From Bifidobacterium breve (GTDB taxonomy: Bacteria; Actinomycetota; Actinomycetes; Nanopelagicales; Nanopelagicaceae): a DNA stretch of 64,000 nucleotides. The notes beneath the pieces are model-generated. The model was not told the DNA's origin. It saw only the letters and a list, made by a program, of their open reading frames with translations, and did not search any database. Position numbers and translations under genes: made by a program. This document shows positions 1 to 64,000 of the stretch, piece after piece (position 1 is the stretch's first letter; each line of letters begins with the position of its first letter). The stretch is from contig CAMCYA010000001.1 in the NCBI GenBank assembly GCA_945883675.1, positions 38,271-102,270 on the forward strand. Reading direction: 5' to 3'.

Positions 1-782
1 TACTGATGGGATAAAACTGCGGAAAGGAATTTCTTAGTGTTTTCATTTTGCGGATTTTCAAAGAGTTGCTCTGATGGAGCATCTTCTGCGATTACTCCCT
101 CATGCATAAAGACAGCTCTCTTAGCTACGTGTCGAGCAAATCCCATCTCATGAGTGACAACAATTAGAGTTATTCCATCCTTGCTGACATCTCCAATGAC
201 CCGCAAAACATCATTTGTCATTTGAGGATCAAGTGACGAAGTGACCTCATCAAGAAGTAATACCTGTGGATCCATTGCTAAAGTGCGAGCAATCGCAACC
301 CTTTGTTGTTGACCACCCGAGAGCTGCAGTGGTCGCGATTCAGCTTTCTCGATCAGCCCAACCCGATCTAGGAGACTACGTGCACGTTCTCGGGCCTCTT
401 CTTCTCCACGGCCGAGAACTTTAATCTGGGCAACGCAAACATTTTCCATTACGGTCATATGAGGGAAGAGATTGAATTGCTGGAAAACAATCCCGATTGA
501 CTGACGAATCTTAGCTATGTCATGAGAGAGCGAACCACGAGTCTTCTCAGGATCTTGGATCGCTATTCCGCCAACTTGGATTTTGCCTTTCTGAATGACC
601 TCTAAGCCATTTACACAGCGAAGAAGCGTTGTTTTCCCAGAACCGCTTTGTCCAAGTAGTGCCAACACTTCACCAGATGCGATTGAAAGACTAATTCCTT
701 GAAGCACTTGCACACCAGAAAAATCCTTATATACATCATTAAATACAACTTCCCCATTTTTCATGACACGTTCGCTGCTCAT
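1..782 (-). CDS. polar amino-acid ABC transporter ATP-binding protein (3' end cut by the window edge)
   Basis: Reverse-strand translation shows Walker A GQSGSGKT, signature LSGGQQQRVAIA and Walker B LLLDEVTSSLDP; start codon overlaps the stop of the downstream permease (ATGA). Confidence 0.93.
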   Translation of the reverse strand, partial: MSSERVMKNGEVVFNDVYKDFSGVQVLQGISLSIASGEVLALLGQSGSGKTTLLRCVNGLEVIQKGKIQVGGIAIQDPEKTRGSLSHDIAKIRQSIGIVFQQFNLFPHMTVMENVCVAQIKVLGRGEEEARERARSLLDRVGLIEKAESRPLQLSGGQQQRVAIARTLAMDPQVLLLDEVTSSLDPQMTNDVLRVIGDVSKDGITLIVVTHEMGFARHVAKRAVFMHEGVIAEDAPSEQLFENPQNENTKKFLSAVLSHQ

Positions 783-1510
783 GTTTTTGATCCTCCCCAT
801 GGACCTACCGCGAAGAAATTCTTTCTCTTGTCTACTGTTCCAGATCCATAACCAAGTTCTCTTTCAAATTTAGCTTCGAGTCTGCGAGCGAGAATTGTGA
901 GCGGGAAGCAAACACAAAAATAGAGAAAAGCGATCTCAGTCAGGATTGTAAAATACTTAAAAGTTTGTGAGGCGAGAATTAATCCCCTGAACATAATTTC
1001 TTGAATAGTAATAATTGAAAGTAAAGATGTGTCCTTAATTAGGCTAAGAAGATAATTAACTGTTGGTGGTAACGCCACGCGCGCCGCTTGAGGAATAATC
1101 ACAAGTCTACGAGCTTGAGCCGGCGACATCCCAAGTGACACTGCAGCTTCAATTTGAGTTTTTGCCACGGAATTGATCGCAGCACGAAATACCTCTGAAA
1201 GATAGGCAGTATAAATTATCGTAAAGCCAACAACACCAGCGACTAGCGCTTGAAGTGTTATTCCAAAAATCGGTAGAACATAAAAAATGTAGTAAAGCTG
1301 TACAAGTGCTGGAGTACATCGAATGAACTCGACGTATGCAAGCATTGATCCACGCACTGATTTAAATCTTGAAACTCGCAAAAATGCCACGCATATGCCG
1401 GCAATGACTGAAAAAACTATAACAACTGCCGAAATACCTAAAGAGTAGGCAAGACCGTGAAGTAAAATTGGAAGAAACTCTATGAGATCCGACCATGTCA
1501 TCTTATCCAC
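779..1510 (-). CDS. polar amino-acid ABC transporter permease (HisM/GlnP family)
   Basis: ORF 243 aa; FIRCTPALVQLYYIFYVLP and EAAVSLGMSPAQARRLVIIPQAARVALPP typical of the HisMQ/GlnP permease family. Confidence 0.93.
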   Translation of the reverse strand: MDKMTWSDLIEFLPILLHGLAYSLGISAVVIVFSVIAGICVAFLRVSRFKSVRGSMLAYVEFIRCTPALVQLYYIFYVLPIFGITLQALVAGVVGFTIIYTAYLSEVFRAAINSVAKTQIEAAVSLGMSPAQARRLVIIPQAARVALPPTVNYLLSLIKDTSLLSIITIQEIMFRGLILASQTFKYFTILTEIAFLYFCVCFPLTILARRLEAKFERELGYGSGTVDKRKNFFAVGPWGGSKT

Positions 1511-1581
1511 GTTCTCGCCTACCCTTCATTAGCTATTTTTTCAGCGTATATATGAGATTGTCCCTATTTAAGAATAGAACC

Positions 1582-2475
1582 TTAGAGACACTGAGCGATA
1601 CCGTCAGTGGTGAAGCTAGTTGGAGCATCGCAAGTTACGTATGCAGATGCTGGCATTCCATACTTAAGTAGGATCGCTTTGAGCTTTCCATTTGTACGCA
1701 TAATCTTGAGCTGGTCATTAACAGCTGTGACCCACGCAGTATCACCTTTACGCATCACGATACTGCTGATACCTACAGCCTTGCCTGTCCAGTTCTTTAG
1801 AAGTGTGATCTTTGGCTGTGGCTGAAGCTTGAAGTCGTATGCTCCCTGAAGCTCATCGACCATTCCTGCGTCAATTCGACCAGTAGAAAGCGCACGATAC
1901 AAATCTGAGTACTTCGTGAAAGGTACGTATGTAGCTCCCTTGACGCCTCCGATTACTTGATCATCGGTTGAACCAATGATTCCGCCGACTTTCTTGCCTT
2001 TCCAGTCTGCCTTACCCTTAATTTTCTTTGGATTACCCTTTGCTACCAACATGGCAACTCCATATTGATAAACAGGTAACGAGAATTGAACTAATTCACT
2101 TCTCAGTTTTGTGTATGTCATACCAATAGACATGATGTCCCATCGGCAAGCAGTAAGACCTGGGATCATAGCGCCCCAATCAGCTGTGACGTAATCCCAA
2201 GCGGGAATATTGAGCCCTTTGAGAACTTCTTCGATAACTTCAACATCAATACCTTGGTACTTGCCGGAGTTGATATCAAACCAGCCATGCGGCGGTTGCT
2301 GATAAGAAGTCATACGTACATAGGATGCCTCTTGAGCTTTAGCCAAAGTATCGGTACAGGTAGCTGCCGATGCTGGACTACTCATGGGCGCCAATAGCGA
2401 AGCCCCGACAAGTAGTGCAGTGCTGATTACAACGTGGCGTCGAAACACCCTTGAATTGCGTATGGATAACCCCAT
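1582..2475 (-). CDS. extracellular amino-acid-type substrate-binding protein (SBP_bac_3)
   Basis: Signal peptide, GWFDINSGKYQGIDVEVIEEVLKGL pattern, next to the permease. ATG at 2475 preceded by GGAGGAAAA preferred over the GTG at 2493. Confidence 0.9.
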   Translation of the reverse strand: MGLSIRNSRVFRRHVVISTALLVGASLLAPMSSPASAATCTDTLAKAQEASYVRMTSYQQPPHGWFDINSGKYQGIDVEVIEEVLKGLNIPAWDYVTADWGAMIPGLTACRWDIMSIGMTYTKLRSELVQFSLPVYQYGVAMLVAKGNPKKIKGKADWKGKKVGGIIGSTDDQVIGGVKGATYVPFTKYSDLYRALSTGRIDAGMVDELQGAYDFKLQPQPKITLLKNWTGKAVGISSIVMRKGDTAWVTAVNDQLKIMRTNGKLKAILLKYGMPASAYVTCDAPTSFTTDGIAQCL

Positions 2476-2504
2476 TTTTTCCTCCAGTCTCACGATAGAT
2501 CACA

Positions 2505-2514
2505 ATTGATCAAT
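2505..2514. promoter_or_regulatory. palindrome ATTGATCAAT upstream of the transporter operon; candidate regulator site
   Basis: Perfect 10-bp palindrome; a related ATTGACCAAC lies at 4049-4058 upstream of the LacI-family gene. Confidence 0.3.
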
Positions 2515-2579
2515 CGTTTGACCGTAAGTTAGTGTAGGCCCAAGGGAACGTCAATAGGTTTAGAAAAATACTTACACCG

Positions 2580-3941
2580 CTACCTAGCCTTTTTTTTGTT
2601 GATTTTCCACTGATCTACGACCTGAGCGCATACCTTCTGGGCATTTCCAATGTAGTCGGCGGGATTAAGTGGCCATTCTGAGAAGTACCGAGGGATATCT
2701 GGGTCTAATCGGACTATGGAATCCACAAGAGAAATATTTTCGCTCGCACTCAATTTACTCGCTTCGTGTAAAAGATCGTGCGCTCGCTCCCTACCAATTT
2801 CACGCGCTAGCTCGATCATATAAGCCTCTGCCATAATCGAACCGTTTTGTTTTTCAACATTTGCACGCATATTCTCAAGGTTGATACCTAAACCTTCAAG
2901 CATTTCAGTTGCGATTTTGATCGCCGAAATGGTGCTCATTAGAGTTTCAGGCAGAGCCTTCCACTCTAATTGCCACTCCCCTGCAGCCCGCTCATGCCCA
3001 ATCTCACCAGCCCGATACATTGAGTTGGCACTTGCAATGGCTTGAAGTCCAATCCCGATAATCGCCTCAGACATCACAGGGTTTCTTTTCTGTGGCATAG
3101 TCGATGAAGCCCCTTTGTGAAGCCCGCCCGGTTCAAATACTTCATCAATTTCAGTTCGTGATAGATCCACAATCTCTCGTGCAAGCCGTACAAGGGTCAC
3201 AGACAGATTTGCGCACTGACTTGTGACATCAATAAAGCGATCGCGACTAGCGTGCCAAGGAATGTATTCATCTCGCAAAGCCAGTTTTTTAGCCACAATA
3301 CTTCTTATCTCTTGCTCATCTGGTCCCAGTGCTGCCGATGTTCCCGCAGCACCGTAGAGTGAAACACATGATGCTTCAGCAATAGAAGTTTTGAGCCGAG
3401 CACGATGTCTGTCTAGTTCAGATAAGTACACCGCACATTTCAGACCAAAAGTTGTTGGGACTGCATGTTGAGCGTGAGTTCGGCCAGGCATAATCGTCAG
3501 TTGATTTTCTAAAACAAGAGTTGCCATCGCATCCCCAAGTCGATTTAAATGAGAGTGCAAAAGCATTCCGGCTTCAGATATCTGAAGTGCAAGTGCAGTA
3601 TCCATAATATCTTGGGTTGTAGCGCCAACATGAAGAAGTCCGCGCGCGTTTGGAGAAAGTTGCGAATTGAGATGTGAAAGGAGTTCAATAATTGGATATC
3701 CAACATTGAGAGTACCGGCGCGAAAAGTGGAAAGTTCGGGCAGAGGCACCTCTGCGAGTTTATTGATTTCAGCCAGTGCCCCTTTAGAAATCATTCCCTT
3801 TAAAAAATGTGCGTTCGAGAGCGCAATCTCAACTTGAATCCACCTACGAAATGTTGCGCGCAGCGTAAAAATCTCCGCGCTTTCGGGATCTCGATAAAGC
3901 CAGTCCAGAATATTGGTTGAACTTACAAAGCTATCTGACAT
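2580..3941 (-). CDS. lyase of the adenylosuccinate lyase/fumarase superfamily, 3-carboxy-cis,cis-muconate cycloisomerase-like
   Basis: Signature GSSTMPQKRNPV; HVGATTQDIMDTA and GRTHAQHAVPTTFG motifs. Confidence 0.88.
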   Translation of the reverse strand: MSDSFVSSTNILDWLYRDPESAEIFTLRATFRRWIQVEIALSNAHFLKGMISKGALAEINKLAEVPLPELSTFRAGTLNVGYPIIELLSHLNSQLSPNARGLLHVGATTQDIMDTALALQISEAGMLLHSHLNRLGDAMATLVLENQLTIMPGRTHAQHAVPTTFGLKCAVYLSELDRHRARLKTSIAEASCVSLYGAAGTSAALGPDEQEIRSIVAKKLALRDEYIPWHASRDRFIDVTSQCANLSVTLVRLAREIVDLSRTEIDEVFEPGGLHKGASSTMPQKRNPVMSEAIIGIGLQAIASANSMYRAGEIGHERAAGEWQLEWKALPETLMSTISAIKIATEMLEGLGINLENMRANVEKQNGSIMAEAYMIELAREIGRERAHDLLHEASKLSASENISLVDSIVRLDPDIPRYFSEWPLNPADYIGNAQKVCAQVVDQWKINKKKAR

Positions 3942-4107
3942 TCCAACCTCTCTCTAGAGTAAAATTGTGTGAGTTAAAAACCCACACTGAGAACAACACT
4001 GTCGAGCCTTGACAAAAAATTTGGGCTCCTTTAACCTGCAGTCTATCGATTGACCAACTTGCGGTGCAAGATTCATTGGACATTTTTTGAATGAATTGGA
4101 GGCTAAT

Positions 4108-5157
4108 GTGAATACCAAATCAAGGCGCTTCCCGTCCGATGGACGTGTAACGGGAACCCAAGTTGCAGCGTTGGCAAAAGTGGATGCTGCAGTCGTCTCG
4201 AAAATACTAAAAGAGGATCCAACTCTTCGCGTCTCTCCTGATACTCGGAAGAGAGTTATGGATGCAATTCAACAACTTGGTTATCGCCCAAACTATGCGG
4301 CACAGAGATTGCGTAGTTCGCGCAGAATCGGCGCTGTTGGCCTGATCATTCCAAACTTTTCGAACCCAGCTTTTGCTGAAATTGTACATGGCGCCGAAAT
4401 TGCAGCACTCAAGCGAAAAGTTGCACTATTTGTTTCTTCAACTAGCGAACTAACAACTCCCCTAGAACTAATCATTGATTTAGTTGCATCAGGCCGTGTT
4501 GATGCCCTATTGATCGCCGGTGGATCGTCCTCAGAGACGATTGAAATCAATGAATATCTCAGTGCTCGAAATTTTCCATTCCTATTTCTAAATCGTCAAA
4601 GTGTTGGAATAAGGCGATCATTATTTCTAGATGACGAACATGCAATTAGCTTACTAGTGGATCATCTTGTGGAACTCGGGCATAAAAAGATTTATAACAT
4701 TGCAGGAAAGTCAAGCATGGAGACTGGAAAGCGCCGCCAAAATGCATTCAAAAAGGCGATTACCAAAGTTGGTCTTACTTTTAGCCCAGACTTAATTGTT
4801 GAGGAGGAATACAGCGTAATTGGTGGTCAGCGCGGATTTCAAGAAATTTTCAAACGCAAACCTAAAGCAACCGCAATTGTGGTCTCAGAGTTTAATATGG
4901 CCGTGGGAGCACTAAATGCAGCCCGTAAAGCCAATGTAATGGTTCCTGAAGATTTATCAATGGTTGCTTTCAACAATTTGGAATTTGCTTCACTTCTTAA
5001 TCCAAGTTTGACGACAGTCGGTTTGCAACTCCAACATTTAGGTGAAGAAGGTTTGAACTTGCTCTTGCTTAAAGAGCCTGATGAAGAGATATATCAAACT
5101 GTTTCAAAGAGTGCTGAATTATTCTTGCGTGAGTCATCGAAATCAAACAGAAAGTGA
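4108..5157 (+). CDS. LacI-family transcriptional regulator
   Basis: N-terminal HTH followed by YRPNYAAQRLRSSRRIGAVGLIIPNFSNPAFAEIVHGAE; GTG start at 4108 preceded by GGAGG. Confidence 0.93.
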   Translation: MNTKSRRFPSDGRVTGTQVAALAKVDAAVVSKILKEDPTLRVSPDTRKRVMDAIQQLGYRPNYAAQRLRSSRRIGAVGLIIPNFSNPAFAEIVHGAEIAALKRKVALFVSSTSELTTPLELIIDLVASGRVDALLIAGGSSSETIEINEYLSARNFPFLFLNRQSVGIRRSLFLDDEHAISLLVDHLVELGHKKIYNIAGKSSMETGKRRQNAFKKAITKVGLTFSPDLIVEEEYSVIGGQRGFQEIFKRKPKATAIVVSEFNMAVGALNAARKANVMVPEDLSMVAFNNLEFASLLNPSLTTVGLQLQHLGEEGLNLLLLKEPDEEIYQTVSKSAELFLRESSKSNRK

Positions 5158-5164
5158 GCGGCTC

Positions 5165-6184
5165 ATGAAAGAGATAGATCTGAGTGCACTTGGATTGGTC
5201 GAAGCTGAAATAGTCCATGATGTAGTTAAGTTCTCGAATTCTTTCAACCGCAAAATTCGTCAAGACCCTCCAAATCAATTAGGCGTTCCTACTCAGTATT
5301 TGGCAATGTTGGCAATCAAGCGCGGAGATTATAAAAGGGCTGAAGAACTCGCCCGTTATATGCGCCAAGAAAGTGACTTCATTTTCGATTCAATGATGAC
5401 ACTTTGGCTGAAGCAACTAATTGATCATGCAAAGAAGGTTTTAGGTATGGAGAAATATGAGAATATTCTAAGGGTTCCGGAGTTTCATGTTTGGGCTAGT
5501 TTTCAAGGGGTAGGTAATGATTTTATTGATGAAGCACTTAGCTTTTTAGAGTTGAAGAACGATGCACAATTTGACACCTGCTTGAGCCATGCCCGTCGCG
5601 TATATAAAACTATGGGCGATGAAGTTGTTAAGTTCGTTCAAGATATTTTGACGGAAGTACTTCTAGTCGAAGGCCCAGATGGTCCAGTTTCAGCGCTCCG
5701 GGGGCCATACGAAACAATATGGCGTGAGCGCTATAAAACTTGGGAAATTCTATCTGGCGAAGAGAGGCTTCAACTTTCATGTGAAGGTATGAGGGCGCAC
5801 TTTGGAGGACCAACTCGTCAAGGAGAATTTAAAGTAACTGATGAAGGTAAAAGATTCCGGATGATTTTTGCCGGATGTGGCACAGGTGGAGTATTGCGCC
5901 GAGGTGATATTGAAACCGGTGAGGGTCCATATTTATCCGTAGGAACTGTAAAGACTCCCCAACCTTACTCATGGGGGAAAACTGAGATGCCTTGGTACTG
6001 CACGCATTGCAATCTCTATTTGGAACATTGGCCAGTTGAAGAATCTGGTGTCAATAGACGCCCTGTAATTTTCATCGACGATCCTAAATCTAATGTGACG
6101 ACAGAATGGTTGGTTTATAAAGATCTAGCTGATACGCAAGATGAGGATTACACACGCATATGGGCGACACCGCCAACAAAGTAA
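5165..6184 (+). CDS. uncharacterised protein with CGTGG and CxxC (CTHC) motifs
   Basis: ORF in an operon-like arrangement; ATG at 5165 more plausible than the 5081 start, which overlaps the regulator. FAGCGTGGVLRRG and WYCTHCNLYLEHWP suggest metal binding. Confidence 0.8.
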   Translation: MKEIDLSALGLVEAEIVHDVVKFSNSFNRKIRQDPPNQLGVPTQYLAMLAIKRGDYKRAEELARYMRQESDFIFDSMMTLWLKQLIDHAKKVLGMEKYENILRVPEFHVWASFQGVGNDFIDEALSFLELKNDAQFDTCLSHARRVYKTMGDEVVKFVQDILTEVLLVEGPDGPVSALRGPYETIWRERYKTWEILSGEERLQLSCEGMRAHFGGPTRQGEFKVTDEGKRFRMIFAGCGTGGVLRRGDIETGEGPYLSVGTVKTPQPYSWGKTEMPWYCTHCNLYLEHWPVEESGVNRRPVIFIDDPKSNVTTEWLVYKDLADTQDEDYTRIWATPPTK

Positions 6185-6197
6185 CAGAGAGAATAAA

Positions 6198-6989
6198 ATG
6201 AGCGAAGAGAGCAAAGTAGCCGTAATCACTGGAGCTGGTAGAGGCATAGGGGCTTCTGCCGGAGTCCGATTGCTAAATGGCGGATTCACTGTCTATTTCA
6301 CAGATATGAACCTAGAGCGAACACAGGAATTTGTCGCATCCCTTGTTGAATTTCAGGGGCGTGCCTTTTCACTGCAAATTCAAGTTAATGATGATGATTC
6401 CGTAGACTCAGCGATGAAATTTGTCGGGGAAAAACATGGCAAAATTGACTTACTAATTAATAACGCGGGCATTACAAATCAGAGACCAACTCAAGATATT
6501 CCAACTGCTGATTGGCAACAGCTCATTGATGTCCACTTGGGTGGAACTTTTCGTTGCTCGCGCGCAGCTTTCCCTTTTCTCAAAGCAGCTAACGGTTCAG
6601 CTATAGTGAATGTCTCATCTATTGCAGCTCGCTTAGGGATGCCAATTCGTGCATCATATTGCGCTGCTAAAGCAGGAATAGAAGGGTTTGGGCGCTCACT
6701 TGCCACCGAATGGGCTGAATTTGGAATTCGCGTAAATACAGTTGCTCCCGGATATGTGATGACTGACCTAATTCAAAAAGATATCAAGAATGGCTTAGTC
6801 TCAGAAGAAGTCCTGGGTAATCGAATCAGTTTAAAGAGATTTGCAACTCCAGAGGAAATTGCAGAGGTTATGTTTTTTCTTGGCACGGGCGCTTCTTCTT
6901 ATATGACAGGGCAGGTCCTGAACGTCGATGGTGGTCTATCCATTGATTTAAATCCAGGAAGCACCTCCGCCCTTACAAAGAAAAACTAA
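6198..6989 (+). CDS. short-chain dehydrogenase/reductase (SDR)
   Basis: TGAGRGIG, NNAG, SYCAAKAG (YxxxK) and C-terminal VDGG motifs. Confidence 0.93.
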   Translation: MSEESKVAVITGAGRGIGASAGVRLLNGGFTVYFTDMNLERTQEFVASLVEFQGRAFSLQIQVNDDDSVDSAMKFVGEKHGKIDLLINNAGITNQRPTQDIPTADWQQLIDVHLGGTFRCSRAAFPFLKAANGSAIVNVSSIAARLGMPIRASYCAAKAGIEGFGRSLATEWAEFGIRVNTVAPGYVMTDLIQKDIKNGLVSEEVLGNRISLKRFATPEEIAEVMFFLGTGASSYMTGQVLNVDGGLSIDLNPGSTSALTKKN

Positions 6990-7006
6990 CGAAAGGTCCA
7001 AACCTC

Positions 7007-9013
7007 GTGAGTGCAAATATAGAAGTCATATCGCAAGAATTTGATAAACCCATACGTGGCAATGATCTATTGGGTATGTATCGAAAGATGTTTATGATTC
7101 GACGCGCAGAAGAGGCAGTTTTAGATTTACGTCGCGCCGATTTAATTGCAGGATCTGTACATGTTTGTGTTGGGCAAGAATCTGCGCCTGTAGGTGTAAT
7201 TGCTGCTATGTTGGAAAAAGACCGAACAATGGCTACCTATCGTGGCCATGGATGGGCATTGGCTTCAGGCTTGCCACTTCGGGCATTCTTCTCTGAAATT
7301 CTAGGGCGAAGCAATGGCATCAATGGTGCTCGTGCTGGATCTGCCTACCTAGCCGCACCTGAATATGGATTCATTGGAGAGAACAGCATCGTTGGCGCTG
7401 GTTTGCCGATTGCTAATGGAATTGCCATGAGTTTGCAATTTTTTGGTGAGGGTGGCGTAGTTGCTGTCTCTTTTGGTGATGGAGCAACCAATCAAGGCGC
7501 ATCCCACGAAGCACTGGTCTTTGCAATTGCCAGAAAACTGCCAGTTATTTTTGTCTGCGAAAACAATTCATGGTCTGAAATGACACCAATTTCGGAAACG
7601 GTACCTAATGCCGCTCTTTGGCAACGCGCAGCTGGGTACGGAATGGCTGCTGAATTAGTCGACGGTGGAAATTTGGCACAAGTATTTGCCAGTGCCCAAG
7701 CAGCGGTCTTGCGTGGGCGCAATGGTGAAGGTCCTACGTTTCTTGAAATAACTGTCCCGCGCATTTTGGGCCATTACAACTTAGATCTTGAACAATACCG
7801 GTCACAAGAAGATCGTGATGCCGCTCGTGCTCGCGATCCGCTTGCAAAATTACGTGCACAGCTTGTGCTATCTCATTCTGATTCACTTATTGCTGATTTG
7901 GAAAAACAAGTAGAAGCATTTGTGACAAGTGAAAAGGAGTTTTCTCTAAACTCCGCATTTCCAGAAGCAAAAGATGCGCTGGGCCATGTACTTGCTTCAA
8001 GTAATTGGAGCGAGCTTTCTCCTCTTCCAACTTCAGGAGATGAGGTTGCTTATGGACTTGCGGTCAACCGAGCCCTCCATGAAGAAATGGAGGAACGTCC
8101 CGAAGTCGTGCTATTTGGTGAAGATATTTCAACAGCAGGTGGCACATTTGGAGTTACCAGAAACCTTCGAAAGAAATATGGGGAGCGGATTTTCGATACC
8201 CCAATTTCAGAGGCAGCTATTCTGGGAGCTGCCACCGGTTCGAGTATCGGTGGAATGAAACCAATAGTAGAAATCATGTGGATTGATTTCATGCTCGTTG
8301 CATTTGATCAAATCGTAAATCAAACAGCAAATGTTCGATTTATTTCGCGTGGCAAACAACACGCGCCAATGGTTGTCAGGATGCAACAAGGTGCCACTCC
8401 TGGGTCTTGCGCTCAACATACGCAAAGCCTTGAAGCGATTCTTGCCCATATCCCTGGGATTAAAGTTGGCTTGCCTTCAAATAGCCATGATGCATACCAA
8501 ATGTTGCGCGCAGCAGTTGCAGATCCTGATCCAGTAATCATTATCGAATCAAGATCACTTTATTTAGTGAAGAGTTTCCTAGATACTTCTGCGCCAAGAG
8601 AACAGGTGGGCGGATCTCGGACTCGTAAGTTGGGTAGTGATTTAGCAATTATCTCTTGGGGCAAGAGCCTACCGATGGTCTTGGAAGCAGCAGAAGTTTT
8701 AGAAGCTCAAGGGATACACGCCTCTGTGCTTGATCTACGTTGGTTAAATCCACTTGATGAAAGTGCGATAGTAGAACTAGTAAAGAATTCGGGGGGGAAA
8801 TTACTTATTGTGCATGAAGCAAACCGCACAGGAGGATTTGGTGCGGAAATCTCTGCTCGAATAGGTGAATCTCACTTTAGCGCTTTGAAAGCGCCAATCA
8901 AGCGGTTAGCGACTCCTGATTCTCGGATTCCAGCTTCTCCAATTTTGCAAAGTGCACTGATCCCAACCGTTGCTAAAATTGTTGAATCTGCTACTGAACT
9001 GCATAACTCGTAA
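7007..9013 (+). CDS. fused alpha/beta E1 component of a TPP-dependent 2-oxo acid (acetoin/pyruvate-type) dehydrogenase
   Basis: 668 aa; N-terminal half has an E1-alpha TPP motif (GDGATNQGASHEAL.....CENN); C-terminal half is E1-beta-like (LFGEDISTAGGTFGVTRNL, DTPISEAAILGAATG). GTG start. Confidence 0.92.
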   Translation: MSANIEVISQEFDKPIRGNDLLGMYRKMFMIRRAEEAVLDLRRADLIAGSVHVCVGQESAPVGVIAAMLEKDRTMATYRGHGWALASGLPLRAFFSEILGRSNGINGARAGSAYLAAPEYGFIGENSIVGAGLPIANGIAMSLQFFGEGGVVAVSFGDGATNQGASHEALVFAIARKLPVIFVCENNSWSEMTPISETVPNAALWQRAAGYGMAAELVDGGNLAQVFASAQAAVLRGRNGEGPTFLEITVPRILGHYNLDLEQYRSQEDRDAARARDPLAKLRAQLVLSHSDSLIADLEKQVEAFVTSEKEFSLNSAFPEAKDALGHVLASSNWSELSPLPTSGDEVAYGLAVNRALHEEMEERPEVVLFGEDISTAGGTFGVTRNLRKKYGERIFDTPISEAAILGAATGSSIGGMKPIVEIMWIDFMLVAFDQIVNQTANVRFISRGKQHAPMVVRMQQGATPGSCAQHTQSLEAILAHIPGIKVGLPSNSHDAYQMLRAAVADPDPVIIIESRSLYLVKSFLDTSAPREQVGGSRTRKLGSDLAIISWGKSLPMVLEAAEVLEAQGIHASVLDLRWLNPLDESAIVELVKNSGGKLLIVHEANRTGGFGAEISARIGESHFSALKAPIKRLATPDSRIPASPILQSALIPTVAKIVESATELHNS

Positions 9014-9017
9014 TCCC

Positions 9018-9413
9018 CTAGATTTTGACCACAACTTCAATGATCGCCTGTGGTGTTGCGCTGCCACCTAGCTTTTGTTCAACATTGGTGGGCAGACCAT
9101 TTATCTGCGCAGCCGATAAAACCGCCAACTGCGCTGCGATATCACTCATCCAATACAGAGCAACTGGCCCTGCCCGATCAATGATCCGCTGTGCTTCAAG
9201 TATCTGAGCCTCACTAAATTTGGGCACATCATTATTGTTATCGTTTATCGTATTGAGTAAATACCTCTTTATATCAACAGCAATACTGGTTGCATCAGAT
9301 GACTGGGTTATCAGCTCTTTTAACTGACCATCTAAAGTGCGCGGCTTGCGCTTTTTCTTTGTGCGATTAAGAAATAGAAATATCACCAGGGTCAACAGCA
9401 GGAATTCGATCAT
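9018..9413 (-). CDS. hypothetical protein with N-terminal TM helix
   Basis: 131 aa ORF, MIEFLLLTLVIFLFLNRTKKK N-terminus. Confidence 0.65.
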   Translation of the reverse strand: MIEFLLLTLVIFLFLNRTKKKRKPRTLDGQLKELITQSSDATSIAVDIKRYLLNTINDNNNDVPKFSEAQILEAQRIIDRAGPVALYWMSDIAAQLAVLSAAQINGLPTNVEQKLGGSATPQAIIEVVVKI

Positions 9414-9495
9414 GCCTAGAACCTAGCGATCCCCACTGACAATATAAAGAGGTGCTGAGCCCCCATTGCTATCGCCTGTGTATTAGAGTTTCAGT

Positions 9496-10167
9496 ATGGG
9501 ATTTTTCGCCAACCTCAAACACAAGCGCGCTCAGAAAGATGCCCGTAAGCAGTTTGAACTAGAACAGGCCAACTGGGACGCCGACCACGCTCTGCTTGAA
9601 AAAATGGAGACAGTCTTTACCAATGCAAGCAATGGCATTGACTCTGTTCAAAACTTTTTGGTCAACGAAAAAGGCGAAGTTGTTCTCTTTAGCGCACCTG
9701 CAATCTTTCATGAGACCAGACGCGGCCCAAGCCAATTCGTTGGTGGATCATCTGGTGTAAGCATTCCTGTTGTCGCAGGCATTCGCTTTCGCGTTGGCGC
9801 AATGCGCGGCACTTCACTACCTGGGGCTGACTCCCAAGCAGATCTTGATCAAGGAAACGTTATTGTGACAACAACTCGCATTCTCTTTGTCGGCCCTATG
9901 TATACAAAGGAGTGGGAGTTCTCCAAACTATTAGGAGCATCCGCGCTAAACGATGACTCTGACTACATCTTTAATGTTTCTAACCGCCAAAAATCATCCG
10001 GTGTTCGAGTTGAAGCCCACCAAGGCGCAGAATTCAATAGAGTCTTAGCCCTAGCAATCACCGCAGCAGAGGCAGGAGTTGGCGCAGTACTTGCAGAGCT
10101 TAAAAACATTCGTAAGCAGTTAACAACAAGCAAGCCAATGTTAGAACTACCAAGCCCGCCGGCTTAA
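9496..10167 (+). CDS. hypothetical protein
   Basis: 223 aa ORF with no competing ORF. Confidence 0.75.
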   Translation: MGFFANLKHKRAQKDARKQFELEQANWDADHALLEKMETVFTNASNGIDSVQNFLVNEKGEVVLFSAPAIFHETRRGPSQFVGGSSGVSIPVVAGIRFRVGAMRGTSLPGADSQADLDQGNVIVTTTRILFVGPMYTKEWEFSKLLGASALNDDSDYIFNVSNRQKSSGVRVEAHQGAEFNRVLALAITAAEAGVGAVLAELKNIRKQLTTSKPMLELPSPPA

Positions 10168-10188
10168 AACTAATCGATAGTCCTTTAT

Positions 10189-10554
10189 TTACTTCTTTGT
10201 CTGGCGCCAGTGATAGAGATAAAGCGGTGCGGCAACAGAGATAGTGATGAAGGAAGAGAAAATGCCCTTTATCGCTTGTATTTGATTATCTCTTTCTTGC
10301 TGCTCCACTAGCTCAGGCAATGGCGCATTTTCAGGCTTTGCATATACATCTATATATACAGGGTTAGGAAATACTGAATTCATAATCGCATTGATCAAAG
10401 AAACTGTTGAGAACAAAACAACGAGCAAAGTGATTAGGCATACGGCATAGAGATAGAGCGAACGCCAATCAATTCCATCACTATGCGTTTGGGTTGCTGG
10501 GGCTTTTGCAGATTTCGTTGCAGATTTCTTAGCAACCTTCTTAGCTATGGCCAT
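10189..10554 (-). CDS. hypothetical membrane protein with Lys/Ala-rich N-terminus
   Basis: 121 aa ORF, two TM-like segments. Confidence 0.65.
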   Translation of the reverse strand: MAIAKKVAKKSATKSAKAPATQTHSDGIDWRSLYLYAVCLITLLVVLFSTVSLINAIMNSVFPNPVYIDVYAKPENAPLPELVEQQERDNQIQAIKGIFSSFITISVAAPLYLYHWRQTKK

Positions 10555-10602
10555 AGTTATCTCCTAGTGCAATTGATGGGTAGAAATAATCAGGTGTTCA
10601 CT

Positions 10603-10737
10603 TTAGAGACCTTTCAGGACTCCAAAAAAGGCCATTGTGCCTGCAGAAATAAAAAACAAAATAAGTGGAACCCAACCAAAGATTTTGTATGGAGTGATCT
10701 TTCCGGTCTTTACACCGGTTTCATTTTCTCTGTTCAT
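10603..10737 (-). CDS. small hypothetical membrane protein (44 aa)
   Basis: MNRENETGVKTGKITPYKIFGWVPLILFFISAGTMAFFGVLKGL; single TM; internal start in the 10603..10839 ORF. Confidence 0.4.
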   Translation of the reverse strand: MNRENETGVKTGKITPYKIFGWVPLILFFISAGTMAFFGVLKGL

Positions 10738-10895
10738 ACGGCAAGGGTATCGAAACTGCCCGCAGTTAGTTGCATGTGGGGGTGTTGCCCAATGGGCATT
10801 TGATGAAATGTGTCTTGGAGTTCTAGCAGGGACAACCAACTAAGGAGTGCTGGCCAGTGCAACTAAATCAATTTTATCAACTAGATTAGGCCAAC

Positions 10896-11261
10896 ATGAG
10901 CGCAATAAGAAAAACCCTGCAGACCGGATCAATTGTTTTTGGTGGATCTGGGCTTTTTCTTCTTATTCTGCCAGCGCTATTTCTAGATCTTCTAGCGCTA
11001 GAGACAAATGATCAGCTAGTTTGGTCAATGCGCATGATCGGCATAACGGTCTTTGCTCTGGCCGGAAACATGTGGAATAACGCAGCCCACAGCAGTGATG
11101 TGCGAGTTGCAAATGTTGCCAAGATAATGTGTGTAAGTGCCACAGCCTTAGGCGTACTGACTCTTATGATCCCAGCAGAGCTAACCTGGTTTACCTATCT
11201 ATATGCAGCAGTGGGATTTGGTTTTGGTATTGCCTACGTAGTCGGTCTTATCCGTAGATAG
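10896..11261 (+). CDS. hypothetical four-TM membrane protein
   Basis: 121 aa hydrophobic ORF. Confidence 0.7.
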   Translation: MSAIRKTLQTGSIVFGGSGLFLLILPALFLDLLALETNDQLVWSMRMIGITVFALAGNMWNNAAHSSDVRVANVAKIMCVSATALGVLTLMIPAELTWFTYLYAAVGFGFGIAYVVGLIRR

Positions 11262-11718
11262 TGTCTTGCTCTAAATCACCACGGCCTGTAACAGGCGGCT
11301 TTGCCTTTCGCGCCCTCCATGCACCTGTGCACCACAGCGCCCACACCACCAATAGCGGCTGAAAGAACAAGCGCACCAAGCGTGATGTGTCACTATCTAA
11401 ACCAAATGCATCTATGCCATTGAGATACTGAGAGATGTTGCCAGGAAAGATAGCCACAAAGAAAGCTGCAACAACCCAACCTACTTGAACGCGATATCCC
11501 CACAACCCAATAAGGGATAGACCTAAAACAATTTCAACCACCCCAGATGCCACAACAACAAAATCTGCATAATCTTTTAACACCGATGGAACCTGTGCCT
11601 GAAACTCCTGGCGGTTAGTAGTTAAATGCCCAATACCTGCATAACCAAGGGCCAACCCCAATACAACTTGTGCGACCTTACGGATGAGTTCCATGGGGTA
11701 AGTAAACACCTTGAACAA
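11248..11718 (-). CDS. DoxX-like membrane protein
   Basis: LALGYAGIGHLTTNRQEFQAQVPSVL....ASGVVEIVLGLSLI, four-TM DoxX-like pattern. Confidence 0.7.
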   Translation of the reverse strand: MFKVFTYPMELIRKVAQVVLGLALGYAGIGHLTTNRQEFQAQVPSVLKDYADFVVVASGVVEIVLGLSLIGLWGYRVQVGWVVAAFFVAIFPGNISQYLNGIDAFGLDSDTSRLVRLFFQPLLVVWALWCTGAWRARKAKPPVTGRGDLEQDTIYG

Positions 11719-11755
11719 GCTCAGATTGTCACCGTCCGTTAACTCACAATTCTGG

Positions 11756-12814
11756 TCAGGGTTTCACTCTCACCAGAAACAGATACTCCAGTGTTTTGTC
11801 ATCCATATCTTTATACTTTCGCTTTTCGTGATCTCTCTCGGTTCTAAACCTCCGATATTCCTGGGTAAAAACTTGGACTTCACCTTTAGATTTCAAAATC
11901 GCCATTAAATCTTCATGGGGGATAATTCCCTCATTGTTGTAGCTTAGGACTACAAACTGAAAGTTAGCTTGCGAAATAATTTTGCTCAACGCTTGCGTAG
12001 CTTTCGTCTTGCTGCTGAAATCAGACTTCTGATCCTCATAGTTTCGCAAACCTGTTTTCCCGGAGAGGGCTTGCTTGTCCCAAACGGCAATCGACTCTAG
12101 CACATGAAAGTTTGGCGCGTACTGACGTGAATTGTAAGGTGGGTCTAGATATAGAATATCGCCCGAAATTTCAGTTATTAGATCTTCTGCTTTTTTTTGG
12201 TACGCGTAGTTACATCTTGAGTTACCAAATACGGGCCTACTTTTTAGATTGATCCTCTTTAATGCTACAGATCTCCAGATTTTGAGAAATGCCCCATAAG
12301 TTCCAGACATATTAGCGACATGATCAGCCGCATCAATTAATACAGCGAGTAGATAGTAAAACTCTGCCTCATTTACTAAGTTTTCGTTCTTCCATTTTTG
12401 AATCGTATCTCTCATCGCGTCAATTAGGCAGGCGTTTTGTTTTGTAAAGTACATCCGATTCTGACTACCCTCCGCACCGTAATTTTGAAAAGCGTACCCT
12501 TCTTGTGGTGCCAAATTGTTTAGATAGTCAAGAATTGCTTGAGCTGGAGTGGTTGAAACCCTCAAATTCAGTGACTCAACAGCTTTATCAAAAGTTGGGA
12601 CTTCATTTGATTCAATAAAAGCCTTTTGCAATACATATGAGTAGGTCATGAAATCATTTGAGGTTATCGAGAAACCCAGCTTCTTAAAATGTTCAGCAAC
12701 GCTTGTTGTCCCTGAGAAGAGATCCGTTAAAGTTCCCTGGAGTGGCACCGCGGCTGACTTAAGTGATTCTTCTATAAATCCAAGCAAATTGGATTTATTC
12801 CCAATGTACTTCAC
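11756..12814 (-). CDS. N6-adenine DNA methyltransferase (D12/Dam-like class)
   Basis: MKYIGNKSNLLGFIE N-terminus, LFSGTTSVAEHF (motif I), LYLDPPYNSRQY (motif IV). Confidence 0.9.
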   Translation of the reverse strand: MKYIGNKSNLLGFIEESLKSAAVPLQGTLTDLFSGTTSVAEHFKKLGFSITSNDFMTYSYVLQKAFIESNEVPTFDKAVESLNLRVSTTPAQAILDYLNNLAPQEGYAFQNYGAEGSQNRMYFTKQNACLIDAMRDTIQKWKNENLVNEAEFYYLLAVLIDAADHVANMSGTYGAFLKIWRSVALKRINLKSRPVFGNSRCNYAYQKKAEDLITEISGDILYLDPPYNSRQYAPNFHVLESIAVWDKQALSGKTGLRNYEDQKSDFSSKTKATQALSKIISQANFQFVVLSYNNEGIIPHEDLMAILKSKGEVQVFTQEYRRFRTERDHEKRKYKDMDDKTLEYLFLVRVKP

Positions 12815-14892
12815 TTGGAAAAGATCACATCTAGGCGGCTCTGAAGTTCAGATGGGAACTTATCTGAGAAAAACAGCGCGAAATTTGAGATACCCGCCAA
12901 CGTATAAGTTCCAATAACTAAAAAATCTTGATTAGCAAGTTTATCTAAGTGACCTGCTCTAATGGATCCAATGATTTTTTGTTTTTCTGATTCCAAAAAG
13001 TAATCTGAATCAACTTCAGGAACGTCTAAGAGGCAAATAAAGCTGATTATCTTTTCATTAACCTTAGCCTTGTAGAGGTCGTCAATCACATTGCGGATAT
13101 TGTTAAAAGCCGACTCAATCTTATTTCTTTCTGCTGCAGAGCTAAAAAAATCCGTGTACTTCCTCTTTCCTTCAGCCGCAAAAAATAGGTTATCTGGACT
13201 TTGCATGACCAAATCGACTTTTGAGTCATTGCGGCCAATTTTGGCCGTATCAAGAAAATTAGCACTATCACGAATCCTGATCTGCTGCCATGAAGAGTGA
13301 TGTATCGCGATCATGCAAACATCCCAGTCGGATCCAATTACCCCCATCTGCAAATATGTTGAGATTACTCCCATGTCTTCAGTCGTGTTCAATGGCGTCA
13401 TGTTCAAAATTGACTCTATGTTGTAAGTTTTATGCATTTTCACAGGAGCCTTGAACTCGCTAATTACTTCTTTCGTGTCCATCACAAGTACATCAGAATA
13501 TTTCGCAACGGATCTATAGATATTCGTTTCGTTCTTAGTATGGATATCAAAGGCAGGAGGATTAGTTGAAACGCAATACGCCAAGACACTTCTCTTAGGG
13601 TTACCAGCAGCGTCGAACCCAAGAAGTTCAGAGAATGCAGCCGTATTACCTGCGTACGGATCTTTAGTAAATTGAAGATTTCCATTACTTGTCTTGTGGA
13701 AGTAGATTGGAACAATCGCAGTTTCTTTGAACTTGAGAATACTCTCAAGCGCTTTCTTTGAAACTTTGTAATTCTTTTCACTTAAGAATCTAACAACTGA
13801 CTTGGAATCAACAATGCCCGCAGCGAATTTCGAGAGAGGAGCAACCGCTGGGGGCAAGTGATTTTCTTCAAGAAAGTTAAATAGGTCCTTGATGTAGACC
13901 ATATTCTGCTTGTCAGTCCATTTTTTCATTTTAGAAACATTCAAATCAGAAAAATCATACCTTTTCTGGAACTCAGTCCTTTTTTCCTTTGGATTGTGCA
14001 AAAATTCTGTGAGTTCATCTATAAATGTTTCGGTATCTGACAGCAAGGCTCTCTGGACCATGGGATTAATACAGGGAAGGTCGAGCAGTAATCTAGGTTG
14101 ATGTTTAGCCCCTGGTGCACCCGAATACTTTGCTTCTCCAAGGTAGCCAGCCATTGACTTGTATATCTCGGCTTCAATCTCACGATATAGATTGGAGTTG
14201 TCACCAATTTCATCTAGAACATATGCTGAAAAAAGTCTTGAAATCACATTAGGAGAGAGGGCATCGGCTCGTTGACGTGTTCGTGAAGATTCAATATTAG
14301 GTTCGATGAAAAATACTAATGAAGAGACTTGATATCTAATTGAATAAAGGAACGCATTGTAAGCGAGCAAAGAAGATGGTTCGCGTATTGTGTCTGAGCT
14401 ATCGTCTTTACCAGAGTATACAGTTTGATAAATAAATGGAACTCCAAGCTCTGCAGCAGCAATTTTCCGCAATTCACGTTGCCATTGTGAGTTTCCTACG
14501 CTTGCAGTTTCAGTTATTTCTCCAGCAAGGGCAATCCTGTCATTAGTTACATTGTAAAGAACAAAATCAGGGAGATCGTATCGATAGATTAACTCCGAAA
14601 CTTTCGCTGGGAGAGGCCAATTTGTATACACGCCACAAGCTTTAATGGAAATTATCTGTTCCTTGTATGTTTTGAAGACATAAATGGGCTGATCGATAGG
14701 CTCATAAACCACATACTGGAAATTCCAAATATCTTCCTGCTCTATAGCTGGGTTTAGCAAAGTGAAGCACTCCAACAAATTATCTCCAAACAAAATGAAC
14801 TCAGCGCAACTGGATCCTTCTGTAAATGACTTATGTTCTGCAAGAGATTTAATTTTTCCCCTAAGCAGGTGCTGATTATTCACATCCTGCAT
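12811..14892 (-). CDS. candidate restriction endonuclease (PD-(D/E)xK-like), 693 aa
   Basis: Overlaps the downstream MTase by 4 nt and sits between two MTases; C-terminal KVDLVMQSPDNLFFAAEGKRK fits a D...ExK core; N-terminal LPDFVLYNVTNDRIALAGEITE may be a second degenerate core. Confidence 0.7.
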   Translation of the reverse strand: MQDVNNQHLLRGKIKSLAEHKSFTEGSSCAEFILFGDNLLECFTLLNPAIEQEDIWNFQYVVYEPIDQPIYVFKTYKEQIISIKACGVYTNWPLPAKVSELIYRYDLPDFVLYNVTNDRIALAGEITETASVGNSQWQRELRKIAAAELGVPFIYQTVYSGKDDSSDTIREPSSLLAYNAFLYSIRYQVSSLVFFIEPNIESSRTRQRADALSPNVISRLFSAYVLDEIGDNSNLYREIEAEIYKSMAGYLGEAKYSGAPGAKHQPRLLLDLPCINPMVQRALLSDTETFIDELTEFLHNPKEKRTEFQKRYDFSDLNVSKMKKWTDKQNMVYIKDLFNFLEENHLPPAVAPLSKFAAGIVDSKSVVRFLSEKNYKVSKKALESILKFKETAIVPIYFHKTSNGNLQFTKDPYAGNTAAFSELLGFDAAGNPKRSVLAYCVSTNPPAFDIHTKNETNIYRSVAKYSDVLVMDTKEVISEFKAPVKMHKTYNIESILNMTPLNTTEDMGVISTYLQMGVIGSDWDVCMIAIHHSSWQQIRIRDSANFLDTAKIGRNDSKVDLVMQSPDNLFFAAEGKRKYTDFFSSAAERNKIESAFNNIRNVIDDLYKAKVNEKIISFICLLDVPEVDSDYFLESEKQKIIGSIRAGHLDKLANQDFLVIGTYTLAGISNFALFFSDKFPSELQSRLDVIFSK

Positions 14893-14894
14893 GG

Positions 14895-15863
14895 TTAGCT
14901 CTTTTTAAGTATGAGGATATTTTGGTGAATCATTGAAGGTACAAATGCTGCTGGATAACCATAGACGTGAAGCATTTTGGAGACATCATACCAAATCAAA
15001 TTTGCTTTAAGAGTCCAGTTTCCCGTGGCTTGAAGTCTGTCAGCAAGAGAAGCTGAAAGCATGTGATATCTACTTTCTCTATACATGTCGCCAATAAACA
15101 CTGCAGCATATTTTCCGTCTTTGAGACATTTATGAGCGGCAGTTAAAACTTGATCCATTTCATCGAGCCACTGATCTTTAGTTTGATCTTCACTATCATT
15201 AAACGTGGCTAGTTTTGAGGCTTTGGCAGTCTTGCTTCGAGTCTTTGCTAATTTATCGATATTCCAATACGGAACATCAGTCAAAATAAAGTCGTAAGAT
15301 TTGGGCTCAATTTTGAGCAACACATCTTTTGAGTCACCCTGCAGAAATTCTTGCTCTTCCAAATTCTCAAGAGTCGTAACTTCCTTGTAAATTTCAATCC
15401 ATCTTGGATCTAACTCAACGCCTGTCGCACGTCGACCAATCAATGATGCGCCGAGAAGCGTTCCCCCAACCCCACCAAAAGGATCGAGAACTTTTTGACC
15501 CTTCTTTGTGAAAATTTGGATCAGATCCGCGCAAAGCTGGGGAGGCTTTTGTCCGCCATGTTGTGATCGCAACTTGTGCTGCATGTTCACTGGATAAGGC
15601 TTATTGATCACCGACTTTGTAGAAAATTTCCACTCAGCACCAGTAAGGTCGTTGAGAGTGTTATTGGGTGCGACCGTTTTTACCGCCGGGGCTTCAACAT
15701 CTCTTGTGACAATAGGTGCCGATTGAGCAGCTGTGTCTTTCTTCTTTCTGGAAGTAGGTTTTTTTTCAACCGCCTTAACTTCCAAGAAGCTCATCTCAAA
15801 CGCCAATGGATCTTGCTTGCTTGGTTTTGACACTTTACCCAACTCTCGATTAATTGTTGACAT
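14895..15863 (-). CDS. DNA methyltransferase (N4/N6 type) with TDVPYW catalytic-like motif
   Basis: VLDPFGGVGGTLLGASLIGRRATGVELDPRW (SAM motif) and YDFILTDVPYWN (motif IV variant). Confidence 0.87.
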   Translation of the reverse strand: MSTINRELGKVSKPSKQDPLAFEMSFLEVKAVEKKPTSRKKKDTAAQSAPIVTRDVEAPAVKTVAPNNTLNDLTGAEWKFSTKSVINKPYPVNMQHKLRSQHGGQKPPQLCADLIQIFTKKGQKVLDPFGGVGGTLLGASLIGRRATGVELDPRWIEIYKEVTTLENLEEQEFLQGDSKDVLLKIEPKSYDFILTDVPYWNIDKLAKTRSKTAKASKLATFNDSEDQTKDQWLDEMDQVLTAAHKCLKDGKYAAVFIGDMYRESRYHMLSASLADRLQATGNWTLKANLIWYDVSKMLHVYGYPAAFVPSMIHQNILILKKS

Positions 15864-15960
15864 ATCATTTCTTTCTATTTTCCACTGCTGACATTACTTG
15901 CCCAATACGACAAATGCCTGAGTTTAAGCAAAAAAAGCGATAATTTAAGGTTTCGCCTGA

Positions 15961-16158
15961 CTAATTTTTACTGTTCGAAGGCCTACCTTTGTTCTTCTCC
16001 TCTGCCTCAGCCATGGCTTCCTCATGCATCTTAAAATAGGCATCGTTTGCTTCGGCATCGTCTCGGTCGTCAAAGATCTCAGACCACTTTGCATGAACTC
16101 TTTGAGTAATCCTCAATTTCTCATCTCTTGGATAGGAGCAAAATTTTTTGATTTTCAT
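15961..16158 (-). CDS. small hypothetical protein (paralogue of 19693..19866)
   Basis: DEKLRITQRVHAKWSEIFDDRDDAEANDAYFKMHEEAMAEAEEKNKGRPSNS; internal start preferred. Confidence 0.6.
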   Translation of the reverse strand: MKIKKFCSYPRDEKLRITQRVHAKWSEIFDDRDDAEANDAYFKMHEEAMAEAEEKNKGRPSNSKN

Positions 16159-16189
16159 TATGTTAGTAAAGTAAGTGACATAATTGAAC

Positions 16190-16738
16190 CTAAAGTTTTT
16201 TGAGTTCTCTGACAAGCTCTTCATCTTCAAGGTTCAAATAGAGCCCAACTTCCAAGCCCTCTAAATCCTTAACAATTCCTGGGTCAGGATTCAAAAATAA
16301 CTCAGTCCATTTGCTCAATCTGTTCGAGTCATACTCATTGGGCATTCCATCTCTGACCCAGCGGCTGAACAAGCCACGCCAATCAGGCGCACTAGAACCC
16401 CATTCATTAAATAACTCCCCAAGAACATCACAAAGTGTGCCACAAATATAAAAATTAGATTCTCCGGTTTCATCGATATCACCAAAGCTATAAAAATAAA
16501 GATGCTCCCGAATGCGCGCAATGCGGCCACGGTACTGGGCATACAGTGTCCAATTTTTATTCTCTTCGGTTGTCTCTACTAGTGATTCAAATTGGGTTAA
16601 TTCATTTTGACTTAAACTTGAATCTGGACATAAATCCGGTAGCTCTACTTTTCCGATTTCTTTGAAGTTGTAAAAGGAGACCGGGAAGTCAGTGTGCTCG
16701 CCACCACAGTCACACACCTTTATTGCGATCTTTTGCAT
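16190..16738 (-). CDS. hypothetical protein
   Basis: 182 aa ORF, acidic. Confidence 0.7.
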   Translation of the reverse strand: MQKIAIKVCDCGGEHTDFPVSFYNFKEIGKVELPDLCPDSSLSQNELTQFESLVETTEENKNWTLYAQYRGRIARIREHLYFYSFGDIDETGESNFYICGTLCDVLGELFNEWGSSAPDWRGLFSRWVRDGMPNEYDSNRLSKWTELFLNPDPGIVKDLEGLEVGLYLNLEDEELVRELKKL

Positions 16739-16769
16739 TTAAACAACCCCTCCTCTAGAAATCAAATTC

Positions 16770-17621
16770 CTAAATCTCCTCCAGAAGTTTGGATTTCTTT
16801 TGGTCAAATTCTTCTTTCGTGATCAAGCCCTTTTCGAGTAAACCTGCAAGCTTTTCAAGACGAATGGCAGGGTCGTCGGTTGACTGTCCTGTGGAGATAT
16901 TGTGAGTTAACTCAACCTGCTTTTTAATCTCCCATAATTTACTAAACATTGATCGAACATGATTTGAATATTTCTCAATTTCTTCAACTGTTTCCATAAA
17001 AATTGCCCACTGCTCATCAAAACTCGCTCGCCAACCATTGTCATGATAATCCCCAAAAGGTGACCACTCTTCTATTAATTGATCACCAAGTTCGCTCATA
17101 GTTGAGAATGACTGCTGTGCGACTCTCTTTAAATTGTGTAGCACTTCGGGGTCAAAATCGATTTCGCGAAATTCTGAATAATCAAAATCCAACCGTTCAA
17201 GGATTTCCTGCATGGAAGTTTCTGCGGCCTGCCATATTGTGCAGAAGACAGCCATATTGGGAGCATTCAAAGCTAATTTATCTGCCGCGCTGCTGTAGTC
17301 ATGGGCTAAGGGTTGGAGAGTTTGTGAAATTGCGTCTCTAAACTTAGCCCAGTCGCCATCTTGATTTTTTGTGTCTCTGCATTGATTTGCTGCGTCCCAA
17401 AATAATTCATATTTATCTTCTAAGTGATTTAGAGCCTCGTCCATTTTAAAATCCGAGTAATACTCAATCTTTGGTTGAGTTATTTCTTCAATCAATTCAC
17501 GGAGTCTGTTTACATCCCCTGTGACCTTATTGAAAGAATCTGCAATAGCCGTTATCTGATCTTCTTGGTTTCGTCTCTGATCTTCAAGCTTCCTTTGATA
17601 CATATCTTCGAAAATTCCCAT
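16770..17621 (-). CDS. coiled-coil hypothetical protein with C-terminal SHOCT-like domain
   Basis: C-terminus IRLEKLAGLLEKGLITKEEFDQKKSKLLEEI matches the SHOCT pattern. Confidence 0.78.
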   Translation of the reverse strand: MGIFEDMYQRKLEDQRRNQEDQITAIADSFNKVTGDVNRLRELIEEITQPKIEYYSDFKMDEALNHLEDKYELFWDAANQCRDTKNQDGDWAKFRDAISQTLQPLAHDYSSAADKLALNAPNMAVFCTIWQAAETSMQEILERLDFDYSEFREIDFDPEVLHNLKRVAQQSFSTMSELGDQLIEEWSPFGDYHDNGWRASFDEQWAIFMETVEEIEKYSNHVRSMFSKLWEIKKQVELTHNISTGQSTDDPAIRLEKLAGLLEKGLITKEEFDQKKSKLLEEI

Positions 17622-17625
17622 GACT

Positions 17626-18126
17626 TTAGCCCCTCATCAATTCTGCAAACTCCATGACGTCCCATTGAAAGCCATTTGCCCTACCCCAGGGAAATTCTTT
17701 TCCATTTGAGGTAGTCATGTCTAGGGTTCTTAGGTAAATCTTTTCCTTATATCTTGTCAGATTTGAAAGGGTGAGATTTACCGGTGCGGTAACTCTCTTG
17801 CCTTCTGCGCAGTTGGGCTGGCATAAGTTCTCAGACAGAACTCCAATCCCGGTAGCTCCCTTTTTACCCCAAGTGGACCACTGGATCTTTTCGACAAAGA
17901 TGCCCCCATCGGCACATGTGATGGTGATGATTTCAGGCTTGTATTCGGCGGTTTCACAGTCCCATGTAAAAACCTGTGCTGTAGTGATTGGTTTAGAACT
18001 TTGATTTGAAAACAAACTCACTGCAAGTGCGGCGAATAGGAACACCGCACCTGCAGTGATGGCGACTCTGGAATTATTCACCTTTAATGGTCTCTTCCAG
18101 GGTCTTAAGTCGGCGACGGATCTCAT
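17626..18126 (-). CDS. hypothetical membrane-anchored protein
   Basis: 166 aa ORF with a TM segment (AVFLFAALAVSLFS). Confidence 0.65.
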   Translation of the reverse strand: MRSVADLRPWKRPLKVNNSRVAITAGAVFLFAALAVSLFSNQSSKPITTAQVFTWDCETAEYKPEIITITCADGGIFVEKIQWSTWGKKGATGIGVLSENLCQPNCAEGKRVTAPVNLTLSNLTRYKEKIYLRTLDMTTSNGKEFPWGRANGFQWDVMEFAELMRG

Positions 18127-18991
18127 CGGCTTCAGTAACTCGACCTTTAGTGGTCAAGATATTTGCAATCTCTTTCTCAATTTCAATTGCTAGCTCCCAA
18201 TCTGGCTCAATTGATCTGGAATTGATTGAGAGTGCTTGGGACAAAAGCTCTTCTGCTTCATCTAATTCTGCAAGTAATATCTTGGTGCGGCCCAGGCGAT
18301 ACTTTGCCCAAGATTCTAAAGAACTGTTCTGTGCTGTGATTGCAAAGTCCAATCCTTTTTGGGCATGAACTGTTGCTTCAACACCATTTGCAAGTTCTAT
18401 ATAACTAACCGCTAGATACTGATCACAGAAGTAAACCTTTTCAGGCTCTGTGTCCCTTTTGAAGTGTTCACGTGCCTTGATTAGGTAATGAACTGCTTCT
18501 GGATACCTTTCCAATTTCATCATTGTAAATCCAACGTTATAGTTGTCGATTCCTATTGTGTAGTCGGTGATCTCTGGATCCAACTCTTGCATCGCCTTAA
18601 GATGACAATCTAATGATTTCTGATGCTCGCCTGCGGTAAAGAAGAACCGTCCTGCTTCTCGCAACATAAATGTTGCATCAACCGGATTATCTTCTTTGAG
18701 AACATCTACTGCGTGAAGTGCCAACTCTGCAGCTTCCAATTCTCGGTCAAGCTTTCGAAGAGACCACGTGATTCCCTCATACACATGGAGTAATGCTTGG
18801 GTACTTACTGTTGCTTGATGAGATTCATAAATATCTCTTGCACTTTCACAGAGGGCTAGCGCTGATTTAAAATCACCGCGGTCATATGCCATGTGACTAA
18901 GTGTTACAAAATGTTCGGCGCGATCAACGCCTTCGGAGCGCGGGATGCTGGCCCAGAGCTCTTTTTCATCAGGATTATTTTCTATGTTCAC
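18074..18991 (-). CDS. TPR-repeat protein
   Basis: Repeated TPR-like helices; GTG start at 18991 after AAAGGAAA preferred over the 19072 ORF start, which runs into the inverted repeat. Confidence 0.78.
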   Translation of the reverse strand: MNIENNPDEKELWASIPRSEGVDRAEHFVTLSHMAYDRGDFKSALALCESARDIYESHQATVSTQALLHVYEGITWSLRKLDRELEAAELALHAVDVLKEDNPVDATFMLREAGRFFFTAGEHQKSLDCHLKAMQELDPEITDYTIGIDNYNVGFTMMKLERYPEAVHYLIKAREHFKRDTEPEKVYFCDQYLAVSYIELANGVEATVHAQKGLDFAITAQNSSLESWAKYRLGRTKILLAELDEAEELLSQALSINSRSIEPDWELAIEIEKEIANILTTKGRVTEADEIRRRLKTLEETIKGE

Positions 18992-19030
18992 CGTTTCCTT
19001 TCTTGAGACAATGCTGCTTCTAACTGGTGG

Positions 19031-19153
19031 AAAAGTTACTACCCGCCACTGACAAATCTGCATGGTGGCCAAGGGTTAGCGCCGGGCAGCTTTTGGGACG
19101 AGATCGATCCCGGCGTTTCCTTTTGAGAGTGTCAGTAGCAGGTAGTACCTTTT
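19031..19153. repeat. imperfect 24-bp inverted repeat (arms 19031-19054 and 19130-19153) around a CGCCGGG/CCCGGCG stem
   Basis: Arms TGTCAGTGGCGGGTAGTAACTTTT (minus) and TGTCAGTAGCAGGTAGTACCTTTT (plus), 21/24 identical; inner 7-bp stem 19080-19086/19109-19115. Confidence 0.6.
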
Positions 19154-19169
19154 ACATAGGTCAATGAAT

Positions 19170-19310
19170 CTAAGCGCTAAGCCCTTCGGCTTGCTTAGTA
19201 CCAACCGCGCAACTCGCGCACGGTGGTCTGAAGGAAGACCTGCTGGCGATGAAAGACACCGCCAGAAGTAGCGGGTTTTTTCATGTAAAAACCCAGTTGG
19301 AGCTTAACTG
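19170..19310 (+). ncRNA. candidate structured RNA or leader: tandem hairpins
   Basis: Consecutive stems at 19170-19198, 19205-19223, 19225-19240, 19244-19264, 19273-19294 (GGGTTTTT/AAAAACCC) and 19294-19310, directly upstream of the ATG at 19313. Strand uncertain. Confidence 0.35.
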
Positions 19311-19312
19311 CC

Positions 19313-19486
19313 ATGTCTGATAAACATAAAAGTGCACTGCTTGAAGCCGAAGGGGTTTATTTTCAAGCCCTTTGTAGCTGCGGCTGGTTCTCAAACGTTT
19401 CCTTTAAGGAAGAGGTTGATTTACTGAGAGCCCTACATATCCATCAGATGGCCGTGTTTGGAATAGCCGTTAGTGATGGAAATTAA
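19313..19486 (+). CDS. small CxCGW-motif protein (57 aa)
   Basis: MSDKHKSALLEAEGVYFQALCSCGWFSNVSFKEEVDLLRALHIHQMAVFGIAVSDGN; below the ORF track cutoff; 3 nt upstream of the next small CDS. Confidence 0.55.
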   Translation: MSDKHKSALLEAEGVYFQALCSCGWFSNVSFKEEVDLLRALHIHQMAVFGIAVSDGN

Positions 19487-19489
19487 ATT

Positions 19490-19696
19490 ATGGGAACAAT
19501 AATCCTTACCGGAATATCACATGGTAAACATCAATTCTCGCTTACCTACCCAGAGATTGAAGGCGTAATAATCTGTTTGGCACATTGCAAATGTGGCTAT
19601 GAGGTTGAGATCATCAACTTCAGAAGTTACGGTGGGACAAAAGATCTCCAAATGAAGTGGGAGAAACATATTGGTACTTGGAAGGGGTGGGATTAA
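19490..19696 (+). CDS. small CxCGY-motif protein (68 aa)
   Basis: CLAHCKCGYEVEI motif; follows the previous small ORF. Confidence 0.5.
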   Translation: MGTIILTGISHGKHQFSLTYPEIEGVIICLAHCKCGYEVEIINFRSYGGTKDLQMKWEKHIGTWKGWD

Positions 19697-19866
19697 GAGT
19701 TTGCTGGTCGATCCTTATACTTCTCCACTGCTTCCGCCATTGCTTTATTTAACATATCCCAATTAGCAGATTCGGCTTCGGTATCTTCCCTGTCGCCATA
19801 AATTTCTTGCCATTGCTTATAAACCTCTTGGGTAATGCGTAACCGCTCAGATCTTGGAATTGTCAT
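19693..19866 (-). CDS. small hypothetical protein (paralogue of 15961..16158)
   Basis: SERLRITQEVYKQWQEIYGDREDTEAESANWDMLNKAMAEAVEKYKDRPANS. Confidence 0.55.
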   Translation of the reverse strand: MTIPRSERLRITQEVYKQWQEIYGDREDTEAESANWDMLNKAMAEAVEKYKDRPANS

Positions 19867-19991
19867 TTGTGCTCCAACATACGCCAAGTTTAGGTCCTGG
19901 GGCAGACAAAAGGTGAGTAGCGTGGGATCACTCTTCCGCTAATTCTTTATCCCTAAGCTAACTTGTCACCCCTCTCCCCTACATTCCATAC

Positions 19992-20270
19992 ATGAGTACA
20001 AAACGACGTAGGCGGTCTATCAAGCTTTTGGTCTGCCCTTCATGCCAGCAGATAGGTGTTCTTAGAAAGATTGTTTATGGGATGCCAGATCCAGAGATCT
20101 TTGACTTTGAAAAGTTTGCAGTCGGTGGGTGTTGTCTCTGCGCTCCTTCTCGGTTTATCTTTTACCCATGGGAATTTTTGGGAAAGACAGTGATCCTGAG
20201 AAGGAATCGAAGCGAATTGAGCGGCAAGAAAAAGCCAAGGAGTTATTCGGCAACGAGATTGGAAAAATAA
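19992..20270 (+). CDS. zinc-ribbon-like protein with CPSC..GGCC motif, apparently truncated or divergent at its C-terminus
   Basis: LVCPSCQQIGVLRKIVYGMPDPEIFDFEKFAVGGCCL, then a basic tail overlapping the next CDS. Confidence 0.45.
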   Translation: MSTKRRRRSIKLLVCPSCQQIGVLRKIVYGMPDPEIFDFEKFAVGGCCLCAPSRFIFYPWEFLGKTVILRRNRSELSGKKKPRSYSATRLEK

Positions 20271-20815
20271 AGGGTTCCTACAAAAACCAGAAAGATTTGT
20301 TCATCCAGGCACAGTCTGGTCATTACGTCGGCGTGTCACCACAGAAGCTATTTCAAGTTGTATTGATTGTGGGAGCAGATCGTAAATACTCGATCACTTT
20401 TATTGACAAGGCGAGCCATTCTGTCACTTTTCAGACAAATAAAAGAGAAAAATTTTGGGACGGTACCGTGAGTTGTGTAATTATTGCAATGGAAGATGGA
20501 TCACGAATTAGTGTCTCAGGTAATGCAGAACAAGGCTCTACGACAAGTGGATTTAGTCCTTTGCAGTGGTCGCCTTTTCAGCAAATGGCTTCAGATGGGG
20601 CCGTAATGGGAGAAATAGGAAAGCTAAAACAAGCGATTGCAAAACAAGTACCTATAACTCCAGAGCCGCAGAAGGAAGATACAAAGGATATGGATCAGTC
20701 CACAAACAACGTGTCTGACATTCCAACTCAAATTAGACAATTAAAGGAGCTTTATGACGCAGGAGTACTGAGTCCTGAAGAGTTTGAAAAAGCAAAAGCA
20801 AAACTGCTGGGATAA
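20168..20815 (+). CDS. hypothetical protein with C-terminal SHOCT-like domain
   Basis: C-terminus TQIRQLKELYDAGVLSPEEFEKAKAKLLG; internal start MGIFGKDSDPEKE. Confidence 0.75.
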   Translation: MGIFGKDSDPEKESKRIERQEKAKELFGNEIGKIKGSYKNQKDLFIQAQSGHYVGVSPQKLFQVVLIVGADRKYSITFIDKASHSVTFQTNKREKFWDGTVSCVIIAMEDGSRISVSGNAEQGSTTSGFSPLQWSPFQQMASDGAVMGEIGKLKQAIAKQVPITPEPQKEDTKDMDQSTNNVSDIPTQIRQLKELYDAGVLSPEEFEKAKAKLLG

Positions 20816-20900
20816 GCACTGGAAGGAAAAAGATCCTTCTACGAAAGTTTTGGGTGTGTTGGCAGTGCTGTGTCAGTGAGGGCAGATAGGTTTTTGAGAG

Positions 20901-21332
20901 TTAATTACTGCCGGATACATACTGTTTAAGCGCTTCATTTTCTACAGAGATCTCATTGACATGGTGTTTAACCACATCGCCGATAGAGACGATAGAAAGC
21001 AAATTGCCATCAGCATCTACAACAGGAACGTGACGAATGCGCTGCTTAGTCATCAATTCCATAACTTCAGAGACTGTCGCATCAGATGTGCAGGTGTGCA
21101 CGTTAACTGTCATGATGTCTCGCACATGTAGATCTTCCATCATGTCGAGCTTGCCAGGCATTGCTCGGACAATGTCTCGTTCAGAGACGATTCCATCGAT
21201 CACTTTGCCATCAAGTGAAACAACCATAGCGCCGATGTGAAAGCTATTGAGAGATTCAACTAAGTGTTTCACCCTGTCATTAGCCGAGATTGTATGAACG
21301 CGCTTGTTTGCAATGAGGGTTTGGATTTTCAT
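20901..21332 (-). CDS. CBS-domain protein
   Basis: Tandem CBS repeats (VVSLDGKVIDGIVSERDIVRAM; RIRHVPVVDADGNLLSIVSIGDVVKH); ATG at 21332 after GGAGACAGA. Confidence 0.92.
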   Translation of the reverse strand: MKIQTLIANKRVHTISANDRVKHLVESLNSFHIGAMVVSLDGKVIDGIVSERDIVRAMPGKLDMMEDLHVRDIMTVNVHTCTSDATVSEVMELMTKQRIRHVPVVDADGNLLSIVSIGDVVKHHVNEISVENEALKQYVSGSN

Positions 21333-21618
21333 TCTGTCTCCTAACCATGAAGTGTCTAGATACTTCTCTTGGTAAGGGGACAATGCAATAGGCAGGGATG
21401 GGTTAGGTCTGCTTTGGGTGCTCGGGCTGCACATGCGAGCTTTCGGCCTTTAGCGCAGAGGCCACCATGAGATGCGGATATCCCTATACGACGTGAGAGA
21501 GATCCTGCAATTACTCCTGCGATACCGGTTCCAACTCCAGAGTTAGAGCCTGCTAAATAATTTATTAAACGCTACGAACCAACCCACAAATTCGTGGCCA
21601 TATATCTAAACCAAACTA

Positions 21619-22119
21619 CTACTTGTTACCAATAGCTTTTTTCAAATCTTTATATTCTGAACAATTGACACCGCAGAGAGTCAAAAGTTTTGCAAGATTA
21701 CTTTTGGCAGAGGCTATCTTCTTAGTGGTGACAAAGAGCTCGCCCTGGTATTCAAGTGCGCCAAGGTGATTAGGGTTAATTTGCAAAGCCTTGGTGTAGT
21801 AAGAGGCAGAGGAACTGTAGGACTTTAACTTGCGTGATGTGTAGCCAAGTAAGTTGTTGACATCTGCATTGTTTGGAAAGGCTTTATCTATCTTTATTAG
21901 CTCTGTCCGTGCTTTTTTAAAGTTATTTGAGCTCAACATTGGATTGATACGAGTCAGCTCAGTTTGCACTGTTACTACTGGCTTGGCTGGTGTGGATGTT
22001 GATGTGGGTGCTTTTGATGGTGCGGGTGTTACTGCTGGCGCTGGCGTTGGTGAATAGTCCCCGTGGGCCGCTGGCGCCATAAGGGATAGCGCAGCAACAT
22101 AGATCAACAGTTTTCTCAT
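21619..22119 (-). CDS. secreted TPR-like protein with Pro/Thr/Ala-rich linker
   Basis: Signal peptide, TPAPAVTPAPSKAPTSTSTPAKP linker, TPR-like ALQINPNHLGALEYQGELF. Confidence 0.75.
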   Translation of the reverse strand: MRKLLIYVAALSLMAPAAHGDYSPTPAPAVTPAPSKAPTSTSTPAKPVVTVQTELTRINPMLSSNNFKKARTELIKIDKAFPNNADVNNLLGYTSRKLKSYSSSASYYTKALQINPNHLGALEYQGELFVTTKKIASAKSNLAKLLTLCGVNCSEYKDLKKAIGNK

Positions 22120-22212
22120 AAGAAAACGGTAGCAGTGCGGTATTCAGTGCGCACTTTGAACAAGGTCACACCCTGGCTTTGACCCACAGCAATAATTCAC
22201 CTCCTGCCTGAA

Positions 22213-24156
22213 CTAGGCCCAGACCCACTTAAAGCCATTAATCATGTAGTAAATATATACAGCAATGAAGATGTATATGGCAGCGCCAGTTATTCGATAT
22301 GTCATCACGCCCCATTTGTTCTCCACAAAGTAACGCGGGGTGTGGGTGTGCTCCTCTGTTAGTGCATCGATGATTGAAAAAAACAGCAGTGGAACTAGCG
22401 CTATTTCCAAAATCAGCTCCTCGTGCACTTTCAGATTTGGATTTTCGAGTAATTTGGTCAGAGCAATACCTAATAGGAAAAGAAGTGCAATCTTTGGTGC
22501 TCCACGTAAATTTAGTGAACCCAATCTGTTGGATGGATTTTTCCACATAAGTTTGATCAGGCTTGGCAGGGCAAAAAGTGCAATTATCATTGGAACAGCT
22601 GCTGACCCGTTTTTAAATGTTCCAATTGAGGTGATGAGGATCCAAATCCAGGCACTCTTTAGAACAGTTCGCAGAAGGATAGAGATCCGTGACTGCACGA
22701 GATCGTTTGAAATCATCTCATTTAATCGATCGCCCCAATTTCTAGAGACATAGTGCTCAATGAAATATCGGATGATCAAAGCAAACCAAATCAATGCTGC
22801 GATCTTTATGGGGGCATCTTTAACGTCAAACTCCGCCCCTGACAAATCTGAAATTACGCCAATGACCTTCCAGACCATCCAGCCAGTAACTAATGGGCTT
22901 AGTAAGTAGTCGACTGCATAATTCCAGTTACGACCAGGGTCTCTATGCAGGCCATCGAACTTCCTTAAAACGCCAGCAAAAAGGGGTGGAGTGCAAGATA
23001 TTAAGAAAATAGATATTAAAGTGGAAAAAATTCGCTTCGGTTCATCTGGTATTCCAGAGGGTAAAACTTTGGCGAAAAAAACCAGTGTTACAAATGTTGC
23101 GCCAGCTAGTGCGCCAGCTAATGAATCAAGTACTCCAATTGCGATCATAAGAGCCATACAGATGAAAGAAGGAAGTAATGAGGAAAGTAGCGTAGAAGAT
23201 GAAGAAATCCCAGGGCGGCTCTGGATTTCAATAAAACCAAAGATGCCAATCAATATTGCCATTGGGTAGAGCAAGAAGGAGATTGAACCCAAAACTGCCC
23301 TTAAGTAATCACCATCTCTAATGATTGTGGCTACCCCAGGGGTAAAGCGAGAGATTTTTTCAATTCTAATTCTCAGATAATTCTCAAAGAATCTATACTT
23401 AGCTAAAGTGACGGCGGGGTTTAATAAAAACCTTAAGAACTTTTTTCTAGCTCCTTCTATTTTTAGTTTTTCATCTCTTCTGGCACTAATTTCTATGTAC
23501 TCAGGAACACCTTGTTCATTTGAAGCACCTCTAGGAATGTTATTAGAGGAAGAATCTTTGGAAGTTGAAACACCAGATACAGCAGCCGAAGTCACCATCA
23601 TGGCAAAAGTTGCAAGGACAACAATTGTTGTGCTGACGCCTGAAGCTGTCTTGGCCCCCTGATCATCTGCCAGTACAACTTCTCCTTCCCCGGGTGGTGT
23701 AATTTCTAAAAGTGGGACCCAGGCAGTTTCATCAATTCCCTCTTCGTAAAGGGCATTTCTCCAAACACTAAAGTAAGTTTCACCTATCAAAACACCATAT
23801 TCTCGATCACAATAGGTCTCACCATACCGAGTTACGAAATCAGAATTTGCGGCATCCTCGTCGCACTCAGTCGTATCTCTTCCATAAGCAATCGGATCTT
23901 TAAATGTGATCGCTGGCTCTGAATTATTGTCCTGACTCCAAACAAATTTACTTTCGTTATTCGTCGATTTAAAACAGACTAAGTAAATCTGGTCATCACT
24001 GTTTTGATCTGTCGTACCAATAACTGATTCGAACTTATCTGTGCACTCCAGACCAATATAGGGAAGCTCTACTGCGTTTGCATAGAAACTTCCAGAGGCA
24101 AGAATTCCAAGTGAAAGACACAGCACAGGTACGAATTTGAGGAGCCTCGTAAACAT
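22213..24156 (-). CDS. large multi-spanning membrane protein of unknown function
   Basis: 647 aa ORF, signal peptide and many TM segments. Confidence 0.8.
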   Translation of the reverse strand: MFTRLLKFVPVLCLSLGILASGSFYANAVELPYIGLECTDKFESVIGTTDQNSDDQIYLVCFKSTNNESKFVWSQDNNSEPAITFKDPIAYGRDTTECDEDAANSDFVTRYGETYCDREYGVLIGETYFSVWRNALYEEGIDETAWVPLLEITPPGEGEVVLADDQGAKTASGVSTTIVVLATFAMMVTSAAVSGVSTSKDSSSNNIPRGASNEQGVPEYIEISARRDEKLKIEGARKKFLRFLLNPAVTLAKYRFFENYLRIRIEKISRFTPGVATIIRDGDYLRAVLGSISFLLYPMAILIGIFGFIEIQSRPGISSSSTLLSSLLPSFICMALMIAIGVLDSLAGALAGATFVTLVFFAKVLPSGIPDEPKRIFSTLISIFLISCTPPLFAGVLRKFDGLHRDPGRNWNYAVDYLLSPLVTGWMVWKVIGVISDLSGAEFDVKDAPIKIAALIWFALIIRYFIEHYVSRNWGDRLNEMISNDLVQSRISILLRTVLKSAWIWILITSIGTFKNGSAAVPMIIALFALPSLIKLMWKNPSNRLGSLNLRGAPKIALLFLLGIALTKLLENPNLKVHEELILEIALVPLLFFSIIDALTEEHTHTPRYFVENKWGVMTYRITGAAIYIFIAVYIYYMINGFKWVWA

Positions 24157-24252
24157 GTCAAGGAATCTAGCGCTTAACTTTGCATTCTCCTAGCGGTTTC
24201 ACATACCAATTTGGATTCGGATAATTAACCCTTAATCCCCTACCCTGTAGAT

Positions 24253-24723
24253 ATGAACCTTCGAAACGCAATATCTTTCGCCGGCATAGCAGTTGTCCTT
24301 GTCTATGTCGTTGGCTCTGGGCTTTGGGTTAATACCGGTGATAGTTGGTATAACAATCTCAATAGGCCATCGTGGCAACCACCAGGTTACATATTCGGAA
24401 TTATCTGGCCATATAACTTTATTGTTCTTGGCATTGCAGCATTTGCGATAGGCCAACGTGCATCCATTCCTGTTGCACTTACTTACTTGGCTTTCTTTGC
24501 CTTCTCTGTTGCAGCAGCTCTGCTCTGGGCATATCAGTTCTATCGCCCACATAACTTCACTGCTGCAGCAATCGCACTTACGGCAACAGCTGTGCTTACT
24601 ATCCCCATGAGTTACATACTCTTTACGATCTCACTGCCTATTGCACTTGCTGTGATGCCATATCAAGTGTGGGTGGCAATTGCTGCAACGCTTAGTTGGA
24701 GTTTTCGCAGGTTGAATCAGTAG
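24253..24723 (+). CDS. TspO/MBR family protein
   Basis: WYNNLNRPSWQPPGYIFGIIWPYNF, Trp-rich 5-TM pattern. Confidence 0.85.
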   Translation: MNLRNAISFAGIAVVLVYVVGSGLWVNTGDSWYNNLNRPSWQPPGYIFGIIWPYNFIVLGIAAFAIGQRASIPVALTYLAFFAFSVAAALLWAYQFYRPHNFTAAAIALTATAVLTIPMSYILFTISLPIALAVMPYQVWVAIAATLSWSFRRLNQ

Positions 24724-24736
24724 TTGTATTTTATTT

Positions 24737-25414
24737 CTAAGGCGCAACAGGCGGTAGCGAAGTATCTGAGAGCACCAGAAGTGCGATTGCAGATGCAATC
24801 AGCAGAACTGCTGTAATCGCAGAAGCTTTTGTTCCAAGACGTTGAGGTAAACCTTTGATGCCGCTGAGATGATCTTGCTTCATATCTTTTATAACGTTGA
24901 GAAAGTGCGCAGCTACTCCAAGTAATGCCCCGCCAAGCATCATCCAAACTGGTGGCATCTCTCCCTTAGAAAGTGCCATACAAGATGGAAGAGCTGCAAA
25001 TGCAACTGCGTATGGCAGTGGAGATAAAAAGTTGAACTTGAAGTAGAAGTTATAGGCAACTGCCCATCCGATGGCAAAGATTGAAAGTCCTCCCCCAATG
25101 AAACCCAACGGCCCAAAAAGATTGGTCAGGAGTGCAATAGGAAGCATTATCTGCAACCAACGCTGTAAGTACTTTGGAGTTATCAAACCTGCAACAAGAG
25201 GTTTTTTTAATCGGTTATGGCGCACATCATCTTGGTAATCAATAAGGTCATTGCTCCAACCAACTACAAGCTGACCACAAAAGAATGCAAATGCAATAAC
25301 CATTGATGGGCCTTCCCACCAATAAAGCTGTGCGAAGAAGTAACTAATAGAAGTGACAAGCATGGTTGGGCCAAAGTGTGAAGCACGCATTAAGCCAATC
25401 AAACGCTTTGTCAT
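24737..25414 (-). CDS. UbiA-family prenyltransferase
   Basis: NDLIDYQDDVRHNRLKKPL (NDxxDxxxD) and the IKDMKQD second Asp-rich motif. Confidence 0.88.
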   Translation of the reverse strand: MTKRLIGLMRASHFGPTMLVTSISYFFAQLYWWEGPSMVIAFAFFCGQLVVGWSNDLIDYQDDVRHNRLKKPLVAGLITPKYLQRWLQIMLPIALLTNLFGPLGFIGGGLSIFAIGWAVAYNFYFKFNFLSPLPYAVAFAALPSCMALSKGEMPPVWMMLGGALLGVAAHFLNVIKDMKQDHLSGIKGLPQRLGTKASAITAVLLIASAIALLVLSDTSLPPVAP

Positions 25415-25460
25415 GAGAATGGCCTTTTTAGTTGAGGTAAGAAACAGATGAGGTCTAGGT

Positions 25461-26759
25461 TCAATTTGTTTTTGATACGCTCACGAGTAAGCCTGTAGAA
25501 GTGTTGTCAATCAGTTCGATGTTCCAGTTGTCGATGGATTTCTTTTCACCTTTTCTTAAAAGCAACTTCTCGGCGGTGATAGGGCCATCGCCATGACTGA
25601 TGTTTGTATCAATCTTGTAAACAAGTAGTCCCTGACCTGAAGAGTAATTGTTCCGTGACTCCATAGCGATTGTTACCCCAGGTTTAACGTTTATTAACAG
25701 CAACTTGGTTCCCAAAGAATTAGAAAAATCGGATAAATAGTGAGTCGATGAGATTTGATTTTGAACACATCTCACCTCTTCATCTTTGATCCAGCCCATG
25801 AGTAGTTTGTTCCAAACAAAAAACTCAGATTGAAGGCTTGCATCACTCATAACGTCCCATCGCCCAGCAGGTGTTGGATCAGGCACTGTTGGTCGTTGGC
25901 TGTTTAAAAAGACATACAGATCTTCTAACCCAAAGATGCTATGCCCTAATTCGTGGGCAATTATGTTTGATTGTCCTACTATCTGTCCCACTTCTAAAGT
26001 CGCACCATTAACAGTTCCTGTTTTTGTACTAAAAATCTGCCCTCCGAAACCTTGCCCAATAGTTGTCAATTGGCTGTATCCAGATTCAATAACTACAGAG
26101 TCATACTTGCTGAAATCTATTTGTTGATCAGCTAGCAAAAATGTGTCATTTACAATGATCTCATTATTTTGCTGCGGTTTATTTGGAATAATTCCATAAT
26201 CTTTGGCAGAAGTTGTCAGTTTTACCCACAGATTTTTAGTAGGAATTTCAAAGGTTAACTTGATTCGGTTATAGGAGGCTTTGGCATAAAAATCACTTGT
26301 TTGCTTTAGTGCACTTTGGAGCTTGGATAGATCTGTATCAGTAAAGGGAATTTCTTCAAAAATAATTGGCAGTACAAGAATCTTTATCTCACTTTTTCCA
26401 TTTGCAAGGTTAGATGGTCTTGGAAAGCCATTGCTCCCCGAACCTCGAGAAGTTAGATCAATTGTTTTACATGTCTCAATAGGTGATAGATCTGCAACTG
26501 GTGTGATGCTTGGACTCTTGGATAGATCAACAACTATGGGAACCTTAGGCTTAGTAGATGCAGTATTCCTAACCCAGGTTTTTTTGCTGCCGGATTTCAA
26601 ACAGGTATAGGTCTTTCCCTTTACAACCTCACTATTTCCCAGCTTGGTGCATTTGCCACCCTGCTTAATTGCAGCATTTGCTACAGCTGTTGATAGTGAA
26701 AAAAGAAGCAAGAGAACCGATAAGAAAGAAATTATTTTCTTATTGATGATGCCCATCAT
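25461..26759 (-). CDS. secreted M6-like zinc metalloprotease
   Basis: Signal peptide and HELGHSIFGLEDLY (HExxH) motif. Confidence 0.78.
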   Translation of the reverse strand: MMGIINKKIISFLSVLLLLFSLSTAVANAAIKQGGKCTKLGNSEVVKGKTYTCLKSGSKKTWVRNTASTKPKVPIVVDLSKSPSITPVADLSPIETCKTIDLTSRGSGSNGFPRPSNLANGKSEIKILVLPIIFEEIPFTDTDLSKLQSALKQTSDFYAKASYNRIKLTFEIPTKNLWVKLTTSAKDYGIIPNKPQQNNEIIVNDTFLLADQQIDFSKYDSVVIESGYSQLTTIGQGFGGQIFSTKTGTVNGATLEVGQIVGQSNIIAHELGHSIFGLEDLYVFLNSQRPTVPDPTPAGRWDVMSDASLQSEFFVWNKLLMGWIKDEEVRCVQNQISSTHYLSDFSNSLGTKLLLINVKPGVTIAMESRNNYSSGQGLLVYKIDTNISHGDGPITAEKLLLRKGEKKSIDNWNIELIDNTSTGLLVSVSKTN

Positions 26760-26776
26760 TTTTCCTTCTTGTGTGC

Positions 26777-26926
26777 TCAGTTGTTCTTTAAGTGCAACAC
26801 TGCGTCGTCAAACCCGCCAGCTTCTAGCTTTGCAATCAGGTCAGCCTTAACTGCCTTAACAACATTATGAGTGCCATTACAGTTCTTATCTGGATCCGTT
26901 GTATATCCGCAAGCACAAGCTCCCAT
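26777..26926 (-). CDS. 49-aa CDGSH-like mini protein
   Basis: MGACACGYTTDPDKNCNGTHNVVKAVKADLIAKLEAGGFDDAVLHLKNN; C-x-C...C-N-G-T-H; AAGGAG upstream of ATG. Confidence 0.7.
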   Translation of the reverse strand: MGACACGYTTDPDKNCNGTHNVVKAVKADLIAKLEAGGFDDAVLHLKNN

Positions 26927-26959
26927 TTTAAAACTCCTTTTTTCTATAGGAGGCAAACT

Positions 26960-27826
26960 CTACTTCGTTTTCTTTAAGTCTTCCCGGACCACGATATAGA
27001 CGCCAACTAAAAGGATGATTCCGGCAATAATTTGAATCTGTGAAACGCTTTGACTAAAGACTGCGTAACCAATAGCCCCAGCAACCAGTGGGTTGATAAA
27101 TGCAAAAGAAGTCAGCAGCTCTGGGGAAACTCGATCGGCCAACCCCATATAGGCCCAGTACTGGGCGGCAAGGGCAGCGATTAAAAAGATCATATTAAAG
27201 TTGAGAACATCTTCGCTTTTTATCTCTGGCGTTGATATAAAAAGTTTGAGAAATCCAGCCGCAATAGCGCTGATCGAAACTTGAATAGCAGTTGCCAAAA
27301 GAATTGGATAGGTCGGTGGGTATTTAATCCAGATTTGGGTACCAATAAACCAGGCAATTACAGATAAGAAGGCCACAGTTATTCCAACTGCAGAGACCGA
27401 CTCACTTGGTGCGCCAATTAAGAAGGCAACAGCGAACGTTGCGATTACTACGCCAATGACGGAGTTTCGAGTTGGCTTACTGCCGTGAAACGCTGCATAA
27501 ACAACAGCCAAAGCCGGCAAAATTGAGTACGTCAAAGAAATTACGGCCCCAGGTTCTTTAGAACTTGCCCACGCAACAGCGCCACTACAAATAGGTGAAA
27601 AAATAAGTCCTGTAGCACCCAGCATGAGCAGCTGTTTATCAAAGCGAATTAACTTAAATGTTCTTGGCATAACAAGTGCAACGGCAGTCAATAAAATAGC
27701 GGCGGCTCCAACAGAGCGAATAAGGATGATGTTGAGCAGATCTACACTGCTTGTTACTTCACTTAAGAATGGATAGATAGCACCGCCGACAATCCACATG
27801 ACGCCCAGGCGAATAAAGTTATTCAT
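26960..27826 (-). CDS. EamA/DMT-superfamily transporter
   Basis: 288 aa, ten-TM pattern with duplicated EamA-like halves. Confidence 0.82.
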   Translation of the reverse strand: MNNFIRLGVMWIVGGAIYPFLSEVTSSVDLLNIILIRSVGAAAILLTAVALVMPRTFKLIRFDKQLLMLGATGLIFSPICSGAVAWASSKEPGAVISLTYSILPALAVVYAAFHGSKPTRNSVIGVVIATFAVAFLIGAPSESVSAVGITVAFLSVIAWFIGTQIWIKYPPTYPILLATAIQVSISAIAAGFLKLFISTPEIKSEDVLNFNMIFLIAALAAQYWAYMGLADRVSPELLTSFAFINPLVAGAIGYAVFSQSVSQIQIIAGIILLVGVYIVVREDLKKTK

Positions 27827-27832
27827 GCAGTC

Positions 27833-30514
27833 TTATTTAGCCACTGCTGCGCGTCCAGATTCCAATCTCGCAATCGGTACTCTAAATGGTGAACAAGAGA
27901 CATAGTCCAAATTAAGTTCATGGAAGAAATGAATACTACGTGGATCACCACCATGTTCACCGCAAACACCTAATTTAAAATCACTACGCACCTTACGAGA
28001 CAGCTCTGATGCCTGGCGAACCAAAATTCCAACACCTGCTTGGTCTAGTGATTCAAAGGGATTAAATGGCAACAGTTCTAGATCAAGATAGCGAGGCAAG
28101 AATGTTGATTCCACATCGTCTCGGCTAAATGCCCAGGTTAGCTGCGTTAAATCATTTGTTCCAAAGGAAATAAAGTCTGCGTGAACAGCTAAACGATCCG
28201 CAGTTATTGCAGCGCGAGGTGTCTCGATCATTGTGCCAACTGGCATTTCGATTACCTGATTTGTGCCCTTAAAAGTATGTGCAATTTCTTCTTCTAACGT
28301 TTCACGTAGATACAAGAGCTCTCGCTGCGTAGAAACAAGAGGGATCATTACCTCTGGTTTTGGATCATGTCCCAGTTGTTTTACTTCTAGGGCTGCATGC
28401 ACAAGGGCTCGAACCTGCATTTTGTATAGCTCTGGGATCAAGATTCCAAGTCGAACTCCGCGAAGTCCTAACATTGGATTTGATTCATGCAAACGACGAA
28501 CGGCTGCAAATAAAGCTTTATCTCTTGCCGGGATTTCTTCACCCAAAGCTTCACTTCTGGCCATTTGAGAACTTAAATCAACTAGTGATGGTAAGAATTC
28601 ATGCAGCGGTGGATCTAATAAACGAATCGTTACCGGCAAACCTGACATTGCCATCATGATTCCAACAAAGTCAGCTCTTTGTAGAGGCTCCATTTCTGCA
28701 ATTACAGCTCTCTGCACATCTTCATTTTCAGCCAGTACTAAACGCTCAACGTATGCACGTCGCTCACCTAAGAACATATGTTCTGTGCGGCAGAGCCCAA
28801 CACCTTGTGCGCCTAAGATTCTGGCCCTTATCGCATCCTCTGGTGTGTCAGCATTTGTGCGCACTTTTAGTTTGCGACGTGAATCGGCGTGAGTCAAAAT
28901 TCTATGCACTGCCTTTACAACAGGTGATGCCTCATCTGTGTCTGCTGATACTCGGCCCTCTAAATAAGAGGTTACAGAAGATGCAACAACCGGCACGGAG
29001 CCAAGATAAACAATTCCTGTTGTTCCATCTATAGAGATAACGTCACCTTCATAGACAGTGTGGGTGCCGACGGTAAACAAATTTGCGCGCTCATCTACAG
29101 AGATTGCATCCGTTCCACAGATTGCTGTCTTACCCATTCCACGTGCAACAACTGCTGCGTGTGAAGTTTTACCACCACGACTAGTTAAAATTCCCTCTGC
29201 TGCAACCATTCCAACAAGATCATCAGGGCTTGTCTCGCGGCGAACAAGAATTACTTTCTTGCCGGCCTTACTCATATCAAATGCGCGCTTGGAATCAAAT
29301 ACTGCTTCTCCCACTGCTGCCCCTGGAGATGCAGGAATTCCGCGTGCAATCTCTACCAAGCTGCCGCGCGTATCAAACTGTGGAAACATCAACATCGCTA
29401 ACTGATCACCACTGGTGCGGCCTATCGCCTCATCCATTGTGATTGTTCCTTCATCAACAAACTGCAAAGCGATACGAAATGCTGCCTCTGCTGTGCGCTT
29501 TCCAACACGGGTTTGCAAGATATATAACTTGCCGCGCTCGATTGTAAATTCAATGTCGCAGAGGTCTTTGTAATGTGCCTCTAGCCCCACCATTATTTTT
29601 TCTAGTTCGCCATGAACTCGAGGTTCAATAACACCGAATTCATCTAATGACATTGGTGTGCGAATACCTGCAACTACATCTTCGCCCTGTGCCTTTTGTA
29701 AATAATCTCCGTAAGAACCGATCTCGCCATTTGATGGGTTGCGAGTAAAGGCAACGCCAGTACCAGAGTCATCGCTTAGATTTCCAAAAACCATTGATTG
29801 AATATTTACCGCTGTTCCTAAATCAGAGGGAATCAGCTCGCGGCGGCGATATAAAGTTGCGCGCTCAGAGTTCCATGATCTAAAGACTGCCTCGATTGAA
29901 TCAATTAAATGCTCACGAGGATCAGTTGGAAAATCTTTTCCTGTTGCAGCCTCGATTACTTTTATAAAACCATCTGCGAGCGCCTTTAATCCTTCAACAT
30001 CTAAATCTTGAAGATTTGTCGTTTTGTGTGAAGCAAGTATGCGATTTTGTACTTTATGAAACTCTTCAGCCTCAACATCGCAGACGATCTTGCCGTACAT
30101 CTCAATAAATCGGCGATATGAATCCCATGCAAAGCGTGCATTGCCAGAGCTATCTGCCATGGACTGTGCAACCTCTGGAGTGATTCCAACGTTTAGAACT
30201 GTCTCCATCATGCCGGGCATAGAAAACTTTGCGCCGGAGCGAACAGATACAAGCAGCGGATTTTTAACGCCGCCAAATGTTTTACCTAGCTCTTTTTCTA
30301 ATGCTGCTAGAGAATCGCTAATCTCTTTGCGAAGGCCATCTGGAAATTTGCCGGTTTTTAAATATTCGCGGCACGCAGTTGTTGCAATCGTAAATCCTGG
30401 CGGAACAGGCAGACCGATACGAACCATCTCGGCCAGGTTGGCACCTTTGCCACCCAGTAAATCTTTTTGTGACATGTCACCAAAAGTAAAAGGGTAAATA
30501 TGGCGTTGCGTCAC
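27833..30514 (-). CDS. ppdK: pyruvate, phosphate dikinase
   Basis: GGKGANLAEMVRIGLPVPPGFTI, GGKTSHAAVVARGMGK (phospho-His), GVCGEHGGDP; 893 aa. Confidence 0.96.
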   Translation of the reverse strand: MTQRHIYPFTFGDMSQKDLLGGKGANLAEMVRIGLPVPPGFTIATTACREYLKTGKFPDGLRKEISDSLAALEKELGKTFGGVKNPLLVSVRSGAKFSMPGMMETVLNVGITPEVAQSMADSSGNARFAWDSYRRFIEMYGKIVCDVEAEEFHKVQNRILASHKTTNLQDLDVEGLKALADGFIKVIEAATGKDFPTDPREHLIDSIEAVFRSWNSERATLYRRRELIPSDLGTAVNIQSMVFGNLSDDSGTGVAFTRNPSNGEIGSYGDYLQKAQGEDVVAGIRTPMSLDEFGVIEPRVHGELEKIMVGLEAHYKDLCDIEFTIERGKLYILQTRVGKRTAEAAFRIALQFVDEGTITMDEAIGRTSGDQLAMLMFPQFDTRGSLVEIARGIPASPGAAVGEAVFDSKRAFDMSKAGKKVILVRRETSPDDLVGMVAAEGILTSRGGKTSHAAVVARGMGKTAICGTDAISVDERANLFTVGTHTVYEGDVISIDGTTGIVYLGSVPVVASSVTSYLEGRVSADTDEASPVVKAVHRILTHADSRRKLKVRTNADTPEDAIRARILGAQGVGLCRTEHMFLGERRAYVERLVLAENEDVQRAVIAEMEPLQRADFVGIMMAMSGLPVTIRLLDPPLHEFLPSLVDLSSQMARSEALGEEIPARDKALFAAVRRLHESNPMLGLRGVRLGILIPELYKMQVRALVHAALEVKQLGHDPKPEVMIPLVSTQRELLYLRETLEEEIAHTFKGTNQVIEMPVGTMIETPRAAITADRLAVHADFISFGTNDLTQLTWAFSRDDVESTFLPRYLDLELLPFNPFESLDQAGVGILVRQASELSRKVRSDFKLGVCGEHGGDPRSIHFFHELNLDYVSCSPFRVPIARLESGRAAVAK

Positions 30515-30609
30515 GAATGTGCCCTCCGTTGATTTAGCCGAAATCTACACACCTCAAAGGCTCTGGTGCGAGGAGTTTGCTCCATTGGCAAGGGTGAAGT
30601 TGGACTCGC

Positions 30610-31389
30610 TTAACTAGGCGAATAAAGGGTTTGTGAGAGCTCGTTGGCGACCTTGCGGGTTAGGCGGGCTGCCTGATCCATCTTGGAATCAAGGCGGGCT
30701 TTTGGGGCGCCAATGTTGAGAGCGGCAACTATTCGACCGGATGCATCTCTTATTGGAGCAGAACAACCCACTACGCCTATTTCAAACTCTTCATCAACGA
30801 TACTAAAGCCCTGTTGGCGCACTTTCTGTAACTCTTCAGAGAGCTCGGCGGTGGAGTGAAAAATACGTTGCCCCATCACATTTGCCAGCGCATCTTGTGT
30901 CCACTTTGCAGCAAGTGAAGTCTCATCCCACTCGCACAAAAGAACCCGCCCTGCAGAAGTAGATGGCGCCGGAGAAGTAAGTCCTTCCCACACTGCGCGA
31001 AAGCCGTGGGCAGGTGCAGCAGTTGAAATAGTAAGGACTTCGTCATGGCGCAGCACGCAAAGGTGCGTTGTTTCTTGGGCAAGTTCGGCCAGGCGGCGAA
31101 GATAGGGCGCGGCCACTGAAGTTAGGTGAGCCTCAAAAGTCTGCGCGCTTAATGCATAGAGCCGCCAGCCAAGGCGATAGAACAATGTGTCGGGATCGCG
31201 ATCGACTAGGCCCTGTTCGGCCAAGGTAGTTAGCGCCCGGGAAACTTGCGTCTTTTCGCGCCCGGCCATCTCTGCAATTCGAATCACGCCAAGGCCTGAT
31301 TTATGCTCGGCCTCGTGCTTGCCCAGGACCTCGAGCAGCTCGATATCCCTGCGTAAACCGGCCGAATTAGTCTGGCGTTTAGAGCTCAT
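30610..31389 (-). CDS. IclR-family transcriptional regulator
   Basis: N-terminal wHTH and C-terminal IclR effector domain (VDEEFEIGVVGCSAPIRDASGRIVAALNIGAP). Confidence 0.93.
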   Translation of the reverse strand: MSSKRQTNSAGLRRDIELLEVLGKHEAEHKSGLGVIRIAEMAGREKTQVSRALTTLAEQGLVDRDPDTLFYRLGWRLYALSAQTFEAHLTSVAAPYLRRLAELAQETTHLCVLRHDEVLTISTAAPAHGFRAVWEGLTSPAPSTSAGRVLLCEWDETSLAAKWTQDALANVMGQRIFHSTAELSEELQKVRQQGFSIVDEEFEIGVVGCSAPIRDASGRIVAALNIGAPKARLDSKMDQAARLTRKVANELSQTLYSPS

Positions 31390-31422
31390 GAAAGGATGCT
31401 AAACCGTTATGTGCCATATGCG

Positions 31423-31434
31423 CAACTGTAGTTG
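31423..31434. promoter_or_regulatory. short inverted repeat CAACT-GT-AGTTG between divergent iclR and the catabolic operon
   Basis: Perfect 5-bp arms in the divergent intergenic region. Confidence 0.3.
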
Positions 31435-31493
31435 TATAGAAGATGCCTTCAGACATAGTTTCTCCACATTAAACGAAGGGTCACCACCTAAAC

Positions 31494-32729
31494 ATGGCTT
31501 CATATGCAATCGGCACGCTTCCACCAGTGGGAGAAGTACCACCAACGATGTTTGCTCACGTCATTCGATCAAACCGTTTGGGTGAACCAAAAGATGCTTT
31601 CAAAGTTGAAGAGGTTCCAACTCCTACGCCAAAGCGTGGTGAAGTTTTAATTGCAGTCATGGCTGCCGGTATTAACTACAACAATGTTTGGGCTGCGCGC
31701 GGAATTCCAATCGATGTAATTGCAGCTCGTCAAAAAGGTGGAGAGCCAGAAGATTTTCACGTCGGTGGTAGCGATGCATCAGGAATTGTTTATGCAGTCG
31801 GAGAAGGCGTAACAAAAGTAAAAGTTGGCGATGAGGTTGCCATTCACCATGGTTGGTGGGATGCAGATGATCCTTGGGTATTAGCAGGCAAAGATCCCAT
31901 GATCGCCCGCTCTTCTAAGACGTGGGGTTATCAAACTAACTACGGATCATTTGGTCAGTTTTCAATTGTGCAAGAACACCAGTGCCTACCAAAGGCGCCA
32001 TCACTATCTTGGGAAGAGGCAGCTGCATCAACACTGTGCGGAACAACTGCATATCGCATGATGTTTGGTTGGGCGCCACACGATACAAAGAAGGGCGATG
32101 TCGTTCTTGTTTGGGGCGGTTCCGGTGGTGTTGGTTCCATGGCGATTCAACTTGCAAAGGCAGTGGGCGCAATCCCTGTTGCAGTTGTTTCAGATGATGA
32201 GCGCGGTGAGTTCTGTATCAAACTTGGTGCGAAGGGCTACATCAATCGCAATGATTTTTCACACTGGGGTACTCCTCCACATTGGACAGATGAGGCAGGC
32301 CAAAAGACTTGGACTGCAGGTGCACGTGCATTTGGTGCAAAGATTTGGGAGATTGTTGGAGAGAAAAAAGATCCAGCAATTGTTATTGAGCATCCAGGTG
32401 AGGCAACTGTTCCAACATCTATCTTCGTCTGTGAACCAGGCGGAATGGTTGTTATCTGTGCGGGAACAACTGGATATTCAGCAGTTGTTGACCTTCGCTA
32501 TCACTGGACTCGTCAAAAGAGATTCCAGGGTTCACATGGAACAAATGATGAACAGGCAATTGCCTTTAACAAGATGCTTACATCAGGAGCAATACACCCA
32601 GCACTCGGTGAAGTGCTGGCATTTGATGAAATTCCTCATGCACATCAGCGTATGCATGAGGGAGATTTAGCGCTGGGAAATACCGCAATTCTTATTGGCG
32701 CAGCCAGTAAGGGTCTTGGTAAGAAGTAA
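31494..32729 (+). CDS. crotonyl-CoA carboxylase/reductase-type (or acrylyl-CoA reductase) MDR enzyme
   Basis: AAGINYNNVWAARGIP, GGSDASGIVYAVGEGVTKVKVGDEVAIH, VLVWGGSGGVGSMAIQLAKAVGA, LRYHWTRQKRFQGSHG. Confidence 0.88.
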   Translation: MASYAIGTLPPVGEVPPTMFAHVIRSNRLGEPKDAFKVEEVPTPTPKRGEVLIAVMAAGINYNNVWAARGIPIDVIAARQKGGEPEDFHVGGSDASGIVYAVGEGVTKVKVGDEVAIHHGWWDADDPWVLAGKDPMIARSSKTWGYQTNYGSFGQFSIVQEHQCLPKAPSLSWEEAAASTLCGTTAYRMMFGWAPHDTKKGDVVLVWGGSGGVGSMAIQLAKAVGAIPVAVVSDDERGEFCIKLGAKGYINRNDFSHWGTPPHWTDEAGQKTWTAGARAFGAKIWEIVGEKKDPAIVIEHPGEATVPTSIFVCEPGGMVVICAGTTGYSAVVDLRYHWTRQKRFQGSHGTNDEQAIAFNKMLTSGAIHPALGEVLAFDEIPHAHQRMHEGDLALGNTAILIGAASKGLGKK

Positions 32730-32791
32730 AAGCAATACAGATTGGTACTCATCGCGAGTGCCTAATCTTTCCTACCTAGGAGAGGAAAAAA

Positions 32792-34363
32792 ATGCAAGAA
32801 CAAGATAACAATGCAGTTAACGAGCTATCTCGCCGCGGACTGTTGATGGGAACTGCTGCTGGCGGACTTCTCATTGCCGGTAGTGGAGCGATGCTTGCAC
32901 CTTCAGCAAATGCAGCAACTGCAAAGATCAAAAGAGGTGGAGTACTTCGTGTTGGAGTTGGCTCTGGTAGCACAACTGAAACACAAGATGCACACCTGGG
33001 TGGATTTACTGCAGATACTGCACGTCAATACCAGTTGTACGATCGCTTAGTAACTCGCGATTCAAACTTTAAGCTCGTTAATGAGCTTGCAGATTCATTT
33101 ACACCTAATAAGTCAGGTAACGTCTGGACAGTTCGCGTAAAGAAGGGCGTTAAGTTTCACAACGGCCGTTCCCTTACTGCTGATGACGTAATCTTCACGA
33201 TCCGGCGCATCTTAAACCCTGCTACAAAGGCAATCCGTGCTGGTGCCTTGTCAGGTATTGATGCAGCAAAGCTTAAGAAAATTGATGCTTACACAGTTTC
33301 AATCACATTGAAATCTGCAAACGTAACTTTCGATGAGCTTTTCTCAGACTATGCAATGGGTGTCGTCCCAGTTGGTTACAACCCAACTAGCCCAGTTGGT
33401 ACTGGTCCATTTAAGTTCAAGTCATTTACACCAGGTGTAAAGAGTGTTTACACAAAGAACGCAAGCTACTGGCGTACAGGCGAGCCATATGTTGATTCAG
33501 TAGAGATCATCTCGATCCCTGATGAGACAGCTCGCGTAAACGCACTTGTTAGTGGTCAGGTTGATTGCATCACTGATCTTCCTAACTCACAGGTAAGTGC
33601 AGTTAAGGCAAACAAGAAGTTGGCTGTACTTAACGCAAAGACTGGTGCTTACGTTCCAATCGCAATGAACTGCCTAAAGGGTCCATTTACAGATGTTAAG
33701 GTCCGCCAAGCTTTCCGCTTGATGATCGACCGTGAAGCAGTTGTAAAGCAGGCTTACAGCGGATTTGCTCAAATGGGTAACGACGTTATTGGTCGCTACG
33801 ACGAGGGATACAACACGAAGCTAAAGCAACGTGACTACGATCCTGAAAGAGCAAAGTCTCTTATCAAGGCATCTGGTGTCACAATTCCTAAAATGGAGTT
33901 GAAGACAACTGATGAAGCTTCAGGAATGCTTACAATTCCTCAGATCTTTGCACTCAATGCAAAGCAAGCTGGCGTGACCGTAGAGGTTACTCAGCCATCT
34001 GATTTCTGGACCGGATGGCCAGGAGCTTCAATCTTTGCAATGGATTACTACGTAAACCGTACTTACCTGCAAGGAGCCACATTGGTTTATTGCGGTGGAG
34101 ACTATTCAAAAGAGACTGGTTGGAGTAACGCAGAGTATGAAGGTCTGATTGCTCAGGCTCTTAAGACTCCTAACAAGGCTCTACGCAATGAAATTATTGC
34201 TGATGCTCAAGAGATTGAATATAACGAAGGTGGATACATCGTTACTTCGTTCTATAACAAGCTTGATGCACACAGCGCAAAGGTCACTGGTTTTGGAGCA
34301 GGTCACCCAAGTGGTAACTCGCTCAGCAACTTCACCCTTCGCTCAGTTGGTTTCACAGCGTAA
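32792..34363 (+). CDS. peptide/nickel-type ABC transporter substrate-binding protein (SBP_bac_5) with Tat-like signal
   Basis: SRRGLLMGTAAGG leader; VWTVRVKKGVKFHNGRSLTADDVIFTI signature. Confidence 0.93.
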   Translation: MQEQDNNAVNELSRRGLLMGTAAGGLLIAGSGAMLAPSANAATAKIKRGGVLRVGVGSGSTTETQDAHLGGFTADTARQYQLYDRLVTRDSNFKLVNELADSFTPNKSGNVWTVRVKKGVKFHNGRSLTADDVIFTIRRILNPATKAIRAGALSGIDAAKLKKIDAYTVSITLKSANVTFDELFSDYAMGVVPVGYNPTSPVGTGPFKFKSFTPGVKSVYTKNASYWRTGEPYVDSVEIISIPDETARVNALVSGQVDCITDLPNSQVSAVKANKKLAVLNAKTGAYVPIAMNCLKGPFTDVKVRQAFRLMIDREAVVKQAYSGFAQMGNDVIGRYDEGYNTKLKQRDYDPERAKSLIKASGVTIPKMELKTTDEASGMLTIPQIFALNAKQAGVTVEVTQPSDFWTGWPGASIFAMDYYVNRTYLQGATLVYCGGDYSKETGWSNAEYEGLIAQALKTPNKALRNEIIADAQEIEYNEGGYIVTSFYNKLDAHSAKVTGFGAGHPSGNSLSNFTLRSVGFTA

Positions 34364-34385
34364 TTGAGAAGCTGATACTGAATAT

Positions 34386-34417
34386 TTCGGTACCCGTGCG
34401 AATGCGCGGGTACCGAA
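34386..34417 (+). terminator. strong stem-loop after the SBP gene (attenuator or mRNA-stabilising element)
   Basis: TTCGGTACCCG / CGGGTACCGAA, 11 bp perfect stem, 10-nt loop, no clear U-tract. Confidence 0.6.
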
Positions 34418-34501
34418 GTTCAGATCGGTAGTAAATAGTAAAAATTAGAATTTAGAGTTAAAAACTTTGTTTGTAAGTGCAGATAAGTTAAAGGGGTTTT
34501 C

Positions 34502-35689
34502 ATGAAGATCGTAAGTGCCAAGGTTTTTGTAGTCGGCACTCCCCCACCACACGATGGTGGTGCATTTTGGGTCTTCGTTAAACTTACAACTGATACAGGC
34601 GTCGAAGGAATTGGTGAGGTTTATGCCGTTCCGTTCCATCCTTCAGTTGTAGAAAAAATGATTGAAGATGTTGTAGATCGCTATGTAATTGGCACATCTC
34701 CATTTGATATTGAAACGCTATGGCGCCGTGCATACTCTGCAGGATTTACTCAACGTCCAGATGTTTCGATGGTTGCAATTCTCTCTGGGATAGAAACGGC
34801 TTGCTGGGACATCATGGGTAAAGAGACTAACCAGCCTGTCTATAACTTATTGGGCGGCAAAGTTAGAGACCGTGTGCGCAGTTATACATATATTTATCCA
34901 GCTCCAGGTAAAGATAACTCTGTTTATTCAAATGCAGATATCTCATGTGAGCGCGCAGCTGTATATATAAAGGATGGATTTACTGCACTTAAATTTGATC
35001 CAATCGGTCCATATTCAGCATTTGATCCACGCCAACTTTCACTTGAGATGTTGGATTTCACCGAAAAGTTTGTAAAGCAGTTGCGAGAAGCCGTTGGTGA
35101 CAAAGTTGATCTGCTTTTGGGTACACATGGTCAGTTAACTCCGGCAAGTGCTATCCGCTTAGCTCGACGAATTGAAAAGTATGATCCGCTCTGGTTTGAA
35201 GAACCAACTCCCCCAGATATGCCAGAAGAATTGGCCAGAGTTGCATCACGTACAACTATTCCTATCGCAACAGGTGAGCGCCTATCTACTAAGTATGAAT
35301 TTGCACGCGTGCTTCGAAACAACTCCGCATCAATTTTGCAGATGGCAATTGGTCGAGTTGGTGGAATTATGGAGACTAAGAAGATTGCAGCCATTGCAGA
35401 GGTTCACTACGCCCAAATTGCTCCACATTTGTATGCAGGGCCAATTGAAGCTGCCGCAAACCTTCACGTCGATCTTTCAACACCAAACTTTCTCATTCAA
35501 GAGTCAATTGGAAAGATGGAAAACTTCCATTCCAAACTACTCAAAAAACCACTTCCTTGGGAAAACGGTTACTTCCTTCCTACAACAGATCCTGGCTTAG
35601 GTGTTGAACTCAACGAAGAAGTAGCAGCTGCCAACCCATATACCGGAAAGCGCCTTCACTTAGAGATGCATCAGGAACCATTGAACTAA
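34502..35689 (+). CDS. enolase-superfamily (mandelate racemase/sugar-acid dehydratase-like) enzyme
   Basis: ETACWDIMGKETNQPVYNLLGGKVRDRVRSY, KFDP, LWFEEPTPPD, IATGERL. Confidence 0.9.
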   Translation: MKIVSAKVFVVGTPPPHDGGAFWVFVKLTTDTGVEGIGEVYAVPFHPSVVEKMIEDVVDRYVIGTSPFDIETLWRRAYSAGFTQRPDVSMVAILSGIETACWDIMGKETNQPVYNLLGGKVRDRVRSYTYIYPAPGKDNSVYSNADISCERAAVYIKDGFTALKFDPIGPYSAFDPRQLSLEMLDFTEKFVKQLREAVGDKVDLLLGTHGQLTPASAIRLARRIEKYDPLWFEEPTPPDMPEELARVASRTTIPIATGERLSTKYEFARVLRNNSASILQMAIGRVGGIMETKKIAAIAEVHYAQIAPHLYAGPIEAAANLHVDLSTPNFLIQESIGKMENFHSKLLKKPLPWENGYFLPTTDPGLGVELNEEVAAANPYTGKRLHLEMHQEPLN

Positions 35690-35777
35690 GTTTGTTTGAG
35701 GTAAAGAGTAAAAAATTTCATGCACAGTGATTAATCGAATTAAAACGACCAAAGCAAGGGAATGAGGAGAAATAGCA

Positions 35778-36704
35778 ATGCGCGTTGGCTACATAGGTTT
35801 AGGAAATTTAGGTGTGCACCTTGCAACAAGTTTGCAGAGAAATGGTTTTGATCTAACAGTCAACGACATCGACAAAGGTGCTGCAAAGAACCTGCTCACC
35901 ATGGGTGCAAAGTGGGCAGATTCTCCTAAAGAGTTAGCAGAAAATGTAGACATCGTTATCACTTGCTTGCCATCTCCTGCAGTTGTTAAGCATGTAATGC
36001 TTGCAGACAACGGAGTGCTCGCTGGCCTTAAAATGGGTGGCGTTTGGATGGAGATGAGCACCAACGATCGCCATGTTATTGAAGAGATCGCAGCGCTTGC
36101 AGCTGAAAAAGGAATAGATACTTTGGAATCACCTGTAACAGGTGGTGTGCACTTGGCTGCCTCTGGAAAGATCACGGTTTTAATCGGCGGAGAACAAATG
36201 GTTTATGAAAAGTGCAAGAAAGTAATCGAAGCTGTTGGAGGCCAGAATTTCTACATGGGCCCTCTGGGCAATGCTTCAATTATTAAAGTAATTACAAATA
36301 TGTTGGCATTTATTCACCTGGTTGCAGCCGGTGAGGCCATGATGCTTGCAAAGCAAGGTGGTCTTGATCTCAAGACATCTTTTGAAGCAATTCGCGCATC
36401 TTCTGGAACAAGCTTTGTTCATGAAACAGAGACTCAACTTGTTTTAAGTGGTTCATACAACATTGGTTTCACGATGGATTTAGCCCTTAAAGACATTGGC
36501 TTTGCAACAGAGATGGGACGCACTTTTGGTGTGCCACTAGAGCTTGCGGCAATTACAGAACAAGCATTTGTTCGCGGAAAGGCCCAATACGGTGGGGATG
36601 CATGGTCTCCAAAGGTTATTAAACTTCTAGAAGATGCCGTTGGTGTGGAGCTTCGCGCCCCTGGCTTCCCAGATGTTCTCACAGATACGGAAGGTCCAAA
36701 ATAA
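35778..36704 (+). CDS. 3-hydroxyisobutyrate dehydrogenase-family NAD(P)-dependent oxidoreductase
   Basis: VGYIGLGNLGVHLATSL, LESPVTGGVHLAASGKITVLIGG, NMLAFIHLVAAGEAM. Confidence 0.9.
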   Translation: MRVGYIGLGNLGVHLATSLQRNGFDLTVNDIDKGAAKNLLTMGAKWADSPKELAENVDIVITCLPSPAVVKHVMLADNGVLAGLKMGGVWMEMSTNDRHVIEEIAALAAEKGIDTLESPVTGGVHLAASGKITVLIGGEQMVYEKCKKVIEAVGGQNFYMGPLGNASIIKVITNMLAFIHLVAAGEAMMLAKQGGLDLKTSFEAIRASSGTSFVHETETQLVLSGSYNIGFTMDLALKDIGFATEMGRTFGVPLELAAITEQAFVRGKAQYGGDAWSPKVIKLLEDAVGVELRAPGFPDVLTDTEGPK

Positions 36705-38146
36705 TGGCTCTTACATTTAAGAGTGGAATTTATATCAATGGCCAATGGGTTCAGCCTTCAAGTAAAGCTGTTTTAGATGTTACAAACCCTGCCACAGGAG
36801 AATTACTAGCATCTATTCCTGCAGCCGGTCGAGATGAAGCACGCGCGGCAGTAGTTGCAGCTCACAAGGCATTTAAATCATGGAGTGGCCTTAATGCAAA
36901 TGAGCGAGCTGCTTATCTTCGCAAGGCAAATGCAATTTTTATTGAGCGCGCACAAGAAATTGGCGAGATCATGACATTGGAACAAGGTAAGCCAATTGCA
37001 GAGGCAGTCGGTGAAGTCTTGTGGGGCGCTGACTATCTACTTTGGTATGCAGAAGAGATCCGTCGCAGTAACGGAACTATTGTTCCTAGTGACTCTTTAA
37101 ATCAACGTTTCTATTTGCGCAGACGCGCACGTGGAGTTGTTGCATGTATAACTCCATGGAACTTTCCAAATGCAATGCTTCTTCGCAAGATTGCTCCAGC
37201 AGTTGCTGCGGGAAACACAATCGTTGCAAAGCCTGCAGAAGAGACTCCACTGTCTGCAATCAAAATCTTTGAAGTATTTCACGATGCAGGTTTCCCAGCA
37301 GGAGTTCTTAACCTTGTTTGCGGAGAACCTGCGCCAATCGGTGATGTTCTACTTGAATCTCCAGAGGTCCGACAGATTTCATTTACAGGTTCAACAGAGA
37401 TTGGTCGCATGCTTTCAGAACGTGGCGGCGCGCAGCTGAAGAAAGTTACAGTAGAACTGGGTGGAGTTGCACCGTTTATTGTTTTCCCTGATGCAGATCT
37501 AGATGTTGCATTAAATAACTTAATGTGGGGCAAGTTTGCTAACCAAGGTCAAAGTTGTGTTGCTCCAAACCGTGTGTTGATTCATAAAGATATTTTTGAC
37601 ACATTTACTGCAGCAGCCAAAAAGCGTGTTGAAGAGCTAAAGCTTGGTCATGGAATCAAGGGTGGCTTTGAAGTTGGCCCAATGATCTCTGAAGAGGCCG
37701 TAGTTAGAGTGAATGCTCAGTTAGAAGATGCCAAAAAGAAAGGCGCAAAAGTTGTTGCTGGTGGGCAAATTCCATCTGGAATTGATCCAAAGCGTTGGTG
37801 TGCTCCAACAATCATTGTTGATGCACCAAAGGATGCACTCGTTACTTGCCATGAAACATTTGGACCACTTGTTGCATTTGAACCATTTACATCAGAGGCC
37901 GAGATGATCGATTCTGTAAATGCATCTGAGTCTGGACTTGGCGCCTATCTATTTACTAAGGATCTAGCTATCGCACATCGCGTTTCTGAAGCTTTGGAAT
38001 ACGGAATGGTTGTAATCAATGGATCTTCATTTGGTTATGTGCAAACACCATTTGGTGGAACAAAGGGATCAGGTGATGGTCGCGAAGGTGGACAAGATGG
38101 TCTCTTGGAGTATCAAGAGCTTCAATACATCAATATGAACTTTTAG
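36704..38146 (+). CDS. aldehyde dehydrogenase (succinate-semialdehyde dehydrogenase-like)
   Basis: TPWNFPNAMLLRKIAPAVAAGNTIVAKPAEETP, TVELGGVAPFIVF, GQSCVAPNR. Confidence 0.92.
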   Translation: MALTFKSGIYINGQWVQPSSKAVLDVTNPATGELLASIPAAGRDEARAAVVAAHKAFKSWSGLNANERAAYLRKANAIFIERAQEIGEIMTLEQGKPIAEAVGEVLWGADYLLWYAEEIRRSNGTIVPSDSLNQRFYLRRRARGVVACITPWNFPNAMLLRKIAPAVAAGNTIVAKPAEETPLSAIKIFEVFHDAGFPAGVLNLVCGEPAPIGDVLLESPEVRQISFTGSTEIGRMLSERGGAQLKKVTVELGGVAPFIVFPDADLDVALNNLMWGKFANQGQSCVAPNRVLIHKDIFDTFTAAAKKRVEELKLGHGIKGGFEVGPMISEEAVVRVNAQLEDAKKKGAKVVAGGQIPSGIDPKRWCAPTIIVDAPKDALVTCHETFGPLVAFEPFTSEAEMIDSVNASESGLGAYLFTKDLAIAHRVSEALEYGMVVINGSSFGYVQTPFGGTKGSGDGREGGQDGLLEYQELQYINMNF

Positions 38147-38182
38147 TTAAACCAAAGATCTACAACGGAATGGGGAGAAACG

Positions 38183-40195
38183 TTGAACGAATTACTAAGA
38201 CCAGTTAATACGTTAATCGATCCTGCCTCCAGCGTAATCATTGGGCCTTCAATTAGAAGCGCTGCCGTTGTAAGAAACATGTTAATGAGCACTATCCCTG
38301 TAGTAGGTGTGCATCCAAGTAAGTCAGATGTTTTGGGCCTTACATGTATGCCATCGATTGCAGATCTACCAACAACTCCAGAGCTTGCAGTTGTTATGGT
38401 TGGACATGAAAGAGTTGAAGCTGCTGTCTATGAATTAATGGATCGTGGAACTCGAGCATTTTTCTTTCCAGGTCTTGGCAGTGAAGCAGGCGCTGATGGT
38501 CCTTTAATTGCGGCAAGAATTCGTGAGCGAGCAGCTGCTAATGGATCAATGATTATTGGTCAAAACTGCATGGGAATTGCAAAGCCTGGTGGATCACCGT
38601 GGATTGGATCTATCTCCGATTCATTTGTTACCGGCCACGTTGGAATCTCATCTCAGTCTGGTTCTATTGCAGAAGCATTTACAACGATTGGTCCACGAGT
38701 TGGTTTTCGCTTTATTGCATCTACTGGCAGTGAACTAAATCGCGATGTCTCTGATTTTATGAACTTTAGCGCCGATGATCCAGAGACTCGCGCAGTTGGA
38801 ATATTCATTGAAACTATTCGCAGACCTGATGCCTTCATCGCCGCATTAGAAAAATGCGCACAAGCTGGCAAGCCAGTTGTTGCACTTAAAGTTGGTAAGT
38901 CAGGAGTAGCAAAGCGTATTGCGCTGGCCCATACAGGAGCAGTTGTTGGATCTAATCAGGCATTTTCTGCAACGTTAAAGAGATTTTCTGCGATTGAAGT
39001 AGAGGATTTTCCAGAGATGGTAGAGACGTTAGAAGTTCTTGGTAAAAAGCGCAGACCACGTGGTGTTCGAATTAGCGGAGTATCCGAATCTGGCGGTGAG
39101 TGCGGTTTGATGGCCGATCGCGCCGAGAACAACGGTTTGGTGTTTTCAACCTTGCCACAAGAGACTGCTACAAAGCTCAATAAAGAGTTTCCAAACTACT
39201 TACACCCACAAAATCCACTTGATGCCTGGGGTATTGATGTTCCAGAGGTTGTCTTTCCTCGATCCATGCAGATATTGGCTGAGTCAAAAGCCTACGATGT
39301 TTTAGTTGCACCAGTTGATATCTCAAGATTCCGCGGAGATGACGAACAAGTCTGGTGTGAAATGGTTGTTGAATCACTTGGTAAAACCGCAGAGCAATTT
39401 GATATCTCCCCCGCAGTTGTCTCTGTCCACTCTGTTGATGCACCACAAGCAATTTTAGATATCTGCACCAAGTATGAGCTTCCACTTTTGCGTGGCATCA
39501 ATAGTGCCATGGCAGCTTTAGGTCGAGCAGGTAATTGGAAAAAAGCTGCAACGTTAAAGCAAAATTTTGGTGCACCCATTGAGATCTCAAAGTTTGTTAC
39601 AAGAACTGGAGCACTTCCTGAGTTTGAATCGGCAGAGATTTTAGAACTCTATGGAGTTCCAATTGCATCTAGAAAACGTGTGACATCTTCTGATCAGGCT
39701 GGCGCTGTTGCTGCGGTTCTTGGTTTTCCTGTAGTTGTTAAATCCGATGGACCTGCCCATAAGAGTGCATCAGGTGGCGTGATTCTGAATATAAAAAGTG
39801 AAGCTGCTGCAATTGCAGCAGTTGAAAAACTTGGCGGAGTTGCATTTATTGCAGCACAGATTCCACCAGGGGTAGAAGCGTTAGTTGGAATGGTGCGAGA
39901 TGAAGAGTTTGGTCCAATTCTGGCTGTTGGACATGGTGGCGTGACTGTTGAATCGAAGAAACCAGTGACCATGCTTGGACCAGTTGACCTAGCAACAGCA
40001 AAAGAGATGGTGGCCGAATCCGGGCTAGATGATTCACATGGAGTTTTAGCTAAAACTTTGGTTTCTTTGGGGCGTATTGCCCACGAGCACCCAGAGATTG
40101 TAGAAATCGATGTTAACCCAATGATTATCTACGACAAAGCTACTATCGCAGTAGATGCACTTGTTGTAATCGATTCAGAGAGTGAGAATAAGTAA
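38183..40195 (+). CDS. acyl-CoA synthetase (NDP/ADP-forming type), fused alpha/beta
   Basis: CoA-binding N-terminus, NCMGIAKPGGSPWIGSISDSFVTGHVGISSQSGSIAEAF, C-terminal ATP-grasp (FPVVVKSDGPAHKSASGGVILNI). TTG start. Confidence 0.88.
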   Translation: MNELLRPVNTLIDPASSVIIGPSIRSAAVVRNMLMSTIPVVGVHPSKSDVLGLTCMPSIADLPTTPELAVVMVGHERVEAAVYELMDRGTRAFFFPGLGSEAGADGPLIAARIRERAAANGSMIIGQNCMGIAKPGGSPWIGSISDSFVTGHVGISSQSGSIAEAFTTIGPRVGFRFIASTGSELNRDVSDFMNFSADDPETRAVGIFIETIRRPDAFIAALEKCAQAGKPVVALKVGKSGVAKRIALAHTGAVVGSNQAFSATLKRFSAIEVEDFPEMVETLEVLGKKRRPRGVRISGVSESGGECGLMADRAENNGLVFSTLPQETATKLNKEFPNYLHPQNPLDAWGIDVPEVVFPRSMQILAESKAYDVLVAPVDISRFRGDDEQVWCEMVVESLGKTAEQFDISPAVVSVHSVDAPQAILDICTKYELPLLRGINSAMAALGRAGNWKKAATLKQNFGAPIEISKFVTRTGALPEFESAEILELYGVPIASRKRVTSSDQAGAVAAVLGFPVVVKSDGPAHKSASGGVILNIKSEAAAIAAVEKLGGVAFIAAQIPPGVEALVGMVRDEEFGPILAVGHGGVTVESKKPVTMLGPVDLATAKEMVAESGLDDSHGVLAKTLVSLGRIAHEHPEIVEIDVNPMIIYDKATIAVDALVVIDSESENK

Positions 40196-41026
40196 ATGAA
40201 GACGATAACAGTTGAGCAAGTAGGGCCAACACGTTGGATCACCCTCAATCGCCCTGACAAGTTAAATGCCATCAACTATGACATGGTTAACGAACTGCGA
40301 GCAGAGCTAAACAGCGCAGCAGTAGATGACAAAACTAAAGTCTTAGTCCTTACGGCCAATGGACGTGCTTTCTCTAGTGGTTATGATTTATCAGAGCTTG
40401 CAGAAGATGAGATCAGTGGTGCCCTGCGCTGGCACGGAATTTTAGAAGATGATGTTTCGCTAACAATGCAGTTATGGTCATTCCCAAAACCAACTATTGC
40501 CGCTGTTCACGGGTGGGTTTTGGCTGGCGGATGTGAATTGGCGATGGCCTGCGACATGATTATTGCAACAGATAAAGCAAAGTTTGGTGAACCAGAAGTT
40601 AAATATGGCTCAGGTCCTGCAACATTATTGATGCCATTTATTATTGGGCAAAAGAAAACAAATGAGCTTTTGTTTACTGGTGACACAATTGATGCAGAAG
40701 AAGCTCTTCGTATTGGCTTGATTAACAAGGTTGTCAGTGAGGAAAGCTTGCACGATGAAGTACGTGCCTTGATTAAGAAAATTGCACCTACTCCCCTTTC
40801 AACATTGCGCCTAACAAAAATTGGTTTGATTCGCGCACAAGAGGCAACAGGTATTCGTCAGGCAATTAGCGCAAACATGGATGTCTCAGCAATCCTTAAT
40901 GGTAGCGATAGCCCAGAGCAAAAAGAGTTTGATGAAATTGTCCGTAAAGAAGGTTTAAAACAAGCTCTGGCTTGGCGTGATGCACGGTTCGAAGAAAGTC
41001 TAGATACCAAAGGAAAAGGAAAATAA
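40196..41026 (+). CDS. enoyl-CoA hydratase/isomerase family protein
   Basis: ITLNRPDKLNAINYDMV, GRAFSSGYDLSEL, VHGWVLAGGCELAMACDMIIA. Confidence 0.92.
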   Translation: MKTITVEQVGPTRWITLNRPDKLNAINYDMVNELRAELNSAAVDDKTKVLVLTANGRAFSSGYDLSELAEDEISGALRWHGILEDDVSLTMQLWSFPKPTIAAVHGWVLAGGCELAMACDMIIATDKAKFGEPEVKYGSGPATLLMPFIIGQKKTNELLFTGDTIDAEEALRIGLINKVVSEESLHDEVRALIKKIAPTPLSTLRLTKIGLIRAQEATGIRQAISANMDVSAILNGSDSPEQKEFDEIVRKEGLKQALAWRDARFEESLDTKGKGK

Positions 41027-42177
41027 TGAGTAAGCAAACAATTAAGGCAGCAATCACACGTGGTAACTCACCAATTGAGATTGCAGATGTAGATCTAGAT
41101 GCTCCTAAAGCCGGTGAGATTCTTGTTCGCATCGCTGCGGCAGGGGTCTGCCACTCAGATGTTCACTTAGCCGATGGAAACCTTGGAACTACTCGCTGGC
41201 CAATTATCTTGGGTCACGAAGGTGCAGGCGTTGTAGAAGAAGTTGGTGCAGGTGTTACTAATGTAAAGGTTGGCGATCGCGTTGCATTTAACTTTGTGCC
41301 ACCCTGTCGTCAATGTAAAGAGTGCATTGCTACTCGCTTTAACTTGTGTGAAGTTGCCGGAGAGCATGCATACACAGGTAATCTATTAGACGGAACATCT
41401 CGCCTTCACGAAAAAAATGGCACAGAACTACGCCACTTTAACTTTGTTTCTTGCTTTGCAGAAAAAGCAGTTGTACCTGCAGGTTCTGCAGTTCCTGTTC
41501 AAGCAGATGTGCCGTTATGGCAAGCAGCATTACTTGGTTGTGGCGTAATGACAGGTATAGGTGCTGTGCGAAATGCCGCAAAAGTTCAGATCGGTGAAAC
41601 CGTTGCAGTTATCGGTTGTGGCGGCGTTGGTCTGCAAGTTGTTGCCGGTGCCCGCTTGGCAGGTGCAAGCAAAATTATCGCCGTAGACATGCAGCCAGCT
41701 AATCTTGAGCGCGCAAGAAAGCATGGAGCAACTCATGTTGTCGATGCATCAAAGAAAAACGTTGTTGCAGATGTTATGGCGATAGTTCCAGGTGGAGTCG
41801 ATCATGCATTCGAAGTTGTAGGCCGCCCAGAGACAATTCGTACCGCATGGGATGTAATTCGTGCAGGTGCAACAGCAATTGTTGTGGGCCTTGCACCACG
41901 CGGAGTTGAAGTCTCTATTCCTGCTATTGAGTTCTTATCTGAAAAAGGCTTAAAGGGATCACTTTATGGATCTGCAAATGTGCCTGTGGAGCTTCCTCAG
42001 ATGATTGCCATGGCCGGAGAAGGAAGAATTAACGTTGCAGATGTTGTTTCACATGTAACAGATTTGAATGGCATAGAAGCAGCCTTCGAACGCTTACGAA
42101 AAGGTGATGGGGCGCGAACTCTTGTTATTATTGATGAGAAGATCGCGGGTTCATTAGAGGGAATCAACAGGGCTTAA
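41026..42177 (+). CDS. zinc-dependent alcohol dehydrogenase (MDR)
   Basis: GVCHSDVHLADG, GHEGAGVVEEVG, CRQCKECIATRFNLC, VAVIGCGGVGLQVV. Confidence 0.92.
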   Translation: MSKQTIKAAITRGNSPIEIADVDLDAPKAGEILVRIAAAGVCHSDVHLADGNLGTTRWPIILGHEGAGVVEEVGAGVTNVKVGDRVAFNFVPPCRQCKECIATRFNLCEVAGEHAYTGNLLDGTSRLHEKNGTELRHFNFVSCFAEKAVVPAGSAVPVQADVPLWQAALLGCGVMTGIGAVRNAAKVQIGETVAVIGCGGVGLQVVAGARLAGASKIIAVDMQPANLERARKHGATHVVDASKKNVVADVMAIVPGGVDHAFEVVGRPETIRTAWDVIRAGATAIVVGLAPRGVEVSIPAIEFLSEKGLKGSLYGSANVPVELPQMIAMAGEGRINVADVVSHVTDLNGIEAAFERLRKGDGARTLVIIDEKIAGSLEGINRA

Positions 42178-43217
42178 TGATGAGCAAAATTCGGGATTTC
42201 TTTAACCAAGGTGGATTACTGCTGTTTGCTTTGGGCCGCATTTTGGCTGGAATCCCAATCATCATCGCTCTTACAGTTTTAGTCTTTATGGCCACACAAG
42301 CACTGCCTGGCGATGCCGCTGTTTCTTATCTGGCAAACACAGCAACGCCAGAACGCTTAGCTGCAATTAGAGAGCAGCTAAATCTGGATGATCCTTTGTG
42401 GGTTCAATACTTTAGTTGGGCAAGTGATGCGTTGCGTTTAGATTTTGGAATGACCCTGACAGGTGAAACATCTGTATCAGCAATCCTTGGAGAGAGAATT
42501 CAAAACACTCTCATCTTGATGGCATCTTCAGGCATTATCGCTATTCCATTATCAATTGTTATTGGAACATACGCTGCAGTTAGACGAGGAAAGATTTTTG
42601 ACAACGTAAGTTCTCTTGTCACGCTAGTACTTGCCTCTCTTCCAGAGTTTGTGGTCGCCATCTTTGTTGTCTTCCTGCTTGCAACTAATATCTTTCAAAT
42701 CTTCCCTGCAATCTCCTTTGTTGAACCCGGAACATTAGCTTGGGCAGATCCAATGTCTTTGGTTTTGCCATCACTGACATTGATTTTGGCTGTTACGCCA
42801 TATGTCTCTCGAATTATGCGCGGTTCGATGATAGAAGTAATGGAGTCTGAATATATTCAGATGGCTCGCCTAAAAGGCTTGTCAGAGCGAACAGTAATTT
42901 TGCGCCATGCTCTACCGAATGCAATTGCTCCAACGATTCAGGTAATTGCCCTGCAGCTTGCCTGGCTGGCAGGTGGTGTCGTTGTTGTTGAAGCTGTCTT
43001 TGCTTATCCTGGAATTGGAACAGTAATGATTGATTCGGTAAAGGCGCGTGATCTTCCAATTGTTCAGGCAATTACATTAATGATTGCCGCTCTATATGTA
43101 GTCCTCAATATCTTGGCCGATATTGGAACAATTTTGTCTACACCACGGCTTCGTACAAAGCATGCAAGAAAAAATGACACCAGTGATGTCTTTGCAGCAA
43201 TGGATGGAGATCAATAA
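42177..43217 (+). CDS. peptide/nickel-type ABC transporter permease (DppB-like)
   Basis: AIREQLNLDDPLWVQY, RGSMIEVMESEYIQMARLKGLSERTVILRHALPNA. Confidence 0.93.
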   Translation: MMSKIRDFFNQGGLLLFALGRILAGIPIIIALTVLVFMATQALPGDAAVSYLANTATPERLAAIREQLNLDDPLWVQYFSWASDALRLDFGMTLTGETSVSAILGERIQNTLILMASSGIIAIPLSIVIGTYAAVRRGKIFDNVSSLVTLVLASLPEFVVAIFVVFLLATNIFQIFPAISFVEPGTLAWADPMSLVLPSLTLILAVTPYVSRIMRGSMIEVMESEYIQMARLKGLSERTVILRHALPNAIAPTIQVIALQLAWLAGGVVVVEAVFAYPGIGTVMIDSVKARDLPIVQAITLMIAALYVVLNILADIGTILSTPRLRTKHARKNDTSDVFAAMDGDQ

Positions 43218-44083
43218 TGGAAAAGAAAATGAAGCCTAAATCTCAGTTCCGTACTTTAGTTGCTCTTACATTTAAACAGGGCTACGCAAGGCTGGGTGGC
43301 GCCATCGTTCTTGGAATTCTATTCTTGGCAATCTTTGGTCCATTTTTTGCACCATATACATTTGATGAGTTTGTTGATGTACCAAATGCACCACGATCTG
43401 ACACTTTGATGCTGGGCGCTGATTACTTTGGTCGAGATGTTTATTCTCGCTTTTTAAGTGGTGGTCGATCAATTATTGGGCTTTCCTTTATCTCAACAGT
43501 TTTGGGTGTAGGACTAGGACTATTGATTGGGTTGTTTGCAGCCTCTGCTAAGAAACGAACAGATGGTTTGATTATGCGAGCAAACGATATTTTGCTCGCA
43601 TTTCCACAGATCGTATTTGTCCTTCTAGTTGTTTCAGGCTTTGGTACAAGTGTCTTCTTAATTGCAGTGACAGTGGGATTCACGCATGCTCCTCGAACTG
43701 CTCGAATCATTAGAGCAGCAGCTGCAGAAGTTATGGAGAGAGACTTCATAAAGGCAGCGATTGCAGTGGGAGAAAAACGTCAAAGAATCATTATTAGTGA
43801 GTTGTTGCCGAACGTTACCTCTCCATTGTTGGTTGAGTTTGGTCTTCGTATGACTTACTCAATTGGATTGGTCGCCGCAGTCAGTTTCTTAGGCTTAGGT
43901 CTACAACCACCAGCTGCAGACTGGGGATTAATGATTAACGAAAACCGAGGCTCACTTACTGTCCAACCGTGGGGAGTATTGGCTCCAATTGCTGCGATTG
44001 CCTTGTTCACGATTGGCGTTAACTTTATTACCGATTCCTTTGCAAAAGCTGCGATCGGTATTGATCGAAAGGGTAAAGAATGA
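43217..44083 (+). CDS. peptide/nickel-type ABC transporter permease (DppC-like)
   Basis: LGADYFGRDVYSRFLSGGRSII, LPNVTSPLLVEFG; adjacent to DppB-like gene. Confidence 0.93.
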   Translation: MEKKMKPKSQFRTLVALTFKQGYARLGGAIVLGILFLAIFGPFFAPYTFDEFVDVPNAPRSDTLMLGADYFGRDVYSRFLSGGRSIIGLSFISTVLGVGLGLLIGLFAASAKKRTDGLIMRANDILLAFPQIVFVLLVVSGFGTSVFLIAVTVGFTHAPRTARIIRAAAAEVMERDFIKAAIAVGEKRQRIIISELLPNVTSPLLVEFGLRMTYSIGLVAAVSFLGLGLQPPAADWGLMINENRGSLTVQPWGVLAPIAAIALFTIGVNFITDSFAKAAIGIDRKGKE

Positions 44084-45843
44084 GCGTTGTTAAACTTTCT
44101 AATGTTGATATCGCCATTACTCGCGGTGGAATAAAAATCGTTGAGAAGATTTCCTTTGAAATTCAATCAGGGCAAATACTTGGCCTAGTTGGAGAATCAG
44201 GTTCTGGTAAGACAACAGTCTCTATGGCTTTACTAGGTCATACTCGTAAAGGCGCAGTTATCGAATCTGGTTCTATAACTATTGATGGCCATGAAATTGT
44301 GGGTGCCGATGACAAAATGCTCCGTTCATTACGCGGTGGAACTATTGCCTATGTGCCTCAAGATCCAGGGACCGCACTTAACCCAGGCCTAAGAATTGGA
44401 AGACAGATTTTAGAATCACTTGAAAAGCATCAGCCAGATGTGGATCACGAAGTTCATATGGCCCGTGTGCGCGAAGTTTTAACTGAGGTCGCACTGCCAA
44501 GTGATACAGATTTCCTCCGGCGCTATCCGCATCAGCTATCTGGTGGCCAGCAGCAGAGAGTGGCAATTGCTATTGCATTTGCATGTCGTCCAAAAGTTAT
44601 TGTCTGTGATGAGCCAACGACTGGACTTGATGTGACAACACAGTCAAAGGTCTTAGCAACGATTCGTGCCTTATGCCGCGAGCATGGTGTTGCAGCTCTT
44701 TATGTTTCACATGATTTAGCAGTTGTCTCCGAACTTGCCGATGATGTGGCTGTTATGTATGCAGGGCGAATTGTGGAAAGTGGAAACCGAGATGAGATTT
44801 TCTTCAACTCAATTCACCCATATACACGCCGTTTAATCCGCGCTCTCCCCGATATTGCTGGACGAAATCAAATTCTCGGAATATCTGGGTATGCACCAAT
44901 GCCATGGGATCGACCATCAGGGTGCGCGTTTGCACCACGATGTGCCGATGCGCAATCTATATGCAGCCAAAGCGTTCCAGAGTTGACGAAGATTTCTGCC
45001 TCTCATAACGTCAACTGCCATCGACATAAGGATTCAACAAAGATTGTTGCAACGGCGCGCATAGAGCGAGAGAGCATCTCGGCATCAGCGCAACCTCTGT
45101 TGGGCATCAATAATCTTGATGGATTCTATGGATCACGCCAAGTTCTATTTGATACAAACATTCATATCCAACCAGGTGAATGCGTTGCACTCGTTGGTGA
45201 ATCTGGATCCGGAAAGACAACACTTTCTCGATGTATCGGTGGCCTACACGATGACTACAAAGGTGAAATCTCCTACTTTGGTAACACACTAGGCAAGCAT
45301 GCTCTTGAACGCAAAAAAGAAGAGCGTCGAGATATTCAATACATCTTCCAAAGTCCTTATGCATCGATTAATCCGCGCAGGCCAATTGGTTCCACGATTA
45401 CACGCCAGCTAGAACTGTTTTTTGGAATGAAGGGAAGCGCGGCCGATGCAAGAGTTAAAGAGCTTCTTGATCTGGTTTCGCTTCCACATGCAATCATTAC
45501 TTCCTTCCCAGACCAACTATCTGGTGGTGAGCGCCAGCGCGTCGCAATTGCCCGCGCACTTGCTGCAGAACCAAAGCTTCTTGTCTGTGATGAGATTACC
45601 TCCGCACTGGATGTTTCTGTTCAGGCATCTGTTATTGAAACTCTAAAAAATCTACAGAGCTCAACATCGGTTGCAATGCTTTTTGTCACTCACAACCTTG
45701 CATTAACCAGAAGCATCGCAAACCGTGTTGCAGTTATGCGCAAGGGAACAATTGTGGAATACGGCGGCCTTGATGAGGTCTTTAACTCTCCAAAAGCAGA
45801 ATATACAAACCGTTTATTACAGCACACACCAACTCTTAAATAA
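44080..45843 (+). CDS. fused DppD-DppF-type ABC transporter ATPase
   Basis: Two complete ABC cassettes (GESGSGKTT, LSGGQQQR and GESGSGKTT, LSGGERQR); internal GCAFAPRCADAQ segment. Confidence 0.95.
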   Translation: MSVVKLSNVDIAITRGGIKIVEKISFEIQSGQILGLVGESGSGKTTVSMALLGHTRKGAVIESGSITIDGHEIVGADDKMLRSLRGGTIAYVPQDPGTALNPGLRIGRQILESLEKHQPDVDHEVHMARVREVLTEVALPSDTDFLRRYPHQLSGGQQQRVAIAIAFACRPKVIVCDEPTTGLDVTTQSKVLATIRALCREHGVAALYVSHDLAVVSELADDVAVMYAGRIVESGNRDEIFFNSIHPYTRRLIRALPDIAGRNQILGISGYAPMPWDRPSGCAFAPRCADAQSICSQSVPELTKISASHNVNCHRHKDSTKIVATARIERESISASAQPLLGINNLDGFYGSRQVLFDTNIHIQPGECVALVGESGSGKTTLSRCIGGLHDDYKGEISYFGNTLGKHALERKKEERRDIQYIFQSPYASINPRRPIGSTITRQLELFFGMKGSAADARVKELLDLVSLPHAIITSFPDQLSGGERQRVAIARALAAEPKLLVCDEITSALDVSVQASVIETLKNLQSSTSVAMLFVTHNLALTRSIANRVAVMRKGTIVEYGGLDEVFNSPKAEYTNRLLQHTPTLK

Positions 45844-45854
45844 GGAGCTCCACC

Positions 45855-47282
45855 ATGAAAGAATTTCTAAATGTAATAAATGGCAAGAGCGTGCCAGCAA
45901 AGAGTGGAAAAACTGTAAAGGTATTTAACCCATCAACTGGTCAGGTTTATGCAACAGCTCCTGATTCCTCAACTGATGACGTGAATGCAGCCATGAAGGC
46001 TGCTGCAGATGCATTTGTGATTTGGAAAGAGACAACACCATCTGTGCGCCAAAGAGCGCTTCTAAAGATTGCAGATGCCATGGAGGCTCGCATCGATGAG
46101 ATTGTGGCAATCGAATGTGAAAATACAGGTAAACCAATTGCCGTTACTCGATCTGATGAATTACCACCAACAATTGATCACATCCGATTCTTTGCTGGTG
46201 CAGCACGATTGTTGGAAGGAAAATCTGCCGGTGAGTACATGGCTGGTATGACTTCTTATATTCGCCGTGAGCCAGTTGGTGTTTGTGCACAAATTACCCC
46301 GTGGAACTATCCACTGATGATGGCTGTTTGGAAGTGGGCCCCTGCAATAGCAGCAGGTAACACAGTTGTCTTAAAGCCAAGTACAACAACTCCTGCATCA
46401 ACTGTGTGGATGGCAGAGTTAATGAATGAGTTTTTACCTGCTGGTGTTATCAATATTGTTTGTGGAGATCGCCATGCTGGAAAAGCGATGATTGAACATG
46501 ATGTTCCACAGATGGTTTCAATTACAGGTTCTGTGCGCGCAGGAATGGAAGTTGCCACTTCTGCGGCAAAAGATGTCAAGCGTGTTCACCTAGAACTAGG
46601 TGGCAAAGCTCCAGTTATTGTCTTTGATGATGCAGATTTAGAGGCTGCTGCTGCTGGAATTGCTTCTGCAGGATTATTTAATTCTGGACAAGACTGCACA
46701 TCAGGCAACAGAGTTTTGGTTCAAGCCGGCGTTTATGACAAGTTCGTTAAAATGCTTTCTGACTACATCAAGAACAACATCAAAGTTGGAAACCCTGAAG
46801 AAGATGTCTTTATGGGTCCACTCAATAGCGCCGCACACTTTGATCGCGTTAAAGAGTATGTAGATAACGCACCTGCGCATGCAAAGATCCAAATTGGTGG
46901 AAAACCAATTAATCGTCCTGGTTACTTCTTTGAACCAACAATAATTTCAGATCTTCGCCAAAGCGATGAGTTAATCCAAGAAGAGGTTTTTGGGCCAATC
47001 ATCACTATGCAAAAATTCACCACTGAAGAAGAAGCACTCACCATGGCAAATGGCGTTGATCTTGCATTGTCAGCATCTGTTTGGACTAAAGATCATGGAA
47101 CAGCAATGAGAGTTACCAAGAACTTAGACTTTGGTGTTTGCTGGATCAATGCACACATGCCATTTGTTGCCGAGATGCCACATGGTGGATTCAAGCAATC
47201 AGGGTATGGAAAAGATCTTTCAGCCTACGGTTTTGAAGACTACACACGCATTAAGCATGTGATGTCAAACATTAACTCTTAG
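45855..47282 (+). CDS. aldehyde dehydrogenase (betaine/aminobutyraldehyde dehydrogenase-like)
   Basis: TPWNYPLMMAVWKWAPAIAAGNTVVLKPS, HLELGGKAPVIVFDDAD, GQDCTSGNR. Confidence 0.92.
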   Translation: MKEFLNVINGKSVPAKSGKTVKVFNPSTGQVYATAPDSSTDDVNAAMKAAADAFVIWKETTPSVRQRALLKIADAMEARIDEIVAIECENTGKPIAVTRSDELPPTIDHIRFFAGAARLLEGKSAGEYMAGMTSYIRREPVGVCAQITPWNYPLMMAVWKWAPAIAAGNTVVLKPSTTTPASTVWMAELMNEFLPAGVINIVCGDRHAGKAMIEHDVPQMVSITGSVRAGMEVATSAAKDVKRVHLELGGKAPVIVFDDADLEAAAAGIASAGLFNSGQDCTSGNRVLVQAGVYDKFVKMLSDYIKNNIKVGNPEEDVFMGPLNSAAHFDRVKEYVDNAPAHAKIQIGGKPINRPGYFFEPTIISDLRQSDELIQEEVFGPIITMQKFTTEEEALTMANGVDLALSASVWTKDHGTAMRVTKNLDFGVCWINAHMPFVAEMPHGGFKQSGYGKDLSAYGFEDYTRIKHVMSNINS

Positions 47283-48714
47283 CTAATAGATCTAAGTACT
47301 CGTTGACAGGTGTTGCTGCCAACTTGTCATAATCTAATGAAATCTCCAAGATCGCATCTTGCTGTTTCTTGTCATAAATTCGAGCAAGGTTGGTCTTGAA
47401 CTTCTCAATGAGAAGAGGAATACCTTCGGTGCGACGACGAGCGTGACCAATTGGGTATTCAACGACTACCTCATCAAATTTTGAACCATCGTTGAACTCG
47501 ATTGTTAATGCGTTAGCAATTGAGCGCTTTTCTGGATCATGGTAGTCAGCGGTAAAGCTTGTGTCTTCAACGCATGTGATCTTCTCGCGTAGATCATCAA
47601 TGCGCTGATCTGATGCGATGTCATCCTCGTAATCACGAGCAGTTAAACGACCAAAAATTAGCGGTACTGCAACCATGTACTGAATGCAGTGATCACGATC
47701 GGCTGGGTTATTGAGTGGACCCTTTTTGTCGATGATGCGGATACATGCTTCATGAGTGCGAATAGTTACCTTTTTAATATCTGCGGCCGTCTTTCCGGCT
47801 GCTTGCATCTTGGCATTTAATGTCATCGCAGCTTCCACTGCTGTTTGTGAGTGGAACTCAGCAGGGAAAGAGATCTTAAAGAGAACGTTTTCCATTACAT
47901 ATGATCCGTAAGGGCGTTGGAACTTAAACTTTTGGCCCTTGAATGAAACATCATAGAAGCCCCACACCTTTGCAGATAGAACAGATGGATAGCCCATTTC
48001 ACCGGTCTTTGCGATCAACGCCAAGCGCACTGCGCGAGATGTTGCATCTCCTGCTGCCCAAGACTTACGAGATCCTGCGTTTGGAAAGTGACGGTATGTG
48101 CGAAGTGACTGTCCATCAACCCATGCAAGTGAAACTGCTGCCAAAATTTGATCGCGAGTTAATCCCATCATCTGCGCAACAACTGCAGTTGATGCAACCT
48201 TTACCAAGATAACGTGGTCTAGACCGACTTTGTTAAATGAGTTTTCTAGTGCGATACAGCCCTGAATTTCATGGGCTTTGATCATTGCAGTTAATACGTC
48301 TTTAATTGTGAATTTTTTACCTGTTGTGCGAGATAGCCAATCTGCTGTTGCAAGAATTCCACCCAAGTTATCTGAAGGGTGGCCCCACTCTGCGGCTAAC
48401 CATGTGTCATTAAAATCTAACCAACGAATCATTGAGCCGATATTAAATGCACCCTGAATTGGATCCAAAACATAGTTTGTACCAGGAACTTTTACACCAT
48501 TAGGTACTGAGATGCCTTCAACAGTTGGTCCAAGAAGTTTTTTACAAGCATCGTATTCAAGAGCTTCAAAACCACAACCGAGAGTGTCTAAGAAACAGTT
48601 CCATGCAGTCTCATATGCCACTGGTGATTTGATTTGATAGTTATCTACATAATCAACAATGTCGATGATCTCTTGGTCATATGGCTGATTGGATTTAGTT
48701 ATATGGCTTGACAT
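47272..48714 (-). CDS. prpD: 2-methylcitrate dehydratase
   Basis: MmgE/PrpD family; IRWLDFNDTWLAAEWGHPSDNLGGILATADWLSR and AWVDGQSLRTYRH strongly resemble classical PrpD from memory. Confidence 0.95.
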   Translation of the reverse strand: MSSHITKSNQPYDQEIIDIVDYVDNYQIKSPVAYETAWNCFLDTLGCGFEALEYDACKKLLGPTVEGISVPNGVKVPGTNYVLDPIQGAFNIGSMIRWLDFNDTWLAAEWGHPSDNLGGILATADWLSRTTGKKFTIKDVLTAMIKAHEIQGCIALENSFNKVGLDHVILVKVASTAVVAQMMGLTRDQILAAVSLAWVDGQSLRTYRHFPNAGSRKSWAAGDATSRAVRLALIAKTGEMGYPSVLSAKVWGFYDVSFKGQKFKFQRPYGSYVMENVLFKISFPAEFHSQTAVEAAMTLNAKMQAAGKTAADIKKVTIRTHEACIRIIDKKGPLNNPADRDHCIQYMVAVPLIFGRLTARDYEDDIASDQRIDDLREKITCVEDTSFTADYHDPEKRSIANALTIEFNDGSKFDEVVVEYPIGHARRRTEGIPLLIEKFKTNLARIYDKKQQDAILEISLDYDKLAATPVNEYLDLLAKS

Positions 48715-48801
48715 GTACCTATCATTTCTCTATCGGTGTGGATGGATTACTACTCGAACCTTTACTCGTGCTACTGAAACAAAAAATTCTGTGTTCAATT
48801 T

Positions 48802-49683
48802 TTACTTGTTACCAAGCATTTTATCGATAGCCTGCTCATATGAGTGGTAATTAATCCGCTCATACAACTCTTCACGGGTTTGCATTGTGTCGACAACATT
48901 TGCCTGTGTTCCATCGCGGCGAATTGCTTCATAAACGTTTTCAGCGGCCTTGTTCATGGCGCGGAATGCCGAGAGTGGATACAAAATCATTGAGACTCCA
49001 TTGGCCTTTAGCTCATCGCGACCAAATAATGGTGAGAGTCCAAACTCTGTGATGTTTGCCAAGATGGGCTTTGAAACTACAGAGCTGACCTTTTTATAAT
49101 CTTCTAGAGTGCGAATTGCTTCTGGGAAAATTAAATCCGCTCCCGCTTCAACGTATGCATGGATACGGTCAAGAGTTGCGTCCAGGCCTTCTATTGCAAG
49201 TGCGTCTGTGCGGGCCATAATTTGAAAATTATCATCTGTGCGGGCATCGACTGCTGCTTTAATGCGATCGACCATTTCGCCCTTAGAAACAACCTCTTTA
49301 TTTGGGCGGTGTCCGCAACGCTTTGCTCCCACTTGATCTTCCATGTGCATAGCAGCTGCGCCAGCCTTGATTAAATCTTTAACTGTCCGTCCAATATTAA
49401 AAGCAGATGATCCAAATCCAGTGTCGGCATCTACTAAAAGAGGTGTATCGCAGATATTTGTAATGCGGCGAACATCGGTGAGTACGTCTTCTAACGTGGT
49501 GATTCCTAAATCAGGAAGCCCCATCGATCCTGCTGCAACGCCCCCGCCAGAGAGATAAATGGCGCGATAGCCAGCTCTTTTTGCCAAGAGGGCATGGTTT
49601 GCATTGATCGTTCCGATAATCTGTAAAGGAGATTCTTCAGCTAATGCCTTCTTAAATGCGGCGCCTGCGCTGTGTAATCCCAC
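48802..49683 (-). CDS. prpB: 2-methylisocitrate lyase
   Basis: [54 protein letters not shown]. Confidence 0.95.
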
Positions 49684-49755
49684 GCGAGCAGTCTACATCC
49701 CATTGCCTTACGAGCAAAACTACCTTGCATAAATGGCAACGCCTAGAATACGTAC

Positions 49756-50076
49756 ATGCTCGGTGGAATTAATAACAGCCTATTTTTACAATCCTTCGGA
49801 GGATTCGTAGCTCTTGGTATTCTCATTGTTGTTCTCAAGTGGGGATTCTCATCTAATGGAAAATTCTTAGTCACACCGATTAAAGCAGGTAAGAAAAATG
49901 ATTATGGGCTGCTTACGCCACTTCCAACACCTTCAAGTTATATTGAAGCGCAAATGAAACTACAGAAATTAGTTGACTTGAATGTAAAGGCAACATTGAC
50001 TCAAACACTTGATGGCCCACAGTTAATGGTTTTTGAGAAAGATTACAAGATTGCAGTTGCCATACTAAATAGTTAG
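49756..50076 (+). CDS. small membrane-anchored hypothetical protein
   Basis: 106 aa, N-terminal TM. Confidence 0.7.
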   Translation: MLGGINNSLFLQSFGGFVALGILIVVLKWGFSSNGKFLVTPIKAGKKNDYGLLTPLPTPSSYIEAQMKLQKLVDLNVKATLTQTLDGPQLMVFEKDYKIAVAILNS

Positions 50077-50107
50077 CCCCAGCCACTTGAGTTAGTGACC
50101 GGGGTTA
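50074..50107. terminator. bidirectional terminator-like hairpin between convergent genes
   Basis: TAGCCCCAGCCACT / AGTGACCGGGGTTA (12 of 14 paired). Confidence 0.5.
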
Positions 50108-50124
50108 CTTAAGGTTATTTAGCT

Positions 50125-50703
50125 TTAGTTTGCTTTACCCGCAGCCATTGCTGCAGTTATTTCATGCAACTTGCCTGTCTCTACCTCATAGACATATCCG
50201 TAAATTGCTATGTTCTTAGGAACTAGAGGGTGACGGCGAATACGTTGAACATCATCAACTACTGCTTTTTCTTGATCTGCAATTGTTAGCCAGTCAATGT
50301 ATGCACCTTCATCTGATCCTGGACCTTTTCCTACATCATAGAATCCAGAATCACCAAGAGCTGCTGTCTCTAAACTCTTTGATAGCAGACCGCGCATGAT
50401 CTCGTCAGTAAAGAATTCCATTCCACAGTTACTGTGGTGAATTACAAACCACTCCTTTGTGCCTAGGAGTTTGTAAGAGATTACTAGTGAACGGATAGCA
50501 TCATCTGATGCACGAGCACCGGCGTTAAGGATAACGTGTGCATCGCCTTCACTTAATCCAGCGTATTTTGCAGGATCAAGTCGTGCATCCATACAAGTCA
50601 AAATAGCAAAACTTCTTGCAGGTGGAAGTGCGAGTGAACCTTTTGCTCCAAAATCTGCAACATAAGCTTTGTTTGCAGCAAGGACTTCGTTTAATACGGA
50701 CAT
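50125..50703 (-). CDS. beta-class carbonic anhydrase
   Basis: [30 protein letters not shown]. Confidence 0.9.
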
Positions 50704-50982
50704 ATCTCCTCAGATCTATTTAGAGGTGTGCAAGCCACCGATGATTTGTAGAGGAAAAATAACAGGAATGGGTTTAAAGGAGAACTCAATACAAATTAGC
50801 AGATGCAACTGAGATGCAACTGAGATTGGGCTGGCGATGTTACGCCGCAGGATGTGCAACGTACTGATCTCGGAGAACCTAGATTTAACCCGACATTCAC
50901 TTGAGCCCTGCGGGCTAGGAAATATTCAAGACCATAATTGAGATGCTTCCCCACCAATGTCGGTACTAGAAGGGAAGTTGTC

Positions 50983-51153
50983 ATGTCGTCACTAATTGAT
51001 TTTCCAACTTGCTATGTATGCCGTTCTATTGAGTTGGAAATTATTACAAATGATGAGTTTGGTCCCATGACCCTATGCGGTGAATGCGGATTCTCATGGA
51101 TCGCAAAGTTCGAAGATTTCGAATCACCGATCCTGCACACGGTAGCGTCCTAA
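50983..51153 (+). CDS. small zinc-ribbon protein (56 aa)
   Basis: CYVCRS....LCGECGFSW (two CxxC). Confidence 0.55.
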   Translation: MSSLIDFPTCYVCRSIELEIITNDEFGPMTLCGECGFSWIAKFEDFESPILHTVAS

Positions 51154-51169
51154 GTTAGCTACCTCTATT

Positions 51170-51200
51170 CGTGGTGAAAGTCCTCTCCACGTCCTTTTTT
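51170..51200 (+). terminator. rho-independent-like terminator
   Basis: CGTGG/CCACG stem followed by TCCTTTTTT. Confidence 0.45.
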
Positions 51201-51218
51201 AAAACGATTTTTCTTGAA

Positions 51219-51243
51219 TCGCTGGCTAATTATTAGCCAGCGA
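51219..51243. terminator. strong hairpin between convergent genes
   Basis: TCGCTGGCTAA-TTA-TTAGCCAGCGA, perfect 11-bp stem. Confidence 0.55.
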
Positions 51244-51274
51244 AAGTGATCGATAAATTCTTTTATCTTTTTCA

Positions 51275-52510
51275 CTAGACCAACGAGCCTCGCATCTCAA
51301 AGGCCTGTGCAACGCGTTCAACGGAAACAATAAAGGCCGCGGTGCGTAGGTCTACTGAGTACTTCTTAGAAACTTTATGTACATTGCCAAATGCTTTTTC
51401 CATGCGGACATCTAACTCACGGCGGAACTTATCAATTGGCCAACTGAACTCTTGAATGTTTTGGGTCCACTCAAAGTAAGAACCCATAACTCCACCAGAG
51501 TTTGCCAAAATATCAGGAACAATGACAACACCCTGGGCTCGAAGTTCGCGATCTGCAGCAATTGTAAGTGGCTGATTTGCCCCCTCTATGACGAAATCTG
51601 CATTGATCTTGTCCATATTGTTTTCATTTATCACCCCACCCAATGCAGCTGGAATCAGCACATCACACTTGATTTCCAAAACTTCTGCAGCTCCAATTCG
51701 CTCATCTGCTTGCACATCTGCAAGAGATTTAATGTTAAAGATTGATGCGATATCAATTCCCTTTTTATCAACAATTCCTCCAGAAACATCCGAGATTGCA
51801 ATTACCTTCATGCCAAGTTCTTGGCACACAAGGGCGGCATATCGGCCAACGTTTCCGAAGCCCTGAATTGCAACTGTTGCACCTTTGACTTTGGCATCGT
51901 TTTTTTCCAAAGTTGCGGCGGCAATCTGTGCCACTCCACGACCTGTTGCTTCCTCACGTCCGGCTGCTCCAAAAAGTTCTACTGGCTTTCCAGTTACACA
52001 TGCAGGTTGAAAGCCTTCAAGTCTGTGGAACTCATCCATTAACCACGCCATCGATTTGGCATCTGTCCCCATGTCTGGGGCCGGAATATCGCGATGGTGA
52101 CCGAGTACGTGGACTAGGGAACGGGTCCAACGCCGGATGATTTCTTCTTTTTCGATAGGAGATAGTTTTGATGCATCAACGGCTACGCCGCCCTTTGCTC
52201 CACCAAATGGAACATCTATCAGAGCAGTTTTCCATGTCATCAAAGATGCTAATGCGCGGACTTCATCAAGATCTACATCTTGGTGAAAACGGATGCCGCC
52301 TTTGCGTGGTCCACGGGCGCTTGAATGCTGGACTCGATAACCCGTTAGGACTTCCACATCGTCACCTCGACGTAGTGGAATTGAAATGACTACTTCGCGT
52401 TCGCAACTGCTTAAAGCCGAAATAACTCCAGGCTTTAATCCCAGAATTTCTCCTGCCTGGGCAACTTTTTCATTAACTTCGCTAAATGCTGATGGGCCAG
52501 AATGTGTCAT
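51275..52510 (-). CDS. Glu/Leu/Phe/Val-type glutamate dehydrogenase
   Basis: GGAKGGVAVD, APDMGTD, GFGNVGRYAA; 411 aa. Confidence 0.94.
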   Translation of the reverse strand: MTHSGPSAFSEVNEKVAQAGEILGLKPGVISALSSCEREVVISIPLRRGDDVEVLTGYRVQHSSARGPRKGGIRFHQDVDLDEVRALASLMTWKTALIDVPFGGAKGGVAVDASKLSPIEKEEIIRRWTRSLVHVLGHHRDIPAPDMGTDAKSMAWLMDEFHRLEGFQPACVTGKPVELFGAAGREEATGRGVAQIAAATLEKNDAKVKGATVAIQGFGNVGRYAALVCQELGMKVIAISDVSGGIVDKKGIDIASIFNIKSLADVQADERIGAAEVLEIKCDVLIPAALGGVINENNMDKINADFVIEGANQPLTIAADRELRAQGVVIVPDILANSGGVMGSYFEWTQNIQEFSWPIDKFRRELDVRMEKAFGNVHKVSKKYSVDLRTAAFIVSVERVAQAFEMRGSLV

Positions 52511-52593
52511 GTCAGGACAATAGAAAACCTACGTGCAGCAGAAAAGGTTTATTGAGTTTACTTTCTATGAAATCGGGGTGAACGACTGGCTTG

Positions 52594-52998
52594 CTAGGCA
52601 GAAAGTAGCTCAGAAAGTAGAACCTCTACTCGAGCCTTAATCTCATCACGAATCACTCGCACAGACTCAATACCTTGTCCTGCAGGATCATCTAGCACCC
52701 AGTCTTCGTATCGCTTTCCAGGATAGAAGGGACACACATCTCCGCAGCCCATAGTCACAACTGCATCTGATTCTTGCACTGCCTCAGTGGTCAATATCTT
52801 GGGAACATGGTTTGCAATATCAATTCCTAATTCAGCCATGGCTTCAACTGCAATTGGATTTATTGAATCCTTTGGCGCACTACCAGCTGAGAGAACTTCA
52901 ACTCTGCCTTGTCCGAGCTCGCGCATAAACCCTGCAGCCATCTGTGATCTTCCGGCATTGTGGACACAAACAAAAAGAACTGATGGTTTTTCTTTCAT
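52594..52998 (-). CDS. arsC: arsenate reductase (LMW-PTP-like, thioredoxin type)
   Basis: FVCVHNAGRSQMA P-loop; TMGCGDVCPFYPGKRYEDWVLDDPAGQ. Confidence 0.92.
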   Translation of the reverse strand: MKEKPSVLFVCVHNAGRSQMAAGFMRELGQGRVEVLSAGSAPKDSINPIAVEAMAELGIDIANHVPKILTTEAVQESDAVVTMGCGDVCPFYPGKRYEDWVLDDPAGQGIESVRVIRDEIKARVEVLLSELLSA

Positions 52999-53642
52999 CG
53001 CGTTAACCCCTTAAATACTCCGAAACCGACAATGGATCCCACAAGTTGCGCCAGGATAAATGGAAGGACACTGCCCGGTGCAATGCCTGCAAATGAGTCG
53101 GAGAATAATCTTCCAACTGTTACGGCAGGGTTTGCAAATGATGTTGAGCTTGTAAAAAAGTAAGCACTGCCAATCCATGAAGCGACCATCGCTGGAATCA
53201 ATGTAGTTTTTTCTTGGGCTATTAGTAAATTTATAATCAAAATAAGCCCTGCAGTTGCAATAATTTCACCAAGATAGAGGTTGGTGCCTGATCTCATTTT
53301 TGTTGATGTTTCGATCAGAGCGTGTTCAAACATTGCATTTGCAAGGACAGCACCAGTTATAGCACCTGCGATCTGGACGGCAGTGAATTGAATAAATGTT
53401 GAAAGAGTGGTCTTTCGCTGAATAAGTTCTATCAAAGTTACGACTGGATTGAAATGTGCTCCACTTATGGGCGCAAGGATTTGAATAAGCACCATGAGAC
53501 CAAAGACAGTTGAAACCGCATTAATAAGTAGTTGAACACCAATATCTTGCGAAAGATTAGTTGCCATTATTCCGGAGCCAACAACAATACAGACTAAAAG
53601 TGCGGTACCGAGAAATTCAGAGCTTAATTTCTTCACTGCCAT
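52995..53642 (-). CDS. MIP/aquaporin family channel
   Basis: SGAHFNPVVTLIE and FANPAVTVGRLFSDSFAGIAP (two NPA-type boxes); overlaps arsC by 4 nt. The longer N-terminus would cross a terminator. Confidence 0.88.
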   Translation of the reverse strand: MAVKKLSSEFLGTALLVCIVVGSGIMATNLSQDIGVQLLINAVSTVFGLMVLIQILAPISGAHFNPVVTLIELIQRKTTLSTFIQFTAVQIAGAITGAVLANAMFEHALIETSTKMRSGTNLYLGEIIATAGLILIINLLIAQEKTTLIPAMVASWIGSAYFFTSSTSFANPAVTVGRLFSDSFAGIAPGSVLPFILAQLVGSIVGFGVFKGLTR

Positions 53643-53770
53643 CCCTCTCCATCGGTACTTCTTATTGTGGCCACCGTCAGTGGCTTTATTCATGCCTTCA
53701 GAGTACGGGCCTGCTCCAATGATATTTCCTGTACTGGCCTTCAAAGAAATGAACAGTTGGTAAACAAAGA

Positions 53771-53805
53771 AAAACCCCACCGGCTACTTCTGCCGATGGG
53801 GTTTT
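53771..53805 (-). terminator. intrinsic terminator of the FKBP gene
   Basis: AAAACCCCACCGGC / GCCGATGGGGTTTT stem with flanking T/A tracts. Confidence 0.75.
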
Positions 53806-53816
53806 ACTTTAATGTT

Positions 53817-54317
53817 TTACGAAACGGCTAAAATATCGACTGAAAAGATTAGAGTTTCAGTCTCAAGTGGATGGCCTGGGACCACTCCATATCCAAGTGA
53901 TGGTGGGATAACGAGAAGCCTGCGACCTCCAACTTTTGCCCCAGGCAAACCTTGCTGCCATCCGGTGATAACTCCTGACAATGGGAAAGTTGCTGGCTCT
54001 CCACCAGTCCATGATGATTCAAGGACTTCACCATTTGACCACGACATCAATGTGTAATGAACGGTCAAAGTTGATGTCGCTAGAACTTCTGCGCCATCTC
54101 CTTCAATAATATCGACTGCTTGCAATGTTGTTGGGGCAGCACCTGTTGCAGGGGTAATTGTTGGTGCCTCTCCTGCATTATCTGTAACAGATGGTAAGCC
54201 TGGCGTTGAAACTGTTCCGGACACGGTGTCATCTCCTCCTAGTGATGTAAATGATGCAAATGCAATTGCTGCTACTGCAATGATTGCAAATATCTTAATT
54301 AACGTTTTCTTTGGCAT
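53817..54317 (-). CDS. FKBP-type peptidyl-prolyl cis-trans isomerase, membrane-anchored
   Basis: TLTVHYTLMSWSNGEVLESSW....GWQQGLPGAKVGGRRLLVIPPSLGYG. Confidence 0.93.
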   Translation of the reverse strand: MPKKTLIKIFAIIAVAAIAFASFTSLGGDDTVSGTVSTPGLPSVTDNAGEAPTITPATGAAPTTLQAVDIIEGDGAEVLATSTLTVHYTLMSWSNGEVLESSWTGGEPATFPLSGVITGWQQGLPGAKVGGRRLLVIPPSLGYGVVPGHPLETETLIFSVDILAVS

Positions 54318-54347
54318 GGCTCTCCTGTTGTCCGCTAGATGTGTCTC

Positions 54348-55679
<1,332 letters not shown>

Positions 55680-55685
55680 CTAAGT

Positions 55686-56879
55686 CTAACGGATGTTAAG
55701 CGTAGGAAGTTTCTTTTCTAAGGCGGGGATGACGCCCCATTGACTGCTCATCTCTACATATCTCTGAATATCTAACGCATCAGGTTTGGCATCGGTTTTG
55801 ACGGCGCGAATCATCAAATTTCTCGGTGTGTGTTCACCTGCAACAAACTCAATGACTTCCACACGATAGCCGGCAATACGAAGTAACTGCGCACGAAACG
55901 AATCAGTGAGTAAATCACCTAAGCGCTCTTTCATCAAGCCAAACTTTGTGATTGCAGACCATGGCTCTGGTGCGACATCCATTTGCTTTTGAATATCATG
56001 ATGGCAACAAGGTGCGATAAGTAAAAGCTGAGCACCTCCATTTACAGCCCAAGCGATCGCATCATCTGTTGCTGTATCACATGCATGAAGTGCGATTGCG
56101 ATATCTGCAGGTTGTGATGTTGTCTTTGAGATCTCTTCGGCAATAAATTCAATAGATGCTGCAATCCCAAGCTTTTTTGCAATCGCGTTATTGCGATCTC
56201 TACTTTCAACTCTGACGTCGATTCCAACTACTTTGACAGGGATGTGCGAGTTAACTAAAAATTGATGAGCAGCAAAGGTTAGGTAGGCGTGACCGCAGCC
56301 CAGATCAACAATATGCAGAGGGTTTTCTACCGTGGGCTTTCGAATTTGGCCTGCTTCGATGGCTGCATTTAGCGCTGATGACAAAATACGTAAGAACTCT
56401 TCTACTTGCTTGTATTTGTCTTGACGAGAAGGCTTAATAACTCCCTTACCATCAGCGATTCCAACTTCTAAGAGAAATGGGTCTGATGAATCCAGCAACC
56501 GATCTTTCTTTATATCATGTGAAAGGTTTTGCTCGGATTGGCGTTTTTCTATATTTACCTGAGCATCACCGCTTTTTGTGATTCGAATTGAGTAGAGCTG
56601 AGAAACGCTTTCGACCATGATGTTTGCATAACCACTACTGAGAAGTTCATGCACAACAGTCTGGTCAGGGGCAATATTTTTTGCAGTCGTGGCACGACCG
56701 TCGCTTTGCATTAACTGCAGCTTTAACTCACCCTTAATTTCTACCAACCGAATATCTATTCGCTCATAACCAACCTGCATATTTCGACGCCGCCCGGAGA
56801 GAACTGCACGTACAAATGTTGATGTATCAACGATCTGCTCACAGGCGCTGCGCAGCCCATCTTCGAGAGTTGTCTGCAT
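55686..56879 (-). CDS. SAM-dependent methyltransferase
   Basis: IVDLGCGHAYLTFAAHQFL motif I; ALHACDTATDDAI; CCHHD. Confidence 0.85.
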   Translation of the reverse strand: MQTTLEDGLRSACEQIVDTSTFVRAVLSGRRRNMQVGYERIDIRLVEIKGELKLQLMQSDGRATTAKNIAPDQTVVHELLSSGYANIMVESVSQLYSIRITKSGDAQVNIEKRQSEQNLSHDIKKDRLLDSSDPFLLEVGIADGKGVIKPSRQDKYKQVEEFLRILSSALNAAIEAGQIRKPTVENPLHIVDLGCGHAYLTFAAHQFLVNSHIPVKVVGIDVRVESRDRNNAIAKKLGIAASIEFIAEEISKTTSQPADIAIALHACDTATDDAIAWAVNGGAQLLLIAPCCHHDIQKQMDVAPEPWSAITKFGLMKERLGDLLTDSFRAQLLRIAGYRVEVIEFVAGEHTPRNLMIRAVKTDAKPDALDIQRYVEMSSQWGVIPALEKKLPTLNIR

Positions 56880-56883
56880 AGCT

Positions 56884-57639
56884 TTAACGGGGCGAAATTA
56901 TCGCTGTGCCTTTTTCGTGATTGAGTATTACTAGCTCATGATTTGGCAGAGATGCTGCAAAGTCCTCAGCTAATTTTCTCTCGCCTTCTCGATTAACATC
57001 ATCGAGGATTACAACTGCCTTAGGTGACAACTTATCCTTAAACTCTTTAAGTGCTGGATAACGCGACTCGGTATTGTTATTTCCGGGTGGACCATCGACG
57101 ATTAAAAGATCAATCTTCTTCAGGTCCTTAATGGTTGAAACGTCATACCAAGTTAAACCATTGACATATGGCAATAACGGTGCAAATCGAACCTCTACTC
57201 CACGAACTCTATGCTCCTTGATTAGCTCTCTGGTCTTTTCTGCATACTCTTTTGAACCATCTAAACTCACAACTTTTCTCGCACCAGACTTTGCGGCAAC
57301 TAAAGTTGACACTCCAGAACCCAGTTCAACAACAAGCGAAGGACTTATCTTCTTCACTGTTTCATAGATAGTTAAAAGTAAATCAGGTGATGCTGCCCAG
57401 CCGCGAGTTGGAGGTATCGAGGATTTAAGATCTAGCAACTGCATCAGTTGTGCGTAGGCCTCACTTTGATAATAAGTGTGAGAGATGCTCTTTTTTAATT
57501 CATTTGACGCTTTGTTGATTTCGCGTATTACCTTCTCGGAGTTACGCCGCCCCTTTTTGTATAAAAGAAATGAGAACCAGGCAAGGCCTGCAATACCCAT
57601 CAAAATCAAGACTAAGAACGCTACATAAATAGTATCCAT
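56884..57639 (-). CDS. membrane-anchored class I SAM methyltransferase
   Basis: N-terminal TM; LVVELGSGVSTLVAAKSGARKVVSLDGS; DLLIVDGPPGNN. Confidence 0.82.
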   Translation of the reverse strand: MDTIYVAFLVLILMGIAGLAWFSFLLYKKGRRNSEKVIREINKASNELKKSISHTYYQSEAYAQLMQLLDLKSSIPPTRGWAASPDLLLTIYETVKKISPSLVVELGSGVSTLVAAKSGARKVVSLDGSKEYAEKTRELIKEHRVRGVEVRFAPLLPYVNGLTWYDVSTIKDLKKIDLLIVDGPPGNNNTESRYPALKEFKDKLSPKAVVILDDVNREGERKLAEDFAASLPNHELVILNHEKGTAIISPR

Positions 57640-57724
57640 GGATTAAGTGTATCGTTGAAGAGAAATCAATCGGTGACGCCGACTCAATAATGCGTATTTG
57701 CTCACTTGCTGGCAGAATACCGAC

Positions 57725-58639
57725 ATGGAATCAACAACAGTCTGGCTCGTGACCCTCGGAATTTTATCGACTGTGATCATTCTCGATTTATTGATTGCCA
57801 TTGTGCGGCGAAACAAAGAGACCACAATGACCGAGGCTGGAATCTGGACTCTGATCTATGTCTCTGCTGCCCTGATATTTGGTTACTTCATGCCTAACTG
57901 GACATCTGATCCCAATGCACAAAAAGAGTTTTTTGCTGGTTGGCTAACTGAATACGCACTTTCAGTCGATAATATTTTCGTATTCGTGATTATCTTGGCA
58001 AGATTTCAGATTGAGAGAACTAAACAACAACTTGTTCTGTTGCTTGGAATCATTATCGCTTTGATTCTTCGTGGTGGTTTTATTGCCGCAGGAAGTGCGA
58101 TTTTAGAGAGATTCTCAAGTGCCTTCTTTATCTTCGGAGCATTCCTAATCTTCACTGCATATAAATTGCTAACCGAACATGAAATTACCGAAGAAAAACA
58201 AAAAGATGATCGAATTATAACTTTCCTGCGCTCTAAAGGGGCATCAACATTTACGATTGCATTGATCTCATTAGGAATAACTGATCTAGTCTTTGCACTT
58301 GACTCAATACCTGCAATCTTCGGAATAACTCGTGATCCATACATCGTTGTCTGCGCAAATATTTTCGCTCTCATGGGGCTTCGTCAACTGTATTTCTTAC
58401 TCCAGGGACTACTGCAACGATTGATTTATCTCTCGAAGGGACTTTCCTTTATTTTGGCCTTCATAGGATTTAAAATGATTATTGAAGCCTTCCATGGAAT
58501 TGGAGTTCACGATATTTTAGGAGTTAACTTGCCGCACATCACCATTGAGGTGAGCCTGGGCGTAATAGTCGCATCTCTGATTGTTACAGGTGTAGCAAGT
58601 TTGACGGCAACAAGAAAAGATGGAACAGAGATCGTTTAA
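57725..58639 (+). CDS. TerC-family integral membrane protein
   Basis: GWLTEYALSVDNIFVFVIILARF, ALDSIPAIFGITRDPYIV. Confidence 0.94.
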   Translation: MESTTVWLVTLGILSTVIILDLLIAIVRRNKETTMTEAGIWTLIYVSAALIFGYFMPNWTSDPNAQKEFFAGWLTEYALSVDNIFVFVIILARFQIERTKQQLVLLLGIIIALILRGGFIAAGSAILERFSSAFFIFGAFLIFTAYKLLTEHEITEEKQKDDRIITFLRSKGASTFTIALISLGITDLVFALDSIPAIFGITRDPYIVVCANIFALMGLRQLYFLLQGLLQRLIYLSKGLSFILAFIGFKMIIEAFHGIGVHDILGVNLPHITIEVSLGVIVASLIVTGVASLTATRKDGTEIV

Positions 58640-58977
58640 CTCTCACTCTTCATTTTTCTAAGCGTTGTACGATCATAATCTTTCGTGCGCTCGTGAATCT
58701 TTCTTATCTGTAGCGCAAAAGTTTTTATTGCAGAATCAAAGGCTGCTAGATCATTGAACTCTGCTGCCTCTGCGCGAAGTAACGGACCCGAGCCGTGCGA
58801 AGTCAGAACAACCTTGTGCTTGTGCTTTCCTTGATGTGGATTAGTTTCATGAAGAACTTCGACCTCAACGCGATCAATAATGACGCTAAAGCGTTCCATA
58901 CTGTTGAGTTTTTCTTCAGCGATTACTTTGAAATCTTCTGCCAAATCTGCGTTACGAGCATGAATCAAAATCTTCAT
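58636..58977 (-). CDS. short HPF/RaiA-type ribosome-associated protein
   Basis: MKILIHARNADLAEDFKVIAEEKLNSMERF....HKVVLTSHGSGPLLRAEAAEFNDLAAFDSAIKTFALQIRK. Confidence 0.85.
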   Translation of the reverse strand: MKILIHARNADLAEDFKVIAEEKLNSMERFSVIIDRVEVEVLHETNPHQGKHKHKVVLTSHGSGPLLRAEAAEFNDLAAFDSAIKTFALQIRKIHERTKDYDRTTLRKMKSES

Positions 58978-58979
58978 AC

Positions 58980-59363
58980 TTAGAAGGGTAGTACTAAAAC
59001 AACTCCTGTTACTACCGCTGCTAGAAGAAATGATTTTCCAAGAATTATGAGCGCAGTTTTTCGGTCTGCAGCACGATCTGCAGGAGATGCGACTCTGGAG
59101 ATGTCACCTAGCTTGCCAATATTGAAAGTGCCCGCAAATCCATAGGCAAGGCAAAACTTGCTACGTGATTGGATAAATCCCACTGATGCCACCATGAGCG
59201 GGAAAAAAATTCCTAGGCGAGCTGTAGCTGATGCTTGCATTGAAATTAAGGTAGCCAATGTTGAAATGGAAAGAAAGAGTCCGACTAGTGCTACTAGCTG
59301 TCTACGCTTGATTTCACCTTTGCCAATATTGCAACTGCCTGGAATATATTGAAGCTCAGACAT
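58980..59363 (-). CDS. hypothetical membrane protein
   Basis: 127 aa, three TM-like segments; FIQSRSKFCLAYGFAG. Confidence 0.7.
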   Translation of the reverse strand: MSELQYIPGSCNIGKGEIKRRQLVALVGLFLSISTLATLISMQASATARLGIFFPLMVASVGFIQSRSKFCLAYGFAGTFNIGKLGDISRVASPADRAADRKTALIILGKSFLLAAVVTGVVLVLPF

Positions 59364-59505
59364 CTTCTAGTTCGTCTTCATCAACCCATGTATCGGCAAC
59401 AGAGTCTTCTTGATGTTCAGCCCAGGAAAGAAAAGATCCCACGGCGCGAAAGGCGAGCAGCACTACAGTGACTGCTGCAACTATCCGGCGGAATGCTTTT
59501 AACAT
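59356..59505 (-). CDS. small protein (49 aa), translationally overlapped with the next gene
   Basis: MLKAFRRIVAAVTVVLLAFRAVGSFLSWAEHQEDSVADTWVDEDELEDV; stop overlaps the start at 59363. Confidence 0.6.
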   Translation of the reverse strand: MLKAFRRIVAAVTVVLLAFRAVGSFLSWAEHQEDSVADTWVDEDELEDV

Positions 59506-59539
59506 GTGCTAAAAATACTCGGTATTTCTGAGAATTTCT

Positions 59540-60595
59540 CTACAAAACCGCTAGAGCCTGATCGATATCTGACCACAGGTCCTCAATGTGTTCGCAACCA
59601 ACGCTTAGTCGAATGAGACGCTCAGGCACAGAGATACTTTCGGAGGCCCAACGGCGACGGCGCTCCCATAGAGATTCGACTCCCCCAAGACTGGTTGCAT
59701 GAGTGATGATCTGGGATGTTTCACATACTTTTTGAACATCTTCAACAGGTGCATCTACTTCAAAAGAGATAACTGCGCCAAAGCCTGGGTAGCGAACTTT
59801 TGTAATTTTTGGGTGATCATTCAAACGCTTAACTAACTCTTTGGCGTTATTTTCTGCTGTACGAAAGCGGATTGGAAAAGTTCGGATACCGCGAAGTGCC
59901 AACCATGCTTCAAATGGTCCTGGTACCGATCCGTTAAAGCGACGTGCTTCCTCTAGCCTTTTAAATAATGCTTCATCATTTGTAGAAAGTGAACCAAGTA
60001 CAACATCACTATGGCCAGATAAAAACTTTGTCACAGAGTGCATAGATACATCTGCGCCCATTGAAAGTGGTAATTGAGTCAGTGGAGTTGCAAAAGTGTT
60101 ATCAACACCCACCCCAATACCTTGTTTCTTTGCTGCGGTAATCAGAGTTGGCAGATCTGCAATATCTAGGGATGGATTTGTTGGTGATTCAAGCCAAACA
60201 AGTGCAGCACCTTTCATGGCAGTGATGACTTCATCATTTTTTGTCACATCAACTAGTCGCACTTCTAGACGTCCAGATGTGTGGAGTTGTTTGAGTAAAC
60301 CCATCGTTCCGCTGTAGCCCTCATTCGAGGCAACTACCGGTGCACCTACTGGCAAAATAGAAAAGACTGCGTTAATTGCCGCCATTCCTGATGAGAATGA
60401 AAGCGTTGGACCACCTTCTAACTCTGCGATAGCGCTTTCAAGTGCGCTCCATGTTTGATTTCCATAACGACCATAACCAACTGGACCACCTGCATGATAA
60501 GTGGAAGATAAAAACAGCGGAGGATTTAAGGGAGCATCCGGTGCTGAATCAGGTCGGCCTGCATTAATTGCAGAAGTCTCAGGGCGAAGTTCCAT
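59540..60595 (-). CDS. Cys/Met metabolism PLP-dependent enzyme (cystathionine gamma-synthase-like)
   Basis: SSGMAAINAVFSILP, VDNTFATPLTQLPLSMGADVSMHSVTKFLSGHSDV. Confidence 0.92.
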   Translation of the reverse strand: MELRPETSAINAGRPDSAPDAPLNPPLFLSSTYHAGGPVGYGRYGNQTWSALESAIAELEGGPTLSFSSGMAAINAVFSILPVGAPVVASNEGYSGTMGLLKQLHTSGRLEVRLVDVTKNDEVITAMKGAALVWLESPTNPSLDIADLPTLITAAKKQGIGVGVDNTFATPLTQLPLSMGADVSMHSVTKFLSGHSDVVLGSLSTNDEALFKRLEEARRFNGSVPGPFEAWLALRGIRTFPIRFRTAENNAKELVKRLNDHPKITKVRYPGFGAVISFEVDAPVEDVQKVCETSQIITHATSLGGVESLWERRRRWASESISVPERLIRLSVGCEHIEDLWSDIDQALAVL

Positions 60596-60604
60596 GTAAT
60601 AAGT

Positions 60605-62125
60605 CTAATTGCTACTTAGTACTGCCATTGCCGCATTATGGCCAGGTATTCCGCTTACACCGCCGCCACGTGTAGCACCGGCGCCACAGATAAAGATGCG
60701 CGGATCATCGGTTTCAACTCCCCATGATGGCTGGCTATCGTCTTCGCGAAATGGAAACTGGAGATCTCTATGAAAAATATTGCCACGTGGCAATGAGATC
60801 GCTTCTTCAAGATCTAAAGGTGTTTTAACTTCAATTGCAGCAATGAGATCTTGAATCGGTTCAGTTAAAAACTCATTGAGTGATTCCAATGCTGATTCAA
60901 GTGCCACCTGTCTTGCTGCATCATTGTTGTTATCAAATAGCGATGCAGGAGTATGTAGTGCAAAGAGAGTCAATGTATGAAAGCCAGACGCTGATAGCTC
61001 CGGACTTAGAATTGATGGATCGGTCAAGGTATGGCAATACATCTCAATAGGTAGCTTTGCTGGCATGGAGCCGTTCTTTGCCTCTGAATATGAAGCTTCG
61101 CATTGAGTAAAACTCTCATTTGCGTGAAATGTTCCAGCAAAAGCTAATTTCGGATCCACTCCAGATTTCAACTCAGGTAGTCGCTTGAGAAGAATGTTTA
61201 TTTTTAGCTGTGCGCCATCTAATGAAACAGGCTTCTTCTTGCCTTGCAGCTCTGCTAATACTCCAGGTGCGGCATTTGATAGAAAATGAGCGGCGGTAAA
61301 TTCTTCACCCGTAGAAGTTCTAACTTTTACAGATTTTGTTGAGCTTTCAATAGCAACTACTTTTTGATTAGTTCTAATCTCCACGCCGGATTGGGTTGCA
61401 ACTCGAACTAATTCATTAACGAGGGCTCCCATGCCGCCGCGAGGAACTTTCCACTCCCCTGTTCCGTTGCCTATTAGATGATAGAGAAAACAAATGTTTG
61501 CTTGAAGATCATATGCCGATGCAAAAGTACCAATGAGCGCATCGGTTAGAACTACTCCCCGAACAACGTCATCCTTAAAACGATCACAGATAACCTCACC
61601 GATTGGATCTTCGATTAGATATTTCCATGTCTTAGGCAGGTTGATCTCTTCACGTAGTTGTGAGCGAGTTTGTAGAGGTTGCAATAACGTTGGTGCAATC
61701 TTTTCAGCAAAATCGGCAACTTCGGAGTAAAAATCCTGCCAGGCTTGACCTTCATCTCCCGTTGGATCAATCTCTTTAAAAGATGCCTCAGTTTTTGCAT
61801 CCCATTTTCGGGAAACATACAAACCTTTACTTAATCCTTGAGCATTTGAAAAAGGAGTAAAGCTAGAAACATCGCGAGAAATAGTCTCAAAAGTAAGATT
61901 TAGATCTTTAATAATCTTGTCTGGCAAAAGTGCCACAAGATATGAATAACGAGAAACGCGCGCATCAAAGCCTGGAAATGCCTGAACGCTTTGTGTGGCA
62001 CCACCAATTTCATCATTGGCCTCAAGCATTAATACAGATTTTCCTGCCTTAGCTAAGTATGCAGCGGCCACAAGACCGTTATGTCCAGCTCCCATAATTA
62101 CAACATCGAAATCTTTTTTCGTCAT
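60605..62125 (-). CDS. phytoene dehydrogenase-like FAD-dependent oxidoreductase
   Basis: VVIMGAGHNGLVAAAYLAKAGKSVLMLEANDEIGG; C-terminal FICGAGATRGGGVSGIPGHNAAMAVL. Confidence 0.9.
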   Translation of the reverse strand: MTKKDFDVVIMGAGHNGLVAAAYLAKAGKSVLMLEANDEIGGATQSVQAFPGFDARVSRYSYLVALLPDKIIKDLNLTFETISRDVSSFTPFSNAQGLSKGLYVSRKWDAKTEASFKEIDPTGDEGQAWQDFYSEVADFAEKIAPTLLQPLQTRSQLREEINLPKTWKYLIEDPIGEVICDRFKDDVVRGVVLTDALIGTFASAYDLQANICFLYHLIGNGTGEWKVPRGGMGALVNELVRVATQSGVEIRTNQKVVAIESSTKSVKVRTSTGEEFTAAHFLSNAAPGVLAELQGKKKPVSLDGAQLKINILLKRLPELKSGVDPKLAFAGTFHANESFTQCEASYSEAKNGSMPAKLPIEMYCHTLTDPSILSPELSASGFHTLTLFALHTPASLFDNNNDAARQVALESALESLNEFLTEPIQDLIAAIEVKTPLDLEEAISLPRGNIFHRDLQFPFREDDSQPSWGVETDDPRIFICGAGATRGGGVSGIPGHNAAMAVLSSN

Positions 62126-62273
62126 TTAAACTACCTTTGAAATCCGATCGATGCCAGGAAAACCACGTCATTATGCGCTGGTGTGGATATGCGGCTCTGA
62201 AAGGTGAGGAACTTCAACCCATCTTTGTTCATGCATTAAGGCTACCAGTGCTGTAAAGGGGTAGATTTAATCC

Positions 62274-62873
62274 ATGAGCAATCAAATAGAAACGCAAATC
62301 GATGTATCTCTCACAGAACGCAATCGTTTGACAGCGCTGTTTCGACTTGTCTTAGTTGTGCCAATGGCAATTTTTATTGCCTCATTTGTACCTTCGGCAG
62401 ATCTAACTAGCGATGATGCAAGTTATTTCATGGTTGGTTTGATTTCGCTACCAGTGGCTTTAGCGATTGTCTTTCGACAAATCTATCCAAGTTATGTTCT
62501 CTCGTTTAATGAAGCTCTACTTTCTTTGCAGACACGTGTTGATGCATATGTTTTATTACTCACTGACGAGTATCCATCTATTGAAGAAAATGACGTTGTA
62601 AGCGTAACCTTTCCAGAAGTTGATGCAAAAGCACTCAATAGATGGCTGCCATTGATTAAATGGTTCATTGCAATTCCTTTGTATTTGGTTGGAATTTTCT
62701 ACGCAATCTATGCAGCGTTTTTAACCTTGTTTGGTTGGCTATCAATTTTATTTACTGGCAACTACCCTGAGATTTGTGCAGAGGGCATAGTGGGAACAAT
62801 CGCCTACTGGAACCGAGTCGTTGGTTACGCGCTCCTACTAGTTACAGATGAGTATCCAACTTTTTCTTTGTAA
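62274..62873 (+). CDS. DUF4389-like membrane protein
   Basis: Repeated VDAYVLLLTDEYPSI / VVGYALLLVTDEYPTFSL motif. Confidence 0.75.
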   Translation: MSNQIETQIDVSLTERNRLTALFRLVLVVPMAIFIASFVPSADLTSDDASYFMVGLISLPVALAIVFRQIYPSYVLSFNEALLSLQTRVDAYVLLLTDEYPSIEENDVVSVTFPEVDAKALNRWLPLIKWFIAIPLYLVGIFYAIYAAFLTLFGWLSILFTGNYPEICAEGIVGTIAYWNRVVGYALLLVTDEYPTFSL

Positions 62874-62884
62874 TTAATCTCTAA

Positions 62885-63331
62885 TTAGCGTGGCTGTAAA
62901 ACAAGTGATACTGAGTTGATGCACCAGCGCTGATCGGTTGGAACGTCATAGCCTTCACCATCGAAAACATGTCCCAGGTGAGAGCCACAGGAAGCACAAA
63001 GGACCTCGGTGCGAACTCTTGGAAATAAGGAACGATCTTCTACCAAACGCACAGCATCATCTGCAGTTGGTGCATAAAAAGATGGCCAGCCGCATCCTGA
63101 ATGAAACTTAGTCTCACTTCTAAATAGTTCGGCGGCGCAAGCTTTACAGTTATAGACACCCACTGTTTCTGTGTCGGTGTACTCCCCTGTAAATGCTTGT
63201 TCGGTTGCGGCATTGCGCAAAACATCGTATGAGAGTGGATCGATACGGGCTGCGAGCGCTTGCTCATCTATCTTTACTGGATACTGGTTTTGCGCAGCTT
63301 TGTTTTTTTCAACTTCGTTATGTGAACTCAA
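62885..63331 (-). CDS. msrB: peptide-methionine (R)-S-oxide reductase
   Basis: SETKFHSGCGWPSFYAP, CASCGSHLGHVFDGEG, RWCINSVSL. Confidence 0.95.
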   Translation of the reverse strand: MSSHNEVEKNKAAQNQYPVKIDEQALAARIDPLSYDVLRNAATEQAFTGEYTDTETVGVYNCKACAAELFRSETKFHSGCGWPSFYAPTADDAVRLVEDRSLFPRVRTEVLCASCGSHLGHVFDGEGYDVPTDQRWCINSVSLVLQPR

Positions 63332-63855
63332 TTGATCACCGCAGTAGCCGGATAGGCAACCCCTGTACTGGAGTGGCAGTCATAACCATTTGGATTTTTA
63401 AGCAGATATTTTTGGTGGTACTCCTCTGCCGGGTAATACTCAACACCATCGGCGCTCAAAATTTCGGTACAGATTTGATCAAGGCCAGCAGCAGTAAGAA
63501 CTCTTTGATACTCGGCCTTAGATGCTAACGCACTCACTTGCTGTGAATTATCGGTTGTGTAAATGGCACTGCGATACTGTGTTCCAATATCTCCACCTTG
63601 TTGATTGAGCGATGTTGGATCGTGCATCACCCAAAACTCTTCAAGCAAGCGTTGATAGCTAACTTTTGTAGAATCAAATACAACTTTTACCATTTCAGCA
63701 TGGCCTGTTACGCCCGTGCACACTTGTTCATAATTTGGGTTTGGTCGATTTCCACCCATATAACCAACGTTTGTTTCAATAACGCCATCCATCTGCCAAA
63801 ATCGACGTTCGGCTCCCCAGAAACAACCTGTTGCGAAATAAGCAATCGAATTCAT
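63328..63855 (-). CDS. msrA: peptide-methionine (S)-S-oxide reductase
   Basis: ATGCFWGAERRF, GYMGGNRPNPNYEQVCTGVTGHAEMV; 4-nt overlap with msrB. Confidence 0.95.
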   Translation of the reverse strand: MNSIAYFATGCFWGAERRFWQMDGVIETNVGYMGGNRPNPNYEQVCTGVTGHAEMVKVVFDSTKVSYQRLLEEFWVMHDPTSLNQQGGDIGTQYRSAIYTTDNSQQVSALASKAEYQRVLTAAGLDQICTEILSADGVEYYPAEEYHQKYLLKNPNGYDCHSSTGVAYPATAVIN

Positions 63856-63922
63856 AGGCAGATTCTTGCAGTATGCACACAACTTTGCACCCGCTGATAA
63901 CCTTGAGTAGTAAGCCCACAGA

Positions 63923-63994
63923 GCCCCCGTAGCTCAGGGGATAGAGCATTGCCCTCCGAAGGCATGCGCACAGGTTCGAATCCTGTCGGGGGCA
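63923..63994 (+). tRNA. tRNA-Arg (anticodon CCG)
   Basis: GCCCCCG/CGGGGGC acceptor stem, anticodon loop CTCCGAA, T-arm CAGG-TTCGAAT-CCTG. Confidence 0.92.
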
Positions 63995-64000
63995 CTTGAG

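Follow-up and report, generated by a model that had tools for sequence, protein, structure and literature searches.

A predicted BsmI-like Type IIT restriction-modification operon with a putative GAATG/CATTC target and both single-chain and split relatives

BsmI recognises GAATGC, and BsmI and its isoschizomer Mva1269I cut at positions 1/-1. Type IIT systems are defined by two different catalytic sites, placed in one chain or in two subunits, by two methyltransferases, separate or fused, and by cleavage inside an asymmetric site or close beside it (PMC4081073). BsrDI and BtsI are heterodimeric members of this type with two methyltransferases. BtsCI and BseGI (GGATG 2/0) are single chains that carry a QR-type and a PD-ExK site; in BtsCI the QR-type site acts on the bottom strand and the PD-Xn-ExK site on the top strand (PMC6097692). 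In the FokI system the N-terminal domain of the methyltransferase targets GGATG (PMC5974420). Among haloarchaea, an orphan m6A CATTC methyltransferase (HG4) is present in 41 of 42 Natrialbales, and a CTAG m4C methyltransferase (HG1) in 163 of 181 Halobacteria (PMC10609329). Natrinema methylomes carry Cm6ATTC at 99.9-100% of sites (PMC6696651), and a second source also records CATTC methylation in Natrinema (PMC12160562).

The window analysed here is a stretch of 64,000 nucleotides in which three genes, two of them for methyltransferases, lie head to tail on the minus strand. The genes and the two candidate catalytic sites of the nuclease, located by alignment, are as follows:

15863-14895, minus strand: permuted amino-methyltransferase gene, 322 aa, TDVPYW motif
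14892-12811, minus strand: predicted nuclease gene, 693 aa
14476..14571, minus strand: candidate catalytic site 1, PD-X15-E125-X12-QR (P108-D109, Q138-R139), residues 108-139
13165..13215, minus strand: candidate catalytic site 2, D560-X13-E574-G-K576, of the PD-(D/E)xK type, residues 560-576
12814-11756, minus strand: D12 methyltransferase gene, 352 aa, GTG start, DPPY motif (DPPYNSRQY)

The first two genes are separated by 2 nt (TAA-CC-ATG), and the nuclease stop and the D12 start share the four nucleotides GTGA, so the coordinates bear out an earlier note that described one minus-strand unit of overlapping or nearly abutting reading frames. Its naming of one D12 enzyme (DPPY) and one methyltransferase of a different class (TDVPYW) agrees with Pfam: PF02086 matches the D12 enzyme (E 8e-38), and PF01555 (N6_N4_Mtase) matches the 322-aa protein in two permuted pieces (E 8e-22), with the motif order X - I - IV (TDVPYW). 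As in Type IIT systems, a PF01555-type and a PF02086 methyltransferase gene are thus found in the same operon. A promoter and terminator scan was uninformative, with fewer promoter-like sites than in shuffles. No further copies of the nuclease and D12 genes were found in the draft genome. We consider it highly probable that the three genes constitute a complete Type IIT (IIS-like) restriction-modification operon with a BsmI-like nuclease and a predicted GAATG/CATTC target.

The unit is located in a variable stretch of the genome (window 9018-24250). The one sister genome whose flank was read (G244) shares the upstream dehydrogenase gene with the window, but the genes after it are unrelated up to a TspO-like gene (window 24253, L122 12584). 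Two paralogous small ORFs (window 15961-16230 and 19693-19887; 55% identical over 56 aa), separated by a few kb, lie beside the restriction module. A small zinc-ribbon-like protein (CPxC...YGMPD...GGCC; window 19992-20270, L004 11512-11883; 43% identical over 42 aa) is found near the window locus and near a restriction-modification locus of the genome G260, the latter with unrelated methyltransferases.

The earlier note recognised no family for the 693-aa protein. This holds for Pfam and NCBIfam, where searches returned nothing above cut-off, but the protein is distantly related to BsmI and to BsrDI/BtsI-type large subunits. BsmI is the only solved structure related to it by sequence, with E 0.02 at first for the protein itself and E 4e-4 for a profile of the 13-member family, a weak match that is confined to residues 103-254; the sequence identity is only ~14%. 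An AlphaFold model built from the 13-sequence family alignment (mean pLDDT 82, pTM 0.84) has BsmI as its best Foldseek match over nearly the whole length (E 1.1e-23, TM 0.63/0.64, 743 columns). Four BsmI entries (9f38, 9ez7, 9ezd, 9ez5) were recovered with E 1e-23 to 2e-21, TM 0.62-0.65 and ~745 columns, and the remaining listed matches have TM ~0.1 and are not meaningful; acetyl-CoA carboxylase folds at that level were rejected as artefacts. BsmI is a single chain of 676 aa compared with 693 aa here, and the two folds are alike over their whole length. In PADLOC, a model named "Type II nicking endonuclease" matches part of the protein (E 4e-9, residues 76-170). The large-subunit region homologous to PADLOC PDLC03392, which probably represents the heterodimeric BsrDI/BtsI enzymes, covers residues 76-170 only. 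The best reading is a predicted BsmI/Mva1269I-like single-chain Type IIT endonuclease, and hence a divergent BsmI-type enzyme, not a system of a novel kind.

By motif and by fold, the protein has two different catalytic sites, both of them conserved. BsmI and the window nuclease have the PD...E-X12-QR site in common and two nuclease sites each. E-X12-QR is kept in all 30 aligned homologues (split subunits were entered as fused rows) and can be read in the BsmI alignment as well. D-X13-EGK is kept in every aligned single-chain and small-subunit homologue except the small subunit of Natribaculum. BtsCI and BseGI, likened here by description, combine a QR-type and a PD-ExK site as the window protein does, although their published spacing is E-X14-QR (PMC6097692) and not E-X12-QR. 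By analogy with BtsCI, site 1 would cut the bottom strand and site 2 the top strand.

The exception belongs to a Natribaculum luteum plasmid (NZ_CP095399.1; L002 4860-7943) that encodes a CATTC-type methyltransferase and the large and small subunits of a nuclease, with no D12 gene adjacent. The QR site of the large subunit is intact, and site 2 of the small subunit is degenerate, with N in place of D and the K missing. Judging from these residues, the plasmid may encode a naturally occurring nickase in a lineage that is usually methylated at CATTC.

The target was approached through the methyltransferases. The 322-aa enzyme is 46-51% identical to family members in Natrialbaceae and is conserved along its full core. 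Of 195 Halobacteria genomes sampled, 50 have a member of the family, nearly always in single copy, and the family motif is TDVPYW with few variants (a distant Haloferax relative has TSPPYW). The D in this motif is usual for m6A methyltransferases (the D/S rule). The distribution of the family is close to that of the HG4 CATTC enzyme, unlike that of the CTAG enzyme HG1. Because the distribution matches HG4 and the motif is of the m6A type, homology and occurrence together make this most likely the CATTC m6A (HG4) family, and HG4 and the window enzyme are very probably members of the same family. The predicted mark of the window enzyme is Cm6ATTC, placed on one of the two strands. Unlike it, HG4 is an orphan in haloarchaea, with neither a nuclease nor a D12 partner.

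Fused methyltransferases encoded beside FokI-like genes share ~40% identity with the D12 enzyme in their N-terminal half, and one of the neighbouring nucleases is an orthologue of FokI over its full length (E 1e-119). Among families with a known partner the D12 enzyme is nearest to the GGATG family, and we predict that it modifies the GAATG strand at N6-adenine. Since the complement of CATTC is GAATG, one base away from GGATG, both methyltransferase lines agree on GAATG/CATTC as the predicted target of the system, perhaps extended as in the GAATGC of BsmI. The likeness to FokI includes the asymmetric xxATG site and one methyltransferase activity per strand. The endonuclease architecture of FokI is nevertheless unrelated, and neither the sequence search nor the fold matches listed gave a FokI match for the 693-aa protein; the second methyltransferase of the window is also of a different class from the M.FokI type and is a separate gene. 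This is not a FokI system. A literature search, of incomplete coverage, found no known GAATG Type IIS enzyme, and to our knowledge GAATG is the specificity of no characterised restriction enzyme.

Avoidance of GAATG was considered as evidence for the target and dropped. The word is rarer than expected in the window (z -4.3). Its observed/expected ratio is 0.84 in the host genome, whereas two sister genomes that lack the nuclease have ratios of 0.96 and 0.90. GGATG is depleted in the host and in both sister genomes. The effect is mild relative to the sister controls and is not diagnostic.

A system of the same kind could recognise another site, for example GAATGC or a related sequence, and we see this as possible but a good deal less probable than GAATG. 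BsmI, the one relative with a solved structure, recognises GAATGC, although it is only distantly similar in sequence to the window nuclease, and an asymmetric GAATG, with or without a following C, is predicted here from the two methyltransferase families only. Methyltransferase families can switch specificity at ~50% identity, and the D12 enzyme is nearest to a GGATG family among those with a known partner. Against this, the CATTC-type methyltransferase shows no obvious sign of a changed target along its conserved core, and the publication of CATTC as a motif of five bases, with 99-100% of sites methylated, speaks against the methyltransferase needing a sixth base.

Relatives of the locus place the predicted GAATG/CATTC system in a wider family. 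Scanning genome contigs for the upstream methyltransferase gave 342 relatives; gene order was surveyed in the best 80 of these loci, together with a phylum search. Twelve loci among the best 80 have the order methyltransferase, single-chain nuclease (683-694 aa), D12 methyltransferase, with the 12 full-length nucleases 35-39% identical to the 693-aa protein, and ten more have the same order with a shorter nuclease (599-632 aa). In total, at least ~23 loci in many unrelated phyla, the window included, carry a single-chain nuclease between the two methyltransferase genes. In five others, one from the phylum search (L015) and four from the survey (L029, L030, L044, L045), two overlapping genes encode the nuclease, the large subunit ahead of the small one, with the overall gene order unchanged, and these split forms carry both catalytic motifs. 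As this order is kept in unrelated phyla with the nuclease either single-chain or split, the three-gene arrangement is not due to chance. The earlier note considered two methyltransferases with one large endonuclease typical of systems with asymmetric sites, each methyltransferase modifying one strand; homology, fold, gene order and the published Type IIT definition (PMC4081073) support that expectation.

More distant heterodimeric forms occur on the Natribaculum plasmid and in G260, a genome of the host's own family, where the locus lies near an integrase and has two other methyltransferases. These and the five split loci resemble BsrDI and BtsI in their large and small subunits, whereas the window protein holds both subunits in one chain. 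In a phylogenetic tree one branch (93/96, 96% of bootstrap trees) sets apart the 13 single chains, including that of the window, another (100/100) sets apart the short nucleases, and the split forms lie in between. This topology tentatively suggests two separate fusions, with fission as the alternative, given the long branches. A whole-genome scan with the single nuclease sequence found no relatives, the family being too divergent for exact peptide patterns. None were found in viral contigs scanned with the nuclease and methyltransferase alignments, nor in a search of a phage collection.

Several other arrangements were observed. Two more nucleases of this broad family, putatively heterodimeric (L016 2034-3697, L017 3065-5801), have other methyltransferases, including an m5C enzyme in L016. 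Plasmid loci L007 (3741-5156) and L008 (6790-8205) combine a 471-aa nuclease (PADLOC PDLC03445), which belongs to another family than the 693-aa enzyme, with two D12 methyltransferases, one of them a close relative of that in the window. Adjacent methyltransferase pairs without a nuclease are present in L047, L048, L053 and L063, and in Spirochaetes (L054-L057, L060, L065, L067, L068, L070), where the two are fused in L055 and L056. Several of the Spirochaete pairs share the same gene neighbourhood, and these may be a conserved orphan pair. In L021 (Actinomarina), the closest locus by methyltransferase (71%), the two genes converge and no nuclease lies between them, but the contig ends there.

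The nuclease-free pairs in these four loci and in Spirochaetes, together with the degenerate second site in Natribaculum, would fit an orphan regulatory pair of methyltransferases whose nuclease is inactive or only nicks. For the window we think this improbable: the methyltransferases are not orphans here, the nuclease reading frame is open with both catalytic motifs intact, and the tight operon spacing and the retention of the full unit across phyla imply selection on the nuclease. That the 693-aa protein is part of another type of defence, such as an ABC-3C-like effector, is hardly credible and was rejected, as the match to Pfam CTD8 of ABC-3C systems is below threshold (E 0.067), no ATPase or middle component is encoded nearby, the protein matches no known non-nuclease family, its fold and motifs are those of BsmI, and the PADLOC nicking model matches 13 of 13 single-chain family members.

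The operon would most likely work as follows. The N-terminal part of the nuclease would carry the PD-X15-E-X12-QR site and, by analogy, the recognition surface, and the C-terminal nuclease domain would carry the separate D-X13-EGK site. The enzyme would bind GAATG, and each site would cut one strand in or just beside the recognition sequence, near its ATG end. The D12 methyltransferase would mark an adenine on the GAATG strand and the permuted amino-methyltransferase would mark the opposite strand as Cm6ATTC. With each strand marked by its own methyltransferase, host sites would stay protected through replication, and unmethylated incoming phage or plasmid DNA would be cut.

With about even confidence, we propose that the locus represents a widespread, so far unmodelled family with the BsmI fold that recognises GAATG, and that its CATTC methyltransferase shares an origin with the haloarchaeal orphan enzyme. 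The same even weighting applies, jointly with the GAATG reading, to a family whose members, some single-chain and others split, are spread over many bacterial phyla and include one on a haloarchaeal plasmid. What is new is a broad family that has no Pfam or NCBIfam model, with a predicted GAATG target and a clear series of fused and split members. The analysis offers a predicted target and predicted catalytic residues for proteins that are likely annotated as hypothetical, as the Natribaculum subunits are. That fused and split members coexist under a single gene order shows how two-subunit and single-chain enzymes interconvert. If the reading is correct, the family would provide a possible new 5-bp specificity and ready designs for strand-specific nickases, and it would connect a restriction system with an epigenetic methyltransferase that is an orphan in haloarchaea.
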